Part shown: positions 1 to 64,000 of the stretch, one piece after another | Position numbering within the stretch: position 1 is the first letter of the stretch | Layout: each line of letters opens with the position of its first letter | Source: Ahniella affigens | Lineage (GTDB): Bacteria > Pseudomonadota > Gammaproteobacteria > Xanthomonadales > Ahniellaceae | Direction of reading: 5' to 3' | DNA length: 64,000 bases | NCBI RefSeq assembly: GCF_003015185.1 | Contig: NZ_CP027860.1 | Coordinates: 744,001-808,000 of the forward strand | Made by a program: the position numbers and the translations under genes | The notes under the pieces: model-generated | Seen by the model: the letters and a program-made list of their open reading frames with translations, nothing else | Database searches by the model: none | What the model was told of the DNA's origin: nothing

Positions 1-77
1 ATGGAAGCCACTGCCAACGTCACCAACAGTTCGGTCAGACTGAACCCCGCTGACGCTACCTTGCTTGCTATTCGCAT
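1..77 (-). CDS. Type IV prepilin-like protein, 5' end only (cut by left window edge)
   Basis: Twenty-five codons are visible, starting at ATG 77-75 and running off the left edge. They read MRIASKVASAG followed by FSLTELLVTLAVAS, which is a prepilin signal: short basic leader, Gly at -1, Phe at +1, Glu at +5 and a hydrophobic N-terminal helix. Proteins with this signal are cleaved and methylated by a prepilin peptidase such as the PilD encoded at 9055-9921. A Shine-Dalgarno-like AGAGGA lies about 6 nt upstream of the ATG. The rest of the protein is outside the window, so it cannot be assigned to major pilin, minor pilin (FimT/PilW type) or type II pseudopilin. The frame stays open further upstream, but that part does not look pilin-like. 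Confidence 0.65.
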   Translation of the reverse strand, partial: MRIASKVASAGFSLTELLVTLAVAS

Positions 78-548
78 ACCTTGTCCTCTGCATCGGTCGT
101 CGCCGGAACACGCGTAGCCCGGCTTCTGATCCGATGGCCGACAGTATTTGCCATTGAAACGGGCAATCGCCGCGGGCCATCGAGCACTGTGCTGATAAAC
201 CAAGCGAAATTCCACCACCAAGCCCTGCGCCATGCAATCGAATCCGGCCGTTAGTGACGCGTAAGTCACAGTTTTTCCAAGGCAATCCGACGAGCGGTCG
301 AGGCCCTGGGGCGAGTGGAACGGGGCGATTTGGGCGATCGGTCGAAAATGTCCGACAAGCGGTTTGACCGATTTTGCTGCGGCGCGACGTGCGATTTTTT
401 CAAAACCGATGAAACTGCGGGTCCCCGGCCGGTCGGCCTGAGGGGAGGGCAAGCCCGCTGCAGGTTACTGCAGCGGGCTTTTTGATGGGCGGACCAATCT
501 CACGTCCCGCGTCGATTGGGAAGCCTCAGAGCGTCCCATCAGTTGCCT
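78..548. other. Intergenic region without a recognised gene
   Basis: This gap lies between the prepilin start and the stop of the reverse-strand propeller gene. I see no convincing coding frame and no tRNA. The only clear element is the forward-oriented hairpin plus T-run at 452-483, listed separately. The region could hold the prepilin promoter and, because of that hairpin, possibly a small forward transcript. Confidence 0.5.
452..483 (+). terminator. Rho-independent terminator, forward orientation
   Basis: AGCCCGCTGCAG, a short GTTA loop and CTGCAGCGGGCT form a perfect stem followed by TTTTT. The T-run is on the forward strand, so it would end forward transcription, although no forward gene is visible in the preceding 450 bp. 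On the reverse strand the hairpin is not followed by a T-run, so it is a poor terminator for the 549-3581 gene. Confidence 0.65.
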
Positions 549-3500
549 TCAGGGCGGATAACAGCTTGCCACCGGCGTTTCGGTATTCTCGAAACTGTTC
601 TGTGTCAGCCGATCATCCGGTCTGCACGCCGGCACCCCGACAAAGCGGATCGCGTTATCGGATGCGGGTCGGTAGTTGCCCAGTTCGGAGTTGCTCAAGG
701 ACAGCTGCCAGGTGCTTGCGCCCAACCGACGAACCCGGTTTGCCGGCAGCGTAAACCAGCCAATCGAATCCGAATCTCCGGGTACCGAGGGGCCAAAGTA
801 GCGGAACTCCCAGCCGTAGCCGCCATAGGTCTGGCCATGGAACGTGACGTTGACCGTCGCCTGCAGACAGTCCTGGATCTCGAACGTGTGCAGGGCGTCC
901 TGGCGATGGAACGTATCGCCGCTGATCGGTTCGATGTCCTCGCCATACTCGCCGAGCGGCTGGCGCTGTACGTCAACGGACTGGGTGCAGCCGACGCCGC
1001 CTGGGCCGGTCCCATTGACGACATCGACGGTTGAGGCGCCGCTCCCACCGCCACCGCCCCGGAGCGCGACGCCGATCGAACCGACATCACCCTGCAGTGC
1101 GTCGAGGGTCCCGTCGTTGTTGGAGTCACCATTGTTTGGGCCGCTATTTTCGACCGAATCCGGGATCCCATCATGGTCTGTATCCTGCAACAGGTTTAGC
1201 GACCAGACGCCATTGTCGGTCGCGACATGCAGGTAGGAGCCAACATGCGGATCGACCGCAATGGAATACGCTGACTCAGCCGGCAACCCGACGCTGATCG
1301 AGTACCAGTGTTGGCCACTATCATCGCTCCGAAACACGGCGCCCGGGTTCGCTTCAAAGCCGCTGCCTACGGCGTACATCAGACTCGGATTGCTCGGATC
1401 GATGGCCAAGCCGCGCAGATAGACGCTGTCATTGAGGCCGCGGTCGGTCTCGTCGAACGTCAAACCGCCGTCGGTGCTGACGTAGATCGTCGATCGACTC
1501 GAACTGGCAAAGTCCGTGGCAGCCAGAAACACCGTGTTCGGCTGCGTCGGATGAAAGGCGATGGCGGTGATGTCCAGGTAGGTGTTGTTCAGCCCATGCT
1601 TTTGGTCCAAGCCATTGGTGATATGGGTCCAGGTCGCACCGCGATCCGTGCTGCGGAATAAACCGCTGTGCAAATCTGCCGGGCTGTTGCCGCTGCCGGG
1701 ACTCGTATCGAGATACTCGGATCGGGTGCCGACCAGCAGCAGGTTCGCGTTGACGGGACTGACCGCCATGCTGATCGGCACGACTTTCTCGACAATTTCG
1801 GCATCGGCGGCACTGATCGGAAAGCCGGGGTTTTCGGACAGACTGACCCAGTTCGTGCCGCGGTTGTCGGATCGGATGATCTGGTGGGAAAAGCGATACT
1901 GGCCCGGAATGGGTTGCAGCAACTGACCTTCGGCCAGCGCATAGATCGTATTCAGCGGACCACTCACGCATGGGCCACTGACTGGCGGGCTCGTGCAGGA
2001 CCGTGGATCGAGTGCGATGGCCTGGACCGAGCCCAGATCGACATAGGTCTGCCCGGACACCACCGGCAGGTCGCCATCGATGTTGGCCCAGTTGGTGCCG
2101 TTATCGTCGCTTCGATACAAGCCGCCATTCTGATATGCGGTCTCGGCCACAGCCGGCTTACCGCCCGCGTAGATGGCGGTCGTTGCCTGGTCAGCAATGC
2201 CGGTGGTGGGGTCCAGCACCAGCGCGTTCAAGTCGGCGGCACGCAAGCCTTGGTTGGCGGGATACCAGGTTTCACCGCCGCCATCGTCCGTGGCATACAG
2301 CGCCGGTGACGAGGGCGACACGTTGTTCTGCGCCGCCATGAGCCGGCTGCTATAGCCGCCGCCCGGTCCGGGCACGGCATAGATCGGATGCGGATGGATC
2401 GCCACCTGCGTGATGCGGTTGCCGCCTGGATTCTGGTTGATCGCGCTGCTCCACGGTGGGTTCAGCGAGACATCGACCGGCGGACGGCGGAAAATTCCGG
2501 AGCCATCCGTGGTCGCGTAAAGAAACCCGCCAGAACTCGGAAATCCCGGACTTGCCGTCAATTGATTGACCGCCGCCGGAATCGGATTGCCGGACGCGGT
2601 GTAAGACGCGTTGGGGGTCAGACCCTGGGAGAAGTGGACGACGTCGTAGCTCGGCGATGGCGTCGCGCTGTACAGCACTGCAAAAACGCCGTCGGCGCGT
2701 CCGGCATAGGCCTTGTCAGCCAATCCTGGCACCGGGAACACCGTGCTCGCAGCTAAGCGCTGTGGAAACGGGCTGCCGTATTCGATCTCAGTCCAGGTCA
2801 AGCCGTCGTCGGTGCTATGGAGGAGGTAGTAGTCAACCACCGCCCAAACTGTTTGGCCGGCGCCGAACGCGATGGCCTGCACGCCAGGCGTGTAGCCGCG
2901 CGCAATGGAGACATCGTGCACCGCCGAGAAGTGTTTGCCGCCATCCGTGCTCCGCCAGATCGAGGCATGCAGCGCGCTCGAGTTCCCCATGCCCACCAGC
3001 ACGTTCAAGGGGTCGTTATCCTGAAACGCAATCGCGGTCACGTACTCATCGCCCGGCAAGCCATTGCCGATCCGCTCGAACTGGTTGCCGCAATCGGTGG
3101 TGCGCCACAGCATGGGCTCGTTCAGAAATCGCTGCGTGCCCGTGCTGAGCAGGAAGGTGCAGCTGCTGCCCGGCTGATCCACCGCCATACCGGGAATGAT
3201 CTCGTCGGGTAGATCGCCGTCGTAGATTTCCCAGGTCTGCGCGCCGTTGAATGTCCGATATTTGCGGCCGGACGAATCGGCGGTGAACAGGTGATCGGGG
3301 GCTTCGGCATCGAGCATCAACGGCAGCGGATAGATGCTGTTCGCGACAATGCCATTGCTGGCCTGAGTGAACGTGGTGCCGCCATCGATGGATTTGAAGA
3401 CGTTGCCGGCGGTGCTTGCGTACAAGATGTTCGCATTGCCCGGGTGGGGCAGCAGCACGTTGACGGTGCCCCCTTTGGGGCCGCTGCTGGTCCAGACGCC

Positions 3501-3581
3501 ATCGCCAGCATCGACTTCGGCAGCGCCGCCCACGCACAGCGTCGCGGCAAGAATCCAGGTCAGTCGTTTGTGTCGCTGCAT
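549..3581 (-). CDS. Secreted Asp-box (BNR) beta-propeller protein with C-terminal choice-of-anchor U-type region
   Basis: The product is 1010 aa. I chose ATG 3581 because GGGAGA lies 9 nt upstream and a signal peptide follows directly (MQRHKRLTWILAATLC, then an Ala-rich cleavage region). The frame stays open upstream, but that part is low-complexity and not signal-like. About nine Asp-box motifs of the S-x-D-x-G-x-T-[FW] kind are spread over the protein (SIDGGTTF, STDGGKHF, STDDGLTW, SDDNGTNW, STDRGATW, STDGGLTF, SDDSGQHW), typical of sialidase-like or VPS10-like propellers. Near the C-terminus DTDHDGIPDSVE plus NNGDSNNDGTLDALQ is the thrombospondin-3-like calcium-binding lead-in of choice-of-anchor U domains. 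No catalytic sialidase triad could be identified. It is likely exported or surface associated, with unknown ligand. Confidence 0.8.
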   Translation of the reverse strand: MQRHKRLTWILAATLCVGGAAEVDAGDGVWTSSGPKGGTVNVLLPHPGNANILYASTAGNVFKSIDGGTTFTQASNGIVANSIYPLPLMLDAEAPDHLFTADSSGRKYRTFNGAQTWEIYDGDLPDEIIPGMAVDQPGSSCTFLLSTGTQRFLNEPMLWRTTDCGNQFERIGNGLPGDEYVTAIAFQDNDPLNVLVGMGNSSALHASIWRSTDGGKHFSAVHDVSIARGYTPGVQAIAFGAGQTVWAVVDYYLLHSTDDGLTWTEIEYGSPFPQRLAASTVFPVPGLADKAYAGRADGVFAVLYSATPSPSYDVVHFSQGLTPNASYTASGNPIPAAVNQLTASPGFPSSGGFLYATTDGSGIFRRPPVDVSLNPPWSSAINQNPGGNRITQVAIHPHPIYAVPGPGGGYSSRLMAAQNNVSPSSPALYATDDGGGETWYPANQGLRAADLNALVLDPTTGIADQATTAIYAGGKPAVAETAYQNGGLYRSDDNGTNWANIDGDLPVVSGQTYVDLGSVQAIALDPRSCTSPPVSGPCVSGPLNTIYALAEGQLLQPIPGQYRFSHQIIRSDNRGTNWVSLSENPGFPISAADAEIVEKVVPISMAVSPVNANLLLVGTRSEYLDTSPGSGNSPADLHSGLFRSTDRGATWTHITNGLDQKHGLNNTYLDITAIAFHPTQPNTVFLAATDFASSSRSTIYVSTDGGLTFDETDRGLNDSVYLRGLAIDPSNPSLMYAVGSGFEANPGAVFRSDDSGQHWYSISVGLPAESAYSIAVDPHVGSYLHVATDNGVWSLNLLQDTDHDGIPDSVENSGPNNGDSNNDGTLDALQGDVGSIGVALRGGGGGSGASTVDVVNGTGPGGVGCTQSVDVQRQPLGEYGEDIEPISGDTFHRQDALHTFEIQDCLQATVNVTFHGQTYGGYGWEFRYFGPSVPGDSDSIGWFTLPANRVRRLGASTWQLSLSNSELGNYRPASDNAIRFVGVPACRPDDRLTQNSFENTETPVASCYPP

Positions 3582-3920
3582 GATGCTACTTCTCCCACAG
3601 AATGAACCTGAATGCCAAGGCGCTCGGCACGGGCCGTCGTCGCGCTGTGCTTGAACAACCTCAAGACGCCACGCCAAGACAAACGTTCTCACCCCTTGAA
3701 TCGCACTGGCTATTGCCGATCTGGCAATGCTCAGCGTTCCCGCACACTGGAGCATAACGCCGAAACCATCCGTGAAGGGCCAGACTTGGTCGGTTCCGGT
3801 CGGCCGGGTCCTGCGCGCGTTGACGATGAGACGGGTTCGGCGTCTAGCAGGATGCCATTGGCCGCCAGATCGACGCGACGAGCCTGTTACCATCCCGGCT
3901 TCATGCCAAGGGAGGGACGC
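3582..3920. promoter_or_regulatory. Divergent promoter region between propeller gene and cstA
   Basis: These 339 bp separate two divergently transcribed genes and must contain both promoters. I could not fix -35/-10 boxes. A perfect short palindrome, ATTGCC-N5-GGCAAT (3712-3728), sits about 190 bp upstream of cstA and is a candidate operator. No gene is seen here. Confidence 0.3.
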
Positions 3921-5963
3921 ATGCAGCGCATTCTGAAACAACTGGGTTGGTTGGCACTGGCGGTGCTTGGAGCTGGCACGTTGGGGGTGATCGCACTCAA
4001 TCAAGGTGAACAGATCAATGCGCTCTGGCTGCTGACTGCGGCGGTCTGCGTGTACTTGATCGGCTATCGGTTCTACGCGCAGTTTGTCGCGAGCCGGGTT
4101 CTTGGCGTGGACCCCAGTCGGCGCACGCCGGCGCATGTCCGGGAGGACGGCCTTGATTATGTGCCGACGCATGGTGGCGTCTTGTTCGGTCATCATTTCG
4201 CCGCGATTGCCGGCGCCGGGCCGCTGATTGGGCCAGTCCTGGCCATGCAGATGGGCTACCTGCCGGGCACACTCTGGATTCTCGTTGGCGCCGTGATCGG
4301 CGGCTGCGTGCAGGACATGATCGTGCTGTTTCTGTCGACGCGCCGCGGCGCGCGCTCATTGGGCGACATGATGCGTCTGGAACTCGGCAGTGGGGTGGGG
4401 CTGCTCGCGCAGATCGGTATTCTGACGATCATGGTGATTCTGCTCGCGGTGCTGGGGCTCGTGGTCGTCAAGGCACTCGCCCACAGCCCCTGGGGTACGT
4501 TCACGGTGGCGGCAACCATCCCGATCGCGTTCTTCATGGGCATCTACATGCGTGTGCTCAGGCCCGGCAAGATCGGTGAAGGCACCATCATCGGTTTGAT
4601 TCTGCTTGTATTGTCGATCGCTTTGGGCGGCCGGATTGCCGCTGACCCCGAGTGGGGGCCGGTCTTCACGCTCGAAGGCCCCACGCTGGCGTGGTCTTTG
4701 ATCATTTATGGCTTTGCCGCGTCGGTCCTGCCGGTCTGGCTGTTGCTCGCCCCGCGCGATTACCTCAGCACCTTCCTGAAAATCGGCACGGTTCTGTTAC
4801 TCGCCGTCGGAATTGTGCTGACGCAACCAGAACTGAAGATGCCGGCGCTGACGCGCTTCATCGATGGCACCGGCCCGGTGTTTGCCGGCTCACTGTTCCC
4901 GTTCTTGTTCATCACGATTGCATGCGGTGCGATCAGTGGATTTCATGCGTTGATCAGCTCGGGCACGACGCCGAAAATGCTGGCCACAGAAGCACATATT
5001 CCCGGGATCGGCTACGGCGCGATGCTCTGTGAGTCTTTTGTGGCAATCATGGCGCTGATTGCCGCGGCAGCGTTGGAGCCTGGCCTCTACTTCGCCATGA
5101 ACAGCCCCGCCGCGCTCATTGGCACCACCCCCGATACCGCCGCGGCGGCGATTTCTGCCTGGGGGTTCCAGATCACGCCGGACATGTTGACGCAGACGGC
5201 GAAGGATGTCGGTGAGACCACGGTGCTGTCGCGAACGGGCGGCGCACCGACTCTCGCCGTGGCCATGGCGCAGGTGTTTGCGGGGTTCCTGGGCGGGCCA
5301 GGCATGATGGCCTTCTGGTACCACTTTGCCATTCTGTTCGAGGCATTGTTCATTCTGACGACGTTGGACGCAGGCACCCGGGTTGGGCGCTTCATGATCC
5401 AGGACCTGCTGGGTCGCGTCGCCCCGAGCCTCGGTCATACCGGCTCGTGGGCGGGCAATCTGTTGGCCACCGCGCTCTGCGTCGGCGGCTGGGGGTACTT
5501 CCTGTATCAGGGGGTGCGTGACCCATTGGGTGGGATCAACAGCCTGTGGCCGTTGTTCGGCATCGCCAATCAGATGCTGGCGGCCATGGCCATGGTGCTC
5601 GTCACCGTCGTCCTGCTGAAGATGAAGCGGGAGCGTTATGTCTGGGTTGGCCTGGTGCCGCTGGTCTGGCTCCTGGTCTGCACGATGACCGCTGGCTGGC
5701 AAAAGCTGTTCCATGACGACGTACGGATCGGCTTTTTGAGCCATGCGGACAAGTTCAGCGCCGCATTGGTCAAGGGCGAAGTACTCGCCCCGGCGCAGTC
5801 CGCGCAGCAGATGCAGCAAATCATCTTCAACGACTACGTCAACGCCAGCCTCTGCGCTCTGTTCATGACGTTGCTCGCGGCCGTCGTCATCTTGGGGGCG
5901 CGCGCCGGCTGGACCGCCTGGAAAGCCAATCACCCAAGTACCCGGGAGGAAGCATGGGCCTGA
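3921..5963 (+). CDS. cstA: Carbon starvation protein A, pyruvate/peptide transporter
   Basis: The product is 680 aa, close to the usual ~700 aa of CstA. ATG 3921 is preceded by GGAGGGA at 3911-3917 and begins a membrane protein with many hydrophobic segments throughout. Family hallmarks include the N-terminal block around TPAHVREDGLDYVPT, followed by HHFAAIAGAGPLIGP and the ISSGTTPKM loop. CstA family members import pyruvate and/or peptides during carbon limitation. The small gene at 5954 overlaps its 3' end by 10 bp, the usual cstA-ybdD/yjiX arrangement. Expression in relatives responds to carbon starvation, but no CRP-like site was identified here. Identification is secure; substrate is inferred from the family. 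Confidence 0.93.
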   Translation: MQRILKQLGWLALAVLGAGTLGVIALNQGEQINALWLLTAAVCVYLIGYRFYAQFVASRVLGVDPSRRTPAHVREDGLDYVPTHGGVLFGHHFAAIAGAGPLIGPVLAMQMGYLPGTLWILVGAVIGGCVQDMIVLFLSTRRGARSLGDMMRLELGSGVGLLAQIGILTIMVILLAVLGLVVVKALAHSPWGTFTVAATIPIAFFMGIYMRVLRPGKIGEGTIIGLILLVLSIALGGRIAADPEWGPVFTLEGPTLAWSLIIYGFAASVLPVWLLLAPRDYLSTFLKIGTVLLLAVGIVLTQPELKMPALTRFIDGTGPVFAGSLFPFLFITIACGAISGFHALISSGTTPKMLATEAHIPGIGYGAMLCESFVAIMALIAAAALEPGLYFAMNSPAALIGTTPDTAAAAISAWGFQITPDMLTQTAKDVGETTVLSRTGGAPTLAVAMAQVFAGFLGGPGMMAFWYHFAILFEALFILTTLDAGTRVGRFMIQDLLGRVAPSLGHTGSWAGNLLATALCVGGWGYFLYQGVRDPLGGINSLWPLFGIANQMLAAMAMVLVTVVLLKMKRERYVWVGLVPLVWLLVCTMTAGWQKLFHDDVRIGFLSHADKFSAALVKGEVLAPAQSAQQMQQIIFNDYVNASLCALFMTLLAAVVILGARAGWTAWKANHPSTREEAWA

Positions 5964-6136
5964 TCCCACGGATCCTGGAAACGCTCCGTTTGATGATCGG
6001 GCTGCCCGACTATCAGCGCTACGTGGCCCATTGTCAGGCGCACCATCCGGATCGGCCCGTGCTGAGCGAAGCGGCGTTCATTGCCGAACGGCAGAAGGCC
6101 CGCTACGGCGGGTCCGGAAACACGCGTTGTTGTTGA
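5954..6136 (+). CDS. YbdD/YjiX (DUF466) family small protein
   Basis: The product is 60 aa. It starts within the 3' end of cstA, with GGAGGA just upstream of ATG 5954, indicating translational coupling. The sequence pattern LRLMIGLPDYQRYVAH, then HHPDRPVLSEAAFI and RQKARYGG, is characteristic of the YbdD/YjiX family that almost always follows cstA-type transporter genes. These proteins are needed with BtsT/CstA for pyruvate uptake in Escherichia coli. The C-terminus ends in an unusual CC pair. It probably acts at the cytoplasmic face of the transporter. Confidence 0.9.
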   Translation: MGLIPRILETLRLMIGLPDYQRYVAHCQAHHPDRPVLSEAAFIAERQKARYGGSGNTRCC

Positions 6137-6631
6137 GCGCCGACGCATCCGGTTGATCTGGCAGCAATGCGCTGACGATTCCGTGCCGACAAACACATCG
6201 GGCGTCCACCTTGCGGCGGATGCCGAGCTGGCAGTCTGAGGCCAATTATCCCCGTGCCCAGAAGGCAACTCGTTGATCGGAAACAGGTGTTTGCACTGAT
6301 TGCGCCGATAGAGCAGTGTCTTGCGAGGCAACCATGACCAATGTCACCGGTTACCTCTTGCGCTCAAAAGTGTGCGCTGGGTCGCAAAATGTGACGGCCT
6401 GTAACCGTAAAGTTTGGCCATCGTTCTCGACAGCCGGCCAGAACGACTCACTGCCCCCCCAATCAAGTGAGCGCTTGGCCCCCATCGATCATTCGTTCTG
6501 GCCGGACTGTCGCCTCCCCACTCTGACCGCTCTATCCTTGCCGCAATTGGCTCTGGGTACGCCGCCATGCTTGACCGCTGGCCGGCCATCAGGGAAGCTC
6601 AGATGTCCAGAAGCCAGACGCGACCGGATCG
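6137..6631. other. Intergenic region with a 13-bp inverted repeat
   Basis: No gene is recognised in these 495 bp between ybdD and the cyclic-nucleotide-binding protein gene. A perfect inverted repeat, CCGGCCAGAACGA (6434-6446) and TCGTTCTGGCCGG (6493-6505), is separated by 46 nt. It lies 127-198 bp upstream of the next start codon, so it could be a two-half-site operator or a leader RNA stem. Short open frames here lack coding character. Confidence 0.45.
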
Positions 6632-7666
6632 ATGGTCAACATCAGCCTTTTCAAGAACTTCGTGCCTTTGGGATCCTTGCTGCCGACCGATCGGGTCGAG
6701 TTGGCCAAGCACGCGCGGATTGGCAGCTACCAAGTGGGTCAGGTGCTGTTCTCCCGTGGCGAAACCGCGAAAACCGTCGTCTATCTGATCAGCGGCGACG
6801 TTGAACTGTTTGACGGGGCGCAGAGTCGGATGGTGCGCGCCGACAGCGTCGAGGCGCGACAACCGCTGGCGCAGGGCGCTCGCCGGCTCGCAACCGGTAC
6901 CTGCATCAAACCGGCGCAGGTGCTGCTGGTCGACCGTGAGCATCTTGACCTGATTCTCACGTGGTCGCAGACAGGCGGGGTCGAAGTCGTGGACCTCGCG
7001 CATCGGCGCGAACCCGAAGAAGACCCACAGGACTGGATGACGGCGCTGTTGCAGAATCAGGCATTCCACCGGATTCCACCGGGCAATATCGCCCAGTTGT
7101 TTGCCTGTATGAAGGATGCCAGCTACCGTGCTGGCGAGATCGTCATCCAACAAGGGGACCGCGGCGACGCGTACTTCATCCTGACCGAAGGCCGGGTCCA
7201 GGTCGTGAAGCAAAGCGCCAACGGCCTAGAAGAAACCGAGCTGAATGTGCTTGGCGTCGGCCGGTGCTTCGGCGAAGAGGCCTTGTTGTCTGGCAATCCG
7301 CGCAATGCCACCGTGCGCGCGCTGACCGAGGTCAAGGTCATGAAAATCGATGGTAAGGATTTCGAGCGCCTGTTGAAGGCTCCGGTGCTGACGGAGATGG
7401 TGCTTGAGGACTGGAACGATTCGATGCAGCTGATTGACGTTCGGCTGCCCGAGGAGTTTCAGGCAGGACATTTGCCCGAGGCATTGAATCTGCCTTTGGC
7501 GCATTTGCGGGAGCGGGCGGTCGAGCTCGATGCCCATCGCGCGGTCGCGGTGTACTGTGACACCGGCGCGCGCAGTGCATCGGCGACCTATCTGCTGTGT
7601 GAGCGCGGCTTTGATGCGCGCTTGATCGCCGGCGGTGTGTCTGGCGAGTGGTTGAAATCACATTGA
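6632..7666 (+). CDS. Double cyclic-nucleotide-binding domain protein with C-terminal rhodanese domain
   Basis: The product is 344 aa and soluble, with no signal peptide. Residues ~8-105 form a degenerate first cyclic-nucleotide-binding (CNB) fold. Residues ~148-265 form a second that carries a recognisable phosphate-binding cassette (FGEEALLSGNPRNATVRA), including the Arg expected to contact cyclic-nucleotide phosphate. Residues ~270-344 are a rhodanese domain with catalytic Cys in VYCDTGARSA and the GGVSGEW end. Fused CNB-rhodanese proteins occur in several proteobacteria, but their role is poorly known; a sulfur-transfer or persulfide-sensing output is possible. It is followed 18 bp later by ppnN, so the two are probably co-transcribed. 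The start ATG has only a weak ribosome-binding site. Confidence 0.82.
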   Translation: MVNISLFKNFVPLGSLLPTDRVELAKHARIGSYQVGQVLFSRGETAKTVVYLISGDVELFDGAQSRMVRADSVEARQPLAQGARRLATGTCIKPAQVLLVDREHLDLILTWSQTGGVEVVDLAHRREPEEDPQDWMTALLQNQAFHRIPPGNIAQLFACMKDASYRAGEIVIQQGDRGDAYFILTEGRVQVVKQSANGLEETELNVLGVGRCFGEEALLSGNPRNATVRALTEVKVMKIDGKDFERLLKAPVLTEMVLEDWNDSMQLIDVRLPEEFQAGHLPEALNLPLAHLRERAVELDAHRAVAVYCDTGARSASATYLLCERGFDARLIAGGVSGEWLKSH

Positions 7667-7684
7667 ACGAGACAAGAATAAGCA

Positions 7685-9055
7685 ATGAGTACCTATGAAA
7701 CTGTAAACGCCAAGCTGCATGCGCTTGGCGGCATGGACATTCTGTCCAGAAACGAAGTCGGTCGCCTGCGCGACGCATCCGGCAATCTGCTGGCCCTGCT
7801 GAAGCGCTGCGCGCTGGCCGTGCTGACGAGTGGTGTTGAGTCCGATGACCCGCGGGCGGCGGCCGAGCGCTATCCGGATTTCGAAATCCGGATCGAACAG
7901 CAAGATCGCGGCCTGAAGCTCGATCTGATCAACGCGCCGGCGCAGGCGTTTGTCGATGGCCAGATCATCAAGGGCATCCACGAACTGCTGTTTGCGGTGG
8001 TTCGCGATATCGCCTATGTCGCTTCCGACGTGCAGAGTGGCCGGTTTGATCTGACGGAGTCGAATGGCATCACGAATGCCGTGTTCGAAATTCTGCGCAA
8101 TGCGCGCATCCTGAAGCCGAAACTGGATCCCAATCTGGTGGTGTGCTGGGGCGGTCACTCGATTGCCCGGCATGAGTACAGCTACACGAAGACCGTGGGT
8201 TACCAGTTCGGATTGCGCGGTTTCGATATCTGTACGGGCTGCGGCCCAGGCGCGATGAAGGGGCCGATGAAGGGCGCCACGATCGGCCATGCGAAACAGC
8301 GTATTAAGAACTCGCGTTATATTGGCATTACCGAGCCGGGGATCATTGCGGCTGAGTCACCGAACCCGATCGTCAATCACCTCGTCATCATGCCGGACAT
8401 CGAGAAGCGCCTGGAGGCGTTTGTTCGCTGTGCGCATGGCATCGTGGTGTTCCCAGGCGGCGTCGGAACGGCTGAGGAAATCCTCTACCTGCTCGGCATT
8501 CTGCTGCACGAGGAAAACCGGGAAGAGCCGTTGCCAATGGTGCTGACTGGCCCGACGGAATCGAAGGCCTACTTCGAACAGATCGATGCCTTTCTGAAGC
8601 TCTGTCTCGGTGAGACCGCCGCCTCGCGCTATCACATCATCGTCAACGATCCGGCCATGGTGGCCAAGCGCGTGGACCAGGGTATCCAGAAAGTCCGGCA
8701 CCACCGCATCACCGGTCGCGACGCGTTCTTCTACAACTGGTCGTTGAAAATCGACGAGAGCCTGCAGCGCCCGTTTGCGCCAACGCATGAGAACATGCGT
8801 AGTCTGCGCATTCATCGCGATCTGCCAAAGCACGAACTCGCGTCGGAACTGCGCCGCCTGTTCTCCGGCATCGTTGCTGGCAACGTCAAAGAAGAAGGGA
8901 TTCGGGCGATCGAGAAATACGGCCCGTTCGAGATCCAAGGCGAGCCTGAAATCATGCAAGCGCTGGATGCACTGCTCGCATCGTTCGTGGCGCAGCATCG
9001 CATGAAGTTGCCAGGCGGTAGCGCGTATCAACCCTGCTATCGGCTGATCAAGTAA
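7685..9055 (+). CDS. ppnN: Pyrimidine/purine nucleotide 5'-monophosphate nucleosidase (LOG family)
   Basis: The product is 456 aa, the full length of PpnN (YgdH). PpnN hydrolyses nucleoside monophosphates to base and ribose 5-phosphate and, in Escherichia coli, is activated by (p)ppGpp. The N-terminal extension, the central Rossmann-like LOG domain and the C-terminal region are all present. The LOG signature PGGVGTAEEILYLLG and the CGPGAMKGPMKGA substrate loop are intact. The stop codon overlaps the pilD start (TAATG at 9053-9057), so translation is probably coupled. The plain cytokinin-activating LOG proteins are about half this length, which argues for PpnN. Confidence 0.95.
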   Translation: MSTYETVNAKLHALGGMDILSRNEVGRLRDASGNLLALLKRCALAVLTSGVESDDPRAAAERYPDFEIRIEQQDRGLKLDLINAPAQAFVDGQIIKGIHELLFAVVRDIAYVASDVQSGRFDLTESNGITNAVFEILRNARILKPKLDPNLVVCWGGHSIARHEYSYTKTVGYQFGLRGFDICTGCGPGAMKGPMKGATIGHAKQRIKNSRYIGITEPGIIAAESPNPIVNHLVIMPDIEKRLEAFVRCAHGIVVFPGGVGTAEEILYLLGILLHEENREEPLPMVLTGPTESKAYFEQIDAFLKLCLGETAASRYHIIVNDPAMVAKRVDQGIQKVRHHRITGRDAFFYNWSLKIDESLQRPFAPTHENMRSLRIHRDLPKHELASELRRLFSGIVAGNVKEEGIRAIEKYGPFEIQGEPEIMQALDALLASFVAQHRMKLPGGSAYQPCYRLIK

Positions 9056-9921
9056 TGGAAACGCTCGCCTACCTCGCCAACCCGTGGGTCGCGTTCGTTT
9101 TCGGCCTACTGGTCGGCAGTTTCCTGAACGTCGTGATCTTGCGCACGCCACCGATCCTCGAATGGACGTGGCGGCGCAACGCCCGCGAAATTCTGGAGTT
9201 GCCGGAGTCGGACGAGAAGCGTCCGGTTGGCCTGGTCATGGACCGTTCGCATTGCCCGAAGTGTGGGCACAACATCCGTTGGTACGAGAACATTCCGTTG
9301 TTCTCGTGGCTCGGTCTGCGCGGCAAGTGTTCATCGTGCAAGACACCGATCTCGAAGCAGTATCCGATCGTCGAGCTGATCACGGGTCTGGCCACCGCCT
9401 ATGTGGCCTACCGGTTTGGACCGACTGCGGCGGGGGCGATTGTGTTGGTTTTTACCTGGGTCCTGATCGCCGCTTCGGTGATCGACTTCAATACGACCTT
9501 GTTGCCCGACGAGTTCACGCTGCCGCTGATGTGGCTTGGTTTGCTCGCGTCACTGGGTGACGTATTCGTGTCGCCGCATCAGGCCATCATCGGTGCTGCG
9601 GTCGGGTACTTGTCGTTATGGAGCATTTTCTGGTCGTTCAAATTGCTGACCGGCAAGGAAGGGATGGGCTATGGCGACTTCAAACTGCTCGCGGCGTTGG
9701 GTGCGTTCTGCGGCGTCAAGGGCCTGCTGCCCATCGTCTTGCTGTCGTCGCTGTTTGGCGCGGTGATTGGCAGCTTGTTCCTGTTTCTCAGCAAGAAGGG
9801 CCGCAATACGCAGATTCCGTTTGGCCCCTATCTCGCCGCAGCAGGCTGGACGCAATTCATGTTTGGCCCTGAATTGTTAGTCTGGGCCAGCACCCACCTC
9901 GGCCTGAAACTGTTGCCTTGA
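9055..9921 (+). CDS. pilD: Prepilin leader peptidase / N-methyltransferase
   Basis: The product is 288 aa, the normal length for PilD. It cleaves type IV prepilins and type II pseudopilins after the conserved Gly and methylates the new N-terminus. The N-terminal segment (FGLLVGSFLNVVILRTP) is followed by a cytoplasmic zinc-binding region with CPKC and CSSC pairs, then membrane helices with the two catalytic aspartates, in VIDFNTTLLPDEF and the GxGD-type GYGDFK. A substrate-type gene lies at the left edge of this window. Unusually, pilB and pilC are not adjacent; the neighbours are ppnN and coaE, and pilD-coaE adjacency is common in gammaproteobacteria. Confidence 0.96.
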   Translation: METLAYLANPWVAFVFGLLVGSFLNVVILRTPPILEWTWRRNAREILELPESDEKRPVGLVMDRSHCPKCGHNIRWYENIPLFSWLGLRGKCSSCKTPISKQYPIVELITGLATAYVAYRFGPTAAGAIVLVFTWVLIAASVIDFNTTLLPDEFTLPLMWLGLLASLGDVFVSPHQAIIGAAVGYLSLWSIFWSFKLLTGKEGMGYGDFKLLAALGAFCGVKGLLPIVLLSSLFGAVIGSLFLFLSKKGRNTQIPFGPYLAAAGWTQFMFGPELLVWASTHLGLKLLP

Positions 9922-10532
9922 TGAAGGCCTTTGCGATCACCGGTGGTATTGCCTCCGGCAAGTCCGCCGCCTGTGCGCGTTTTGCCGAGCTCGGTGCCGA
10001 AGTGATCGATGCTGATCAGGTGTCGCGCGATCTGGTGCAGCCGGGTACCGAAGGGCTCGCCGAGGTTGTTGCAACGTTCGGTACCGAAATGCTGAATGCC
10101 GATGGCAGCTTGGATCGACGCAAGATGCGTGCGCATGTCTTTGCGAACCTAACCGCCCGCAAACAGTTGGAGGCCATATTGCACCCGAAGGTCCGGCTGG
10201 AACTTCGTCGCCGTGCCGGGCTCAGTGTGGCGCCGTATGTGCTGCTGGCCATTCCGCTGCTCGTGGAGGCCGGCCACTACGATTGGGTGTCTGGGATCAT
10301 TGTCGTCGATGTGAGCGTCGAAACGCAGATTGCGCGTCTGATCCAGCGCGATCACGTTGACGACGCGCTGGCGCGGCAGATGCTCGCGGCGCAAGTCAGC
10401 CGCGACGCACGCTTGGCCATTGCGACCTGGGTGCTGGACAACAACGACACTTTGGCGGCGCTCCATCAGCAAGTCGACGCGTTGCATCAGGTGTTGCTCG
10501 CACTGGATTCGGCGCCTGAAAACGCCTCGTGA
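9921..10532 (+). CDS. coaE: Dephospho-CoA kinase
   Basis: The product is 203 aa. It catalyses the last step of coenzyme A synthesis, ATP-dependent 3'-phosphorylation of dephospho-CoA. The P-loop GGIASGKS is at the N-terminus, followed by the DADQVSRDL substrate motif and the LID-like region around RDHVDDALARQML. The start overlaps the pilD stop as ATGA (TGA 9919-9921, ATG 9921); a TTG one codon earlier is possible but less likely. The C-terminal part is slightly divergent but full length. It is the last gene of the forward run starting at 6632. Confidence 0.95.
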   Translation: MKAFAITGGIASGKSAACARFAELGAEVIDADQVSRDLVQPGTEGLAEVVATFGTEMLNADGSLDRRKMRAHVFANLTARKQLEAILHPKVRLELRRRAGLSVAPYVLLAIPLLVEAGHYDWVSGIIVVDVSVETQIARLIQRDHVDDALARQMLAAQVSRDARLAIATWVLDNNDTLAALHQQVDALHQVLLALDSAPENAS

Positions 10533-10795
10533 CGCATCTTGATCTGGATTAACCGCAGGCCACCGGAGGCCGACTTTGCGGCGAGTTTTAGTCAGCCGAT
10601 CCCGGACGTTCAGCTCTGAACTCGTTCAGAGGCTCCCCAGTTGTGTTCTGGAAGTAGCTTGAAGGAAATTGGGAAGTATCTCGAGTCTGGGCACGGCGCG
10701 AGGCGGAGACGCAGAGGATTCTACGGCCAAGACCCGCTTTGCTGCATCGAGCAAAAAGACGAGAACATTCCGAGAATTATTTGCGGAACACGACC

Positions 10796-12121
10796 CTAGC
10801 GCCCGCCGGCACGAGCCCGATGCATGGCAAACGCGGCGCGGCATTCCCGCCACCAGTGTTGCATGAACGATCGCACGAGACCGCGCCTTGGTTCCACCGG
10901 TAGATCGGCGGCCTGGCGAAAGATCTGGTGATACGTCCAGCCGACTGCGCCGATGACATTCAGTACCCGCCCCAACAGGAACGGGCTCGTTGGCGACAGC
11001 AGACCACGCGGACGGATGTACTGCTGGCGTTCGGGCGCAGGCAATGCTTCCTGCTGATGCTGCAGAAGTTGCCGCACCGACAAGGGGTCGGTGAGATACG
11101 GTCGGGCGATACCAATCAGATCGCAGGCTTGGTCCGCCAGCGCGCCGTCCATGCCCGCGCGGGTTCGAAAGCCGCCCGTGACCATGAGTGGCATGCGTGC
11201 GATCTTGCGAACGTCTTCGGCGTAGCTCAGGAAATAGGCTTCGCGTTGCCGAGTGCTCGCCCGAACCGAGACTTCGCTGTCGGGCTTGCCCGCAAAACCG
11301 AGCAATTGTGGTTGCTCGTAGGTGCCGCCCGATAGTTCCAGCGCATCGATACCGGCCGCATTCAACAACGCGACGACCTGCAGACAATCGGCTTGCGTGA
11401 AGCCACCCTTGCGGAAATCGTCCGAATTCAGTTTGACCGTCACGGCGAAATCGTTGCCGACACGCGCGCGCACGGCCTCAATGGTTTCCAGCAGACAACG
11501 GGCGCGCGCTTCGATCGTACCGCCGTACGGTGGTTCGCGACGATTGGTCCACGGCGACAGCAGACTGCTGAGCAAGTATCCGTGTGCACTGTGAATCTGC
11601 ACGCCGGTAAAGCCGGCGTCGCGCGCCACGTCGGCCGCAAACGCAAAGCGTTCGGGCAGTTCGGCGATCTCGGCATCGCGCAGCGCCCGAGGTTTGGCGT
11701 AGAGACCGAGCAAGCCAACGGAGACGGGCGAGGGCGCCAGGGGCCGCCCAGTCACGTAGCGGGGGGATTGTCGCCCCGCATGCGACAGTTGCATCCACAC
11801 CTCGCCGCCTTCCGACTTGGCGGCTGAAGCCCATGTCTGCAGCGCTGCCCGTGCTTCCGGGCCAAACGTATGCGCCTGCTGGCGATCGATCACGACATTG
11901 CCCGGGCGCTCAAGCACCTGGTAGTCGATCATCACATTGCCGGTGATCTGCACCGCGGCACCCGCCTTGGCCCAAGTGCGATACAAGCTGGCGTGGCCGG
12001 ACGTGGCCAAATTGCGGGCATCAGCCACGCCTTCGGTCATGGCCGCTTTAACTAATCGATTGGACAGGCGCTGTCCGCACGGCAATACGAACGGATCTTC
12101 AATATGCGGCAAATCAGTCAT
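10796..12121 (-). CDS. NADH:flavin oxidoreductase, Old Yellow Enzyme family
   Basis: The product is 441 aa from ATG 12121. A GTG at 12157 would add 12 residues, and neither start has a strong ribosome-binding site. It is an FMN TIM barrel with family motifs: MQLSHAGRQSP, then GVQIHSAHGYLLSSLLSP with the usual TNRR and YGG, and VKLNSDDF followed by GIDALELSGG. No iron-sulfur cluster domain follows the barrel, unlike 2,4-dienoyl-CoA reductase. The C-terminal ~60 residues after the barrel are hydrophobic and basic, of unclear role. Such enzymes reduce activated alkenes with NAD(P)H, but the substrate is unknown here. It lies 42 bp downstream of the cytochrome operon and is probably co-transcribed with it. 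Confidence 0.85.
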   Translation of the reverse strand: MTDLPHIEDPFVLPCGQRLSNRLVKAAMTEGVADARNLATSGHASLYRTWAKAGAAVQITGNVMIDYQVLERPGNVVIDRQQAHTFGPEARAALQTWASAAKSEGGEVWMQLSHAGRQSPRYVTGRPLAPSPVSVGLLGLYAKPRALRDAEIAELPERFAFAADVARDAGFTGVQIHSAHGYLLSSLLSPWTNRREPPYGGTIEARARCLLETIEAVRARVGNDFAVTVKLNSDDFRKGGFTQADCLQVVALLNAAGIDALELSGGTYEQPQLLGFAGKPDSEVSVRASTRQREAYFLSYAEDVRKIARMPLMVTGGFRTRAGMDGALADQACDLIGIARPYLTDPLSVRQLLQHQQEALPAPERQQYIRPRGLLSPTSPFLLGRVLNVIGAVGWTYHQIFRQAADLPVEPRRGLVRSFMQHWWRECRAAFAMHRARAGGR

Positions 12122-12163
12122 GGGGGGCGACGAAACAGGGGTTGCGCGTCGCCCCACGCGTGC

Positions 12164-13471
12164 TCAGGACGAACAGGCGGGCAGTGACGACGCAAGATGC
12201 TGGAGCGTTGCATCGACCTTGGCGGCGCGCAAGGCTTCATCCGCCGATTCGGTGGGGTCATTCGCCTGATACAGCGCATCCACGTCTGCTTGAACGCTGA
12301 TCAGGTGCTCTGGATCGACCACCAGCGACGCGTTGGGCCCGATCAGCATGCTCGCCAGTGTCATCGTGTAGGCCTCGGCTGACGGTCTCGGCAGAGGCTG
12401 CTGACGTTTTGCTTCGTCGAGCAATGCACGGAGAAGACAAGCCGGCTCGGTGTTTGCCACGAGCTTGCCGGCGCTGACGGCGGTGCGGGTTTCGGTGATC
12501 AGTCGCTGTCCTTCAGCCACCAATGCGGTCGTGTCGCCGCGATTGGCCATGGCCTGATTGAGATCGCGCTCATAAGTGTGCCAGCGCGACGCGAGCGCCG
12601 GATCCGCCGGCTTCAAGGCGGCGCCGATCAGGATCATGCTGGCGCTGTCCAGGCTGACACTGCCGGGTGGCAGGCCAAGACTTTGGCGAACCAGGCTCGA
12701 CTTGGCATGCAGGCTGCGGTGACAGCTGTGGCAGTCGAACAACGAGAGCTCGGGAAACAGGCCTCGATGGGCGCTGGGATCAGCGAGTCGCGTCAGCAGC
12801 GATTCGGTGTTGGCGAGTTGCCCGGCAAACCACATCGTTGATCGATCGGGAATCGGTTTGCGTCGGCGATAGTCGCGATCTTCAATCGCATGATACGGCC
12901 AGGCGCCGCTCCAGCTATGCATTTCAAATCGGAGACGCGGATGGCCGGCGGCATACATGATGTGCGAGAGCCGCCGCGTTGCATCGCCGACATGGCAACT
13001 GGCACAGAGCGTTGCCCGGGCTTCGGCATTCGTGGTGGGGTACATGCCGGCGGCCAGATTGCCCGCATGGGTAGAGCGTGTGCCGACATGCGTCGCCAGG
13101 AACGCCTTGCCCGGGCCATGGCACGTTTCGCAGCCGATCGCGGTGGCATCGCCCGATTCGGATTTCTCGGCGATCTGACGGCCTTCATGGCACGTCAGGC
13201 AGGCGGGTTCATGGCTGGGCTCGGCCAGGCCGAGTTGATTCGTGATGGCGCGGGCGGCGTCAGACTGCAAGGTCTCTAAGCTGCGGGCATGCGGATCGCG
13301 GGTTTGCCACAGCCAGAACTCGCGCATGGTCACCGTGGCATTGCGCCAAGGCTTCGGCGAATCGTGGCACGTGCTGGAACCGCAGGTGGCAGTGCCCAGA
13401 AAAGGCGCATGCTGGTCTTGCGGCACGGATGTTTGGGACAAGCTGAGGGTCAGAAGCAGGGCAGGGAGCAT
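12164..13471 (-). CDS. Multihaem cytochrome c (four CxxCH plus one CX4CH), c554-like
   Basis: The product is 435 aa with an N-terminal hydrophobic segment consistent with a signal peptide. Haem attachment motifs are CX4CH at residues 30-36 (CGSSTCH) and CxxCH at 91-95, 114-118, 156-160 and 247-251. The region HIMYAAGHPRLRFEMHSW supplies additional His that could be distal ligands. This pattern resembles cytochrome c554-like proteins. The C-terminal ~180 residues have no haem motif and look helical. The start lies 7 bp after the stop of the outer-membrane barrel gene, in the same operon as the five-haem cytochrome at 15140-16915. It is predicted periplasmic and may carry electrons to or from the barrel complex. 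The CX4CH form is rarer than CxxCH but known in cytochrome c3-type proteins. Confidence 0.85.
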   Translation of the reverse strand: MLPALLLTLSLSQTSVPQDQHAPFLGTATCGSSTCHDSPKPWRNATVTMREFWLWQTRDPHARSLETLQSDAARAITNQLGLAEPSHEPACLTCHEGRQIAEKSESGDATAIGCETCHGPGKAFLATHVGTRSTHAGNLAAGMYPTTNAEARATLCASCHVGDATRRLSHIMYAAGHPRLRFEMHSWSGAWPYHAIEDRDYRRRKPIPDRSTMWFAGQLANTESLLTRLADPSAHRGLFPELSLFDCHSCHRSLHAKSSLVRQSLGLPPGSVSLDSASMILIGAALKPADPALASRWHTYERDLNQAMANRGDTTALVAEGQRLITETRTAVSAGKLVANTEPACLLRALLDEAKRQQPLPRPSAEAYTMTLASMLIGPNASLVVDPEHLISVQADVDALYQANDPTESADEALRAAKVDATLQHLASSLPACSS

Positions 13472-13478
13472 GGGCGCC

Positions 13479-15143
13479 TCAGAATTTCAGTCGCAGTTCA
13501 ATGCGGATGCCGTCGAAGTCTTCGGCGTTCCGGCGCCAGCCTTTGATGGCGTCCGCGCGCAAAATCCATTGCTTGCTCAAGGGTCGCTGATAGCGCACCG
13601 ATAACGCCGTCTGGCGGCGGCGATCCGCCCCAGGTAGCGCATCATCGTCGTCGCGATGCTGATCGGTGAACGCCAACTCGCCCACAAGCTGCTGATCGAG
13701 CTTGAACAGATACTGGAGCCCGACTGCGGCGCCGGCGGTGTTCCGCGCGCGGTCGTCCAGCAATGGAAATCCGGTCAGTCCGTCGGTCTCAAAACCGATG
13801 CCGATATTCTTCAGCGGGCCGCCAGCGCCGGGATCGCGCGCCAGCGATTGCACGGTGCCGTGCGCGTAGAAGAAGTTCGCGTAAGGCACGTACGTGTAGG
13901 GCTTGCTCGTGATCCACGAGTTTTCGGCGACAACCATGTAGCCGTCGGCAGTTTTGGGTCGACCGGCGCCCGGGTCCTGGCCGACGTTTGCCATAAACCG
14001 GATGCTATTGGACAACTTGCCGGCGTAGCGCTTCGTATAGGCCGCCGTCAGGTTGTGATAGCTGTAATCACCATCGCGCTTTTCCTTGTCGTGCACATAG
14101 CCGTAGCCGGTTTCGATATAGGCGCCGTGACGTTCGAAAAAGCCCGTCACGCCGGCCACCGCGCCTTGATGCTGTGCCAGGCGACCGTTGCCTTGGATCA
14201 ACGCTGGCGAGTTGACGTCGTCGAAGCCGGCAAACACCGTGATGTCGTAGTTCGAAATATCGAATTTGGCGTTGTTCCGCGCCGTGATCGATGCCGCGCC
14301 GCCAACGATCGCGTCGTCCATCCAGAAGCCATTCTGAAAGAACAATGGCATCAATCCGACGGCAACTGGCAGATCCCATTTGGTGTAGCGATCCTGCCAG
14401 CCGGAGACCAGCGCGCCCAGGTCGCCCTCGAAGAAGGCGGAACGTGCGATGCTGTTGGCCAGCAATTCAGAGTTCTGATTGCGGATCTGCCGTTGATTGC
14501 CGCCAAACTCGTGTCGGGTAAAACGCCCGTCGCGATCAAACGGACGCAGCAACACATGGAAGCGTTCGGTCGCCGTGAAGCGATAGTCGAGATCGAGATT
14601 TAGTCGGGTCGCGATCTGATCGGTGCTGATCGCGCCATTGTCATTGCTCGCAACCGCCGTGCGCCAATCGCCGTACATCAGAAACTGATGCCGCGTTGGA
14701 TTCTTTTCACCGAGGCCATCGCCGTCCTGACCCAATGGGCCGGCCTGATACATCTTGTAGCCCCATTCCAGCCACGGGCGTGGCCCAATGACTGCTTTCT
14801 TGCCGCCATAGATGGCCAGTTGTGCCTCAGCGTCGTAGGGCTTGTCGACGTAGCTCGGGTCGGGACCGAACAGGGTTCGGTCATACGGCGCCACGGTTGC
14901 CGAGTCGGACATCTTCGGCACCGGCCGTTCGTGCTGATGACCTTGGGGTGGCCGCTCCGGAATCTCTGCCGGATGGGCGGGTGGCCGCAACAAGTGGGCG
15001 TCGTTGCTCAGGTCAGGAACGTCGGGCAGCGCAGTAGCGGCTTCGTCGGTCGGGTCGACCTCACTGGCGCACACCAAACCCGCGTTGAGCAGCAGGGCGC
15101 TGGCGATGAACAGAGACAGCGGCGAGCGGGACAGGCGGATCAT
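13479..15143 (-). CDS. Outer-membrane beta-barrel (porin-like) protein of the cytochrome operon
   Basis: The product is 554 aa. ATG 15143 overlaps the stop of the upstream cytochrome gene (ATGA), indicating translational coupling. A signal peptide (MIRLSRSPLSLFIASALLLN, then cleavage near CAS) is followed by a proline- and His-containing linker and ~450 residues of alternating polar/aromatic strands (for example YIETGYGYVHD, NSIRFMANVG). It ends in IRIELRLKF with a terminal Phe, the usual signal for outer-membrane barrel insertion. I do not recognise a named family. Its position between two multihaem cytochrome genes suggests the porin part of a porin-cytochrome conduit, as MtrB is for MtrCAB; this is inference from context. 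No N-terminal CxxC like that of MtrB was seen. Confidence 0.75.
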   Translation of the reverse strand: MIRLSRSPLSLFIASALLLNAGLVCASEVDPTDEAATALPDVPDLSNDAHLLRPPAHPAEIPERPPQGHQHERPVPKMSDSATVAPYDRTLFGPDPSYVDKPYDAEAQLAIYGGKKAVIGPRPWLEWGYKMYQAGPLGQDGDGLGEKNPTRHQFLMYGDWRTAVASNDNGAISTDQIATRLNLDLDYRFTATERFHVLLRPFDRDGRFTRHEFGGNQRQIRNQNSELLANSIARSAFFEGDLGALVSGWQDRYTKWDLPVAVGLMPLFFQNGFWMDDAIVGGAASITARNNAKFDISNYDITVFAGFDDVNSPALIQGNGRLAQHQGAVAGVTGFFERHGAYIETGYGYVHDKEKRDGDYSYHNLTAAYTKRYAGKLSNSIRFMANVGQDPGAGRPKTADGYMVVAENSWITSKPYTYVPYANFFYAHGTVQSLARDPGAGGPLKNIGIGFETDGLTGFPLLDDRARNTAGAAVGLQYLFKLDQQLVGELAFTDQHRDDDDALPGADRRRQTALSVRYQRPLSKQWILRADAIKGWRRNAEDFDGIRIELRLKF

Positions 15144-16915
15144 GGTTGCACCGTAAAGGTCGCGCTGGCGGGGTGCAGATCGACCATCCATTCGTTGATC
15201 GACTGCTCCATGTCGGTCGTGGCGCCGACAAACTTCATGAAATAAATCGGCTCCGCACGTGAGCGCATCCGCGACTGCAATCGGTACTCGCCCGGTACTT
15301 TGAGCGCTTCGGCCGGAATGCGGTACCGCGCCGCGCGTTCGGCCAATGGCGGCAGGCTACGGCCTTCCATGCGAATGGTAGGCGGGTGGTTCAGCACGGT
15401 CGTAGGAACGCCCGGCGGGCGAATGTGCGGTAATTGATCGCCATCGAAGTTAATCGGCAGGTACATCTCACGATCGGTGCCTTTCAGATTCGTGGTGAGA
15501 AATTTGGTCTGCAGATTGAACAGTTGTTTGTCGAAAACGATTTTGCCGTCGTGAACGTCGTTGCTGTGGATGTCGGCGACATCACCGGCCGAGTCGACAT
15601 AGCCCGATTCCCAAACGCGTTCGCCATTCGGGTTGATCAGCACCACGTTGAACCAGAGCTCGGGCTGCGCGCCAAGCGAGCCGGATGGCAGGTTGTGGCC
15701 TTCGTCGACGTTGCGAACCATGTAGTGCAAGTCCAACTCCTGATTGGTCTTCAGGGGGCTGTCGAAGAATGGGCCGTCAATACGCATCGCGTTTTCCATG
15801 ACTTCGACGCGCGATTGCCGCTTGTCTTCCAGCAGTCGAAGATTCAACGAAATCACGTACGCCGCATCGATGCGGTCCTGCGCGTTCTGCCAGGGCGCCG
15901 GAAAATCGACGGTACGGCCGGACTTCGCGAGTTCCGCTTCCCAGTCCGGATCACCCCAGTTGGAGCGATAATCGAACTTCAACCAGTCCTGGATCGACCA
16001 GCGCAGGGCGCGCGGATTGAACGGGAACAGCCCGGGGTGCGCGATCGGATAGCCCGGTCCGAAGAACAGGTGATTCGAGTGCTTTTGCTTCGGGTCGCCA
16101 ACAATCTGGCCGTTGACGACCGCGATGGGCCATTGCTCGTAGCCTTTGGCTTCGCCTGGTACGGCACCCATATGACAGTCCTGACAAGGAATGTCCTTCT
16201 TTGCGGCCGGGGCAGCGCGGTATTGCTCCCAGACCACTTCCAGCTTGATGCCAGGATGCACGGCAACCTGATGGCAGGACACACAGAACTGGCTCTGCGA
16301 GATTTGTTCGAACTCGATGACGGGCCCGTGGATCGGTGTCTGATCAGGATTGGTGCCACTGAGATCAATTCCAAACGCTTCAGCGTTGGCGAGTACGTTG
16401 CTGTATTCCTTGCCGCGCCCAGCGTTATACATCGGGTCGCTGAGTGGCCCAGGCGTGACGGTGCGTTCGCCATTCACTTTGCCAAACTGGGTCTTGACGC
16501 GGTGGCAGGTCACACACGTGATGCCTTCGCGAGCGATTGGTGACCGTTCCCAAAGGGCCTGTTCGCGGGGCTCGCCTTTCTGCGTGCCAATCTGCTGGTG
16601 GCAGCGCACGCAGAACGTCCCGATCGTGCCCGACGCGAAGTTGTTGATCGCTTGCTCAAACTTGTGAAACATCGGCGAGATCGACGCATACGCGTGATTC
16701 GACGTTGCCCATTCCCAGAACACACGTGGGTGGCAACTCGCGCACTCGTTGGCGCTCGGGAAGTCGGTTTTCGCGAAGGCGGCCGCGTGTGGATCGGCCG
16801 CGCCAAGCGGCGCCACGCCCGATGTGGGGGTGGCCGCAGTCGCGGCATCCTCGGCGCGCGCGCTGGCCGAAGCCAGCCCGATGCCTAGTAAAAATGCAGG
16901 CAAGAACACACGCAT
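15140..16915 (-). CDS. Five-haem c-type cytochrome with long haem-free C-terminal domain
   Basis: The product is 591 aa. ATG 16915 is preceded by AGGGAGA about 9 nt upstream and followed by a signal peptide (MRVFLPAFLLGIGLASASARA). CxxCH motifs lie at residues 58-62, 102-106, 134-138, 211-215 and 244-248. After residue ~250 there are ~340 residues without haem motifs, which look beta-rich and may be a binding or docking domain. It is first in an operon with the barrel protein and the second cytochrome. Extra His residues, such as those in SNHAYASISPMFHKFE, may be distal ligands. It could be the extracellular terminal cytochrome or a periplasmic partner; the sequence does not decide. No lipobox is seen. 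Confidence 0.85.
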   Translation of the reverse strand: MRVFLPAFLLGIGLASASARAEDAATAATPTSGVAPLGAADPHAAAFAKTDFPSANECASCHPRVFWEWATSNHAYASISPMFHKFEQAINNFASGTIGTFCVRCHQQIGTQKGEPREQALWERSPIAREGITCVTCHRVKTQFGKVNGERTVTPGPLSDPMYNAGRGKEYSNVLANAEAFGIDLSGTNPDQTPIHGPVIEFEQISQSQFCVSCHQVAVHPGIKLEVVWEQYRAAPAAKKDIPCQDCHMGAVPGEAKGYEQWPIAVVNGQIVGDPKQKHSNHLFFGPGYPIAHPGLFPFNPRALRWSIQDWLKFDYRSNWGDPDWEAELAKSGRTVDFPAPWQNAQDRIDAAYVISLNLRLLEDKRQSRVEVMENAMRIDGPFFDSPLKTNQELDLHYMVRNVDEGHNLPSGSLGAQPELWFNVVLINPNGERVWESGYVDSAGDVADIHSNDVHDGKIVFDKQLFNLQTKFLTTNLKGTDREMYLPINFDGDQLPHIRPPGVPTTVLNHPPTIRMEGRSLPPLAERAARYRIPAEALKVPGEYRLQSRMRSRAEPIYFMKFVGATTDMEQSINEWMVDLHPASATFTVQP

Positions 16916-17173
16916 CGTCGATCGTCTCCCTGAAGTCGTTGCCATTGGCCCAATCTGTCGAACGCTTGTAAGGCGGAGGATGCGCGTTTTGATACCCGGT
17001 CGGCAAGTAGAATATTTTTATCGCGGGATGTCCCATTCGCACGAAAATTTTCGTCTGACAGTCTGTTGCAGATTCATCCATCGATTCGCCCGACGACCGA
17101 CGCCGCGAAGTCATTTGTTGCAAACGGGCTGGCCATTGATAATCACGGGCTCCGCCTCGCAATGGACTGCGCC

Positions 17174-18055
17174 ATGACGCCCATTCGGTTTCTGCAGCTC
17201 GACGTGTTTACCCGGTTTGCCGGAGGCGGCAACCCGCTCGGCGTGGTATTGGGTGCGGAATCCTGGACTGATGCCCGGATGCAGCGCTTCGCGCGGTGGG
17301 CAAATCTGGTCGAAACCACATTCGTGCTGCCACCCAGTCGGTCGTCAGCCAGCTATCGATTGCGCATCTTCACGCCGTACAAAGAGATCCCCTTTGCCGG
17401 ACATCCAACGATTGGCAGCGCACACGCGGTGCTCGAAACCGCGTTTGCCGAAGCGCAATCGGGTCGCCTTGTGCAGGAATGCCTGGCCGGGCTCCTGCCG
17501 ATTCAAGTTGAAGGCGACGGTCCAGCGCGCGAATTGTTTGTCGCGGCGCCGGCGTCAAAGGTGCTGATTGATGGGGCACCGGCACGTGCGCGGTTGGCCA
17601 CCGTTCTGAGCCACCTCGATCTTGGTCCGCTTGGGTGTGCGTTCGTCGAGGGCGGTCGGCGTTGGTGGTTGGCGGAAATTGCTGATGAAGCCGCGCTGCG
17701 GGCGTGGTCACCAAACCATGGGGCCATTGGTGAGCTGGCGCGTGCAACCGATAGTCTCGGGCTTTGTGTGTTTGCGCGCAGTCAGACCGAGCCGGCGGCG
17801 CTCGCCGTACGGGCGTTCCCGGCTGGCGTTGGCATTGTCGAGGACCCCGCCTCGGGTGCGGCCAATGGATTGATTGCCGCCTTCATCGCGGAGCGCGAGC
17901 CGAATGGTCCTTTGGCCTCGGGTTACCGGGTTTCGCAAGGTCGGGAAATTGGTCACGATGCGGAAATCGGCATTCGCTTTGGCGGCGACGGCAGTGTCCA
18001 GGTGGGCGGGCAGACACAGACGGTAATTGACGGCTGGTTGCGTTGGCCTGAGTAA
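17174..18055 (+). CDS. PhzF family phenazine-biosynthesis-like isomerase/epimerase
   Basis: The product is 293 aa, the normal PhzF-family length. ATG 17174 fits the family N-terminus (PIRFLQLDVFTRFAGGGNP); ATG 17162 is an alternative. Motifs are NLVETTF with the catalytic Glu at residue 47, the FAGHPTIGSA loop, and the EDPASGAANG loop of the second half. PhzF in phenazine producers isomerises trans-2,3-dihydro-3-hydroxyanthranilate, but most family members lie outside phenazine clusters and have unknown substrates. No other phenazine gene is present, so the symbol is not assigned. It is divergent from the cytochrome operon. Confidence 0.88.
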   Translation: MTPIRFLQLDVFTRFAGGGNPLGVVLGAESWTDARMQRFARWANLVETTFVLPPSRSSASYRLRIFTPYKEIPFAGHPTIGSAHAVLETAFAEAQSGRLVQECLAGLLPIQVEGDGPARELFVAAPASKVLIDGAPARARLATVLSHLDLGPLGCAFVEGGRRWWLAEIADEAALRAWSPNHGAIGELARATDSLGLCVFARSQTEPAALAVRAFPAGVGIVEDPASGAANGLIAAFIAEREPNGPLASGYRVSQGREIGHDAEIGIRFGGDGSVQVGGQTQTVIDGWLRWPE

Positions 18056-18116
18056 GCGACGGGCTTGACGGCGCTGGTTGCGATCATTGCGATCCGGCGC
18101 CAGGTTGAACCTCAGC

Positions 18117-18206
18117 CCGGATCAAGTCCGGGCTGACTACCGGATCAAGTCCGGGCTGACTACCGGATCAAGTCCGGGCTGACTACCGGATCAAGTCCGG
18201 GCTGAC
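18117..18206. repeat. Tandem array of four 23-bp REP-like units (CCGGATCAAGTCCGGGCTGACTA)
   Basis: Units begin at 18117, 18140, 18163 and 18186; the last lacks its final two bases. Each unit contains the palindrome CCCGGA-TCAAG-TCCGGG. An inverted single copy follows at 18364-18388. The same palindrome family recurs at 24210, 24324, 34234 and 34395. Confidence 0.95.
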
Positions 18207-18363
18207 GATCGGTAGACTGGTTAGCCGTTTGGCGCAATTGCTGCCCGCATGATGAAGCGAAGTGCCGGTGAAGCGAAGTGCTTTTGAAGCAAAGCGTGCA
18301 ACCGAAACATATCTCTCTGGCGCCGTGTGGCCCATCGTCCGAGAACCAACCACTAGCGATTCG

Positions 18364-18388
18364 TCACCCCGGACTTGATCCGGGGTGA
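18364..18388. repeat. REP-like palindrome, inverted copy (CCCCGGACTTGATCCGGGG)
   Basis: This is the opposite orientation of the 18117 array, 157 bp away. The right flank, GGTGAGGTTC then TCGCGAC, is shared with the copy at 34395, so the repeated unit is longer than the palindrome itself. Confidence 0.9.
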
Positions 18389-18449
18389 GGTTCGGGCTCG
18401 CGACAGACGCTTACGCGCTGACGTTTTCGTTCAGCAAGACGCCAACACC

Positions 18450-18469
18450 AAAAGCCGCGCAAGGCGGCT
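18450..18469 (-). terminator. Rho-independent terminator of rplS
   Basis: On the reverse strand AGCCGC, loop CTTGC, GCGGCT and a TTTT run lie 54 bp downstream of the rplS stop. It would end the rpsP-rimM-trmD-rplS transcript. Confidence 0.75.
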
Positions 18470-18522
18470 CTTGGTAGAGAGACAAACAAACTTTGATGCA
18501 GGCGTCGAACGACGCTCCGCAA

Positions 18523-18882
18523 TCAACGCTTGGTGTGCGCGCTCAGATCTTCTTTGATGCGTGCAGCCTTGCCTTCCAGGTCACGCAGGTAGTAAAGCTT
18601 GGCGCGACGGACGGCGCCGCGACGCTTCACTTCTACCGAGTCGATGCCCGGGCTGTGGGTCTGAAACACGCGCTCGACGCCGAAGCCGTGCGAGATCTTG
18701 CGCACGGTGAACGAGGAGTTCAGGCCGGCGCTGCTGATGGCAATGACCACGCCTTCGTAGGCCTGCACGCGTTCGCGGTTGCCTTCCTTGACCTTGACGT
18801 TAACGATCACGGTGTCGCCCGGGCCGAAGGCCGGCAGCGTGCGCGTGACTTGGGACTGTTCGAACTGTTGCAGGATATTCAT
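18523..18882 (-). CDS. rplS: 50S ribosomal protein L19
   Basis: The product is 119 aa, full length. The family core is intact: [30 protein letters not shown] and [17 protein letters not shown]19 sits at the 30S-50S interface. It is last in the rpsP-rimM-trmD-rplS operon, 85 bp after trmD, and is followed by a hairpin terminator at 18450-18469. Confidence 0.98.
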
Positions 18883-18967
18883 GGCATGACCTCGACTAAA
18901 TGTTCGATCAACACAGGCTCACCCTGCTTGATCACCGCCCGAAACCGGCATCGTTAGACGCCAAGCT

Positions 18968-19714
18968 TCATGGTGCCGACGTGTATTCACGTCGAAATTC
19001 GTCCAGCAGTTTCTGCTCTGCTGGCGTTAGCACGCGACTCTGGAGTAAATCCGGTCGTCGCAACCAAGTCCGACCCAAGCTTTGCTTGAGGCGCCACTTG
19101 GCGATTTCCCGATGATTGCCGGACATCAGGACATCCGGGACTGCATCGCCATACCCATCGACCGGCGGTCGTGTGTAGTGCGGGCAATCCAGCAGGCCGT
19201 TGCCGAAGGAATCCTGTGCGGCCGATTCGGCATCTCCCAGGGCACCTTCCTGCAAGCGACCGACCGCGTCGATCACCACTGCCGCTGCCAACTCGCCTCC
19301 GGAGAGGACGTAATCGCCAATCGACAGCTCTTCATCGATATCGCGCTCAAACAAGCGTTCGTCGATGCCTTCGTAGCGGCCACAGAGCAGAATGAAGCGC
19401 GGCGTTTTCGCCAACTGCTCAACCTTGTTCTGCGTCAGCCTTGGCCCTTGCGGGCTCAAGTAAATCACCGGGGCCGGATCAGCCAGCGCACGGATGCGCT
19501 GAATGCATCGCCGAATCGGCTCCACCATCATCACCATCCCGGGGCCGCCGCCGAAGGGTCGGTCGTCGACCTTTCGATGCACACCTTCCGCGTCTTCGCG
19601 CGGATTGTGGGCCTGCACGTCGAGCAGCTTGCGCTCCATTGCGCGCCCGACCACACCGACCTTGGCTGCTTCCAGGATGAACTCCGGAAACAAGGTGATG
19701 ACGTCGATGCGCAT
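18968..19714 (-). CDS. trmD: tRNA (guanine-37-N1)-methyltransferase
   Basis: The product is 248 aa. It methylates G37 next to the anticodon using S-adenosylmethionine, preventing +1 frameshifting. ATG 19714 begins [12 protein letters not shown], the canonical N-terminus. The deep trefoil-knot motifs are present ([34 protein letters not shown]), as is the C-terminal [17 protein letters not shown]. The start is one base after the rimM stop (TGACATG), so the genes are tightly coupled. Confidence 0.98.
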
Positions 19715-19715
19715 G

Positions 19716-20219
19716 TCAGAAGGTCTCGTCCCAATCCACCTCAATGAGGCGGGCAGCAAGATCGACCTTCAGGATATACACACCAGGCAGCCAGGGCAGC
19801 ATGCGTTCGCGTTCGCCTTTGACCACCAGCACATCGTTTGCGGGTGTCGAAAACAGGTGGGAGACCACCCCGAACTCGACACCGGCCAGATTCACCACGC
19901 GCAGACCTTCGAGATCGGTCCAGTAATACTCGTCGGGCTTGGGCGCTGGCAGCGCCGAACGATCGACAAAAATGCGCGTGCCAATCAGGCCCTGCGCGGT
20001 CTCGCGATCGTCACAGCCCGGCAGTAATGCCGTGATGTTCTGACCTTGCCCATTGCCCCGGGGCTTGTCGATCTGCCGTTCACCGGCCGCATCAACGAGA
20101 TACCAGGGCTGATATTTCAGGATGTTCGCAGTCGGCTCGGTGTAGGAATGGATTTTCACCCAGCCCTTGACGCCAAAAACGCCTGCGATCCGGCCGACCT
20201 CAATACGCCGGCTGGACAT
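19716..20219 (-). CDS. rimM: Ribosome maturation factor RimM
   Basis: The product is 167 aa. It helps maturation of the 30S head and binds S19. The N-terminal RimM domain begins [19 protein letters not shown]. The PRC-barrel domain starts around [14 protein letters not shown] and ends in the usual acidic IEVDWDETF. It lies between rpsP (7 bp upstream) and trmD in the conserved order. Confidence 0.98.
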
Positions 20220-20226
20220 GACGCAA

Positions 20227-20478
20227 TCAGGCAGCCTTCTTGGCAGCCAGCTTGATCAGGAACTTGACCTTGTCAGTCGGCTGGGCGCCCTTGGCGATCC
20301 AGGCGTTGATCTTGTCAGTCTCAAGCGACAGCGGCACTTCTTTGCCAACAGCGTTCGGGTTGTAGAAACCGACGCGCTCGATCGAGCGGCCGTCACGGGC
20401 GCTGCGGCCATCGGTCACAACAACGTGATAAAACGGACGCTTAGGTGCGCCACCACGGGACAGGCGAATCTTGACCAT
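20227..20478 (-). CDS. rpsP: 30S ribosomal protein S16
   Basis: The product is 83 aa and begins [20 protein letters not shown], the S16 N-terminus. It continues with [12 protein letters not shown] and a Lys/Ala-rich tail ([10 protein letters not shown]). It is the first gene of the rpsP-rimM-trmD-rplS operon, downstream of ffh. Confidence 0.98.
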
Positions 20479-20529
20479 CGGAATAATCTCGAACGTAGAG
20501 GGCCGACCACCGGCCCGAGAGAGCCGCGC

Positions 20530-20558
20530 ATGATAACGGCCTTGCCTAGAAAATGAAA
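20530..20558 (-). promoter_or_regulatory. Possible promoter of the rpsP operon
   Basis: On the reverse strand a good -10 (TATCAT, 20535-20530) is preceded 17 nt upstream by a poor -35 (TTTCAT). It would give a leader of roughly 45 nt before rpsP. The call rests mainly on the -10 box and position. Confidence 0.3.
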
Positions 20559-20667
20559 GCGGGCGGCTGAATCAATCCGGAAGGGTTTGCTTGACGCGTG
20601 CGGTCAGTCTTGGTGAATCCGGGAAAATGGACCCGGATCAATGGGTTGGATCAGTTGTGCAAGGGCC

Positions 20668-22038
20668 TCAGCGACCCATGCCCATCGGCCCGCCCGGGCC
20701 CATCATGCCCTTCATTTGGCGCATCAGGCCCTTGATGCCGCCGCCGGAGAGCTTCGACATCATCTTTTCCATCTGCTGATACTGCTTCAGCAGGCGATTC
20801 ACGTCAGATGGCTGCAGGCCGGCGCCCTTCGCGACACGGAGCTTGCGGGAGCCGTTCAGGAGGTCGGGGTGGCGGCGTTCTTTCGGCGTCATCGAGTTGA
20901 TGATCGCGATCATCCGGTCCACGTCCTTGTTGTTGACCTTGTCTTTCAGGTTCTGGGGGATCTGGGCCATGCCCGGGAGTTTGTCCATCAGGCCGGTCAG
21001 ACCACCCATGTTCTGCATCTGGGCAAGTTGGTCGCGCATGTCATTCAGATCGAACTTTTTGCCCTTCATGACCTTTTCGGCCAGTTTCTGGGCTTTCTCG
21101 GCGTCGATCTTGCGCTCAACGTCCTCGACCAGGCTCAGCACGTCGCCCATGTCCAAGATACGCGACGCAGCGCGATCTGGATGAAACGGTTCCAGTGCAT
21201 CGGGTTTTTCACCCGCACCGACAAACTTGATCGGCCGCCCCGTGATGTAACGCACGGACAGTGCCGCGCCGCCGCGGGCGTCGCCGTCCGTCTTGGTCAA
21301 CACGACGCCGGTCAGTGGTAGGGCCTGAGAGAACGCTTTGGCCGTGTTGGCGGCGTCCTGACCCGTCATCGCGTCGACGACAAACAGCGTTTCGATTGGC
21401 TTCAGCGCGGCGTGGATCGACGCGACTTCTTCCATCAAGGCGGCATCGATCGCCAGGCGGCCGGCGGTATCGACGATCAGCACATCGGCGTAGTTCTTTT
21501 TGGCGGCGTCCAGCGCACGCTCAGCAATGCTGACCGGGGCTTGGCCCGGCTCACTCGGGTGAAACAGGGCGCCAACCTGGCCGGCCAAAGTTTGCAGCTG
21601 ATCAATCGCGGCCGGACGGTACACGTCGCAACTCACCACCATGACCTTCTTTTTCTTCCGCTCGTGCAGGTACTTGGCGAGCTTCGCGACCGTCGTCGTC
21701 TTACCAGCACCCTGCAGGCCGGCCATCAGAATGACGGCGGGCGGCTGCGTGGCCAGATTCAGGTCGGCGTTCGCCGTACCCATGACCGAGGCGAGTTCTT
21801 GCTGCACCACCTTGACCAAGGTCTGGCCAGGGCTGAGGCTCCGGAGCACATCCTGGCCCACGGCCCGCACCTTGATGCGCTCGATCAGTGCTTGTACGAC
21901 CGGCAGGGCCACGTCGGCTTCAAGCAGCGCGACGCGCACTTCACGCAACGATTCGCGGATGTTTTCCTCGGTCAGACGCGCCCGACCCCGCAGCTTATTG
22001 ATCGTACTGGACAGGCGTTGGCTGAGATTTTCGAACAT
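20668..22038 (-). CDS. ffh: Signal recognition particle protein Ffh
   Basis: The product is 456 aa. It binds 4.5S RNA and signal sequences and delivers ribosomes to FtsY. The N domain is followed by the G domain with GLQGAGKTTTVAKLA, DTAGRLAID, TKTDGDARGGAAL and GAGEKPDALEPF. The methionine-rich M domain ends in MGPGGPMGMGR. It is divergent from ccsA and upstream of the rpsP operon on the same strand, a conserved gammaproteobacterial order. Confidence 0.98.
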   Translation of the reverse strand: MFENLSQRLSSTINKLRGRARLTEENIRESLREVRVALLEADVALPVVQALIERIKVRAVGQDVLRSLSPGQTLVKVVQQELASVMGTANADLNLATQPPAVILMAGLQGAGKTTTVAKLAKYLHERKKKKVMVVSCDVYRPAAIDQLQTLAGQVGALFHPSEPGQAPVSIAERALDAAKKNYADVLIVDTAGRLAIDAALMEEVASIHAALKPIETLFVVDAMTGQDAANTAKAFSQALPLTGVVLTKTDGDARGGAALSVRYITGRPIKFVGAGEKPDALEPFHPDRAASRILDMGDVLSLVEDVERKIDAEKAQKLAEKVMKGKKFDLNDMRDQLAQMQNMGGLTGLMDKLPGMAQIPQNLKDKVNNKDVDRMIAIINSMTPKERRHPDLLNGSRKLRVAKGAGLQPSDVNRLLKQYQQMEKMMSKLSGGGIKGLMRQMKGMMGPGGPMGMGR

Positions 22039-22207
22039 GGGGAGACCTGAGGCGGTTTACAGCGAGCCGGGCAGTATAGCCGGGGGCAGGGGGTTCTGGG
22101 GAATTGGCTCGGGATTGTTGAGGCCGTCATTCATAGGGGTCGGCGGTTGAATGACCGACCATCGGCCGGCTTGCCGCAACGCGCCTGTAAGATGCCGGCA
22201 AAGTGTC

Positions 22208-22308
22208 GCAAGTAGCCCCCTCTCCAGCCCTCCCCCGCGATCTCGGGGGAGGGAAAAATGCTCCCTCTCCCACGCGAGTGGGAGAGGGCTGGGGAGAGGG
22301 CTACTTGC
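22208..22308. repeat. 101-bp palindromic element with GCAAGTAGCCC terminal inverted repeats
   Basis: The ends are GCAAGTAGCCC and GGGCTACTTGC. Inside are two strong hairpins: CCCTCCCCC...GGGGGAGGG (22229-22254) and CCCTCTCCC...GGGAGAGGG (22263-22288). A second full copy in opposite orientation is at 44090-44191 and a right half-copy at 27611-27658. It occupies most of the ffh-ccsA divergent spacer (22039-22383), in which no gene is seen. Confidence 0.92.
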
Positions 22309-22383
22309 CGCATTGTGCCGTCGTGATGAGGTTGATCGAGGCACCCATCAACATCGCATGCCTTCCATGCCAAACTCGGGGCC

Positions 22384-23187
22384 ATGTGGATCTGGTTTGC
22401 TCTCCTGGCCTTGTTGGCCTACTTGTTTGCTGCCTGGCGCGCCTTTGATCGGGCGGGTGGCGCGGTGCGCGTGGGTCCGGTCCCGTTGTGGCCGGGGCTG
22501 GTTGCAGCCACGCTGCACGCGTTGGCCTTGGCATTGAGTTGGCGTGCCGACGGCGGTGTGGCGTTGAGCTTCCCGTTGGCGGTCTCGGCCATCGGGCTGA
22601 CGCTGGTCGATGTGTTCTTGTTGATCTGCTGGACACGCCCGTTATTGCAACTGGGCACGGCGATCTACCCCATTGCTGCCCTCAGTGTGTTGGTCCAGGT
22701 GGGGCTCGGTCTGGTCGAGGGCGGTACACCCAAGCCCTTGACGGATTGGCGCATTCTGCTGCACGCGGGGCTGGCGTTGCTGGCGTTTTCGACCTTGCTG
22801 ATGGGTGCGGTGGCGGCGGTCATGTTGAGTCTGCAGGAGCGCGCCTTGAAAGCCCGGCGTTTTGCCGCCTGGATGGAGCGCGTACCGCCGCTGACCCAGG
22901 TCGAGGCGCTGGTGTTTCACCTGATCACCGCAGGATTCGTGCTTCTGACGCTGGCTTTACTCACGGGCGCCCTGTTTGTCGAAAACCTGCTCGCCCAGCA
23001 TCTGGCGCACAAGACGGTTCTCTCGGTTGTCGCCTGGCTGGTCTATGGCGGCCTGCTGCTGGCCCGCTGGCGTCTGGGCATGCGCGGGCAACGCGCGGCG
23101 CGCTGGGTCTGGGTGGCGACGGTGTTCCTGAGTCTGGCGTTCCTGGGTAGCAAGTTCGTGCTGGAAGTGTTGCTGCAGCGTGGGTGA
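22384..23187 (+). CDS. CcsA/YpjD-family cytochrome c assembly-like membrane protein
   Basis: The product is 267 aa with about eight hydrophobic segments. It matches the YpjD/CcsA-like inner-membrane family that is regularly found beside ffh in gammaproteobacteria. The segment LTDWRILLHAGLALLAFSTL carries the conserved His of the family; FHLITAGFVLLTLALLTGAL and HKTVLSVVAWLVYGGLLL supply further His at helix ends, as in haem-handling CcsA proteins. The tryptophan-rich WWD signature of true CcsA/CcmF is not obvious, so haem handling is inferred. Its physiological role in these bacteria is not established. Confidence 0.85.
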   Translation: MWIWFALLALLAYLFAAWRAFDRAGGAVRVGPVPLWPGLVAATLHALALALSWRADGGVALSFPLAVSAIGLTLVDVFLLICWTRPLLQLGTAIYPIAALSVLVQVGLGLVEGGTPKPLTDWRILLHAGLALLAFSTLLMGAVAAVMLSLQERALKARRFAAWMERVPPLTQVEALVFHLITAGFVLLTLALLTGALFVENLLAQHLAHKTVLSVVAWLVYGGLLLARWRLGMRGQRAARWVWVATVFLSLAFLGSKFVLEVLLQRG

Positions 23188-23319
23188 CTGGCGTTCGGTC
23201 AGGCTTGTTTGGCATCCGCTCAGTATGCAACTGCTACCTGTGACTGCGACGCACGGTAGCAAGTCGCGCAAGCCGCGAGTTGCTGAGCCAGCCGATGGAT
23301 CGCAAATGGAGACTTGGCC

Positions 23320-24174
23320 ATGACTGCTGAAGCCCAAACCAAGGACGCTGCCTGGGACGCGCTCAGAACGGCAGACGCGCAATCGATCGATCTGGTCGAG
23401 GGGGCGCTGCTGATTGCTGGCGACGAATATCCCGAGTCTGAGATCGATGCGTGCCGGCAGATGCTCGCCGAGCATGAGACGGCATTGCAGGCCCGTGTCG
23501 CGGATGTGCCGCCTGGCTTGGCGCGGTTGCGTACGCTGAATGAATATTTGTTCGAGACCGAACGCTTTCAGGGTAACGACGACGACTATTACGATCCGCG
23601 CAACAGCTATTTGAATCAGGTGCTGACTCGGCGGCTCGGTAATCCGATTTCGCTGTCGATCCTGCAGATCGCGCTCGGGCGTTCGTTGGGACTTGAGATC
23701 GAGGGCGTGTCATTTCCGGGTCACTTTCTCACGTCGTTGAATCTGGACGACGGGGTGGTCGTGCTCGACCCGTATCACCGCGGACGTTCGCTCAGTCTGG
23801 AGGAGTTGCGAAAGCGCGCGTCGTCGTATCTGAAGGCGCATCCGTTTGATGATGAGCAGATGTCCCGTCTGCTTGATCCGGCACAGCCGCGCAGTATTCT
23901 CGGGCGCATCCTGCGCAATCTGAAACAACTCTACAGCGAGCGTGGCGAGATCGAGCGCGCGCTGCGCTGCTCCGACCGCTTAGTCACGCTGTTTGACGAC
24001 ACCGATCCGGACGAGCGCCGCGACCGCGGCAGCCTTTACCAGCAGGCGGGTCACATGCACGCGGCGATTCTGGATTGGCGGGATTACCTGCAGCGCAAGC
24101 CCGATGCCGAGGACGCGGCAGCAATTCGCGCCGAACTAATCGTGCATGCGCGGCCGGGACCGCGGTTGAACTAG
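23320..24174 (+). CDS. SirB1 family protein (transglutaminase-like fold plus TPR-like tail)
   Basis: The product is 284 aa from ATG 23320, with GGAGA about 8 nt upstream; a TTG two codons earlier is less likely. The N-terminal two thirds match the SirB1/transglutaminase-like 2 family: LNEYLFETERFQGN, then YYDPRNSYLNQVLTRRLGNP, and VSFPGHFLTSL with the conserved His. The remaining part (ILRNLKQLYSERGEIERALR onward) resembles TPR helices. Family members occur near prmC/hemA in other bacteria, but here it stands alone. The biochemical role of the family is unknown. Confidence 0.88.
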   Translation: MTAEAQTKDAAWDALRTADAQSIDLVEGALLIAGDEYPESEIDACRQMLAEHETALQARVADVPPGLARLRTLNEYLFETERFQGNDDDYYDPRNSYLNQVLTRRLGNPISLSILQIALGRSLGLEIEGVSFPGHFLTSLNLDDGVVVLDPYHRGRSLSLEELRKRASSYLKAHPFDDEQMSRLLDPAQPRSILGRILRNLKQLYSERGEIERALRCSDRLVTLFDDTDPDERRDRGSLYQQAGHMHAAILDWRDYLQRKPDAEDAAAIRAELIVHARPGPRLN

Positions 24175-24209
24175 AGCGCTTTCTGAGTGCCCCGAAGAAC
24201 TTCAAACCC

Positions 24210-24233
24210 ACCCCGGATCAAGTCCGGGGTGAC
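24210..24233. repeat. REP-like palindrome (CCCCGGATCAAGTCCGGGG)
   Basis: A single copy of the family seen at 18117, lying 36 bp after the SirB1-family stop. It is paired with a degenerate inverted copy at 24324-24345. Confidence 0.9.
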
Positions 24234-24323
24234 GAGAGGTGGATTGGAAACCTTTGGGAAACCGCTCCTTCACGGCGTCTGAAGCACCGGCTCTGCTTTG
24301 ACTGACACGCTCGCGATTCGTCG

Positions 24324-24345
24324 CCGCGGGCTTGATCCGGGGCGG
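24324..24345. repeat. Degenerate REP-like palindrome, inverted orientation
   Basis: GGGCTTGATCCGGGG with one arm altered. The left flank GCGATTCGTC is shared with the 18364 copy, so it is a decayed member of the same unit. Confidence 0.7.
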
Positions 24346-24386
24346 GTTTCTGACTCGCGGAAAGCTGACCCATACTCCCAAGCGAA

Positions 24387-25385
24387 TCAGGGCGCCGGGT
24401 AGTCCTCGCAGCGCTGCCGACAGCCAACGTTTTCGAGCTGAATCGTGCAGTGGTGGATGTTGAACTTGCGCGCCATCACGTCCTGCGCGTCGGCGAGCAG
24501 TTCGTCGGAATCGCGGATGCCGTCATGTTCAATGTGCGCGGTCATCGCGGCCACGGTCGTCGACAATGGCCAGACATGCAGGTCGTGCAAGGCGCGCACC
24601 CCGGGAATGACTTTCAGGGCCCGGTCGATGTCAGCTACCGACAAATGCGCCGGCACCGCGTCTAGTGACAGGTCGAGCGCCTGCCGAAGCAACTGGATGG
24701 CGCTCCACAGGATCACGGCATTGACGAGAAGGCTGATCAACGGATCGAGCCAGTTTGGTCCGCCCAGCGTGATCAGCAGGCCAGCGCCGACCACCGCGAT
24801 CGACACCGCCGCATCCGCGGCCAGATGCAGGTACGCGCCTCGGGCGTTCAGATCGTGCTTTTGGCTCCGCCAGAACAGCAGGGCCGACCCGGCGTTGACC
24901 AGAACGGCCAGGCCTGCCACGGCCATCATGATGATCCCGGAAGGCTGATGGCTGGCGCTGAACCGGTCGATCGATTCCAGCGTCAGGGCACCGCACGCAA
25001 ACATCAGAATGCCGGCATTGACCATGGCCGCCAGAATTGTCGACCGCGCATAACCATAGGTGTGGCGGGCATCGGGCTTCTTCACGGCCAGACGGGCTGC
25101 GGCATAGGCCAGCAGGAGGCCGAGCACGTCGCCCAGATTGTGGGCGGCGTCGGCCAACAGGGCCACCGAGTCGATCATGACGCCGGCGATGGCCTCGGCC
25201 ACCACCAGGGTCACGTTCAGCAACATGCTCCAGCGGAACGCGCCCAGGGCCGCCTCGTGGGCGTGGGCATGCACGTCGTGCGGGTCATGGTGGTGGTCAT
25301 GCCCGTTGCCATCGCCCGGCTCATGGTCATGGCCGTGGGAATGGCTATGGCCCGAACCGTGGCCGTGGTGGTGGTGCGCACCCAT
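24387..25385 (-). CDS. Cation diffusion facilitator transporter (ZitB/CzcD-like)
   Basis: The product is 332 aa from ATG 25385 with GGAGAG ~10 nt upstream; ATG 25403 is an alternative. Residues 1-45 are a very His-rich cytoplasmic tail likely to bind metal. Six membrane segments follow. The metal-site residues are visible in LLADAAHNLGDVLGL (helix II) and HLAADAAVSIAVV (helix V, HxxAD). A C-terminal cytoplasmic domain (ALHDLHVWPLSTTVAAMTAHIE) completes the CDF fold. Such proteins export Zn2+ (or Co2+/Cd2+) in exchange for protons. The metal is inferred from the family. Confidence 0.93.
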   Translation of the reverse strand: MGAHHHHGHGSGHSHSHGHDHEPGDGNGHDHHHDPHDVHAHAHEAALGAFRWSMLLNVTLVVAEAIAGVMIDSVALLADAAHNLGDVLGLLLAYAAARLAVKKPDARHTYGYARSTILAAMVNAGILMFACGALTLESIDRFSASHQPSGIIMMAVAGLAVLVNAGSALLFWRSQKHDLNARGAYLHLAADAAVSIAVVGAGLLITLGGPNWLDPLISLLVNAVILWSAIQLLRQALDLSLDAVPAHLSVADIDRALKVIPGVRALHDLHVWPLSTTVAAMTAHIEHDGIRDSDELLADAQDVMARKFNIHHCTIQLENVGCRQRCEDYPAP

Positions 25386-25569
25386 GTACTGTGGACTCTC
25401 CATTCGGCGGCCCGGCGGGTGCCGGCTGGCCGGGTCGGCCCAATAGCCTCCGACCCGGGAAAGACCCCATTTTGATTGCCGATCCGGGGGCGAATCAATA
25501 GAATCCCGGGGCTTGATGCATTTCCGGCGGTTCTGCCGGGCTTCCTTTGGGTTTTTGGAGACGAAAAAA

Positions 25570-27603
25570 ATGTTCCTGGAAAACGGGCTTTGGATCGCGC
25601 TTGCCTGTGCGGTCATCGCGATCATCTATGGGGTACTGGTTACAGGCTGGATTTTGAAACAGCCGACCGGCAATGAACGCATGCAGAAAATCGCTGCGGC
25701 GATCCAGGAAGGCGCTGGCGCCTATCTGCGTCGCCAATATATGACGATTGCGATCGTCGGCGTGATTCTGTTTGCGGTGATCTGGTTTGGTTTGGGCAGC
25801 CTGTCGACGGCGATTGGTTTCGCTCTCGGTGCGGTGCTCTCGGGTGCCGCGGGCTTCATCGGCATGTATGTGTCGGTGCGCGCCAACGTGCGTACGGCGC
25901 AGGCGGCCACGAAGAGCTTGAACGATGCGCTCCAGGTGTCCTTCCGCGGCGGCGCCATCACCGGCATGTTGGTCGTCGGTCTGGGCCTCTTGGGCGTGGC
26001 GGGCTACTTCATGTTTGCCATGAAGGGCATGGAGCCCGGCGCCGAGAGCCTGAAGACGGCCTTGGGCCCGATGATCGGCCTGGCCTTTGGTTCCTCGCTG
26101 ATTTCCATCTTCGCCCGTCTGGGTGGCGGTATCTTCACGAAGGGCGCCGACGTTGGCGCCGACTTGGTCGGCAAGGTCGAAGCCGGCATTCCGGAAGATG
26201 ATCCTCGCAACCCGGCCGTGATTGCCGACAACGTGGGTGACAACGTCGGCGACTGCGCCGGTATGGCAGCCGACTTGTTCGAAACGTATGCGGTGACCAT
26301 CATCGCCGCGATGCTCGTGGCGAGCATCTCGTACGCCACCTACGGCTGGGCGGGCGTGCTGTTCCCGCTGGTGCTCGGCGCGGTGTCGATCCCGGCCTCG
26401 ATCGTCGGGACCTTCTTTGTGAAGGCCCGCGATGGCGGCAAGATCATGAACGCCCTGTATCGCGGTCTGGCCGTGTCCGGCATTCTGGCCGCTGGGGCGT
26501 TCTATTACGTCGCCACGCAGATGTTTGATGCCGCCAACGCGATGCCGCTGTTCTACTGCGCAATCATCGGTCTGGTGCTGACGGCGCTGCTGGTTGCCAT
26601 CACGGAGTACTACACCGCCACCGAATTCGCGCCGGTGCGCGATGTCGCCAAGGCGTCGGTCACGGGTCACGGCACGAACATCATCGCCGGCCTGGCCGTG
26701 TCGATGAAGTCGACGGCACTTCCGGTTCTGGCTGTGGCCGCTGCGATGCTCGGTTGCTACGAAATCGCTGGTCTGTACGGCGTTGCGATCGCCGCGGTGT
26801 CGATGCTCTCGATGGCCGGCATGATTGTCGCGCTCGACGCCTACGGCCCGATCACCGACAACGCCGGTGGTATCGCGGAAATGAGCGAGCTCGGCAAAGA
26901 CATCCGCAAGATCACCGACGCGCTTGATGCGGTGGGTAATACCACCAAGGCCGTCACCAAGGGCTACGCCATTGGCTCCGCGGGTCTGGCCGCGCTCGTG
27001 CTGTTCGCTGATTACGCGCACAAGCTCGAAGAATCGGGCCAGACGGTCGACTTCTCAATCAACAACCCCTACGTGGTGGTTGGTCTGTTGATTGGTGGTC
27101 TGATTCCGTACCTGTTTGGCGCGTTCGCGATGCAGGCGGTGGGTCGGGCAGCTGGTGCGGTGGTCGAAGAAGTCCGCCGTCAGTTCCGCGACATCAAGGG
27201 CATCATGGAAGGCACCGGCAAGCCGGAATACGACAAGGCCGTTGACTTGCTGACCGCGTCTGCCATCAAGGAAATGATCATTCCGTCGCTGCTGCCGCTC
27301 GTCGTGCCAGTGCTGGTGGGTCTGTTCCTCGGTCCGGCGGCGCTGGGTGGCTTGCTGATGGGCACGATCGTGACCGGTCTGTTCGTCGCGATCTCCATGT
27401 GCACCGGTGGCGGCGCCTGGGATAACGCCAAGAAGTACATCGAAGAAGGTCACCATGGCGGCAAGGGCTCGGAAGCGCACAAGGCTGCCGTGACCGGCGA
27501 CACCGTCGGCGACCCGTACAAAGACACGGCCGGCCCGGCCATCAACCCGCTGATCAAGATCATCAACATCGTCGCGCTGTTGCTGATCCCGATGCTGGGT
27601 TGA
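25570..27603 (+). CDS. hppA: K+-independent H+-translocating membrane pyrophosphatase
   Basis: The product is 677 aa. ATG 25570 is preceded by GGAG ~10 nt upstream; the frame is open further upstream but without coding character. It hydrolyses pyrophosphate and pumps protons across the inner membrane. The signature [11 protein letters not shown] and the Asp-rich [19 protein letters not shown] are intact. [10 protein letters not shown] carries Lys where K+-dependent enzymes have Ala, placing it in the K+-independent H+-pumping class. The protein is almost entirely hydrophobic with ~16 helices. It is transcribed alone and ends before a bidirectional terminator at 27707. Confidence 0.96.
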
Positions 27604-27610
27604 TCAACCG

Positions 27611-27658
27611 CTCCCTCTCCCACGCGAGTGGGAGAGGGCTGGGGAAAGGGCTACTTGC
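27611..27658. repeat. Right half of the 101-bp GCAAGTAGCCC element
   Basis: Forty-eight bases match 22261-22308 almost exactly, containing one hairpin (CTCTCCC...GGGAGAG) and the GGGCTACTTGC end. The left half is absent. It lies just after the hppA stop. Confidence 0.9.
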
Positions 27659-27706
27659 GATCAGCCTGAACGCGATTTGTGGGTACCCCTGCAATACCCA
27701 GCCAAC

Positions 27707-27734
27707 AAAAAAGCCCCGTCTCCGGGGCTTTTTT
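27707..27734. terminator. Bidirectional rho-independent terminator
   Basis: AAAAAAGCCCCG, a TCTC loop and CGGGGCTTTTTT form a perfect 12-bp stem with A- and T-runs on both sides. It sits between the convergent hppA and cytochrome c genes and should terminate both. Confidence 0.9.
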
Positions 27735-27755
27735 CATGACCGGGATGAAACCCGA

Positions 27756-28100
27756 TTACTTGATCTTGCTCAGATCCTGAAGATCGCCGGTCTGCGCCGC
27801 GAAGTACGCAGCCAAGTCAGCGATGTCCTGATCTTTCAGCTGGGCAGCCTGTGGATTCATGATCGCGTTGACGCGAATGCCCGCGCGGTAGTCCTGCAGG
27901 GCCTTGACCAAGTAACCCTCATACTGGCCAGCCAGTTTCGGGGTGTTGTTGTCGACCGACATGTTGCCAGTCGGGCCATGGCAGGCACCGCACACGGCGG
28001 CACGGGCTTTGCCCGCTTCCGGGTCGCCAGCGCCAGCGCCACTGGCAAGCGCCTGGCTGCTGGCCAGGGCGAGAACGGAGAGGAGAACGAAAGAACGCAT
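27756..28100 (-). CDS. Small monohaem cytochrome c (c553-like)
   Basis: The product is 114 aa. A signal peptide (MRSFVLLSVLALASSQALAS) is followed by one haem motif, CGACH at residues 37-41, and a class I cytochrome c fold with LAGQYEGYLVKAL and QDIADLAAYFA. Met in IMNPQAAQL is the probable sixth ligand. It is predicted periplasmic. It follows the related gene at 28115 by 14 bp, so the two form an operon and probably arose by duplication. Likely a carrier to a terminal oxidase, but the partner is not in the window. Confidence 0.92.
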   Translation of the reverse strand: MRSFVLLSVLALASSQALASGAGAGDPEAGKARAAVCGACHGPTGNMSVDNNTPKLAGQYEGYLVKALQDYRAGIRVNAIMNPQAAQLKDQDIADLAAYFAAQTGDLQDLSKIK

Positions 28101-28114
28101 CGGGAGCCTCCGGT

Positions 28115-28432
28115 TTACTTGGCTTGTGACAGGAAGGCCGCGATATCGGCAATGTCCTGCTCGCTCAGGCTCTCGGCCTGCGCGCGCATGGTCGGGTGCT
28201 TGCGCTCACCGGCCTTGTAGGCATTCATCGCATTGACGATGTATCCCTCGTTCTGGCCAGCGAGCTTCGGCACTGGGTAGTCCGGATACGCATTGCGGTA
28301 GCCGGCAATGCCGTGACAGCCCGTGCAGGTGTAGAACTTCTTTTTGCCGGCGTCGGCATCGCCCTTGGCATTGGCCGAAAACGCGGCGAACGCGGCGACC
28401 AAGCCCAACATCAACATCAGATTGCGCTTCAT
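28115..28432 (-). CDS. Small monohaem cytochrome c (c553-like)
   Basis: The product is 105 aa from ATG 28432, which starts a signal peptide (MKRNLMLMLGLVAAFAAFSA). The haem motif is CTGCH at residues 36-40. KLAGQNEGYIVNAM and SEQDIADIAAFLSQ match its downstream neighbour, and Met in HPTMRAQAESL is the likely axial ligand. It is the first gene of a two-cytochrome operon. Upstream, 86 bp separate it from infA, which is on the same strand. Confidence 0.92.
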   Translation of the reverse strand: MKRNLMLMLGLVAAFAAFSANAKGDADAGKKKFYTCTGCHGIAGYRNAYPDYPVPKLAGQNEGYIVNAMNAYKAGERKHPTMRAQAESLSEQDIADIAAFLSQAK

Positions 28433-28518
28433 GTGGAAATCCCGAGCCGGGTAAAGGAAAGACGAAAACGCCGGAATTATAGCTGTGCCAGCCAAGCCCC
28501 GGAAGTTCGGCCGCACGC

Positions 28519-28737
28519 TCACTTCATGCGATACGAAATTCGACCTTTGGTCAGATCGTAGGGCGTGATTTCGACCTTGACCTTGTCACCCGTCAGGATG
28601 CGGATGTAGTTCTTGCGCATGCGCCCGGAAATATGGGCGGTAATTACGTGGCCGTTGTCGAGCTTCACGCGAAACATGGTGTTCGGCAGGGTTTCAAGCA
28701 CCGTGCCTTCCATTTCAATTTGGTCGTCTTTGGACAT
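28519..28737 (-). CDS. infA: Translation initiation factor IF-1
   Basis: The product is 72 aa, exact family length. It is an S1-like OB fold that binds the 30S A site during initiation. It begins [20 protein letters not shown] and contains FRVKLDNGH and [17 protein letters not shown]. It lies 29 bp downstream of aat, the order usual in gammaproteobacteria. Confidence 0.98.
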
Positions 28738-28766
28738 TGCGAGTCTGGTCGAGAATAACCCTGGAA

Positions 28767-29510
28767 TCATGACAGAACTTGGCCGAACGGCAAAGTCCTT
28801 GCGTGCGAATAGGGCCAATCTGCTTGCCAGGACCCGGTTGTTCCCAGGCTTTGGCACAGAATTGAGAGCCGCTGACTGAACTGGTTCCGGGGCAGTAATT
28901 GCCCGCCCAGGCGGCGTAGATGCTCGGATTCGACCTGCCCGTCGAGCAGTTCGAACCCCTTGTGGCGAAGTCCGGCGGCAAGCGCGAAGAAGGCCAGTTT
29001 GGACGCCTGCGACTGCCGGGAGAACATCGATTCGCCGAAAAACGCGCGGCCGATGGCGACCCCATAGATGCCGCCGATCAGCGCTGACCCGTCCCAAACT
29101 TCGACTGAATGCGCGACGCCGAGGCGGTGCAAGCGCTGATAAGCGTCGACCATCACCGGTGAGATCCAAGTGCCGTCTTGATCAGGCCGTGGTTCGGCGC
29201 AGGCGCGCATCACGTCGCCAAAGGCGGCGTCTGCCGAGATCGTCCACGGACACTGTCGGAACCAGCGCGCGAGCCGTCGATTCGGGAATGTCTCGCTCAT
29301 CGGAAACACCAGTCGCGGATCCGGACACCACCAAAGAATCGGCTCGCCTTCGTTGAACCACGGAAAAATGCCTTGGCGATAGGCGTCGAGCAGGCGTTCC
29401 GTCGACAGATCCCCGCCCGCACACAACAGCCCGTTTGGGTCAGAGAGTGCGCGGTCCACGGGTGGAAACGCCTGAATCCGCCCAGGGCTCAAGATTGGAA
29501 TCCGGATCAT
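28767..29510 (-). CDS. aat: Leucyl/phenylalanyl-tRNA--protein transferase
   Basis: The product is 247 aa. It transfers Leu or Phe from tRNA to N-terminal Arg/Lys of proteins, marking them for ClpAP degradation (N-end rule). Motifs are [27 protein letters not shown] and [12 protein letters not shown] followed by ASKLA. The start overlaps the stop of the upstream acyltransferase gene (ATGA), so they are coupled. infA follows. Confidence 0.97.
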
Positions 29511-30703
29511 GCGGGCGGCGCCTCGGCGCTGTGATCCCGATACGGACTATGGCGGCGCAACACTGCACCAAACTCAACTTGCGCTTTGGTTTCTTCGGCA
29601 ACATGACCGGCCACGGCGTGCCTGAGCCCGGGATGGGTCAACCAGTGCGATGACCAAGTCGGCACCGGTACAAAGCCGCGGGCCAGTTTGTGCTCGCCTT
29701 GTGCACCGGGCTCGAATACCTTCAATTTGTGGGCGATGGCGTGCTCGATGCCTTGGTAGTAGCACGTTTCGAAGTGCAATCCGGGGGCGTCGATCTCGCT
29801 ACCCCAGTAGCGGCCGTAGAGCCTTTGGTCATTGGCGAACAGAAACGCCATGGCTCTGGGGATGCCCTCAAGTTCGGCCACGACCAGCACGGCGCCAAGT
29901 TCAGGCGCGGCCAACCAGCGCGAAAACGTCTCGCGAGTCAATGCCGGTGTATTGCCCTTGTCGAGAAAGGTTTGCACATAGCAGCGATACAAGAGGTCGC
30001 GTTCTGCTTCCGTGGCTTTCGTGCCTGGCACACGCCGGAACGTCCAACCTTGACGCGCGACGCGGTCACGTTCTTGCCGGATGTTCTTTCGTTTCTTGCC
30101 AACCAGCGTGTCGAGGAAGTCGTCGAAATCGCGATAACCTGGGTTGAACCAGTGGTATTGCCAATCCAGGCGCTCGATCCAGTCTTGGTCGTGGCAGCGC
30201 TCGGTATCGAGATGAAAGTTGATGTGGACGCCCGAGTAGCGCGGCGGTTGGCGGGTCTTGGCGTTGCCGGTAGCCGTTTCCCGGTCGATCCAGGCGCGCA
30301 AGGTCTCGCGGATCAGGTTGTAGTAGTGCGCTGAATCGTCGCGACATTCCGGTGCCAGCAACAATCTTGGTCCTGGCACCGGTGAATAGGGCGCGCCGAT
30401 CAGGAGCTTCGGGTAGTACGGAATGCCCGCGCGGTGACTGGCTTCCGCCCAATGCCAATCGAACACGAATTCGCCGTGTGAGTTCTGCTTTTCATACGCA
30501 GGCAGCGCCGCAAGCAAGCGGCCATCGTCCTCCAGCAGCAGTGGTCGCGAGCGCCAACCCAACTCGGGACGCAAGCTGCCACCCAATTCCAGTGCCGACA
30601 AAAACGCGTGCCGGACAAACGGGTTGCCGTCCGGCACCAGCGCGTCCCAGGTGCCGGCGTCCAGGTCTGCGATCCGATGCGCCAAACGCCAACGGATCGC
30701 CAT
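29507..30703 (-). CDS. COG3146 (DUF482) GNAT/FemAB-like acyltransferase family protein
   Basis: The product is 398 aa with no signal peptide. It matches the COG3146 family of predicted N-acyltransferases, often annotated as peptidogalycan biosynthesis protein. The N-terminal part contains NPFVRHAFLSALE and FDWHWAEASHRAGIPYYPKL. The GNAT-like core has KKRKNIRQERDRV and IPRAMAFLFANDQRLYGRYW, and the end is GAQGEHKLARGFVPVPTWS. The substrate is unknown. It sits 3 bp after trxB and overlaps aat, forming a trxB-acyltransferase-aat-infA run. Confidence 0.88.
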   Translation of the reverse strand: MAIRWRLAHRIADLDAGTWDALVPDGNPFVRHAFLSALELGGSLRPELGWRSRPLLLEDDGRLLAALPAYEKQNSHGEFVFDWHWAEASHRAGIPYYPKLLIGAPYSPVPGPRLLLAPECRDDSAHYYNLIRETLRAWIDRETATGNAKTRQPPRYSGVHINFHLDTERCHDQDWIERLDWQYHWFNPGYRDFDDFLDTLVGKKRKNIRQERDRVARQGWTFRRVPGTKATEAERDLLYRCYVQTFLDKGNTPALTRETFSRWLAAPELGAVLVVAELEGIPRAMAFLFANDQRLYGRYWGSEIDAPGLHFETCYYQGIEHAIAHKLKVFEPGAQGEHKLARGFVPVPTWSSHWLTHPGLRHAVAGHVAEETKAQVEFGAVLRRHSPYRDHSAEAPPA

Positions 30704-30706
30704 GAT

Positions 30707-31786
<1,080 letters not shown>

Positions 31787-31891
31787 TCAGCCTGGCCTGT
31801 CACGGTGCTCGGAACGCGACATGTATACTCGTCCATTACAGTCAATGATTGCTTCCCGATCAGCTTTGAAAACAACGAGATACCCGAAGGC

Positions 31892-34207
31892 ATGAGTGCA
31901 GATCCAGACATCGAGAACGGCAGTATCTGGACCAAGCGCCTGCGCGAGGGCTGGGTCCTGCTGTTGCTGCCCCTGGCTTTGTACTTCGCCATATGCCTGT
32001 GGAGCTTTACGCCGACCGACCCCGGCTGGTCGCACGCTGGCAACGATGGCCCGATTCACAACCTGGGTGGCCCGGTTGGCGCCTACCTTGCCGACTTCCT
32101 GCTGAACTTTTTTGGCGGTTTTGCGTTTGTCTTCCCGGTCTTGATTGTCATCGTCGCCGTGCGGCTCTTTCGCGATCAGCGCATTCTGCCCGGGCAGCGT
32201 CAGGATGCTGCGTGGATGGTGTTGAGTGTCGCCGGCATCGTGTTGACGGGTGCGGCGATCGCGCACTTGCACTTCTGGGAAGTGGCGTCGCCGCTGCCGG
32301 CCAACGCAGGTGGCGTGATTGGCGCGCTGATTGGTGATTTCATGCGCCGCGTGGTGGGGCAGCTTGGCGCGACGTTGTTTCTGCTCGCCGGATTTCTGGC
32401 GACGATCACGTTGGCGACCGGCCTCAGCTGGTTTTTGCTGATGGAGCGGATCGGCGATTACGTCTTGCGTGGGATTGCGTATGCCCGTGAGGCCATGGCT
32501 GCCCAAAAAGCGTCGCGCGAGCAACGCGTGGTGTTGAAAGAGCGCGAGGAAGTCCGCAAGGTCGAAGCGGTCAAGCAACAGAAGCGCGAAAAGATCAAGA
32601 TCGAGCAAACGAGCACGCCGCCGATTGAAAAGAGCGAGCGCGCCGAGCGCGAATTGCAGATTCCGTTATTTGCTGCGTTGCCTGCGGGCGAGTTGCCGCC
32701 GCTGTCGCTGCTTGACGAGCCCAAACAGCAAGCCAAGGGCTATTCGGAAGAAACGCTGCAGGCGTTGTCCCGGCAAGTCGAGCTCAAGCTCAAGGATTTC
32801 CGGATCGAGGCGCAAGTGGTGGGTGCCTATCCCGGTCCGGTCATCACGCGATTCGAGATGGAGCCCGCACCGGGTATCAAGGGTGCGCAAATCTCGACGC
32901 TGGACAAAGACATTGCTCGCGGATTGTCGGTGCAGTCGGTCCGTGTGGTCGATGTGATTCCCGGCAAATCCGTGATTGGCCTCGAAATCCCGAACGTCAG
33001 TCGCGAAATCGTCTATCTATCCGAGATCTTGCGGTCCAAAGAGTACGATCGGATGTCGTCGCCGCTGGTGCTTGCACTGGGCAAAGACATCGGCGGCCGG
33101 CCGATGGTTGCCGATCTCGCGCGCATGCCGCATTTGCTGGTCGCGGGTACCACCGGCTCGGGCAAGTCCGTGGCCATCAACGCCATGGTGTTGTCGCTCT
33201 TGTACAAGGCCACGGCCAAAGACGTGCGCATGCTGATGATCGATCCGAAGATGCTGGAGCTCTCGGTCTATCAAGGCATCCCGCATCTGCTGGCGCCAGT
33301 CGTCACCGACATGAAGGAAGCTGCCAACGGCCTGCGCTGGTGTGTGGCCGAAATGGAGCGCCGCTACAAGGTGATGGCGGCCGTGGGCGTGCGCAATCTT
33401 GCCGGCTTCAACAAGAAGGTCAAAGACGCCGAAGACGCCGGCCACCCATTGCTCGACCCATTGTTCGTGGCGCGACCCGATGAGCCGTCGCGCACCGCCG
33501 AGCCGCTGGAACCGCTGCCTTATATCGTCGTATTCATCGACGAATTCGCCGACATGATGATGATTGTCGGCAAGAAAGTTGAGGAACTGATTGCGCGCCT
33601 GGCGCAGAAAGCGCGCGCGGCCGGTATCCATTTGATTCTGGCAACGCAGCGACCGTCGGTCGATGTGATCACCGGTCTGATCAAGGCCAATATTCCCACG
33701 CGCATTGCGTTCCAAGTGTCGAGCAAGATCGATTCGCGGACGATTCTGGATCAGTCCGGCGCGGAGCAATTGCTCGGTCATGGCGACATGCTGTACCTGC
33801 CGCCAGGGACCGCGATGCCCGAACGCGTGCATGGGGCGTTCGTCAGCGATGACGAAGTGCATCGTGTCGTCAAGCATTTGAAGTCCGTGTCGTCGACGCC
33901 GACCTATCTGCCGGGCGTGCTCGACGAAGTGCAGACCATGCATGATGGTCAGGTCATCGGCTCCAGCGGTTTGCCTGAAGCAGCGCCCAGCGAAGGTGGC
34001 AGCGGCGAGGACGAGCTGTACGATCAAGCGGTGCGCATCGTCACAGAGAGCCGGCGCGCATCGATCTCAGGCGTGCAGCGTCGCCTGAAAATTGGCTACA
34101 ACCGCGCAGCGCGGCTGATTGAAGAAATGGAAGCCCAAGGCGTGGTCAGCCCACCCGAGGCGAACGGCAATCGGCAAGTCATAGCACCGCCGCCGCCGAA
34201 GGATTGA
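31892..34207 (+). CDS. ftsK: DNA translocase FtsK
   Basis: The product is 771 aa from ATG 31892. About four N-terminal membrane segments (residues ~20-190) anchor it at the septum. A charged coiled-coil-like linker follows ([19 protein letters not shown]). The motor has Walker [15 protein letters not shown], Walker [12 protein letters not shown] and the [20 protein letters not shown] block. The C-terminal gamma domain ([20 protein letters not shown]) reads KOPS and activates XerD at dif. The linker is short compared with Escherichia coli FtsK (1329 aa), as in many relatives. Confidence 0.97.
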
Positions 34208-34233
34208 GCGCGAGACGGTCTTGAAGATCAAAC

Positions 34234-34258
34234 TCAGCCCGGATCAAGTCCGGGCTGA
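34234..34258. repeat. REP-like palindrome (CAGCCCGGATCAAGTCCGGGCTG)
   Basis: Same family and exact core as the 18117 array, 26 bp after the ftsK stop. Together with the inverted copy at 34395 it fills the spacer between convergent ftsK and the hydratase gene. Confidence 0.93.
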
Positions 34259-34394
34259 CGAACAGTGGGCGGGGGGCTCTCGCGCGTTACCAAACCTGAT
34301 TGAGTCGTCGCGTCATTGCGAGCTACCACATTGGTCAGCTGCCGAATCAACCAGCCGCCGCATACGGGCAAACCGCGACACACCACCAAGTCGT

Positions 34395-34418
34395 TACCCC
34401 GGACTTGATCCGGGGTGA
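34395..34418. repeat. REP-like palindrome, inverted copy
   Basis: ACCCCGGACTTGATCCGGGGT in the opposite orientation to 34234, 136 bp away. It shares its right flank GGTGAGGTTC with the copy at 18364. Confidence 0.92.
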
Positions 34419-34474
34419 GGTTCAAAGTCGCGACAATTCTGCAACCCAGCGCCGTCTATCGACCCGCAACAAAC

Positions 34475-35251
34475 TTACGAAAAACTCGCCTTGCGCTTCT
34501 CAATAAACGCGCGCGTGCCTTCTTGTTTGTCGTCGGTGGCGCAGCACAGCGCAAAAGCCTGTGACTCGTAATCCAGACCTTGCTCAATTGCGCACTCGCC
34601 GCCCATCAGGACCGACGACAACACCCCATCGACGGCGTAACGTGCCGAACTCGCGAGCTGCCTGGCGATCTTGTCGACTTCGGCATCCAACTGGTCGGCG
34701 GGGACTACCCGAGTCACCGCACCGAGTTGATAGGCACGTTCAGCCGAGATCGAATGCCCGAGCAGACAAAGCTCCAGCGCCGCCGAGCGGCCGGCGAGGC
34801 GCAGCAAGCGTTGGGTGCCACCAAAGCCCGGAATGATGCCCAGATTGATTTCCGGCTGACCGAGCTTGGCCTGCTCGGACGCAATTCGCAGATGGCAAGA
34901 CATTGCGAGCTCCATGCCGCCGCCCAAAGCGAAGCCTTGGATTTTGGCGATGACCGGCTTACCCAATTGTTCGATTGTCAACATGACGCGCTGACCAAAG
35001 CGCGAAAACGCGAGGGCCTCAACCGGGCTCAACTTGGCGAGTTCGGTGATGTCCGCGCCGGCAATGAAGGCTTTGGGACCGGCGCCGGCCATGACGACCA
35101 CGCGCACGGCTGGATCCGCTTTGGCGGCCAGAAAGGCCTGCTCCAGCTCACGTACCGTGGCCTGGCTCAGGGCATTCAGTTTGTCCGGGCGGTTGACCGT
35201 GATCGTGGCAATTCCCTGGTCAACGCTGTACAGCAGATTTTCAAAGTTCAT
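34475..35251 (-). CDS. Enoyl-CoA hydratase/isomerase family protein
   Basis: The product is 258 aa, a full crotonase fold. AFIAGADITELA and IQGFALGGGMELAMSCHLR form the oxyanion-hole regions. The two catalytic Glu positions are both occupied (Glu in GGGMELA and in GQPEINLGIIPGFGGTQRL), consistent with enoyl-CoA hydratase rather than isomerase. It is about 28 kb from the liu hydratase and differs from it in sequence, so it likely serves short-chain fatty-acid or another acyl-CoA pathway. It stands alone, convergent with ftsK. Confidence 0.92.
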   Translation of the reverse strand: MNFENLLYSVDQGIATITVNRPDKLNALSQATVRELEQAFLAAKADPAVRVVVMAGAGPKAFIAGADITELAKLSPVEALAFSRFGQRVMLTIEQLGKPVIAKIQGFALGGGMELAMSCHLRIASEQAKLGQPEINLGIIPGFGGTQRLLRLAGRSAALELCLLGHSISAERAYQLGAVTRVVPADQLDAEVDKIARQLASSARYAVDGVLSSVLMGGECAIEQGLDYESQAFALCCATDDKQEGTRAFIEKRKASFS

Positions 35252-35546
35252 GGTGGTGTCCGTGTGCGAAGGGGCAAAGACCGCGCCCAGGCGGCAGGCG
35301 CTGAGGCGAGGGCGATCCAGCTAAACATTGTAGCGTCGCCGAGCGCGCTGGTCTCAGGCACGCGATCCCAGGCTCAGGGCACCCAATGCGGCGACCTTTG
35401 AGTGGCGCAATCTGAGCCTCGGCTGAGCGCCAAGGCTCCCTTAGTTTTCACGCCCGCCCGTCCCTGCTAGCCTAATCGGCCCGTTGAGCGCGGTTTGGCC
35501 GCGTTTCGACCCGTTTCCAGCCTACTCAAACATTCAGGAGCACAAC

Positions 35547-35723
35547 ATGGGCAAGGGTGATCGCAAGACCCGTCGTGGCAAGATTTCTTCCGCCAGCTAC
35601 GGCAATTCCCGTCCGAAATCGGCCAAGGCGCCGACGGCAGCGGTAAAAAAGCCGGCCGCCGCGAAGCCGGCAGCCAAGAAGGCGGCACCGGTGAAAAAGC
35701 CGGCTGCGAAGAAGGAAGGCTGA
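35547..35723 (+). CDS. 30S ribosomal protein THX-type with Lys/Ala/Pro tail
   Basis: The product is 58 aa and very basic. ATG 35547 has AGGAG 6 nt upstream. The N-terminal MGKGDRKTRRGKISSASYGN matches the bacterial THX family, in which a ~26-residue peptide inserts into the 30S head. The remaining half is a low-complexity tail built from KKPAA-like repeats, typical of Xanthomonadales versions. A strong terminator at 35786-35819 closes the single-gene transcript. Confidence 0.9.
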   Translation: MGKGDRKTRRGKISSASYGNSRPKSAKAPTAAVKKPAAAKPAAKKAAPVKKPAAKKEG

Positions 35724-35785
35724 GCGGACGCTCGCCGGGCCTGACGGGCGGCTGCGCCATCGGTCGGCCGTCCTGCCAGGTCAAT

Positions 35786-35819
35786 GAAACGAGCGCCTGA
35801 TGGCGCTCGTTTCGTTTTT
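35786..35819 (+). terminator. Rho-independent terminator of the THX gene
   Basis: GAAACGAGCGCC, loop TGAT, GGCGCTCGTTTC (12-bp perfect stem) then GTTTTT, 62 bp after the THX stop codon. Confidence 0.9.
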
Positions 35820-36196
35820 GGGCGACGCGTTCGCACGCCGAAGCGCTCCCCAAATATTTTTTTCTGAATCGTGTCCGGTTGGCGCGAGAATCTCGTTTTA
35901 GGTTGGTAGAGACCGTTCAAGCGCGTGGCGAACTTGCTTTATTGTGCTGTCAGGCTATTGATTTAAAAGGGTCTTTGGCGCGATGGGACGCGCGCCATCA
36001 CGCTTCTGGCCGGGGACGGGCCAGGGTTGGGATGGGGCAGGTGCTTCGGAAACATGCTCGTTGAGCCGTGTCCGATCGCCCGCCCGATCGCAGCGATACC
36101 GGTCAAACCAGACATCAGACCATGGCATCATCCGACGGGCATCCCGCATCGGCATCTGCTTGGTCCGATGTTGATGCTGCCCTTCGGAGACCCGTC
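35820..36196. other. Intergenic region upstream of the globin gene
   Basis: No gene is recognised. The strand upstream of the globin start has an AT-rich patch (AAATATTTTTTT near 35852) and a possible weak promoter, TTGCTT-N17-ATTGAT, around 35934. No convincing FNR or NsrR site was seen. Confidence 0.3.
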
Positions 36197-36670
36197 ATGA
36201 ACGCCGCGGCTGAATCGTTCGTCCAAGACCTGCTCAGCAAAACCGATCACCCGATTCTGAAGCACAGCCTGAGCAACGTGGCGAGCGATCCGGCGGCGTT
36301 TGCCGGCCGGTTCTATGCCAATCTGTTTGCCGCCATGCCCGGGCTGCGCGTGCTGTTTCCGGCCGACTTGAGCGAGCAGCAGATGAAGCTGGCGCAGACG
36401 TTGGCGATGGTCGTGTCGGGCCTGGATGAGTCCGATGCCATGGTGCCGCTCCTCCGACGCCTCGGCGCCGCTCATCGCGGCTATGGCACGAAGCCCGCGC
36501 ACTACCAAGTCGTCGGCGATGTGCTGATCAAGACGTTGAGCGACACCTGCGGGCCGGATTGGAATGACGATCTGGAGCGTTCCTGGCAGCGTCTGTACCA
36601 ATGGGTAGCCGCGAACATGATTGCCGGCGCCCAGGCGGCCGCGCACGCTGGGGCGAAACCAAAGTTCTAA
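36197..36670 (+). CDS. Single-domain bacterial globin
   Basis: The product is 157 aa. ATG 36197 has CGGAGA just upstream. It resembles Vitreoscilla-type haemoglobin or the globin domain of flavohaemoglobin. FYANLFAAMPGLRVLFP is the CD-corner region, a Gln-rich E helix follows (LSEQQMKLAQ), and His in GAAHRGYGTKPAHYQVVG is the probable proximal F8 ligand. There is no FAD/NAD reductase domain. It may bind O2 or NO. It is followed 97 bp later by the ECF sigma gene but is probably separate. Confidence 0.88.
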   Translation: MNAAAESFVQDLLSKTDHPILKHSLSNVASDPAAFAGRFYANLFAAMPGLRVLFPADLSEQQMKLAQTLAMVVSGLDESDAMVPLLRRLGAAHRGYGTKPAHYQVVGDVLIKTLSDTCGPDWNDDLERSWQRLYQWVAANMIAGAQAAAHAGAKPKF

Positions 36671-36767
36671 GGCGCACGCGTTCGATCGAGGTTTTTGCGC
36701 GCGCCGCCTTGCAATCCAATGGCGCCAATCAGGCACAATCAAGAACGTCCCAACTCGGGTTTCGGAT

Positions 36768-37331
36768 ATGGCGGATCGCCCACAACTTACCCAACTGCTC
36801 GCGGCGTCTGCCAAAGGCGATGCGATCGCCCAGGGCCAGGTCTACTCAGCCGCCTACGATGAGCTCCGGCGCATCGCGCGCGGCACACTCAGGCAGAACG
36901 CCGGCTCGGTCACCATGAATCCGAGTACCTTGGTGCATGAGGCGTACCTGAAGATCTCCGGTGATGCCGATCGCACGATTAACGACAGTCAGCACTTTTT
37001 CTCGCTGCTCGCGCGCGCGATGCGGCAGATCATCATTGATCTCGGGCGCCAGCATTCCACTGTCAAACATGGGCATGGCATGGCCCGCACGCAGCTGACC
37101 GAAGGGATCGATCAGGGCGGCGCGCGTCTCGAAGACTTGATGTCGATCGATGATGCGCTGACGAAGCTTGCTGCCGTCGACACGGAACTCGCCGACTTGG
37201 TCGAACTGCACTTCTTCGCCGGCCTGAGCTTTGTCGAAATCGCCAACATGCGCGGGGTGACCGAGCGAACCGTCCGCCGCCATTGGGACACGGCCAAGGC
37301 GTTTTTGCTCGACGCCATGCCCTTGATCTGA
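36768..37331 (+). CDS. ECF-like RNA polymerase sigma factor (ECF43-type, kinase-linked)
   Basis: The product is 187 aa. It begins MADRPQLTQLLAASAKGDAI and contains the region-2-like segment YDELRRIARGTLRQN, then NPSTLVHEAYLKI, FFSLLARAMRQIIIDLGRQ and a region 4 helix-turn-helix (LSFVEIANMRGVTERTVRRHW). This matches the sigma factors found directly upstream of Ser/Thr kinase genes in Xanthomonadales and planctomycetes, which lack anti-sigma genes. The kinase gene starts 12 bp downstream. Activation by the partner kinase is inferred from context. Confidence 0.9.
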   Translation: MADRPQLTQLLAASAKGDAIAQGQVYSAAYDELRRIARGTLRQNAGSVTMNPSTLVHEAYLKISGDADRTINDSQHFFSLLARAMRQIIIDLGRQHSTVKHGHGMARTQLTEGIDQGGARLEDLMSIDDALTKLAAVDTELADLVELHFFAGLSFVEIANMRGVTERTVRRHWDTAKAFLLDAMPLI

Positions 37332-37343
37332 GCCTGCTTGCGC

Positions 37344-39968
37344 ATGGATGCCGACCGCTGGAAGCAACTCCGCAAGCTGCTCGATCAGGCGTTGGACCTG
37401 GAATCGGAGCAGCGGGCGCAGTTTGCTAACGCGGTCGCCGATGAGTCGTTGCGCGCCGATTTGCAGCGCATGCTGGCGCGGCATGATCACACCACCCCAC
37501 TTGATCGACCGGCGGCGGTACTTGCCGCTGAGGTTATTGTCGAGCGCGCGCCGAGAGATTGGGATCGCGAACAGATCGGTCGGCGTGTCGGGGCGTTTGT
37601 CCTCGACGATCTGATCGGCTCAGGCGGGATGGGGACGGTGTATCGCGCGCATCGTGTTGATGGCCGCTTGAACCAGATGGTCGCCATCAAATTGGTGCTG
37701 TCGGCGCACCCGGGCCTGCGCGACCGATTCAGGAAGGAGCAGGAAATCGTTGCGGGGCTCAGGCATCCGAACATCGCGCAGTTGATCGACGCAGGCGAAT
37801 CCGAAGACGGGATCCCCTATTTGGCGATGGAATATGTCGAAGGGGTCAGCATCACCGAGTTCTGTCGGCAGCGGCTACCGGACGCCGGGTCGCGTATCCG
37901 CCTGATGTTGCGCGTGGCGTCGGCGTTGTCGCACGCGCATCGCAACTTGGTCATTCATCGCGACATTAAACCTTCAAACATACTGGTCACCGAAGATGGA
38001 CTGCCGATACTGCTGGACTTTGGCATTGCCAAACTCGTCGGCGAAGATCGCTTCCGACCCGTTACGGCGCAGCGCTTGGGGCCCATGACGCCGGCCTATG
38101 CCGCGCCGGAGCAATTTCGCGGCGGGATGATTTCGGTCGCTACCGACGTGTATCAGTTCGGGGCGTTGCTGTATCGGGTGTTGACTGGGCAGCTGCCGTA
38201 TGCGGCCGACCCACATGACGCGATCAATTGGGGCCGGGCCGTGCTGGAATCCGACCCGATCACCCTCAGCCGCGCGATCACGCAGGCGCGTTTGGAGGAG
38301 AACACCGATGCGTCACGCGAAGCAGTCAAGACGCTGAGCCGCGACATCAATCGCGATCTTGATGCCATTCTGCGAACCGCGCTGTCGAAAGAGCCGAGCC
38401 GTCGCTATCCCTCCATCGACGCGATGGTCGCCGACCTCGAAGCGTTTCTTGATGGCCGGCCAGTGGTGGCGCGCCATGGCGATCGTTGGTATCACCTGAC
38501 GCGCTTCTTGCGCCGGCACTGGCTGTCGACCGCCATCGGTAGTCTTTCCGCGCTCGGCTTGATCACCTTGACGGCGTTGTCCTGGCAGTTTGCGGTCAAG
38601 GCCCAACGCGAGGCCGAACGCGCTACGCTGGCCGTCGACTTTCTGAATCAGGTGATGGATGCGATCGATCCGATCGATGGACTTGGTCACCGTAGCAGCG
38701 CTGAAGACGTGCTGAAACACGCCTTGTCCAGGTTTCAGGGGGAGATGGCTGATCATCCCGACTTGCGGGCGCCGCTCGTGATCAAGTTGGCGATCACGTT
38801 TGCCAATATTGGTCAGCCGGATGAAGCGTACCCACTGTTCCAATCGGCCCTCGATGAGTTCCTGAAGACCGAGGCCGACCCGCTGCAAAAAGCCGAGGCG
38901 CTGGAACGTGGCGCGTTCTCGGCGTATCGGAGTGGCCACGGCGAGCAGGCCAAACTCTGGACCGACGAGGCGGAGCTTCTGGTCAAGGGAGACTCGGCCA
39001 AGGCCTATTGGATTCGCGATGGCATTGCGTTCAACCGTTGGATTGTCGTTCGGGACAGTGGCGACAATGCAGAGGGGCTCGCGATGGCCGATGTGGCATT
39101 GCAAGCGGCGCGCGATGCCCCCGAAGCGGTGCGTGACCGGATCGTTCAGCGCGCGCTGCAGCGCACGGGTGTTTCGGCAGCGACGTCTGGCAATTTGATC
39201 CGCGCAGAAGCGGATCTTCGTGAGAGCCTTGGCTTGGCGCGCAGACTGTACGGTGAGGATCGCTACATGACATTGCGCGCCCGGAGCGCACTCGCCTGGT
39301 TCATGACCATCAAGGGTGAGCCGGCACGGGCACTCGTGGAGTTCAATACCGTGTGCCCGCGCCTGAAGGAATTGCTTGGCCCAATGGCGTTTGATTACGG
39401 GTCGTGTGTGTACAACACCGGTAATGCGCTGATGGCCACCAAGCAAAATCAAAAAGCCATCGATGCCTATCGCGAGGTGGCCAGTATCTACGCCGGGAAC
39501 ACCAGCAACGCTGCCGTGCAGGTGGGTTGGGCCTTGCAGAACGTTGCACTGCTGCAGCATGCGGATGGCCATTACGAAGCAGCCCGTACGACCTGGAATG
39601 AAGTCGAGAAATCATGGTCGCAACAATTGCCGAGTGGTGCGCCAGTGCTGACCGAGTATCGGTTCAATCGCGCCAAGACCGAGCTGGCGCTGCATGATTG
39701 GGACGCCGCGGACCGGTTGTTGACACGAATGTTGCTGGATGAGCCGTATTTGATCGGGCACCCGACCGAGAATGCCTATGCGCTCTATATGGTGGGCCAG
39801 ATCGCCGAACAGAAGGACGACCGCATCCGGGCCGAACTCGCCTATGAGGACGCGCTGGCAGTGATTGCCAAAGATCCAGCGACACTGGAGGCAGCCTGGT
39901 TGCCGGCCGATCTAGCTGACCTGCGGGCGCGACGTCAGCAACTGCAACAGCCGGAGTCTGGGCGCTGA
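37344..39968 (+). CDS. Transmembrane Ser/Thr protein kinase with TPR-like C-terminal region
   Basis: The product is 874 aa from ATG 37344; TTG 37338 is possible. Residues ~1-80 are a helical N-terminal region. The kinase domain (~83-360) is complete: IGSGGMGTVY, Lys116 in MVAIKLV, HRDIKPSN with Asp207, DFGIA at 225-229, and APEQF. One membrane segment follows (WLSTAIGSLSALGLITLTAL, ~residue 400). The remaining ~450 residues look like TPR helices and are predicted periplasmic. It is paired with the sigma gene 12 bp upstream, suggesting phosphorylation-controlled transcription. The signal sensed is unknown. Confidence 0.92.
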   Translation: MDADRWKQLRKLLDQALDLESEQRAQFANAVADESLRADLQRMLARHDHTTPLDRPAAVLAAEVIVERAPRDWDREQIGRRVGAFVLDDLIGSGGMGTVYRAHRVDGRLNQMVAIKLVLSAHPGLRDRFRKEQEIVAGLRHPNIAQLIDAGESEDGIPYLAMEYVEGVSITEFCRQRLPDAGSRIRLMLRVASALSHAHRNLVIHRDIKPSNILVTEDGLPILLDFGIAKLVGEDRFRPVTAQRLGPMTPAYAAPEQFRGGMISVATDVYQFGALLYRVLTGQLPYAADPHDAINWGRAVLESDPITLSRAITQARLEENTDASREAVKTLSRDINRDLDAILRTALSKEPSRRYPSIDAMVADLEAFLDGRPVVARHGDRWYHLTRFLRRHWLSTAIGSLSALGLITLTALSWQFAVKAQREAERATLAVDFLNQVMDAIDPIDGLGHRSSAEDVLKHALSRFQGEMADHPDLRAPLVIKLAITFANIGQPDEAYPLFQSALDEFLKTEADPLQKAEALERGAFSAYRSGHGEQAKLWTDEAELLVKGDSAKAYWIRDGIAFNRWIVVRDSGDNAEGLAMADVALQAARDAPEAVRDRIVQRALQRTGVSAATSGNLIRAEADLRESLGLARRLYGEDRYMTLRARSALAWFMTIKGEPARALVEFNTVCPRLKELLGPMAFDYGSCVYNTGNALMATKQNQKAIDAYREVASIYAGNTSNAAVQVGWALQNVALLQHADGHYEAARTTWNEVEKSWSQQLPSGAPVLTEYRFNRAKTELALHDWDAADRLLTRMLLDEPYLIGHPTENAYALYMVGQIAEQKDDRIRAELAYEDALAVIAKDPATLEAAWLPADLADLRARRQQLQQPESGR

Positions 39969-39990
39969 CTCGCTGAGACCGCCCCGCCTA

Positions 39991-40446
39991 CAAGCAGTAG
40001 GTGATCTTGCGTCAAGAATGGTTCGAGGCGGTGGTTTTTGTGGGAGCGGCTTCAGCCGCGAACGGTGATGCCGCAGTATTGGTTCGGGCCTGAAGGCCCT
40101 CCCACAAGCAGTAGGTGATCTTCCGGCAAGAATGGTTCGAGGCGGTGGTTCTTGTAGGAGCGGCTTCAGCCGCGAACGGCGATGCCGCAAGATTGGTTCG
40201 GGCCTGAAGGCCCTCCTACAAGCAGTAGGTGATCTTGCGGCAAGAATGGTTCGAGGCGGTGGTTTTTGTAGGAGCGGCTGCAGCCGCGAACGGCGATGCC
40301 GCAAGATTGGTTCGGGCCTGAAGGGCCTCCTACAAGCAGTAGGTGATCTTGCGGCAAGGATGGTTCGAGGCGGTGGTGTTTGTGGGAGCGGCTTCAGCCG
40401 CGAACGGCGATGCTGCAAGATTGGTTCGGGCCTGAAGGCCCTTCCA
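39991..40446. repeat. Four tandem copies of a 114-bp REP-containing unit
   Basis: Units start at 39991, 40105, 40219 and 40333 with CAAGCAGTAGGTGATCTT. Each holds a GTAGGAGCGGCTTCAGCCGCGAAC palindrome and an inverted GGGCCTGAAGGCCCTCCTAC palindrome, so the unit is a REP doublet. Divergence between copies is a few substitutions. Open frames across the array (both strands) are artefacts of the repetition. It fills the 39969-40462 spacer between convergent kinase and ppc genes. Confidence 0.95.
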
Positions 40447-40462
40447 GCGCTCCGCGCGCAGA

Positions 40463-43180
40463 TCAACCGGTGTTCTGCAGTGCCTGCGACACACCTTGCA
40501 CGCACGTGATCAGCGCACGCAGCAGGTCGCCCTCGGGGCGATCCTCGGCACGCCAGCGCGCGAGCAAGTCTGCTTGCAACAGGCTCATCGGATCGACATA
40601 GGGATTGCGCAGCCGAATCGAGCGCGCGAGGCGTGGATCATTTGCCAAGAGTTCCCGTTCGGTGATCTCGCCAAGCAACGCACGGGTGCGGGCATGCTCG
40701 TCCTGAATGATGGGATAGAACTGCGCGTGCAGGGGGCCCGACAACTGCGAAAACACTTGCGCAATCGCCATATCCGACTTGGCTACGACCATTTCGACAT
40801 CGCTAAGCAACGTCTGAAAGAAGCGCCAGTCCTTAGCCATGGCGCGCATGAAGGGCAGGCCCTGTTGCGCGATGCCGGCTTCGATCGCGCTGCCCAGGCC
40901 AAACCAACCAGGCAGCACGCAACGTGATTGCGTCCAGGCGAATACCCACGGAATCGCACGCAAGTCGCGGATCGCAGCGCCACCGCGACGCGCCGGGCGC
41001 GAGCCGAGCGACATGCGCTCAATGACATCGATCGGTGTCGCGGCACGAAAGTACTGCACAAATTCCTGCTGCTCACCCACCAATTGCCGATAGCGTGCGA
41101 GCGAGCGGTCGGCCATGCCGGCCATCGCTTCATGCCAAACCGGCTCGCGTGCATCGGCCTTTGGCGGCGACAGGGCGACATTGAACACCGAGGCGCTCGT
41201 CTGCGCCAGGGTGCGCAAAGCCAGTGCGTCGATCCCGAACTTGCGATGGATGACTTCGCCTTGCTCGGTCACCCGTAACCGGCCGTTCATGGTGCCGAGC
41301 GGCGCGGCATTGATGGCTGCCGTGGATTTGCCGCCACCGCGACTCACCGTGCCGCCGCGGCCATGGAAGAACTCTAGGGTCATGCCGAACTCGGTCGCCA
41401 ATGCGAGTAGCGAGGTCTGCGCCGTTTCGAGTGCAAAGCGCGCGGTCAGCAGACCGCCATCCTTTGCCGAGTCCGAGTAGCCCAGCATGACGAACTGGCG
41501 ATTGCCACGCGCCAGCAAATGCCCGCGGTAGACCGAATCATTGAACAGCGCCCGCATCGTACCCGGAGCGGCGCGCAGATCCTCGATGGTTTCGAACAGC
41601 GGCGCTACGTCCAGACAGACATGGCCGCTGGGATCGATCAGCCCACCCGAGCGCGCCAGCGCGAGAACGGTCAGCACATCAGCGGCACTCGCGGCCATGC
41701 TGATGATGAAGAGGCCCAGCGCCTGCTCGCCGTAGCGATGCCGGGACTCGGTCAAGGTCGCAAACACCTGCTTGACCCGGGCGAGCTGCGGTTCATGAAT
41801 CTCTTGCGCGGCGATCGCTTTGCCAGCCGCGAGATCGGCGATACGCGCCGCAGGTTCGGCATGCGCGGCCAACTCCGGGTCGCAGGCCTTCAGCACGCGC
41901 GAGAGCACGCGGCTGTCCTGGCGCACATCGAGGCGAGCCAGATGAAAACCGAATACGCGAATGCGCCAGCGCAATCGCCGCACTGCGAATGCACCGGCAT
42001 GCTGGCCCTTGTTGGCGATCAGGCTGTCTTCAATGAGCGCGAGATCATCGAGGAACTCGCTTGCACTGCGATACGCATATTCGCGTTCGTCGACAATGCC
42101 CTCAACGCGCGCACGAATCAATCGGAGCAGCACGCGATAGGGCATGTCGCGATGCCGAGGGCTGATCTGCGCCGCGATCGCTGGCAGGCGCAGCAGGTAG
42201 GCATCGCGACGTTGCATGATGGTGTCCGAAACGCTGACCAGATTCTCGGTCTGGCTCAACAGGCCGCCGATTTGATGGAGATCACCCGCGTAGCGCTTGA
42301 CGATCAGCTTGCGCTGATGCGCGAGCGTTTCCGCAATGGTCTCGGGGCCGACGTTTGGATTGCCATCCATGTCGCCGCCGACCCATGTCGCAAAGCGCAG
42401 AATCCGCGGCAAGTCTGGCTGCAGACCGAACTTGCGCTGGAAGCCATCGAGCAGCACTTCGTAGAAGATCGGCAGAATCCGGTAAATGGGTTCAAGCAGA
42501 TAGTGCGTCACATGATCGCGCTCGTCGCTGACCCCAGGCTTGACGGGCGACAACGTTGCCGTCTGCCAGCCCGCGGTCAGCGCCGTGCGCATGCGCGCCC
42601 AATCGGTGCTGCTTTCGCCGGGCGTGCGCAGGCCGCTGATTTCGGCAAGCAGGCAGCGGACGATCTCCTCTTCCTTCTGCAGCAACGATTGCCGGACGGC
42701 TTCGGTGGGATGCGCGGTGAAGACCGGTTCGATGTCGAGCTCGGCAAACTTGGCGAGCACCTGGTCGGCGTCGAATCCGAGTGCCTGCGCTCGCGTCAGT
42801 GCCTCATGCAATCCGCCGGGCTGGTCGCCACCCACCTGGATTTGGTAATCGCGCCGACGCCGGATGCGATGCACGCGCTCGGCGACATTGACGACTTGGA
42901 AGTAAGTGGCGAACGCCCGAGCCAAGCGTTCGGCCTCGGCCGGTGGCTTGCCCTGGACCGCATCAAACAACATGCCGACAGGCAGCGCGGCCTCACGACG
43001 CCGGATCGCATCGGTTCGCAGGCGCTCGACTTCCCGATAGAAGTCCTCACCCAATTGCTCCGCGAGCATGGCCCCAACGAGCGCGCCCAGTCGGCGCACA
43101 TCGTCCTTCAAAGGCCCGTCCACCGGCGGAAACTCGACCTCACGCAGGCGATCCTGGTCCATGTTGTCTGATCCTTGCAT
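40463..43180 (-). CDS. ppc: Phosphoenolpyruvate carboxylase
   Basis: The product is 905 aa. ATG 43180 was chosen because GGAGG lies 6 nt upstream; the ATG at 43186 directly abuts it. The enzyme carboxylates PEP to oxaloacetate, replenishing the TCA cycle. Motifs are VFTAHPTEAVRQSL with the catalytic His, TWVGGDMDGNP, VMLGYSDSAKDGG, FHGRGGTVSRGGG, and RRGGAAIRDLRAIPWVFAWTQ. The C-terminus ends in NTG, as usual. It is convergent with the kinase gene across the repeat array. Confidence 0.97.
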   Translation of the reverse strand: MQGSDNMDQDRLREVEFPPVDGPLKDDVRRLGALVGAMLAEQLGEDFYREVERLRTDAIRRREAALPVGMLFDAVQGKPPAEAERLARAFATYFQVVNVAERVHRIRRRRDYQIQVGGDQPGGLHEALTRAQALGFDADQVLAKFAELDIEPVFTAHPTEAVRQSLLQKEEEIVRCLLAEISGLRTPGESSTDWARMRTALTAGWQTATLSPVKPGVSDERDHVTHYLLEPIYRILPIFYEVLLDGFQRKFGLQPDLPRILRFATWVGGDMDGNPNVGPETIAETLAHQRKLIVKRYAGDLHQIGGLLSQTENLVSVSDTIMQRRDAYLLRLPAIAAQISPRHRDMPYRVLLRLIRARVEGIVDEREYAYRSASEFLDDLALIEDSLIANKGQHAGAFAVRRLRWRIRVFGFHLARLDVRQDSRVLSRVLKACDPELAAHAEPAARIADLAAGKAIAAQEIHEPQLARVKQVFATLTESRHRYGEQALGLFIISMAASAADVLTVLALARSGGLIDPSGHVCLDVAPLFETIEDLRAAPGTMRALFNDSVYRGHLLARGNRQFVMLGYSDSAKDGGLLTARFALETAQTSLLALATEFGMTLEFFHGRGGTVSRGGGKSTAAINAAPLGTMNGRLRVTEQGEVIHRKFGIDALALRTLAQTSASVFNVALSPPKADAREPVWHEAMAGMADRSLARYRQLVGEQQEFVQYFRAATPIDVIERMSLGSRPARRGGAAIRDLRAIPWVFAWTQSRCVLPGWFGLGSAIEAGIAQQGLPFMRAMAKDWRFFQTLLSDVEMVVAKSDMAIAQVFSQLSGPLHAQFYPIIQDEHARTRALLGEITERELLANDPRLARSIRLRNPYVDPMSLLQADLLARWRAEDRPEGDLLRALITCVQGVSQALQNTG

Positions 43181-43401
43181 TGCCATCCTCCGATCTTGCC
43201 AAAGCCTATGCCGCGCACCGTAGCGGCAAATTGGCATAAGCGGGGGGAATTCGTATGCAAGACGCAATCTGAACAATCTCTGATCCGGGACTCGCCACGA
43301 ATGGACTGGACTGCGCAACTGGACAGGTCATTCCAAAACCCCATAAATTCGCGTCGGAATCAGCGTCCAGCGCGCGGGCGCCGTCGAATTGAGGAATGAT
43401 G

Positions 43402-43917
43402 ATGTCAGAGCATTCGCTGCCGCAGTCGATCCAGTATCTGCTGCAGGTGGAACAACTAAATGGCGAGCATGTTCTGTCGCTGCTCGAGCCCGCTGATCTC
43501 GATACCCAGGGCGCGCTGTTCGATTTGTTGCAGCAAGAATCGTTCTGGGATCGGATCAACCCATCGCTCGATCATGCTGTCCTCGATCGGCTGTACATTG
43601 AGTATTTGCTTCAGTGTGTCATCCAAGGTCGTGAAAGCGATTGGTGCGAATCTCGGTATCTCGCTTGCTATGGTCTGAATGCGATCATCCGCGATCGCTT
43701 TCAAAACAACGATCTTGCCGGTTTCACCGAGCTCCAGCAGGCATTGGCTAGGCTCTATCGGGATTTCGGTGAGCCCGTGCGCGACGCGGTCGTCAACGGC
43801 TGTCTGGAGCATTTGTTTGATGACCCGGCGATACGCGCGGCATTCTCGGACTGGCAATCAGATGCAGTGCTGCACGAGGCTTATCTCCGAGGTTGTCAGT
43901 TCAGCGCGACGTCTTGA
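43402..43917 (+). CDS. Unrecognised helical protein
   Basis: The product is 171 aa. Three ATGs in a row (43396, 43399, 43402) follow GAGGA; the third has the best spacing. The sequence is acidic and Leu-rich with no signal peptide or membrane segment: QSIQYLLQVEQLNGEH, SFWDRINPSLDHAVLDRL, FGEPVRDAVVNGCLEHLFDD. It looks like an all-helical cytoplasmic protein. I do not recognise a family. The codon use and single copy position between ppc and a repeat element suggest an accessory gene. Confidence 0.65.
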   Translation: MSEHSLPQSIQYLLQVEQLNGEHVLSLLEPADLDTQGALFDLLQQESFWDRINPSLDHAVLDRLYIEYLLQCVIQGRESDWCESRYLACYGLNAIIRDRFQNNDLAGFTELQQALARLYRDFGEPVRDAVVNGCLEHLFDDPAIRAAFSDWQSDAVLHEAYLRGCQFSATS

Positions 43918-44089
43918 GCCGAGTTGTGCGGCTTGAACAGTGCGGCAGAAACTGAGGTGTTCCCAAGTACCGCCGTTCTCGTTCGCCACTGCGGGAACTT
44001 GTGTGGGAGGGCCAGTCGCACCGAAGATGCGCTCATTCGCGCATCAAACTGGCAGCGACGATGAGCGATTTTAACGACGGCACAGTGTG

Positions 44090-44191
44090 GCAAGTAGCCC
44101 TCTCCCCAGCCCTCTCCCACTCGCGTGGGAGAGGGAGCATTTCTCCCTCCCCCGCGATCGCGGGGGAGGGCCCGGGGAGGGGGCTACTTGC
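44090..44191. repeat. Second full copy of the GCAAGTAGCCC palindromic element
   Basis: 102 bp in reverse orientation relative to 22208-22308. Both hairpins and both terminal repeats are kept. The flank CGACGGCACA before GCAAGTAGCCC (44076 on) is also shared, in inverted form, with the 22208 copy, so the mobile or copied unit may exceed the palindrome. The rest of the 43918-44371 spacer has no recognisable gene. Confidence 0.92.
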
Positions 44192-44371
44192 GGCCAGAAT
44201 CATCACTGCCCGCAGCTTTTTTGGTTAGCAAGACTCTATGGGTTGTGGCGTGTTTGTTGAGGCGGTATTCAGGCTCGAATCAACCTTGCCATGAGTGCCA
44301 TCAGCAGCGACTGCGGCTCCAACCAAGAACACACTAGAATCGAGAATCCGATCCGACGCTGGAGTGCTGCC

Positions 44372-45040
44372 ATGCCCACGCCATCATTCGTACCGCTATT
44401 GTCGTACCAACGACTGCCCGAGCCCGAGATGCTCGCGCAGGCGACCGCGTTCGCCGAGCGTATGGCAACTCGTCGAACCGTGCGGGACTTCTCCACCGAT
44501 CCGGTACCTCAGGCAGTGATCGAGCAAGCCCTGCGTGCCGCCATCACTGCACCCAGTGGCGCGAATCAGCAACCTTGGCGCTTTGTCGCGATCAAAGACC
44601 CCAGCATCAAGAAGCAGATTAGAGAGGCAGCCGAAGCCGAGGAGCGGGAGTTCTACGAACATCGCGCACCGGATGAATGGCTGGCGGCGCTGGCGCCGCT
44701 TGGTACCGATGCCGAGAAACCATTCCTGGAGCGGGCGCCGTGGTTGATTGCGATCTTCTACGAGCGCTTCGGTCTGGATGATCAAGGCGAGAAAGTGAAG
44801 CGCTACTATCCGCACGAATCCGTTGGTCTGGCGTCCGGGCTACTCATCGCGGCCCTGCATCAGGCCGGACTCGCGACACTCACGCACACACCGAGCCCGA
44901 TGGGATTCTTGAACGACATTCTTGGTCGCGGCAAAAACGAGATGCCGTATCTGCTGTTGGTGGTGGGCTATCCGGAACCTGATTGCCAAGTGCCCAATAT
45001 CTCGCGCCTGCCGTTTGAGACAACGGTGCAGTTTCGTTGA
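44372..45040 (+). CDS. Nitroreductase family protein
   Basis: The product is 222 aa. ATG 44372 has GGAG 7 nt upstream. FMN-binding nitroreductase motifs are present: [13 protein letters not shown] at the N-terminus (phosphate-binding Arg), [35 protein letters not shown] and [12 protein letters not shown] near the end. Such enzymes reduce nitroaromatics, quinones or flavins with NAD(P)H, and some act in iodotyrosine-type dehalogenation. The substrate cannot be told from sequence. It is convergent with the AAA ATPase gene. Confidence 0.9.
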
Positions 45041-45098
45041 GGAACAACAGTGCCTGCAAAATATCTGGGCGCCGGACAACTCAGTCTTAGACCGGCGA

Positions 45099-45818
45099 TC
45101 AAGGTTCCAGCAGTTGCCGAAGAAAACGCTCAGGATGCTTCAGGAAGTCGCGGGTGATCCGGAAATGCTCCGTGTCTTCGTACTGTACGCGTTCTAGACC
45201 TTGGTCACCGAGTGTGTAGATCCAGGCGTCTGGATACGCCATCAGAATCGGTGAATGCGTGGCGATGATGATCTGCGAATCATCCCGAACCAAGTCGTGC
45301 AACCGGCTCAACAGTGACAACTGGCGCGATGGTGATAGCGCCGCCTCCGGTTCATCCAGGATGTAAAGCCCTTTGCCACGAAAGCGGTGCGTGACCAAGC
45401 TCATAAATGACTCACCATGCGATTGCTCGTGCAGTGCGTCCTCACCGTAGGCAGCGCCAACGCCCAGTGATGCCACTTCGGTCGCTACGTTGTAGAAGCT
45501 CTCGGCGCGGAGGAAGAACCCATCCTTTGGTCGGCGTACGCCCTTCACCAGCGTCAGGAACTCATGGAGATGGGAGTGAGTAGCCTCGGTCGAAAATCGG
45601 AAATTCTTGCTGCCACCCTCCGGATTGAATCCCCACGCGACTGCAATCGCCTCCAGCAACGTTGATTTGCCACTGCCGTTCTCGCCGACGAAGAACGTCA
45701 CTTTGGGATGCAGGTCCAGCGCGTGAAAATCGCCGAGCCAAGGGAGATCGAACGGGTGCTGTCGAAACGACTGCACCAGCTCACGCTTGAAGCGGATGCT
45801 GCGAATATATGCGTCCAT
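45099..45818 (-). CDS. Solitary AAA/ABC-type ATPase (COG3910-like)
   Basis: The product is 239 aa. Walker A VGENGSGKSTLLEAIA lies near residue 44, Walker B LYILDEPEAALSP near residue 150, and the H-loop follows in IIATHSPILM. It lacks a long coiled coil, so it is a compact ABC-type ATPase of the COG3910 (AAA_21) kind, not an SMC or OLD protein. It has no membrane segment and no transporter partner. Members of this group occur alone and sometimes near defence genes. It lies about 4.7 kb from the Septu pair, but no operon links them. Function unknown. Confidence 0.85.
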   Translation of the reverse strand: MDAYIRSIRFKRELVQSFRQHPFDLPWLGDFHALDLHPKVTFFVGENGSGKSTLLEAIAVAWGFNPEGGSKNFRFSTEATHSHLHEFLTLVKGVRRPKDGFFLRAESFYNVATEVASLGVGAAYGEDALHEQSHGESFMSLVTHRFRGKGLYILDEPEAALSPSRQLSLLSRLHDLVRDDSQIIIATHSPILMAYPDAWIYTLGDQGLERVQYEDTEHFRITRDFLKHPERFLRQLLEP

Positions 45819-46207
45819 AGTGATGGACCCTGATCATCTGAAGGTGCTGACGATGATATCGATCTACGGCTGCGAAATGATTTGGCAAATCGTTTCAAGA
45901 TTTCGTGAGATTGCGTCCACATACTGTCGGCAAATCCGCGAGGCAGTTTGAACTTGCGATACAGCCAGGCACTCAGCAATACTGCGTTGCATTGGTCTTA
46001 CCGGTTTCATGCGTTTGGTCCATGTTGATCAGCTTGCCCGAGTAGGCTGCGCTGATATTGGCAATGATTCCAGGCTGTTGCTGGGTGCGAGTTGATTGTG
46101 ATTGAACAGGACAATAGCGGGCTTTCGCGAGGCGCCCGTCACATTCACAGGCCCGGTGCGCATGCGGCGTGCCACATACCGCTTGTTGCGTTAGAGCGAG
46201 AACCGAC
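45819..46207. other. Intergenic region without a recognised gene
   Basis: 389 bp between two divergent genes. Short reverse-strand open frames occur (for example one around 45860-45979 with some protein-like composition) but none has a convincing start, ribosome-binding site or family resemblance. They could be remnants of a decayed gene. Confidence 0.4.
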
Positions 46208-46702
46208 ATGAATGACGAAGCGAGTCAACCCAAACAACCCTTCCTTGAATATGCGATCGAGTGCATTAACGTCTGCCTCCGGTGGACGCTGGTCGCGACA
46301 CCAATTGGCTGCTTTCTGGGTTTTGCCGGAACGTTCGCTTGGAAATGGCTAAGTCGTGGGCAGGTCTCTGACGGTGTGCTCTTACTGCCGATACTGGCCG
46401 TCGTGGCGGCCTTGGTCGGTATGATTCCAGCGCTGGTCTATGGCGCGCCGCTTTATGCGCTCAGCGCAGCGACGTTTCGGCCGAGCTTGTTCGCAGCGAT
46501 TCTAATAGGTGCCTTCCCGGGTCTTTCCGCAATCTGGAGCAATGTTGGTCTCGATCCGTATCGGAGCCAAGAAGCGTTATTGTCCCACAACTACTTCGGT
46601 CATGAGATTCTATGGTGTGGGATCGGCATTGCGGCTGCTCTGCATTTTCTGGTCCGGAAGAAGCTGCTGGCGCTAAGCGTGGCACGCGAGTCGACCGTTT
46701 GA
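46208..46702 (+). CDS. Unrecognised four-helix membrane protein
   Basis: The product is 164 aa from ATG 46208. After a polar N-terminus (MNDEASQPKQPFLEY) there are about four hydrophobic segments: VATPIGCFLGFAGTFAW, VLLLPILAVVAALVGMIPAL, LFAAILIGAFPGLSAI and ILWCGIGIAAALHFLV. There is no known motif. It is followed by a hairpin at 46741 and stands alone in the accessory-looking stretch. The composition is consistent with a real inner-membrane protein, but function is unknown. Confidence 0.6.
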   Translation: MNDEASQPKQPFLEYAIECINVCLRWTLVATPIGCFLGFAGTFAWKWLSRGQVSDGVLLLPILAVVAALVGMIPALVYGAPLYALSAATFRPSLFAAILIGAFPGLSAIWSNVGLDPYRSQEALLSHNYFGHEILWCGIGIAAALHFLVRKKLLALSVARESTV

Positions 46703-46740
46703 TTTACGTGGAACGACAGCTTCTCAACGCCCAAGAAATG

Positions 46741-46764
46741 TCCGGAGCCCTTGCGGGCTCCGGA
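46741..46764. terminator. Hairpin terminator between convergent genes
   Basis: TCCGGAGCCC, loop TTGC, GGGCTCCGGA is a perfect 10-bp stem. On the reverse strand it lies 20 bp after the EF-G-like stop and is followed by a T-rich stretch (CATTTCTT); on the forward strand the following bases are less T-rich. Confidence 0.6.
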
Positions 46765-46784
46765 AGCTCTCGTTTCCGCTTGGT

Positions 46785-48821
46785 TCAACCAACACGTGCC
46801 ACTTCATATCGCAAGAACTGCATGCTGGCCTCCGCCCGGCCCTGGCTCAAAGAGCGCAAGCTGGTGGTGTAGCCGTGGAGCTTGGCTAACGGCGCATGGG
46901 CGCGGACATCGACGCGCAGACCACGATCGTCGATCTGCTGTATCTGACCTTGCCGTTTTTGCACCTCGCCAATCACATCACCCAACGCCTGTGCCGGCGT
47001 GTCGATCTGCAATTGCATGACCGGCTCCAACAGCCGCGTGCCACTTTGCTGTAACGCATGCTGGAGCGCGGTGAACGCGGCACGTTGAAACGCCAGGTCC
47101 GACGAGTCGACTGAGTGTGCCTCGCCATCGATGATGCGGATCTGCAATCCGACAACTGGAACGCCCCGCGGGCCTTCCTGCAATGCCTGTCGCAAACCCT
47201 TCTCGACCGACGCGACGAACGGCTTCGGAATCGAACCACCAATCGTTTCATCAACGATCTGCACGTCTAAGTCGGGCATCGGCGCGATCGACAACACAAC
47301 GCGAGCAAACTGGCCTACGCCGCCATTGCGCTTCTCGATCTTGCCTTCGGCCCACGTCACCGCGGTAGCTGGCGTTTCCTGATACGCCACCTGCGGCGCA
47401 CCGGTCCGCACGGTGACGCCGAAGTCCTGGCGGAGACGCTCAACCATCACATCAAGATGGAGCTCGCCCATGCCATAGACCACGGTGTCACCGGTGTCCG
47501 GGTCTTGCTTGACTTGGAACGATGGGTCTTGCAGCGCCAACGCTGAAAGGCCTTGCCCAAGTCGCAACAAGTCCGACTTCTGCAACGCTTCGATTCGCCA
47601 TGCGAGCACAGGCGGCTGTGTCGCTATTGCTTCAAGCTGCAAGCGGTCTTCCGGTGCCGACAGGGTTTCGCCGCTGGGCGAATCCTTCCAGCCCAGGATC
47701 GCGACGATCTCGCCGGCGACCGCCGCGTCGAGTTCCGTGGTTCGATCCGCCTGCACCGCTGCCAGCCGGCCGATGCGACGCACTCGTTGTGCGCGTGCGC
47801 ACCAAACCGACTGCCCAACCGACAAGCGACCCGAGTACACGCGCACGAAGCTGGCCATGGTCTGACCAAGCGGTGTGACCTTGAACACCAACGCCACGGT
47901 GGTGGCATCAGGATTCGGTGGCAACCAAACCGCTGCCTGTTCGCGCTCAGCACGGACGGCCGGTCGATCCATGGGCGATGGCAGATAATGCGCGATGGCA
48001 TCGAGCACCGCTTGCATGCCTTGGTTGCGATAGGCCGACGCTGCGATGACGGGCACGCCCGCACCAGCGAGCGTCGCGCGACGCAACGCCGCACGAAGTG
48101 CATCGGCGCTGATCGACGCTTCACTTAAGTACAACGACTCTAGTTCGTCGTCGTGTTCGGCAACGGCTTCGATCAGGGCGAGGCGCTTCGGCAGATACTG
48201 CGATCGGTCAAGGGCCGACCAGGATTGCATCGTCACTGCGCCATCGACCTGCCACAACCACGTGCACTCGGCGACGAGATCAATCCAGCCGCGAAAGTCC
48301 TCGGCCTCACCCAACGGTAGGCCCATCGGCCAAGCGCGAGCATCGAGCACCGTGCGCAGCGCATCGACCACGCGCGCGAAGTTCGCGCCCGGGCGATCCA
48401 TCTTGTTGATCACGGCAATGCGTGGGAGCTCATGATGGTCAGCTTGGCGCCACACCGTTTCCGATTGTGGTTGCACGCCATCAACCGCCGAGAACACGGC
48501 CACGGCGCCATCGAGCACGCGCAGCGAGCGTTCGACTTCGATCGCGAAGTCGATATGGCCCGGCGTGTCGATCAACGTGAAGCGATGCTCAGTGTCGCCT
48601 GTTGGCGTCCAACGCAAACGCACGGCGGCGGCGCCGATCGTGATGCCGCGACGGCGTTCGATGTCGGAGTAATCGGTCGTGCTGTTGCCATGGTGCACTT
48701 CGCCGGTGCGATGAATCGCGCCTGCCGTCCACAGCAGTCGTTCGGTCAGAGTGGTTTTGCCCGCGTCGATATGAGCGATGATGCCCAGGTTGCGCCATCG
48801 GGAAGAATTCGTGCGTGTCAT
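46785..48821 (-). CDS. Second elongation factor G-like translational GTPase
   Basis: The product is 678 aa from ATG 48821, with AAGGAG 8 nt upstream. All five EF-G domains are present. G1 is AHIDAGKTT, switch I RRRGITI, G3 DTPGHIDF and G4 NKMDR. Domain IV has the divergent loop RNGGVGQFARVV, but the tip His is kept in GEAHSVDSSD. The C-terminus PLAKLHGYTTSLRSLSQGRA is canonical. It is not in a str operon (no rpsL/rpsG/tuf nearby) and is shorter and more divergent than a housekeeping EF-G, so it is a paralogue of the EF-G2/EF-G-like class. A role in ribosome recycling or stress translation is inferred. The leader upstream is unusual (see 48949 and 49072). Confidence 0.88.
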   Translation of the reverse strand: MTRTNSSRWRNLGIIAHIDAGKTTLTERLLWTAGAIHRTGEVHHGNSTTDYSDIERRRGITIGAAAVRLRWTPTGDTEHRFTLIDTPGHIDFAIEVERSLRVLDGAVAVFSAVDGVQPQSETVWRQADHHELPRIAVINKMDRPGANFARVVDALRTVLDARAWPMGLPLGEAEDFRGWIDLVAECTWLWQVDGAVTMQSWSALDRSQYLPKRLALIEAVAEHDDELESLYLSEASISADALRAALRRATLAGAGVPVIAASAYRNQGMQAVLDAIAHYLPSPMDRPAVRAEREQAAVWLPPNPDATTVALVFKVTPLGQTMASFVRVYSGRLSVGQSVWCARAQRVRRIGRLAAVQADRTTELDAAVAGEIVAILGWKDSPSGETLSAPEDRLQLEAIATQPPVLAWRIEALQKSDLLRLGQGLSALALQDPSFQVKQDPDTGDTVVYGMGELHLDVMVERLRQDFGVTVRTGAPQVAYQETPATAVTWAEGKIEKRNGGVGQFARVVLSIAPMPDLDVQIVDETIGGSIPKPFVASVEKGLRQALQEGPRGVPVVGLQIRIIDGEAHSVDSSDLAFQRAAFTALQHALQQSGTRLLEPVMQLQIDTPAQALGDVIGEVQKRQGQIQQIDDRGLRVDVRAHAPLAKLHGYTTSLRSLSQGRAEASMQFLRYEVARVG

Positions 48822-48948
48822 GTGCTTGCTCCTTGCAATATGCCAACCGGATGGCGGCCGCAGGGCGTCGTGCGCAAGCAAGCAGTCGCTGCGCAATCGG
48901 GGCGGTCGCATGGCGCCTGCACCCGGTTGGCAAACGGAGCGAGGCGAT

Positions 48949-48978
48949 TTATATCTGGATCGAATCAAAGTGGTGCAT
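48949..48978 (-). CDS. Candidate nine-residue leader peptide (MHHFDSIQI)
   Basis: ATG 48978 is preceded by CAGGAG with 8-nt spacing, and TAA follows after nine codons. It ends 127 nt before the EF-G-like start. An alternative reading is a GTG at 48983 in frame with the EF-G-like gene, but its spacing to the same Shine-Dalgarno is too short and the added residues are not conserved-looking. The call rests only on ribosome-binding site quality. Confidence 0.3.
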   Translation of the reverse strand: MHHFDSIQI

Positions 48979-49071
48979 GGCACGTTCTCCTGTTGGAGCG
49001 TTCAGTTCGAAGATGGGCAAAACTGGGATTGGTGACGTTCAAGTGGACGCAAGGCCCTAATTCGACGCAAC

Positions 49072-49095
49072 AAAAAAGCACCGCGTTGGGTGCTT
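49072..49095 (-). terminator. Rho-independent terminator upstream of the EF-G-like gene
   Basis: On the reverse strand AAGCACC, loop CAACGC, GGTGCTT then TTTT form an intrinsic terminator 250 bp upstream of the EF-G-like start and in the same orientation. No reverse-strand gene is recognised before it, so it either ends a short unannotated transcript or acts in the leader. Confidence 0.6.
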
Positions 49096-49509
49096 GGCGA
49101 GGGGAGTCCGAACGTTCTTGAATCAGCGTCAAGCGTGTTTCGTGACCGCGGCACCCACGCGCACCCGACCCGCGCAAACGCGCAGACGGATTGGCAAGAT
49201 GAGTGGTGCGACGGCAGTCATGATCGTTCTCGGAACGGGATTGAGCCGCGATTCTGCTCGCTTCTATTTGGGCTTGCAAGTCGATGACGATCGAAGCCGT
49301 CCGGGCGTTGTCTGTTGATTCAGTTCGGTAGTCTGGTGACACCCGCGCACAACGGCGAAAGGAAGTGCGGCCTGCATCGCAGGGTACGAATGCGGATGAC
49401 ACTCGTGCATTGATAGCGCTTAGAATCGAAGCCGGTCGGCTAATTGGCGCGTCCGCGCGCATGTCGGCTGGGCATGACGGCGTATGGCGAATATAAGGAT
49501 TTTGAGCCG

Positions 49510-50367
49510 ATGACATCTTGGTCAACATTGGTCTTCGAGTTCCTGACGAGCGCGGTGCTTTGGGGAACTCTTGTCACGATATTGGTGATTCGGCTGAGGA
49601 ATGCGCTTGATCCGGGTTGGCGACGGAAGTTTGTTTCCGTGGGCTTGGCGTGGGTGGCTCTTCACACGGGAATTGCTTGGTACCTGCTCGTGCTGCCAAC
49701 TTCTGGAACCATCGTTGAGTCGACTACCGGTCAGCCGATCAGCGGCGTGAGAGTGGACAATTACTGGCACACCTATCCAATTGGTATCTTTGTGACGGCC
49801 TGCAGCGGCAGGCAAGCCCGAGTCACGGATGCCGGAGGCCATTTCTCGTTTCCGTTTGTTCCGGTCACCTCGCTGTTGATGGGGACGTTCTATCGAAGCG
49901 TGATGCCCAAGGTTGAAGGTCGGCTCAAGACTGCTCGGAATAGTTTCATTCCTTATCCGCTTCGAGGTGAGATTCCAATCTTTGCTTTTGACTCCAAGGC
50001 TGATGGGGCGACCCAGTCATTTGCCCGAGGGTGTGACGTGCTACTTGGGCCGAGCGTGAAGAATGGGAAGCTTCCGGGCCAAAGAAGCGCGCTTTCGTTT
50101 CTGTTTTCGGAGGCTTGTGTCGAAAAGCGCGCCCACACTAGAACCGATCGCTATCTCTTGGAGTTGATTTCAGAATCCAATTTGGTTCGATCTCCGCCCT
50201 CAGTTCGGTTGCAGGAGCTTTACATGCAACTCCTTGGCGGCGCGCGCGGGCCTTGCGTCGGAGGAGGAGGTCGCTGCGTGCTGGCCGCCTCAGAGCAGGA
50301 GGCGAATTCAGTCTGCGATCAGATCGCTCCTCAAGTCGGTGCTCCTGGCGAGTTATTGGTCCGCTGA
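49510..50367 (+). CDS. Membrane protein with carboxypeptidase-regulatory-like segment, unrecognised
   Basis: The product is 285 aa from ATG 49510 (ATG 49474 is an alternative). Two N-terminal hydrophobic segments (LVFEFLTSAVLWGTLVTILV and VSVGLAWVALHTGIAWYLLV) are followed by SGTIVESTTGQPISGVRV, which resembles a carboxypeptidase regulatory-like (CarboxypepD_reg) beta-sandwich. The C-terminal half is Cys-containing and unrecognised. The topology suggests that this domain is periplasmic. It sits 161 bp upstream of the Septu ptuA gene on the same strand and in similarly AT-richer DNA, so it could be cargo of the same transfer event. Function unknown. Confidence 0.6.
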   Translation: MTSWSTLVFEFLTSAVLWGTLVTILVIRLRNALDPGWRRKFVSVGLAWVALHTGIAWYLLVLPTSGTIVESTTGQPISGVRVDNYWHTYPIGIFVTACSGRQARVTDAGGHFSFPFVPVTSLLMGTFYRSVMPKVEGRLKTARNSFIPYPLRGEIPIFAFDSKADGATQSFARGCDVLLGPSVKNGKLPGQRSALSFLFSEACVEKRAHTRTDRYLLELISESNLVRSPPSVRLQELYMQLLGGARGPCVGGGGRCVLAASEQEANSVCDQIAPQVGAPGELLVR

Positions 50368-50528
50368 ATGCAGGATTGTTTGGCAAATGCGCGAACAAAT
50401 CCCGTTACAATACGCACCTGTAACGTATGCTGTCATCAAATCGAGCGCGTGGCTGCCATGTTCCCTTTGATCGGAACTACCACAGTTGCACTGGCGTCTA
50501 CCAACTCGAACAAAACAAGGCCCTGCCT

Positions 50529-51965
50529 ATGGTGATCTTTCAGAAGCCGCATCGTGGTTCAAGTAGCCTCCGGTTGGATCACCTACACATGGTGAACTTC
50601 CGGTGTTTCGCAGACCTCCAGATTTCGTTTCATGAGCGTCTCACTGTTCTCGTCGCGAACAATGGACTCGGCAAGACTGCTGTCCTAGATGCAATCGCAA
50701 CTGCGCTGGGGCCTTTTGTTGGGGGATTTGACGAAGGGAAGGATCGCACCTTTGGCCCCAGAGATATTCGTATTCTAAAGGTAGGCTCCACAAATCAGAT
50801 GGAATTTGCTGATGGTGGGGTGCAAGTCAATGCCAGAGGCCTCATTGACCATTACAGCCTTTCCTGGAGTCGCAAACTCGCCGGGCCCAAATCTCGAACC
50901 ACCCGAAAGGAGGCGCAAGTCCTCTCCAGTTTTGCCAAGAGGCTGCAGAGCGCTGTAAGGAAGGAAGCCGAGGGCATAGCCTCTGGAACGTGTCTGCCAT
51001 TGGTTGCGTACTATCCTACTGATCGCCTTTGGAACATTCGTCGCCTCCCATACAAACCACTCCCTCGGACATCTCGGATGGTGGGTTATACACATTGCCT
51101 CGAGTCTGGTTCGGACTTCCATCTAATGGCTGAGTGGTTTCGGTACTGGAGCATGAATGCGCTCAATCTTCGACTGAAATCGCAAAAAGATTCGAAGGAA
51201 TGGACACCAAATGACTTCGACAATGCGCTAGAAGCCATGAGCACAGCGATCAACCGATGCCTCAAGCCCTCCGGCTGGGGTGAATTGGGCTTTAGTTTCG
51301 AGCGCGAAGAGATTGTGGCCCGGCACCCGGTTCATGGCGAGCTTCCGGTCGGCATGCTGAGTGATGGTATCCGAAGCATGCTGACGCTGGTCGCCGACGT
51401 CGCCTTCCGCGCCGTAAAGTTGAACCCAAACTTCGGTCCCTATGCGCCAACAGAGGTTCAAGGGATTGTGCTGATCGACGAGGTCGATATGCACTTACAT
51501 CCTGCGTGGCAACAAACTGTGCTTTCGTCCCTGCAAGAAGCATTTCCGCGTATTCAGTTCATTGTAACCACGCATAGTCCACAAGTGCTCAGTACGGTGC
51601 CAGCTGCGTCCATTCGCTTGCTACAAGGCTACATAGATGAGACTACTGGCGGACCTACGTCAAACGTGCGCGAGTTCAATATTGAGACGCAGGGTGTGGC
51701 GAGTTCCACGGTGATGGCCCAGGTCATGAGTACCGACCCAATACCAGATATTGAGCAGGCAAGGTGGCTAAGCCGCTATCAGGCGTTAATTGCGCAGAGT
51801 GCTCATGAGTCGCTTGAGGGAGCCGAGCTTCGCATGAAACTCATCAGCCATTTTGGCGAAGGGCATCCAGTAATGCTCGAGTGCGGACGCCTGATCCGCT
51901 TGGAGGCATATCGAGCCAGGATGCGTGCCAAACACGACCCGGTTCCCGAAAACGACCAGAGCTAA
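50529..51965 (+). CDS. ptuA: Septu anti-phage system ATPase PtuA
   Basis: The product is 478 aa from ATG 50529, with AAGG 8 nt upstream. It is an ABC/SMC-like ATPase: Walker A VANNGLGKTAVLDAIATALG near the N-terminus, a long insert domain, then a signature-like VGMLSDGIRSMLTLV, Walker B GIVLIDEVDMHLHP and H-loop FIVTTHSPQVLS. The gene is followed after 4 bp by an HNH protein of PtuB type, which is the type I Septu arrangement. In known Septu systems PtuA and PtuB form a complex that restricts phage. Base composition is visibly AT-richer than neighbouring genes, suggesting horizontal gain. A stand-alone RecF-like ATPase is less likely because of the partner. Confidence 0.85.
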   Translation: MVIFQKPHRGSSSLRLDHLHMVNFRCFADLQISFHERLTVLVANNGLGKTAVLDAIATALGPFVGGFDEGKDRTFGPRDIRILKVGSTNQMEFADGGVQVNARGLIDHYSLSWSRKLAGPKSRTTRKEAQVLSSFAKRLQSAVRKEAEGIASGTCLPLVAYYPTDRLWNIRRLPYKPLPRTSRMVGYTHCLESGSDFHLMAEWFRYWSMNALNLRLKSQKDSKEWTPNDFDNALEAMSTAINRCLKPSGWGELGFSFEREEIVARHPVHGELPVGMLSDGIRSMLTLVADVAFRAVKLNPNFGPYAPTEVQGIVLIDEVDMHLHPAWQQTVLSSLQEAFPRIQFIVTTHSPQVLSTVPAASIRLLQGYIDETTGGPTSNVREFNIETQGVASSTVMAQVMSTDPIPDIEQARWLSRYQALIAQSAHESLEGAELRMKLISHFGEGHPVMLECGRLIRLEAYRARMRAKHDPVPENDQS

Positions 51966-51969
51966 CCGT

Positions 51970-52620
51970 ATGCACAAGTTGAATCGTGGCCCGGCTCCAG
52001 CTTGCCTACGGCATTACCAAGCTGACATTCACCAATGGAGCAAGGGCGTGCCCACCTGCGCCGAGAAATCTGACATCTGGGCCTGTCTTGATGTCATGCA
52101 ACGCGGGCGATGCGCCTATTGCGAAGCGGAGCTAGCACATACCGACAAGCACATCGAGCATTTCCGGCAGCGATCGCGCTACCCCGCAGGCACATTCGAC
52201 TGGAGCAACTTGTTCGGGTCGTGCAACCGGAGCGACAGTTGCGGAAGGCACAAGGACTCCTGTGGTCAGTACAACCATGCCGACTTAGTCAAGCCCGACC
52301 AAGATGACCCTGATGACTACTTTGTTTTCGTAAGCGATGGCACCATTGCACCGAGAAAAGGACTCTCGCCCAGTGATAGCGTGCGGGCTCACGAGACCCT
52401 CCGGGTCATGAATCTGGATGCTGCGCATGGCGCGTTGCGACACATGCGGCGTCAGGCTGCAATCGGGTATCTGCAGACTGCTGAGGAATTTCAACAGTTT
52501 GCGAACGCGTTTGATGAATCCGAATGGCGGTCGATGCTTGATGAAGAGCTAGCGGCCATTGCCAACTTGCCTTTCGTGACGACTATCCGACACGCCTTGC
52601 TTGGGATCCGTCCGTCCTGA
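51970..52620 (+). CDS. ptuB: Septu anti-phage system HNH nuclease PtuB
   Basis: The product is 216 aa from ATG 51970, 4 bp after ptuA. It shows the TIGR02646/PtuB HNH pattern: RCAYCEAEL, then HIEHFRQRSRYP with the catalytic His, WSNLFGSC, and a second Cys pair before CGRHKDSCG, consistent with zinc-stabilised HNH folding. A C-terminal helical region follows. PtuB is the effector nuclease of Septu and needs PtuA. The two genes are clearly one operon. A convergent hairpin at 52666 follows. Activity and target are inferred from the family. Confidence 0.85.
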   Translation: MHKLNRGPAPACLRHYQADIHQWSKGVPTCAEKSDIWACLDVMQRGRCAYCEAELAHTDKHIEHFRQRSRYPAGTFDWSNLFGSCNRSDSCGRHKDSCGQYNHADLVKPDQDDPDDYFVFVSDGTIAPRKGLSPSDSVRAHETLRVMNLDAAHGALRHMRRQAAIGYLQTAEEFQQFANAFDESEWRSMLDEELAAIANLPFVTTIRHALLGIRPS

Positions 52621-52665
52621 TGGCGGCAGTCTACTCTTTTGTGAATCTCGCGAAGGTTTTCCTAA

Positions 52666-52694
52666 CCCGCCCTAAGTTGCCAGTTTAGGGTGGG
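52666..52694. terminator. Hairpin between convergent ptuB and 52740 gene
   Basis: CCCGCCCTAA and TTTAGGGTGGG pair over ten positions with one G-U. No strong T-run follows on either strand, so it may be a weak or bidirectional terminator. Confidence 0.4.
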
Positions 52695-52739
52695 CTCGAT
52701 CGAATCTTGCCAGGGGAATGGTCGCGGGCGATGTTTAAG

Positions 52740-53525
52740 TCAAACCAACAGCTTCGGCGAGAACCGTTGCGCTTCGTGCAAGGTCGAGGCGAGCTTCAAG
52801 CCTTCGGCAAGGGTTTGCGCCGCGGACGTGCGGCCGGCCATGTTGCTCATGCAGAGATACAACACCCGCAACGCTTCGCGCATTTCCTCAAGCGGCAGAT
52901 GCTCGGGGATGGCGTCTTCCTGCAGATCGCCATCGATCCAGTCGATCAGCATCGACAACGTTGCTGAATCGGCATTGCTCTGAATCGTGGCGTCGCGCAG
53001 CGCAATGCCGATTCGGGCTGGGCGGTAGCCGATGGCGTGATAGAGCCGGGTCGCCAGGTGTGCCATGACGGTCTGAAAGACCTTGTGCTTGGCTTGCCGG
53101 TCGTGCTTTAAGCGATCCATTCCCGAAGCTGGTGGGGCTGCGCCAAAACTCAGGTCAGAGAATGCACTGGCGTCAGAGGGCAGCCCGGTCAGGCGACCGA
53201 GATTGTGATCCTGGGCCTCGGCATCTCCCACCAAATTCGCCGGATAGCGGGACAGCTGGTCATAGGAGCGCGACAGCGCCAGGTACAGGGCTTTGGCCAA
53301 GGTCTGCCGTTCGCGCTCGTTGACCTTGCCAGCCTGTTCGGCCCGCATCAGAAAACGGTTGACGAGGAACTTCGGCTCGGTCTTGCAGAACTCCTCGCAG
53401 AAATGAAAGAGGTCCTGGATGCGCGCGGCATCGCTCATGCTCTCGATCAACGCCGTGAACAACGCGCGACGGCGGTGATTGACCCCAACTGAAGCGCCGG
53501 AACCGAGTGAGGTGGGAATGTTCAA
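52740..53525 (-). CDS. Unrecognised helical protein with TTG start
   Basis: The product is 261 aa. It starts with TTG at 53525; AAGGAG lies 7 nt upstream, a strong signal that decides this start. There is no signal peptide or membrane segment. The sequence is mostly helical, with RRALFTALIESMSDAARIQD, FLVNRFLMRAEQAGKVNERE and a central Pro/Gly linker around residue 120-135. I do not recognise a family. It lies 84 bp downstream of the GGDEF-EAL gene on the same strand and could be co-transcribed. Confidence 0.65.
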   Translation of the reverse strand: MNIPTSLGSGASVGVNHRRRALFTALIESMSDAARIQDLFHFCEEFCKTEPKFLVNRFLMRAEQAGKVNERERQTLAKALYLALSRSYDQLSRYPANLVGDAEAQDHNLGRLTGLPSDASAFSDLSFGAAPPASGMDRLKHDRQAKHKVFQTVMAHLATRLYHAIGYRPARIGIALRDATIQSNADSATLSMLIDWIDGDLQEDAIPEHLPLEEMREALRVLYLCMSNMAGRTSAAQTLAEGLKLASTLHEAQRFSPKLLV

Positions 53526-53609
53526 GCGAAAGCTCCTTTCATTGAATTCGTTGATTCTTGCCCGGCCATCCCTGGCCTGAATCGACTCTGATGGTGTGCA
53601 GCATCTGCT

Positions 53610-56204
53610 TCAAGTACTGCGTTGCTGGCGCACCAGTTCGGCAAACTCGCGTGGCGACACCGCCTGCGAAAACAGAAACCCTTGGCCCAGAACGGTGCCG
53701 TGTTTGATCAAGAAGGCGCGCTGCACTTCGTGCTCGACGCCTTCGGCGATGACGGCAAGACCCACGCTCTTGGCGATCTGGATCATCGCTTGACAGATCG
53801 CCGAATCGCTGGCGTTGAACGGCACGCCCTGCATGAACGTGTGGCTGATCTTGACGCCCGAGAACGGAAACTTGCGGAGATAGTTCAGCGCCGAATAGCC
53901 CTCGCCGAAATCATCGATCACCAGGGCCACACCGAGGCCTTTCAGCGTATTGAAATTGGCCAGCGTGTCGGGCGCATCCTCGATGAGTACGCGCTCCGTA
54001 ATTTCGATTTCGAGCGCTTCGCCGGGCAGCTTGTACTGATTCAGTGCAGACAACACGGTCTCGGGCAGGTTGTCGCTCAAAAATTGGCGGAACGACACGT
54101 TCACGGCAATCCGATCAATAGCGAGGCCGGCGTCTCGCCAGGCACGCAATTGTCGACACGCCTCCTGGATGACCCAGGCGCCGATCGGCACAATATCGCC
54201 CGTCGTTTCGGCGTGTGGAATGAACAGATCCGGATTCAGCTCCCCAAGGATGCGACTCTTCCAGCGCAGCAGCGCCTCGGCGCCATGAATGCGGCCGGTG
54301 CGAAGGTCGACCTGTGGCTGGTAGTGGAGGTAGAACTCCTGATTGTCCAACGCGCGTCGAAGCTGGGTTTCGATCAACAGGCGATCGGTCAGTTTGCGCG
54401 CCAAAGCCGGCGTGAAGGTCTGCCACGTATTGCGGCCGCGACGCTTCGCCTCGGTCATCGCCGCATCGGCATGATTGATCAGCTGCTGCACCGTTGCGCC
54501 ATCGTGCGGATAAAACGCGATGCCAATGGAAACGGTGATCGAAAATTCCTCACCGCTGTGCGCGAATGGTTGCGAGAACGCACTGGCAAGCGCTTCCGCC
54601 TGCTTCAACACCGCCTCGGTGCTTTGTGCCCGGGCAATCAGCACCATGAATTCATCGCTGCCGAAGCGGGCCAGCAGACAGTCTTCGGGACAGTTTTCGC
54701 GGAGCCGCTGGGCGGCCGCAACCAGCAGGCCATCGCCCGCGGCGTGGCCCAGGAGATCATTGATCACCTTGAACCGGTCGAGATCGAGATGCAAGATCGC
54801 CGGACCGTCCGTACTGCCGGCCTCGTCGATTGCCTGCGTCAGGGCGCCCAGAATCGCATCGCGATTGCTGAGCCCCGTCAGCGAGTCGGTCAGCGCTTGC
54901 TGGCGCAAGCTGTCTTCCCGGCGCTTTCTTGAGGAAATGTCTTGCGCGGTGCCATACATGCCCACCACGCGGTTGCTGCGGACTTGTGCTTGTCCGATCA
55001 GGCGGAGCCAGCGCCGGCTCCCGCGCCGACCCTGCATACGAAGTTCCAGGTCGAATCCGAGCCCGGTCTGCTGCAGTTGCTGCGCAGCTTGCGTCAGGCG
55101 CTCGGCATCGCTCACTGCAAACAGCGTCAGCACGGCCTTCCAGGTTGTTGCCGGGTCGTCCTCGGTATCGCTCAGGCGGCGCAGCTCTTCGCTGAAGTAC
55201 ACGCGATCGCGTTCGAAATCGCATTCCCAGCCACCGATATGAGCCAATGCCTGGACTTGGTCGAATAGAAGCGAGTCGCGCTTCAGTGCGGTCACGTCAC
55301 TGAACATGGTGATGACCTGGAATGGCCGATCGGCGCCATCGTGATACTGCGGCACCGAGGTCATCGCAAACCAGTCAAAGCCGCCACGCGTCGGCACATA
55401 AAGGCCGACGACTTCGGTGTCGATCGCCTCGCCACTGCGCATCGCCCGGAACGGCTGCAGATCGTTCATCTCAACGGGCAAGCCGTCTTCGTCGACGAAC
55501 TGCCAGCTCTCGATGCCCAGCTTGCCTTGGTCCAGGACTTCCGGGCCGACATTCAGAATCCGCATGCCGCTCGCGTTGATCGACTTCAGCTGCATGTTGG
55601 CGTCGTACACCACAATGCCTTTGTCGATGACATCAAACAATTCGCGATAACGCCGCTCCGACGCACGCAGATCGAGATCGGCACGCAGGCGCTCGGTAAT
55701 GTCACGCGCAACGGCCAGCACGCGGATGTCATGGCCATCGCGGAAGATCTGGGAATGCACTTCGACATCAAACCGACGGCCATCAGCGGCCACATTCTGC
55801 GTGATCACGGTGAATGTTTCACCAACCTGATACCGCGAAAACACCTCTTGCATGCGGTGCCTGGACAGGTCTGGATTCATGTCGAACACGCTCATCCTAA
55901 GCAAGCGTTCAAAGCTCACGCCAAACTGCTTGCACGCGGCCTGATTGCCGTCGACGACGCGGCCATCAATGTCGTGCACCGTGACTGAATCGGGGACAGC
56001 GTCAAGCAATGTTCGAAAGCGCGCCTCGGCCGACAGGATCGAACTGCGCAACAGCACCAGTTCGCTCAGCGTTCGTTGCAGCTTGTGGCGATCATCCGAC
56101 TCGCCGGCGACCTGCAGGAGATTCCGCGCGCGCAGCAACGCGTCGTCCAGGATCTCGCTCGAGGGCGCATCGCGAACCGGGTCCTTGAACTTGTCTGCAC
56201 TCAT
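53610..56204 (-). CDS. PAS-GGDEF-EAL cyclic-di-GMP signalling protein
   Basis: The product is 864 aa without membrane segments. It has about three PAS/PAC units (residues ~60-175, ~185-310, ~315-430), a GGDEF domain (~435-600) and an EAL domain (~610-860). The GGDEF motif reads GSDEF at 515-519. The EAL domain keeps EAL (643-645), NVSFRQF, EITE, DDFGEG and AEGVE, but the Asp of the usual KxD motif is Ser787 (VKIS). A phosphodiesterase role is plausible; diguanylate cyclase activity is uncertain because of the altered motif. Signals probably enter through the PAS units. Confidence 0.93.
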   Translation of the reverse strand: MSADKFKDPVRDAPSSEILDDALLRARNLLQVAGESDDRHKLQRTLSELVLLRSSILSAEARFRTLLDAVPDSVTVHDIDGRVVDGNQAACKQFGVSFERLLRMSVFDMNPDLSRHRMQEVFSRYQVGETFTVITQNVAADGRRFDVEVHSQIFRDGHDIRVLAVARDITERLRADLDLRASERRYRELFDVIDKGIVVYDANMQLKSINASGMRILNVGPEVLDQGKLGIESWQFVDEDGLPVEMNDLQPFRAMRSGEAIDTEVVGLYVPTRGGFDWFAMTSVPQYHDGADRPFQVITMFSDVTALKRDSLLFDQVQALAHIGGWECDFERDRVYFSEELRRLSDTEDDPATTWKAVLTLFAVSDAERLTQAAQQLQQTGLGFDLELRMQGRRGSRRWLRLIGQAQVRSNRVVGMYGTAQDISSRKRREDSLRQQALTDSLTGLSNRDAILGALTQAIDEAGSTDGPAILHLDLDRFKVINDLLGHAAGDGLLVAAAQRLRENCPEDCLLARFGSDEFMVLIARAQSTEAVLKQAEALASAFSQPFAHSGEEFSITVSIGIAFYPHDGATVQQLINHADAAMTEAKRRGRNTWQTFTPALARKLTDRLLIETQLRRALDNQEFYLHYQPQVDLRTGRIHGAEALLRWKSRILGELNPDLFIPHAETTGDIVPIGAWVIQEACRQLRAWRDAGLAIDRIAVNVSFRQFLSDNLPETVLSALNQYKLPGEALEIEITERVLIEDAPDTLANFNTLKGLGVALVIDDFGEGYSALNYLRKFPFSGVKISHTFMQGVPFNASDSAICQAMIQIAKSVGLAVIAEGVEHEVQRAFLIKHGTVLGQGFLFSQAVSPREFAELVRQQRST

Positions 56205-56252
56205 GCCGTCGGCAATCGGAATTGGGTCGACAGCGTATGCCTTTTCAGAGAC

Positions 56253-58148
56253 TTACACCAGCCCAGCCAGTACCTGTTCGCGCAGCGCCGGCAGGGCGCC
56301 AAAATCGTCCTGGACGGCAGCAAATGCCTGGCGCCAAGCCGCGCGGTCGGTGGCGATCAACTGGCGAGCAAGGTCGGCATACTGTGCCCTATTGGGTGCC
56401 ACGGCGTGCGCCAGTCCGGCGAGGCCCAGCATTGCCGCCGACTGCCGACCGCGCATGAATGCGCCTTCCAGAGCCACCATGGGGAGGCCGACAAACAGCG
56501 TATCGAGTGCCGTATTGCCACCAGACCAATGGCAGGTGTCGAGCATCAGATCACAAACTGCGAGGATGCTGAGAAAGCGCGGGCGCGACACCATGGGGTG
56601 CACGATCACGCGTGCCGGGTCGAGTCCGTAAGCTGCAAAAAGTTGTGCCAAACGGCGCCGGAGCTTGGCGAGTGCCAGCGGACGCTCGGACGCAAATAGC
56701 AGCAGGCGACTCTCGGGGATCGCCGCGAGCGTCTCGGCGAACAGGGTGTCTTGATCTGGATGGATCTTGAACGGCGACTGGGGGCAGACCAGTAGGGGGC
56801 CGGGCGGCAGGCCGAGTGCCTCGCGGCTTTCGTGCTGCAAGGCGCCCGGCGCTCGGTACTGTGTGCCGATCCCAGGCAGCAGGCTCAACGGTTCCGTGTA
56901 GTGCGCGCTGGCGCCCGGCGGTTCCATGCTGGCCACGCTCAGGTAGCGCTGAATGGTTGGCAGGCCGGTGGTGACTGGGTGACCCCACGCCGCCCATTGC
57001 AGGTTTGCGAGCGGCAGCGCCGCCAGTGCGAGCAGGCGCGTATCGATCCCTAGTTCGGGATAGATCAGCAGATCGTATTGCGCCGCATGCAGCAATTCCG
57101 CCGCGCGATCGGGGTCGGCCGGCAGTTCGTGCAGACGCACGCCATGTGGCACGATCGCGCGTGTGAACGCATCCAGATTTGGCGCCAGCGCGAGCACGTC
57201 AACCTGCACCGGCGCCGTGGCAAGCGCGCCGATCCACGATGCAAAATAGCTCCCGACCGTGCTCTGGTACCAGTGCCCGGATATCAGTCCCACCTTGGGT
57301 CGACTGGATCGCACCAAACTGCGGGGTGCGCTGAGTTCCGGGCGCAATGCTGCCGCCATCTGGCTCAGCCAAGTACCGTATTGCCGCTGCAGGTCGCGGT
57401 CGTCCGCGCCCTGGTAGGCCAGATAGAAGTTAGACCAAGCCAACTGTTTCAGGCCATCGCGATCGGGCTTTGGTGCCGCTGTGTCAGCGCAGAGTTCCTG
57501 CATGCCGAGCTGGTAGCGATGCCGCCATGCCGCCAGATCCGCATGGCTTTCGTACACCATCGGCAGACTCAAGTGGGCAGCGATCCGCGGCAACAGGCCC
57601 AGCGTTGGCGGCATCGGCGCATCGGCGCCAGCCAGTTCGGCATACCGTTGCCAGTCAGTCAGCGAATCGCTGGGCGGCGCGGTCGGTTCGGGCGGTTCGC
57701 CACGCAGAACACGTTGCAACTGCTGACTGAGTTCACTGATGGCCGACGCCAGTTCGGGACTGGGTAGCAGGTCCGTCAGCGTGGCAGTCTGGTGCGCCAG
57801 ACGGTGTAGGTTCGCACGGGCATCGGGATTCTCCGGCCACAGCAGGAGCGCGGCGCGGTAAGCCGATTGGGCAGGCAGCCCCCGTTCCTGCTGCTCAAAG
57901 CGCGCGCCGCGACGATTCGCGAGCTTGCTGCCCACGCGTGCCAATGCTTGATCCAGGTCGGGCAGCCGCGATTGCAGCGCTTCGAACCACTGCCACGCTT
58001 GGTCCAGATCATCTTGCATCAGCGCGGCGTTGATGCCGAGTTTGAGCAAATCCGGGTCGGGCTTGGCGTTGGCGAGCAACGGCGTCAGCAGGCGCTGCGC
58101 CTGCGCTGCATGCCCGGCCTTGAGGAGTGCGAGCGCCTGATCGCGCAT
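56253..58148 (-). CDS. TPR-containing GT41-like (O-GlcNAc transferase/SPINDLY type) glycosyltransferase
   Basis: The product is 631 aa from ATG 58148, 20 bp after the HMG-CoA lyase stop. The N-terminal ~150 residues look like TPR helices (MRDQALALLKAGHAAQAQRL and repeats). The C-terminal two thirds match the GT41 catalytic region: VGLISGHWYQSTVGSYF, WAAWGHPVTTGLPTIQRYL, CPQSPFKIHPDQDTLF and CDLMLDTCHWSGGNTALDTL followed by GLPMVALEG. Such proteins transfer sugars from UDP/GDP-sugars to protein side chains. Bacterial members often modify flagellin or surface proteins, but no flagellar gene is near. Acceptor unknown. Confidence 0.82.
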   Translation of the reverse strand: MRDQALALLKAGHAAQAQRLLTPLLANAKPDPDLLKLGINAALMQDDLDQAWQWFEALQSRLPDLDQALARVGSKLANRRGARFEQQERGLPAQSAYRAALLLWPENPDARANLHRLAHQTATLTDLLPSPELASAISELSQQLQRVLRGEPPEPTAPPSDSLTDWQRYAELAGADAPMPPTLGLLPRIAAHLSLPMVYESHADLAAWRHRYQLGMQELCADTAAPKPDRDGLKQLAWSNFYLAYQGADDRDLQRQYGTWLSQMAAALRPELSAPRSLVRSSRPKVGLISGHWYQSTVGSYFASWIGALATAPVQVDVLALAPNLDAFTRAIVPHGVRLHELPADPDRAAELLHAAQYDLLIYPELGIDTRLLALAALPLANLQWAAWGHPVTTGLPTIQRYLSVASMEPPGASAHYTEPLSLLPGIGTQYRAPGALQHESREALGLPPGPLLVCPQSPFKIHPDQDTLFAETLAAIPESRLLLFASERPLALAKLRRRLAQLFAAYGLDPARVIVHPMVSRPRFLSILAVCDLMLDTCHWSGGNTALDTLFVGLPMVALEGAFMRGRQSAAMLGLAGLAHAVAPNRAQYADLARQLIATDRAAWRQAFAAVQDDFGALPALREQVLAGLV

Positions 58149-58168
58149 CGGTTGATCCGCGGGCCGAT

Positions 58169-59059
58169 TCAGCTTGGCCAGGCCAGCGCGACCTTGGAGC
58201 CGTTGCGGCGCTCGATCGCATGGCAGATGAAGCGGCCCGCCGCCACCAAGCGGCTCAGATCGATGCCAGTATTGAAGCCCATGCCGTGCAACGCGTAGAC
58301 CACATCCTCGGTCGCGACATTGCCGCTCGCGCCCTGTGCGTAAGGGCAGCCGCCCAAGCCCGCGACCGACGCATCGACCACACGCACGCCGGCCTCGACA
58401 CACGCAAACACGTTGGCCAACGCTTGGCCGCGGGTGTCATGAAAATGGACCGCAAGCGCGCTCAATGGCACTTCGTCAGCCACAGCGCGCAGCATGCCGC
58501 GCGCTTTGCGTGGCGTGCCGATGCCAATCGTGTCGCCCAGCGAAATTTCGTAGCACCCCATACGGTGCAAGGCCTTGCTGACGCGTACGACTTCGGCCAA
58601 CGGCACCTCGCCCTGGTACGGACAGCCCAGCACCGTCGACACGTATCCACGCACGCGGAGGCCGTCGGACTTGGCGCGCTCCAACACTGGCACAAAGCGA
58701 TTCAGCGATTCATCGATCGTGGCATTGGTATTGCGGCGATTGAATGCATCCGAGGCTGCCGTGAACACGGCAATCTCGCGGACGCCGCTTTCGAGCGCGC
58801 GCTCAAGACCTTGCAGATTGGGTACCAGCACCGGCAGCCGCAAATCGGTGCGCTCGCGAAACCGCGTGGCCACATCGGCAGCGTCCGCCATTTGCGGTAC
58901 CCACTTCGGGCTGACAAAGCTCGTCAGTTCGATCGTGCTGTGACCAGCTTCGATCAACTGCTCGATCAACGCGATCTTGGTAGCCGTCGCGACCTGGGTC
59001 GCCTCATTCTGCAGGCCATCGCGTGGCCCAACCTCGACGATGCGAATAGTCTCAGTCAC
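58169..59059 (-). CDS. liuE: Hydroxymethylglutaryl-CoA lyase (leucine degradation)
   Basis: The product is 296 aa from GTG 59059. An ATG at 59107 would add 16 residues overlapping the upstream gene; family alignment favours the GTG, which overlaps the preceding stop by a few bases. It is a TIM-barrel enzyme cleaving HMG-CoA to acetyl-CoA and acetoacetate. Motifs are VEVGPRDGLQNE at the N-terminus, SFVSPKWVPQMADA, GYVSTVLGCPYQG, SLGDTIGIGTP, HFHDTRGQALANV and the active-site Cys loop GLGGCPYAQGASGN. It belongs to the liu cluster with the carboxylase at 59712 and the hydratase at 62339. Confidence 0.94.
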   Translation of the reverse strand: MTETIRIVEVGPRDGLQNEATQVATATKIALIEQLIEAGHSTIELTSFVSPKWVPQMADAADVATRFRERTDLRLPVLVPNLQGLERALESGVREIAVFTAASDAFNRRNTNATIDESLNRFVPVLERAKSDGLRVRGYVSTVLGCPYQGEVPLAEVVRVSKALHRMGCYEISLGDTIGIGTPRKARGMLRAVADEVPLSALAVHFHDTRGQALANVFACVEAGVRVVDASVAGLGGCPYAQGASGNVATEDVVYALHGMGFNTGIDLSRLVAAGRFICHAIERRNGSKVALAWPS

Positions 59060-59708
59060 CGGTCTTGCCTTTGGCGCGAGTAAACGCCTCTCGCATCGCG
59101 TCGTCACTGATGCGCTTCAGAATCATGGTGGGGCGCTTTTCGAACGCCTTGCGATCCCGAAGCCCGCGGCTCAGTTCGGCACTGTTGCTATCGACCTGAT
59201 TCTGGATCGTGCGTTGTCCCGAACTCGGGGCATTCAAAACCGAGCGGCCATGCAGTTTGCCGCTCTGGATCAGCGCGCCAATGCGCTCGTGGTCCACGCC
59301 GCGGAGCTCAACCCGGTTCTTTTTGAACTCATAGCGATACAGCGTGTAGTTCATGTTGTCGCCGCCGTCGCTGTTGCTCTCGGCGCCGGATTTAATCTCA
59401 CGCACCGCGACGTACTGAGTCTTGCCATCGCGAACGAACTGAATATCGGTGTCTTCCTGAAGGTCTTCCGCCTCCGGATTGCCGTCTTCCATGCTGCTGC
59501 CGACAAAGCGCTTGCAGTCGGCTTCGATCGTGAGGTAGTCCGGTTCGTCCTCGTCTTTCGAATCGCTGACTGTCACCACTTCCCAGGATCCGATCAGGCG
59601 GGTATCGCATTTGCTCTGCTCGCCATCGGGCAGATTGACGAATTCGGTGGACGAGCAGGCGGCCAGCAGAAACAACGGGATCAGCACGAGCAGACGATAC
59701 AGGTTCAT
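59052..59708 (-). CDS. Predicted lipoprotein, unrecognised, within the liu cluster
   Basis: The product is 218 aa. The N-terminus MNLYRLLVLIPLFLLAACSS is a lipoprotein signal with lipobox LAAC. The mature part is acidic and polar (SDSKDEDEPDYLTIEADC, NPEAEDLQEDTD), with a lipocalin-like feel (GSWEVVTV, LYRYEFKKNRVELRGVD), but no family was recognised. It lies 3 bp after the carboxylase gene and its stop overlaps the lyase GTG, so it is translated as part of the liu operon. Why a lipoprotein is inserted in a leucine pathway operon is not clear. Confidence 0.8.
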   Translation of the reverse strand: MNLYRLLVLIPLFLLAACSSTEFVNLPDGEQSKCDTRLIGSWEVVTVSDSKDEDEPDYLTIEADCKRFVGSSMEDGNPEAEDLQEDTDIQFVRDGKTQYVAVREIKSGAESNSDGGDNMNYTLYRYEFKKNRVELRGVDHERIGALIQSGKLHGRSVLNAPSSGQRTIQNQVDSNSAELSRGLRDRKAFEKRPTMILKRISDDAMREAFTRAKGKTGD

Positions 59709-59711
59709 GAC

Positions 59712-61706
59712 TCAGTCCTCGATCTTGACCAGCAAGGCATCTGCCTCGACGAACTCGCCGACACTGGCACGCAACTCGGCCAGAGTGCCGGCGCGCGCGG
59801 CGCGCAGGGTGATTTCCATTTTCATCGCTTCCATCACGATCAGTTCCTGCCCTTCACTGACGGTATCGCCACGCTTTGCGCGAACCGCGATGATCCGGCC
59901 CGGCATCGGGGCCAGCAGCTTATCGCTGCCGCCTTTGTCGACGCCGGTAAAGGCATAGGCGGGCACATCATGAATGCGATAGCGGCGTTCGTCGACGAAC
60001 ACCAGCCAGTCCGCACCGGACCGGTGACATTGCAGGCGATGAGCCTGACCGTCGATCTCGAGTGTCAGCACCGTGTCGCCGAGGCGGGCATGGCGGACGT
60101 CCGCGTGTTGGGTGCCGAAGTCCAGACGATAGTGGCCGGCATGCCCATGGGCCGCAAGCTCGAAACGTTGGCCGCGCCATTCAAAAGCCAGCACGCGTTT
60201 GCCATGGTGACCGAGCCGCCAGGCATCGCTTTCGCCCCAGGGCGAATGCGGATCCGCGCTGCTGTTTCGCTGCACCTGCTCCTGTTCGAGCAGTTGGGCA
60301 CTGGCGACCGCCCAGCGGGCGAGATCAGGCAGATCGGCATCCGGCTTGGGCAGGAACTCATCGAGATGGCGATCAAGATAGCCCGTGTCGATGTCGGCGT
60401 TGATCACCGCCGGGTGGCGCACGAGGCGTTCCAGAAACTCGATGTTGCTCTTTGGCCCGACCACATCGCAGTCGGCCAGTGCGAGCCGCATGCGGCGCAA
60501 GGCGTCACTGCGATCGGCACCATGCACGATCAGCTTCGTAATCATGGGGTCGTAGAAAATACTGACCGTGTCGCCTTCGATCACGCCGCCATCGATGCGC
60601 ACCGAATCGGTGGGGGCCGGCAGTCGGAGCCGTTCGATCTTGCCCGAACCTGGCAGAAAACCCTGTTCGGGGTCTTCGGCATAAAGTCTCAGTTCGATCG
60701 CGTGGCCATGAGGAGTCAGGTCTTGCTGTTGCAGTGGCAACGGCTGACCTTCAGCGATGCGGATCTGCCACGCGACCAGATCGAGCCCCAAAACCATTTC
60801 GGTCACCGGATGCTCGACCTGCAGGCGGGTGTTGATTTCCATGAAATAGAAATCACCGTGCTCGCCGACAATGAACTCGACCGTGCCGGCATTGCAATAG
60901 TCGATCGCCTGTGCGGCCTGCACTGCGGCTGCGCCCATGCGGGCGCGCAGGTCTGGCGTCAAGAACGCCGACGGCGATTCCTCGAGCACTTTCTGGTAGC
61001 GCCGCTGCGCGGAGCATTCGCGCTCGTTCAGGTGCATGGTCTGGCCATGGCGGTCTGCAAACACCTGGAACTCGATATGTCGGGGTTTGCCAACATAGCG
61101 CTCCAAGAGCACCCGGTCGCGACCAAATGCATTGCGGGCCTCGCGCTGGCAGCTTTCCAGTGCCGCGCCAAATTCGGTGCTGGCGCGGACCACGCGCATG
61201 CCCTTGCCGCCACCGCCATGCGCCGCCTTGATCATCAGCGGGTAACCGATGCGATCGGCCTCGGTTTGCAGCAAGCCCGGGTCTTGATTCTCGCCCGTAT
61301 AGCCCGGCACAACCGGCACGCCGTGAGCCTGCATCAGCAGCTTGGCGCCAGCCTTGGACCCCATCTTGCGCATCGACGCTGCGCTCGGGCCGACGAACAC
61401 CAGGCTGGCCTGTTCGCAGGCTTCGGCAAAGTCGGCGTTCTCGGACAAAAAGCCGTAACCCGGATGCACGGCATCGGCCCCCGTGCGTGTCGCTGCGGCA
61501 ATGATCTTGTCGATGCAGAGATAGCTCTCGGCCGGACTCGAGCCGCCAATATGCACGGCCTGATCGGCCTGCCGCACATGTTGGGCGCGGGCATCCGCAT
61601 CGGAATAGACCGCGACTGTTCGGATACCGAGGCGCCGACAGGTTCGAATGATGCGGCAAGCAATTTCACCGCGGTTGGCGATCAGCAGCGTCTGGATGCG
61701 TTTCAT
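59712..61706 (-). CDS. liuD: Methylcrotonyl-CoA carboxylase biotin-containing (alpha) subunit
   Basis: The product is 664 aa. The N-terminal biotin carboxylase domain has LLIANRGEIACRIIRT, AVHPGYGFLSENADFAEACE, AAHGGGGKGMR and HIEFQVFADRHG, with EINTRLQVEHPVTE. The C-terminal biotin carrier has MEAMKMEI with the biotinylated Lys. It carboxylates 3-methylcrotonyl-CoA together with a beta subunit (LiuB), which is not in this window. Assignment to leucine rather than propionyl- or acetyl-CoA carboxylase rests on the adjacent HMG-CoA lyase and methylglutaconyl-CoA hydratase. Confidence 0.9.
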   Translation of the reverse strand: MKRIQTLLIANRGEIACRIIRTCRRLGIRTVAVYSDADARAQHVRQADQAVHIGGSSPAESYLCIDKIIAAATRTGADAVHPGYGFLSENADFAEACEQASLVFVGPSAASMRKMGSKAGAKLLMQAHGVPVVPGYTGENQDPGLLQTEADRIGYPLMIKAAHGGGGKGMRVVRASTEFGAALESCQREARNAFGRDRVLLERYVGKPRHIEFQVFADRHGQTMHLNERECSAQRRYQKVLEESPSAFLTPDLRARMGAAAVQAAQAIDYCNAGTVEFIVGEHGDFYFMEINTRLQVEHPVTEMVLGLDLVAWQIRIAEGQPLPLQQQDLTPHGHAIELRLYAEDPEQGFLPGSGKIERLRLPAPTDSVRIDGGVIEGDTVSIFYDPMITKLIVHGADRSDALRRMRLALADCDVVGPKSNIEFLERLVRHPAVINADIDTGYLDRHLDEFLPKPDADLPDLARWAVASAQLLEQEQVQRNSSADPHSPWGESDAWRLGHHGKRVLAFEWRGQRFELAAHGHAGHYRLDFGTQHADVRHARLGDTVLTLEIDGQAHRLQCHRSGADWLVFVDERRYRIHDVPAYAFTGVDKGGSDKLLAPMPGRIIAVRAKRGDTVSEGQELIVMEAMKMEITLRAARAGTLAELRASVGEFVEADALLVKIED

Positions 61707-61813
61707 GCGGCGATTCTACCGGGCTCGGTCGCGGAAGCGAATGGCCGGGTGCGGGCGTGGTGGCACGTGACACGCCCGGTCGCGGATTTTATTCGGTCAG
61801 GGCCGGGGTGAGC

Positions 61814-62326
61814 CTACTCGCCTTCCCAGTAGTCCAGATTGTTGCCTTCGCGATTGATCATGCGAATGCCCTTGGGACGACCATTCTCGTCCCGTCCGGT
61901 AAAGAAGCTGGCACCAGTCTTGCCGGACTCCGGGTATTGCACCAATTCCGGGGTGATTGCCGTGCTGACGGCGAGGTAGCGCAGGGGCTCGGTTTCTGAC
62001 GTGTTGACAATCTGGTGCGCGGTCTCGGTGCCGCCCGGCGGGCACGCAATGACATCGTGGGCCCGCAACGGGAATCGATCCGGGCCGACGCGCAATTCGC
62101 CTTGCCCGCTCAGAATGAAGAACATTTCTTCGTTGGCAAAGTGATTGTGCATCGGAAATGCGGCTTTGCCCGGCGGCACTTCGGTCAGATTGTAGCCAAG
62201 CTTTTGCGCGCCAAGATGAAACGAAATGGGCGCTATGCTCGACCCAACGTATCGCTCTGGCGCGGCGCCGGGTACGGCGATCGGCGACAGCTTCAGCGCG
62301 TCCAAGTTGATCACGGGTTTGCTCAT
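61814..62326 (-). CDS. Cupin-domain protein
   Basis: The product is 170 aa, with AAGGAG upstream of ATG 62326. A single cupin barrel carries the metal-binding pattern in FPMHNHFANEEMFFILSG (HxH, then Glu) and a later His in GGTETAHQIVN. This fits a small metal-binding cupin of the DUF985/isomerase-like group; the substrate is unknown. It sits 12 bp after the methylglutaconyl-CoA hydratase gene and before the carboxylase, so it is probably in the liu operon. Confidence 0.88.
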   Translation of the reverse strand: MSKPVINLDALKLSPIAVPGAAPERYVGSSIAPISFHLGAQKLGYNLTEVPPGKAAFPMHNHFANEEMFFILSGQGELRVGPDRFPLRAHDVIACPPGGTETAHQIVNTSETEPLRYLAVSTAITPELVQYPESGKTGASFFTGRDENGRPKGIRMINREGNNLDYWEGE

Positions 62327-62338
62327 TGTTCGTCTCCT

Positions 62339-63136
62339 TCAGACTTTGGTCGCAAAAGCCGGGCTGCGTTTGTCGAGAAACGCGCTGAGGCCCTCCTGGC
62401 CTTCGGCGGACACACGCAGGCGGGCAATCAGGCGGGCGTTGTCTTGATCGATCTGTTGTTGCTGTGCCAAGTCACGGCCAGCCACGCGAAACGCGAGGGC
62501 CTTGGCCTCGCCGACCGCGATCGGGCCAGCTTTGAGCAACGCCGAGATGACTCGATCGACTGCCGCATCCAGGGCCTCCGCAGCGACCACGTCGTGGACC
62601 AGACCGATCTGACGGGCGCGTTCAGCGTCGAAAATCTCTGCGGTCTGGAAATACCGCCGGCACTGCCGGAAGCCAATCGCGTCAATCACGTAGGGCGAGA
62701 TCACAGCGGGTACCAGACCCAGCTTGGTTTCAGTGAGTGCGAATTTGGCAGCATCAACACTGATTGCCACGTCGCAGCAGCTGATCAAGCCGACGCCGCC
62801 GCCAAACGCCGAGCCGTTGACCCGCGCAATGGTCGGCTTCGGGCAAAAGGCGAGGGTGCGCATCAATGCCGCGAGGCCCTCGGCGTCGTCGCGATTGGCC
62901 GCCTCCGAGGCGGCCGCCATGCGCCGCATCCAATTCATGTCGGCACCGGCCGAAAATGAAGGGCCAGCGCCGGTAAGCACCAGAGCGCGCACGTCCGAGT
63001 CTTGGCCCAAATTGGCGATGGCATCAGTCAGTGCCGCAATCAGATGCTCGTCAAACGCGTTGTGCAGATCGGGGCGGTTCAACGTGACGACGGCAATTGC
63101 CGCGCGTCGCTCGACAGTCAGGAGTTGGGCGTTCAT
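62339..63136 (-). CDS. liuC: Methylglutaconyl-CoA hydratase (enoyl-CoA hydratase family)
   Basis: The product is 265 aa. It is a crotonase-fold protein with FSAGADMNWMRRM, GSAFGGGVGLISCCDVAI and FALTETKLGLVPAVISPYVI. The ISPYV end of the last block is characteristic of LiuC/AUH-type methylglutaconyl-CoA hydratases, which convert 3-methylglutaconyl-CoA to HMG-CoA for the lyase at 58169. It lies upstream of the cupin, carboxylase, lipoprotein and lyase genes on the same strand. LiuA (isovaleryl-CoA dehydrogenase) and LiuB are missing from the window. Confidence 0.9.
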   Translation of the reverse strand: MNAQLLTVERRAAIAVVTLNRPDLHNAFDEHLIAALTDAIANLGQDSDVRALVLTGAGPSFSAGADMNWMRRMAAASEAANRDDAEGLAALMRTLAFCPKPTIARVNGSAFGGGVGLISCCDVAISVDAAKFALTETKLGLVPAVISPYVIDAIGFRQCRRYFQTAEIFDAERARQIGLVHDVVAAEALDAAVDRVISALLKAGPIAVGEAKALAFRVAGRDLAQQQQIDQDNARLIARLRVSAEGQEGLSAFLDKRSPAFATKV

Positions 63137-63238
63137 GCGGTTGGTCCGATAGGTGCCGCCATTATCGCTGGATTCGTCTCAGAAAACTGTCCCGGGCGCC
63201 TCGGATCGAGTTCAATGGGAACCGAGCCATGAATGGCG

Positions 63239-63484
63239 CTAGTGTTCAAGTCCGGTCAGCCCCGCGATCGCGGGATGATCACGATCGAGCGACCACTGCA
63301 GCGGATTGTTGGCAACGTATTCGCGAATATCTCTCAATTCGGTGTCGTCGCGAACGACGCGTTCGTAATAGTTCGGCTGCCACAATCGGTCATTGAACCG
63401 CCGCCAATAAAGGCGCCTGACGCCGTCGATGTAGCGCATTGTGGTCATGGTCTTGAAACGCTGCACGACCGCGAATAGTGACAA
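63239..63484 (-). pseudogene. RAYT (REP-associated tyrosine transposase) relic, C-terminal part
   Basis: The 81 codons open with VVQRFKTMTTMRYIDGV and continue with RLWQPNYYERVVRDDTELRD and IREYVANNPLQWSLDRDHP, the typical C-terminal half of RAYT/Y1-family transposases. The N-terminal ~100 residues with the HUH metal site are missing; REP palindromes lie where that part should be. It is therefore a truncated, inactive remnant. A TTG would be needed as start. Remaining sequence after the family match (AIAGLTGLEH) is normal for the family end. Confidence 0.85.
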
Positions 63485-63491
63485 CCCTATC

Positions 63492-63599
63492 GGGGCAGGC
63501 CGCAGTGCCTGCCCAGGCCCCGCGAGATCCGTAGGGGCAGACCCCTGTGTCTGCCCTGCATTTATGAAATCCGCAAGGGCAGACCCTTGTGTCTGCCCC
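63492..63599. repeat. Three REP palindromes beside the RAYT relic
   Basis: Palindromes GGGGCAGGCC...GGCAC-like at 63492-63514, GTAGGGGCAGACCCCTGTGTCTGCCC at 63531-63557 in split form, and GCAAGGGCAGACCC...GTCTGCCCC at 63573-63599. The last two share the same core GGGCAGACCC(T)TGTGTCTGCCC. They adjoin the truncated 5' end of the RAYT relic. Confidence 0.88.
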
Positions 63600-63610
63600 G
63601 GTTCGCGCGA

Positions 63611-64000
63611 TCAATCCTGCGCTTCCTTGACCAGCAGATGCTTGGCGATCTGGCCATGGACATAGCCTATGCCTTTCGCAATGTGCAAGGTGGCGAACAG
63701 CAGCACCACACCCGTCAGGAAGCACAGTGCCGTTCCAAAGAACGGTGCGCTGTACCAATGTCCGAATGGGCCGAATTCGAAATGGACCGTTGCGTCAGGC
63801 ACCATGATCGCGGCGAATGGCACCGACAGCAGCCCGAGGGTGATCGACAGCAGCGCGCTGGCAATGGCGAAGTACAGCACGCCAAGCGGCATCATCGCGA
63901 GCATATAAAGCATCGTCGCCCACGTGCGGGGATCGATGAACATCTCCTTGATTCGCGTCGTCCAGGGCAGGCTGCGATCAGCGTAGATCGGACGGCGCGG
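63611..64000 (-). CDS. Sensor-domain (PF13796-like) membrane protein, 3' end only (cut by right window edge)
   Basis: The reading frame is open from the right edge (64000) to the stop at 63611. Upstream of ATG 63943, 19 more codons (PRRPIYADRSLPWTTRIKE) are in frame and fit the family, so the true start is outside the window. RIKEMFIDPRTWATMLYML and MPLGVLYFAIASALLSITLG match the putative-sensor domain family, with about three hydrophobic segments. Full-length relatives are ~200-220 aa or are fused to regulator domains. Function of this copy is unknown. Confidence 0.75.
   Translation of the reverse strand, partial: PRRPIYADRSLPWTTRIKEMFIDPRTWATMLYMLAMMPLGVLYFAIASALLSITLGLLSVPFAAIMVPDATVHFEFGPFGHWYSAPFFGTALCFLTGVVLLFATLHIAKGIGYVHGQIAKHLLVKEAQD

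Follow-up and report, generated by a model that had tools for sequence, protein, structure and literature searches.

A cytochrome-barrel-cytochrome gene triplet of Ahniella affigens resembles the PCC4 porin-cytochrome systems

Introduction

The closest described system is PCC4, put forward as a hypothetical assembly by He et al. 2017 (PMC5566968), which in the portions of that paper available to us consists of 4-, 5- and 10-haem cytochromes, a porin, and a conserved inner-membrane protein (IMP). The IMP carries an SGXXG and two WX3HX13H motifs and is said there to look like the membrane domain found in NOX and ferric reductases, and in subgroup II an Fe-S (PF13247) gene lies upstream of it. 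PCC4 was reported from a pyrite-oxidising-enrichment Hyphomicrobium, Zetaproteobacteria, and water-filter genomes and was modelled as oxidising a donor. The literature that we found on PCC4 comprises this hypothesis and a later mention, with no experiment on any member.

A second point of comparison comes from Geobacter. According to the available text of PMC6148476, ExtHIJKL of Geobacter sulfurreducens combines a barrel with a periplasmic pentahaem cytochrome and has no outer-membrane c-type cytochrome, the reduction of selenite and tellurite is impaired without extI, and ExtKL is encoded beside an outer-membrane protein. PMC11976967, in the part available, places ExtKL together with the fold group of 5ze8 and relates the combination of a pentahaem part and an immunoglobulin-like fold to the archaeal nanowire AvECN.

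Here we analyse three genes of Ahniella affigens that lie in the window, the whole 64,000-nucleotide stretch of DNA under study (NZ_CP027860.1, positions 744,001 to 808,000). The sequence-only reading of this DNA had raised the possibility of a previously undescribed PCC type with five haems on either side of the barrel gene.

Results

The triplet and its haem motifs

CytA, the barrel, and CytB form a single tight unit on one strand (Table 1). The CytA and barrel reading frames overlap by four bases (ATGA) and CytB starts 7 bases past the barrel stop, so the three coupled reverse-strand genes first read from the sequence are there, as are the terminal Phe of the barrel and the five CXXCH motifs of CytA. 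Both cytochromes had been called exported; by eye, the N-terminal signals of CytA and the barrel are plausible, but the one in the annotated CytB is short and weak. No lipobox turned up in any of the three proteins in a simple pattern search.

Table 1. Positions of the triplet (window numbering) and of related loci of the same genome (C1 numbering)
Feature	Position	Strand	Details
CytA, pentahaem cytochrome, 591 aa	15140..16915	minus	ATG at 16915, TGA ends at 15140
Outer-membrane beta-barrel, 554 aa	13479..15143	minus	ATG at 15143, last residue Phe
CytB, cytochrome, 435 aa	12164..13471	minus	ATG at 13471; four CXXCH and one CX4CH
FADox-IMP-FHA10 inner-membrane module	C1:3,683,228-3,688,239		same genome as window triplet
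CytB paralogue	C1:965,673-966,977		same genome as window triplet
T2, apparent large-decahaem-type outer-membrane cluster	C1:2,452,331-2,460,522		possible second outlet

The CXXCH motifs of CytA begin at residues 58, 102, 134, 211, and 244, and their five histidines are all invariant in 80 aligned CytA sequences (the window and 79 of the 80 loci described below, the best 80 of 539 relatives; L084 was omitted as identical to L083). The same alignment contains enough conserved non-motif histidines to ligate the haems. Behind the pentahaem part, CytA has a C-terminal immunoglobulin-like beta domain. When the CytA model was compared by VIA with 5ze8 (Thermochromatium tepidum c552), 354 residues between 49 and 587 aligned with a Z of 18.1, the next match reaching only Z 9.5, and the pentahaem part also matches 5ze8 by sequence (E 2.3e-9). 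The two domains lie in the 5ze8 arrangement, by which CytA falls into the PHC fold group. 5ze8 was not among the 50 matches listed by Foldseek and came up on re-ranking with VIA; the three Foldseek matches with E < 0.001 were all unrelated proteins with a low TM-score and were dismissed.

In CytB, whose N-terminal half is related to cytochrome c554, CXXCH occurs at residues 91, 114, 156, and 247 and CX4CH at residue 30. The latter is present in 37 of 41 CytB frames from the best 80 of 539 relatives; of the four without it, L086 and L088 have a contig edge at their start, and L074 is one part of a frame broken in two. Five non-motif histidines, one per haem, are invariant across 41 aligned CytB sequences (the window, L052, and 39 of 40, with L084 omitted, after removal of frames that contained unknown residues or scored no more than 150). 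Because of this conservation and these five histidines, we count CX4CH as a haem motif, and CytB probably carries five haems; the earlier description of a five-haem-motif protein thus holds when CX4CH is counted and falls to four by CXXCH alone.

Lipoboxes are also rare in relatives (3 of 80 for CytA and 1 of 40 for CytB, from the best 80 of 539), and no lipid-anchored surface partner is therefore indicated. Judged from the sequences, CytA and CytB may both be periplasmic, and a distribution of five haems to each side of the barrel is doubtful.

The barrel is predicted to be an 18-strand channel

Eighteen transmembrane strands were counted in the AlphaFold2 model of the barrel, and its best structural matches are Occ/OprD channels and the alginate exporter AlgE (for OpdL, Z 27.3 and rmsd 2.6 over 320 residues). 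Pfam MtrB_PioB gave no match to the barrel up to E 1, and no relevant match was found among solved structures by sequence. MtrB was not among the 50 matches listed for the model, an absence that alone excludes nothing. The prediction is of a channel like those of the Occ/OprD/AlgE type and differs from the 26-strand sheath of MtrB. Among the 76 barrels of relatives scoring above 300 (best 80 of 539), 73 have Phe as their last residue. The barrel alignment has 75 rows: the window barrel and 74 of the 79 from the loci. Omitted were L131, three sequences shorter than 380 aa, and one containing unknown residues.

A barrel of this predicted size would probably leave too little room to enclose CytA, and with its substrate-channel matches it makes an MtrA-in-MtrB arrangement of the pair unlikely. 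A barrel unable to hold a cytochrome had been named beforehand as evidence against a porin-cytochrome conduit, and the model goes part of the way toward this. Genome-wide, MtrB_PioB had no match at E 0.001 (over cut-off in 0 of 14 control genomes, which limits the weight of this negative), and the best score for the MtrA-type (DmsE/MtrA) decahaem profile was 24.8 of 192.2 bits, at CytA itself (controls 0 of 14). On these results and the predicted 18-strand barrel we reject membership of MtrAB/PioAB, in line with the initial statement that no MtrA, MtrB, or MtrC is recognisable. A genome search with the NrfB-like profile PF22678 also gave no match.

Conservation of the triplet across phyla

Neighbourhoods were compared in the best 80 of 539 confirmed relatives, a set biased towards close kin and spanning several phyla. 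The barrel adjoins CytA in 79 of these 80 loci, following it in 77 and preceding it in 2; at the single locus without a neighbouring barrel (L115), only 477 contig bases follow CytA. This synteny rules out chance neighbours. A b-type inner-membrane protein is also present in 53 of the 80.

Type III gene content was found in 35 of the 80 loci. Among these, CytB stands beside the CytA-barrel pair in 34, FADox occurs in 22, IMP in 21, and FHA10 in 20, with many loci truncated at contig edges. These counts are to some extent circular, since the type is defined by the markers CytB, FADox, and FHA10. With this reservation, the conserved synteny that the sequence-only reading asked about is present for both the pair and CytB. 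The full order CytA-barrel-CytB-CytB-FADox-IMP-FHA10 occurs in four loci of the best 80. Ten loci, from Hyphomicrobium and kin, are type I (L116, L119, L120, L124, L125, L127-L130, L132), and all ten contain 4-, 5-, and 10-haem genes. Isolates with the cluster include Solimonas terrae KIS83-12 (type III, L068) and Hyphomicrobium facile DSM 1565 (type I, L116).

No further neighbour family was found in more than 9 of the 80 loci. A ferredoxin-reductase-like gene accompanies 9 type I loci, and molybdenum-hydroxylase genes lie near the pair in up to 5 loci of this set. Kinase genes were recognised by motif in 3 fetched loci of at least 4 kb, too few for a claim.

An inner-membrane module lies elsewhere in the genome

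The idea of an isolated triplet was dropped when the same genome proved to hold an inner-membrane module at another position. Its first gene, a FADox homologue (62% identity over residues 6-801 of 802), encodes a fusion of a pyridine-nucleotide-oxidoreductase-like flavoprotein, two cNMP-binding domains, and four [4Fe-4S] motifs, in which PF13247 scores 44.2 bits (cut-off 26.2). IMP and then FHA10 follow directly. IMP, a membrane protein of the b type, has SGXXG and two WX3HX13H motifs; among 58 IMPs from the best 80 of 539 relatives, the double WX3HX13H is present in 55 and SGXXG in 51. FHA10, a decahaem cytochrome with 10 CXXCH, carries an FHA domain at its N-terminus and has a single predicted membrane helix. 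The module lies more than 2.9 Mb from the triplet on the contig, and with the CytB paralogue the type III system of this genome is split over three loci; in several relatives, triplet and module genes share one cluster. The genome also has three copies of the cytochrome c assembly family PF01578.

Across the class, with the CytA and FHA10 scans taken as covering the same 369 genomes, near-full-length CytA occurs in 6 and FHA10 in 16, mostly at nearly whole length (G314 is without the FHA part). Five of the 6 CytA genomes have FHA10, against 11 of the 363 others (Fisher p 4.6e-7).

Upstream of four loci of the genome, no CRP- or FNR-like site exceeds those in shuffled sequence. The best candidate, which precedes the T2 cluster and is FNR-like apart from 2 mismatches, is equalled by 13% of shuffles, and one 8-mer is common to three of the four regions.

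The module also accompanies a second possible type of outlet

In 8 of 14 newly fetched neighbourhoods, the FADox-IMP-FHA10 module lies beside an apparent large-decahaem cluster, which from protein sizes and gene types we infer to be group 1 of PMC13264449 as far as its available text describes it. The first protein of these clusters is often lipoprotein-like, with an HbpS-like domain in the one examined; the barrel-like protein is unrelated to the window barrel (hhalign probability 0.5%); and the decahaem has 1233-1425 aa. In G214, FHA10 sits with T2, about 18 kb from a CytA cluster that has its own decahaem. The existence of 11 genomes (of the 369) with FHA10 and without full-length CytA, together with the possible T2 outlet of this genome, weakens the idea of a module dedicated to the triplet. 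One inner-membrane hub may serve both outlets, or the one module of this genome may serve mainly T2.

Discussion

Taken together, these results make it reasonably probable that a type III, PCC4-like electron-transfer chain spans the envelope and has the triplet as its outer-membrane end. This reading draws on the CytA-barrel pairing in 79 of 80 loci, the type III content in 35, and the complete order in four (best 80 of 539); on FADox-IMP-FHA10 in the same genome, with the IMP motifs given for PCC4; on the co-occurrence of CytA and FHA10 in the class; on the whole 5ze8 fold in CytA, grouped with ExtKL in the available text of PMC11976967; and on the presence of PF01578. Counted against it are the Occ/OprD/AlgE-type barrel prediction, the separation of the loci with no outstanding common upstream site, the second outlet and the FHA10 genomes without full-length CytA, and a flow direction and donor taken from domains only.

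Electrons would be delivered by an NAD(P)H or ferredoxin-level donor to the flavin and Fe-S clusters of FADox, cross the inner membrane via the two b haems of IMP to FHA10, and pass through bis-His CytB to CytA, which would sit against the barrel opening on the periplasmic side; from there they would leave to an extracellular acceptor. At the outer membrane, a small part of CytA might enter the barrel or a small redox molecule might pass through. The conserved non-motif histidines of CytB and CytA fit a role as electron carriers. Export is the probable direction, judging from a cytoplasmic flavo/Fe-S protein on the donor side and an IMP that resembles a ferric reductase/NOX membrane domain.

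Somewhat unlikely, in our estimate, is that the barrel is a substrate channel admitting a small oxidant or reductant (an oxyanion, an organic acid, or a shuttle), with which CytA and CytB exchange electrons in the periplasm, the system being a periplasmic respiration with a dedicated channel. The barrel matches, the scarcity of lipoboxes, and the tie of ExtHIJKL to selenite and tellurite reduction (PMC6148476, available part) speak for it. However, likeness of fold tells little of function, and the conserved histidines suffice for bis-His ligation at all haems, with no obvious catalytic site. Moreover, ExtB too has 18 predicted transmembrane domains, and extABCD, a putative porin-cytochrome conduit, is needed for growth with electrodes (PMC9226611, as far as its text was available).

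Electrons could also run inward, from an extracellular donor such as Fe(II) or Mn(II) to the quinone pool via the b-type protein. One type III locus (L058) comes from a Ferrovibrio, a genus with Fe(II)-oxidising members. The available text of PMC5566968 proposes this inward route for PCC4, whose hosts there, as noted above, include a pyrite-oxidising-enrichment Hyphomicrobium and Zetaproteobacteria. A cytoplasmic FADox with four [4Fe-4S] motifs would be superfluous if electrons just entered the quinone pool, and we regard this direction as improbable. Far less credible still is that CytA leaves through the barrel and forms a cytochrome filament outside the cell, which the 5ze8-type fold over the whole of CytA, tied to AvECN, and the AlgE match might suggest, since the folded two-domain protein would be far too large for the predicted 18-strand barrel and the published tie to AvECN was itself inferred for other members of the fold group (PMC11976967, available part).

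Returning to the trans-envelope chain, a bolder version, which we hold only tentatively and think rather unlikely as a whole, has electrons meeting a small molecule at the membrane through an Occ/OprD-like channel, which would not sheath a cytochrome, and a bis-His pentahaem cytochrome, fed by an NAD(P)H-linked, cNMP- and phosphoprotein-sensing plug-in hub shared within one cell by the triplet and an unrelated large-decahaem outlet. The PCC4-like core is now seen to be conserved in several phyla (best 80 of 539 relatives), and type III adds a third branch, distinct on its cytoplasmic side, whose inner-membrane module accompanies outer-membrane clusters of two kinds. Should the 18-strand prediction hold, the usual MtrAB picture is not simply transferable and the crossing of the outer membrane becomes a clear structural question. 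The original observation on this DNA is confirmed, and its porin-cytochrome interpretation is partly supported.

Comparison with known systems

MtrCAB, PioAB, and MtoAB share with the window system just the general idea of a cytochrome and a barrel, having 26 strands and 10 haems against 18 predicted strands and 5 haems. ExtHIJKL is closer, with a barrel and a pentahaem cytochrome and with CytA in the fold grouped with ExtKL; yet there is no rhodanese gene among the three window genes, ExtI is given 21 transmembrane domains in the available text of PMC6148476, against 18 predicted for the window barrel, and CytA scores 20.2 of 250 bits with the ExtKL equivalog profile, below the cut-off. Large-decahaem PCCs, to which the neighbours of the module appear to belong, differ in their outer parts, namely the first protein, the barrel-like protein, and the size of the decahaem. 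In the text available to us, PMC9226611, PMC13322032, PMC11475568, and PMC7399161 contain nothing on the window cluster type, and we found no description in the literature of a branch with CytB, an FAD/cNMP/4Fe-4S fusion, and an FHA decahaem.

The likeness to PCC4 is greatest. The barrel adjoins a 5-haem-motif cytochrome, as in 79 of the 80 loci; the IMP has SGXXG and two WX3HX13H, but 2.9 Mb from the triplet; the ten-haem cytochrome is FHA10, directly after IMP and outside the window; and, as in subgroup II, a PF13247 domain lies directly upstream of IMP, here within the FADox fusion. PCC4 has a 4-haem cytochrome, in whose place type III has CytB, with four CXXCH plus the conserved CX4CH and hence probably five haems; PCC4 has separate FNR and Fe-S genes, whereas type III has the FAD-cNMP-4Fe-4S fusion; the type III decahaem bears an FHA domain, unlike that of PCC4; and the genome studied here has the parts at three separate loci. 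No FNR gene is listed in the 35 type III loci (best 80 of 539), many of which end at contig edges, and the pairing of FNR with the tetrahaem as a mark of PCC4 is our own reading of the available paper text and of the type I and II loci. From this absence, we place type III as a branch beside subgroups I and II and a member of neither. CytA and the barrel have their relatives in PCC4, and the proposal of a previously undescribed type is not supported as worded. By the features given in the available text of PMC5566968, with L116 of Hyphomicrobium facile as the stand-in for subgroup I, the CytA-barrel-IMP core is the PCC4 of He et al. 2017, and the triplet is one branch of it.

Gene content and haem ligation of the triplet

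The three genes CytA (591 aa), the outer-membrane barrel (554 aa) and CytB (435 aa) lie on the reverse strand with the coordinates, 4-base overlap and 7-base gap that the sequence-only reading had described (see the table below). Its count of five haem motifs per cytochrome holds for CytA with CXXCH motifs, and for CytB when a CX4CH motif is added to four CXXCH. CytA and CytB both matched PF13435 above the Pfam cut-off, and CytA also matched PF14522 and PF14537. None of the three proteins reached a curated NCBIfam cut-off, weak sub-cut-off matches including ExtKL for CytA and ExtN/ExtO for CytB, and the barrel had no Pfam or NCBIfam match at all. The old yellow enzyme family gene behind CytB could be co-transcribed with it; this gene was not among the families common to at least 4 relatives of the locus (80 loci).

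Coordinates of the triplet and associated features in the window and on the host chromosome's contig (C1)
Feature	Coordinates	Strand	Remarks
CytA	16915-15140	-	five CXXCH
Barrel	15143-13479	-	overlaps CytA by 4 bases
CytB	13471-12164	-	four CXXCH + one CX4CH; 7-base gap from barrel
Old yellow enzyme family flavin oxidoreductase (PF00724)	10796-12121	-	starts 42 bases past CytB stop if ATG at 12121 is assumed
PF01578 match (cytochrome c assembly family)	22612-23172	+	100.9 bits
ORF near PF01578 match	20668-22038		presumably signal recognition particle protein
876-aa ORF	37338-39968	+	Ser/Thr kinase motif
Two more PF01578 matches	C1:1.95 Mb
CytB paralogue	C1:965,673-966,977
Host trio without module (second putative outlet)	C1:2,452,331-2,460,522 (fetched locus L165, 8331-16522)
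FADox-IMP-FHA10	C1:3,683,228-3,688,239		order FADox, b-type IMP, FHA10

The CytA model (pLDDT 78, pTM 0.81) was matched over its whole chain by 5ze8 (Z 18.1, rmsd 4.0, 354 aligned), the structure to which PMC11976967 likens a group that it forms from ExtKL and cable-bacterium pentahaems and relates to the nanowire AvECN. Non-motif histidines are conserved in both cytochromes: in the haem part of CytA, 74, 196, 282 and 293 are invariant and 84 is present at 99% (80 aligned rows), and in CytB 61, 128, 170, 177 and 194 are invariant (41 aligned rows). This conservation fits bis-His haems and an electron-carrier role for CytA and CytB. The proposed electron conduit is plausible.

Distribution and synteny of the CytA-barrel pair

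A scan of named genomes gave at least 539 relatives, the best 80 of which were retained as loci and searched with synteny profiles built from the first few. These best 80 come from Gamma-, Alpha- and Betaproteobacteria, Planctomycetota and Verrucomicrobiota, plus a few bins with odd labels. In 79 of them the barrel adjoins CytA, and the fetched flank holds the b-type inner-membrane protein (IMP) in 53 and a decahaem (FHA10, with an FHA domain, or dec) in 53. Sorted by their genes, 35 loci belong to type III (marked by CytB, FADox or FHA10), 23 to type II (marked by a cNMP/4Fe-4S protein or FNR) and 10 to the Hyphomicrobium-like type I; one is mixed, and 11, several on short contigs, have little beyond the pair.

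In a CytA tree built by a quick method, the window CytA groups with type III. This type required 3 changes on the tree versus a shuffled mean of 27.7, and 0 of 500 shuffles were as low. A set of 38 rows (36 type III and 2 pair only) had support of 93, below the program's star threshold of 95; type I formed a single starred clade (support 96), and type II was split over more than one clade (9 changes). Three loci labelled Mesoflavibacter (L075, CP051228), Asaia (L059) and Verrucomicrobia (L061) fall with the type III rows, reflecting transfer, mislabelling or misbinning.

Near-full-length CytA occurs in 6 of 369 genomes of the class (54 of 369 when partial matches to the pentahaem region are counted) and in 3 of 398 phylum genomes (E up to 1e-60), the host included in each case, and the barrel was present in only the host and G018 among 61 genomes (host and nearest kin). 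This patchiness suggests horizontal transfer. In two genomes (L036 294-2450, L037 9376-11484) CytA is extended at its N-terminus by a stretch containing one CXXCH, and the barrel is the next gene.

Molybdenum hydroxylase genes of xanthine dehydrogenase, CO dehydrogenase or aldehyde dehydrogenase type adjoin the CytA-barrel cluster in L063, L064, L065, L101 and L105, where none reached an NCBIfam cut-off; they are a possible electron source. Genes resembling those of cytochrome c maturation by eye occur next to the cluster or module in L035 (2178-6444), L151 (14748-19161) and L152 (15070-19549).

A portable inner-membrane module and a second putative outlet

The single full-length FADox encoded by the host shares 62% identity with its L033 counterpart; it joins a pyridine nucleotide oxidoreductase part to two cNMP-binding stretches and to 4Fe-4S domains, and has four cysteine motifs. 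The host FHA10 matches the FHA domain over 29-91 and has a single hydrophobic helix (142-160) followed by ten CXXCH over 197-538. Ser/Thr kinase-like genes lie near the module in L051 (18214-19740, Pfam-confirmed), L154 (1-2514) and L161 (10091-11491), the latter two recognized from a motif alone; the FHA domain might read phosphorylation by neighbouring kinases.

The 16 of 369 class genomes in which FHA10 was found include 5 of the 6 that have CytA (Fisher p 4.6e-7, genomes not independent); the FHA10 of G214 belongs to a cluster other than the CytA one. In 8 of 14 newly fetched neighbourhoods (L151, L152, L155-L159, L162) a trio comes after the module: a 599-743-aa protein, often lipoprotein-like by eye, the single example tested having an HbpS-like domain; a 589-737-aa putative barrel, judged from its end only; and a decahaem of 1233-1299 aa. 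L160, L161 and L163 show part of this arrangement, and reading frames in L150 were unclear. The host trio, of the same kind as these clusters, consists of a 680-aa lipoprotein-like protein, a 619-aa protein with an aromatic last residue and a 1425-aa decahaem. In G087 and G232 the module occurs with CytB, and other contigs carry the barrel and a CytA that has an additional CXXCH stretch at its N-terminus. A single inner hub may therefore serve two outlets.

Comparison with known porin-cytochrome systems

The putative PCC4, named by He et al. 2017, combines a porin with cytochromes of 4, 5 and 10 haem motifs and a conserved inner-membrane protein (SGXXG and two WX3HX13H); subgroup I comes from Hyphomicrobium and subgroup II has a PF13247 gene (PMC5566968). 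Types I and II agree with that description in their taxa, gene order, motifs and haem numbers. The literature searched, which largely lacks subscription papers, yielded no description of type III. The suggestion of an undescribed type narrows to a third branch of PCC4. FHA-type ten-haem proteins had been seen before: of 87 Gallionellaceae iron oxidisers tabulated in PMC10734462, 27 have a forkhead-associated protein carrying ten haem motifs.

What would matter most is the route across the outer membrane, given the apparently narrow barrel, and the direction of electron flow. The barrel model (mean pLDDT 84.5, pTM 0.77; low confidence at residues 1-71) has 18 transmembrane strands by our count from the DSSP string. 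Its best VIA matches were Occ/OprD channels (OpdL: Z 27.3, rmsd 2.6, 320 residues), and AlgE also matched (Z about 24). For 18 strands the textbook barrel formula gives a backbone radius of about 17 A. MtrB, built of 26 strands, opens to about 30 A on its periplasmic side, and MtrA measures about 80 x 30 x 35 A (PMC7198977), so on these dimensions CytA is unlikely to be threaded through the modelled barrel as MtrA is. Against this argument from a narrow barrel, ExtB of a putative Geobacter conduit shares the predicted count, with 18 transmembrane domains (PMC6148476).
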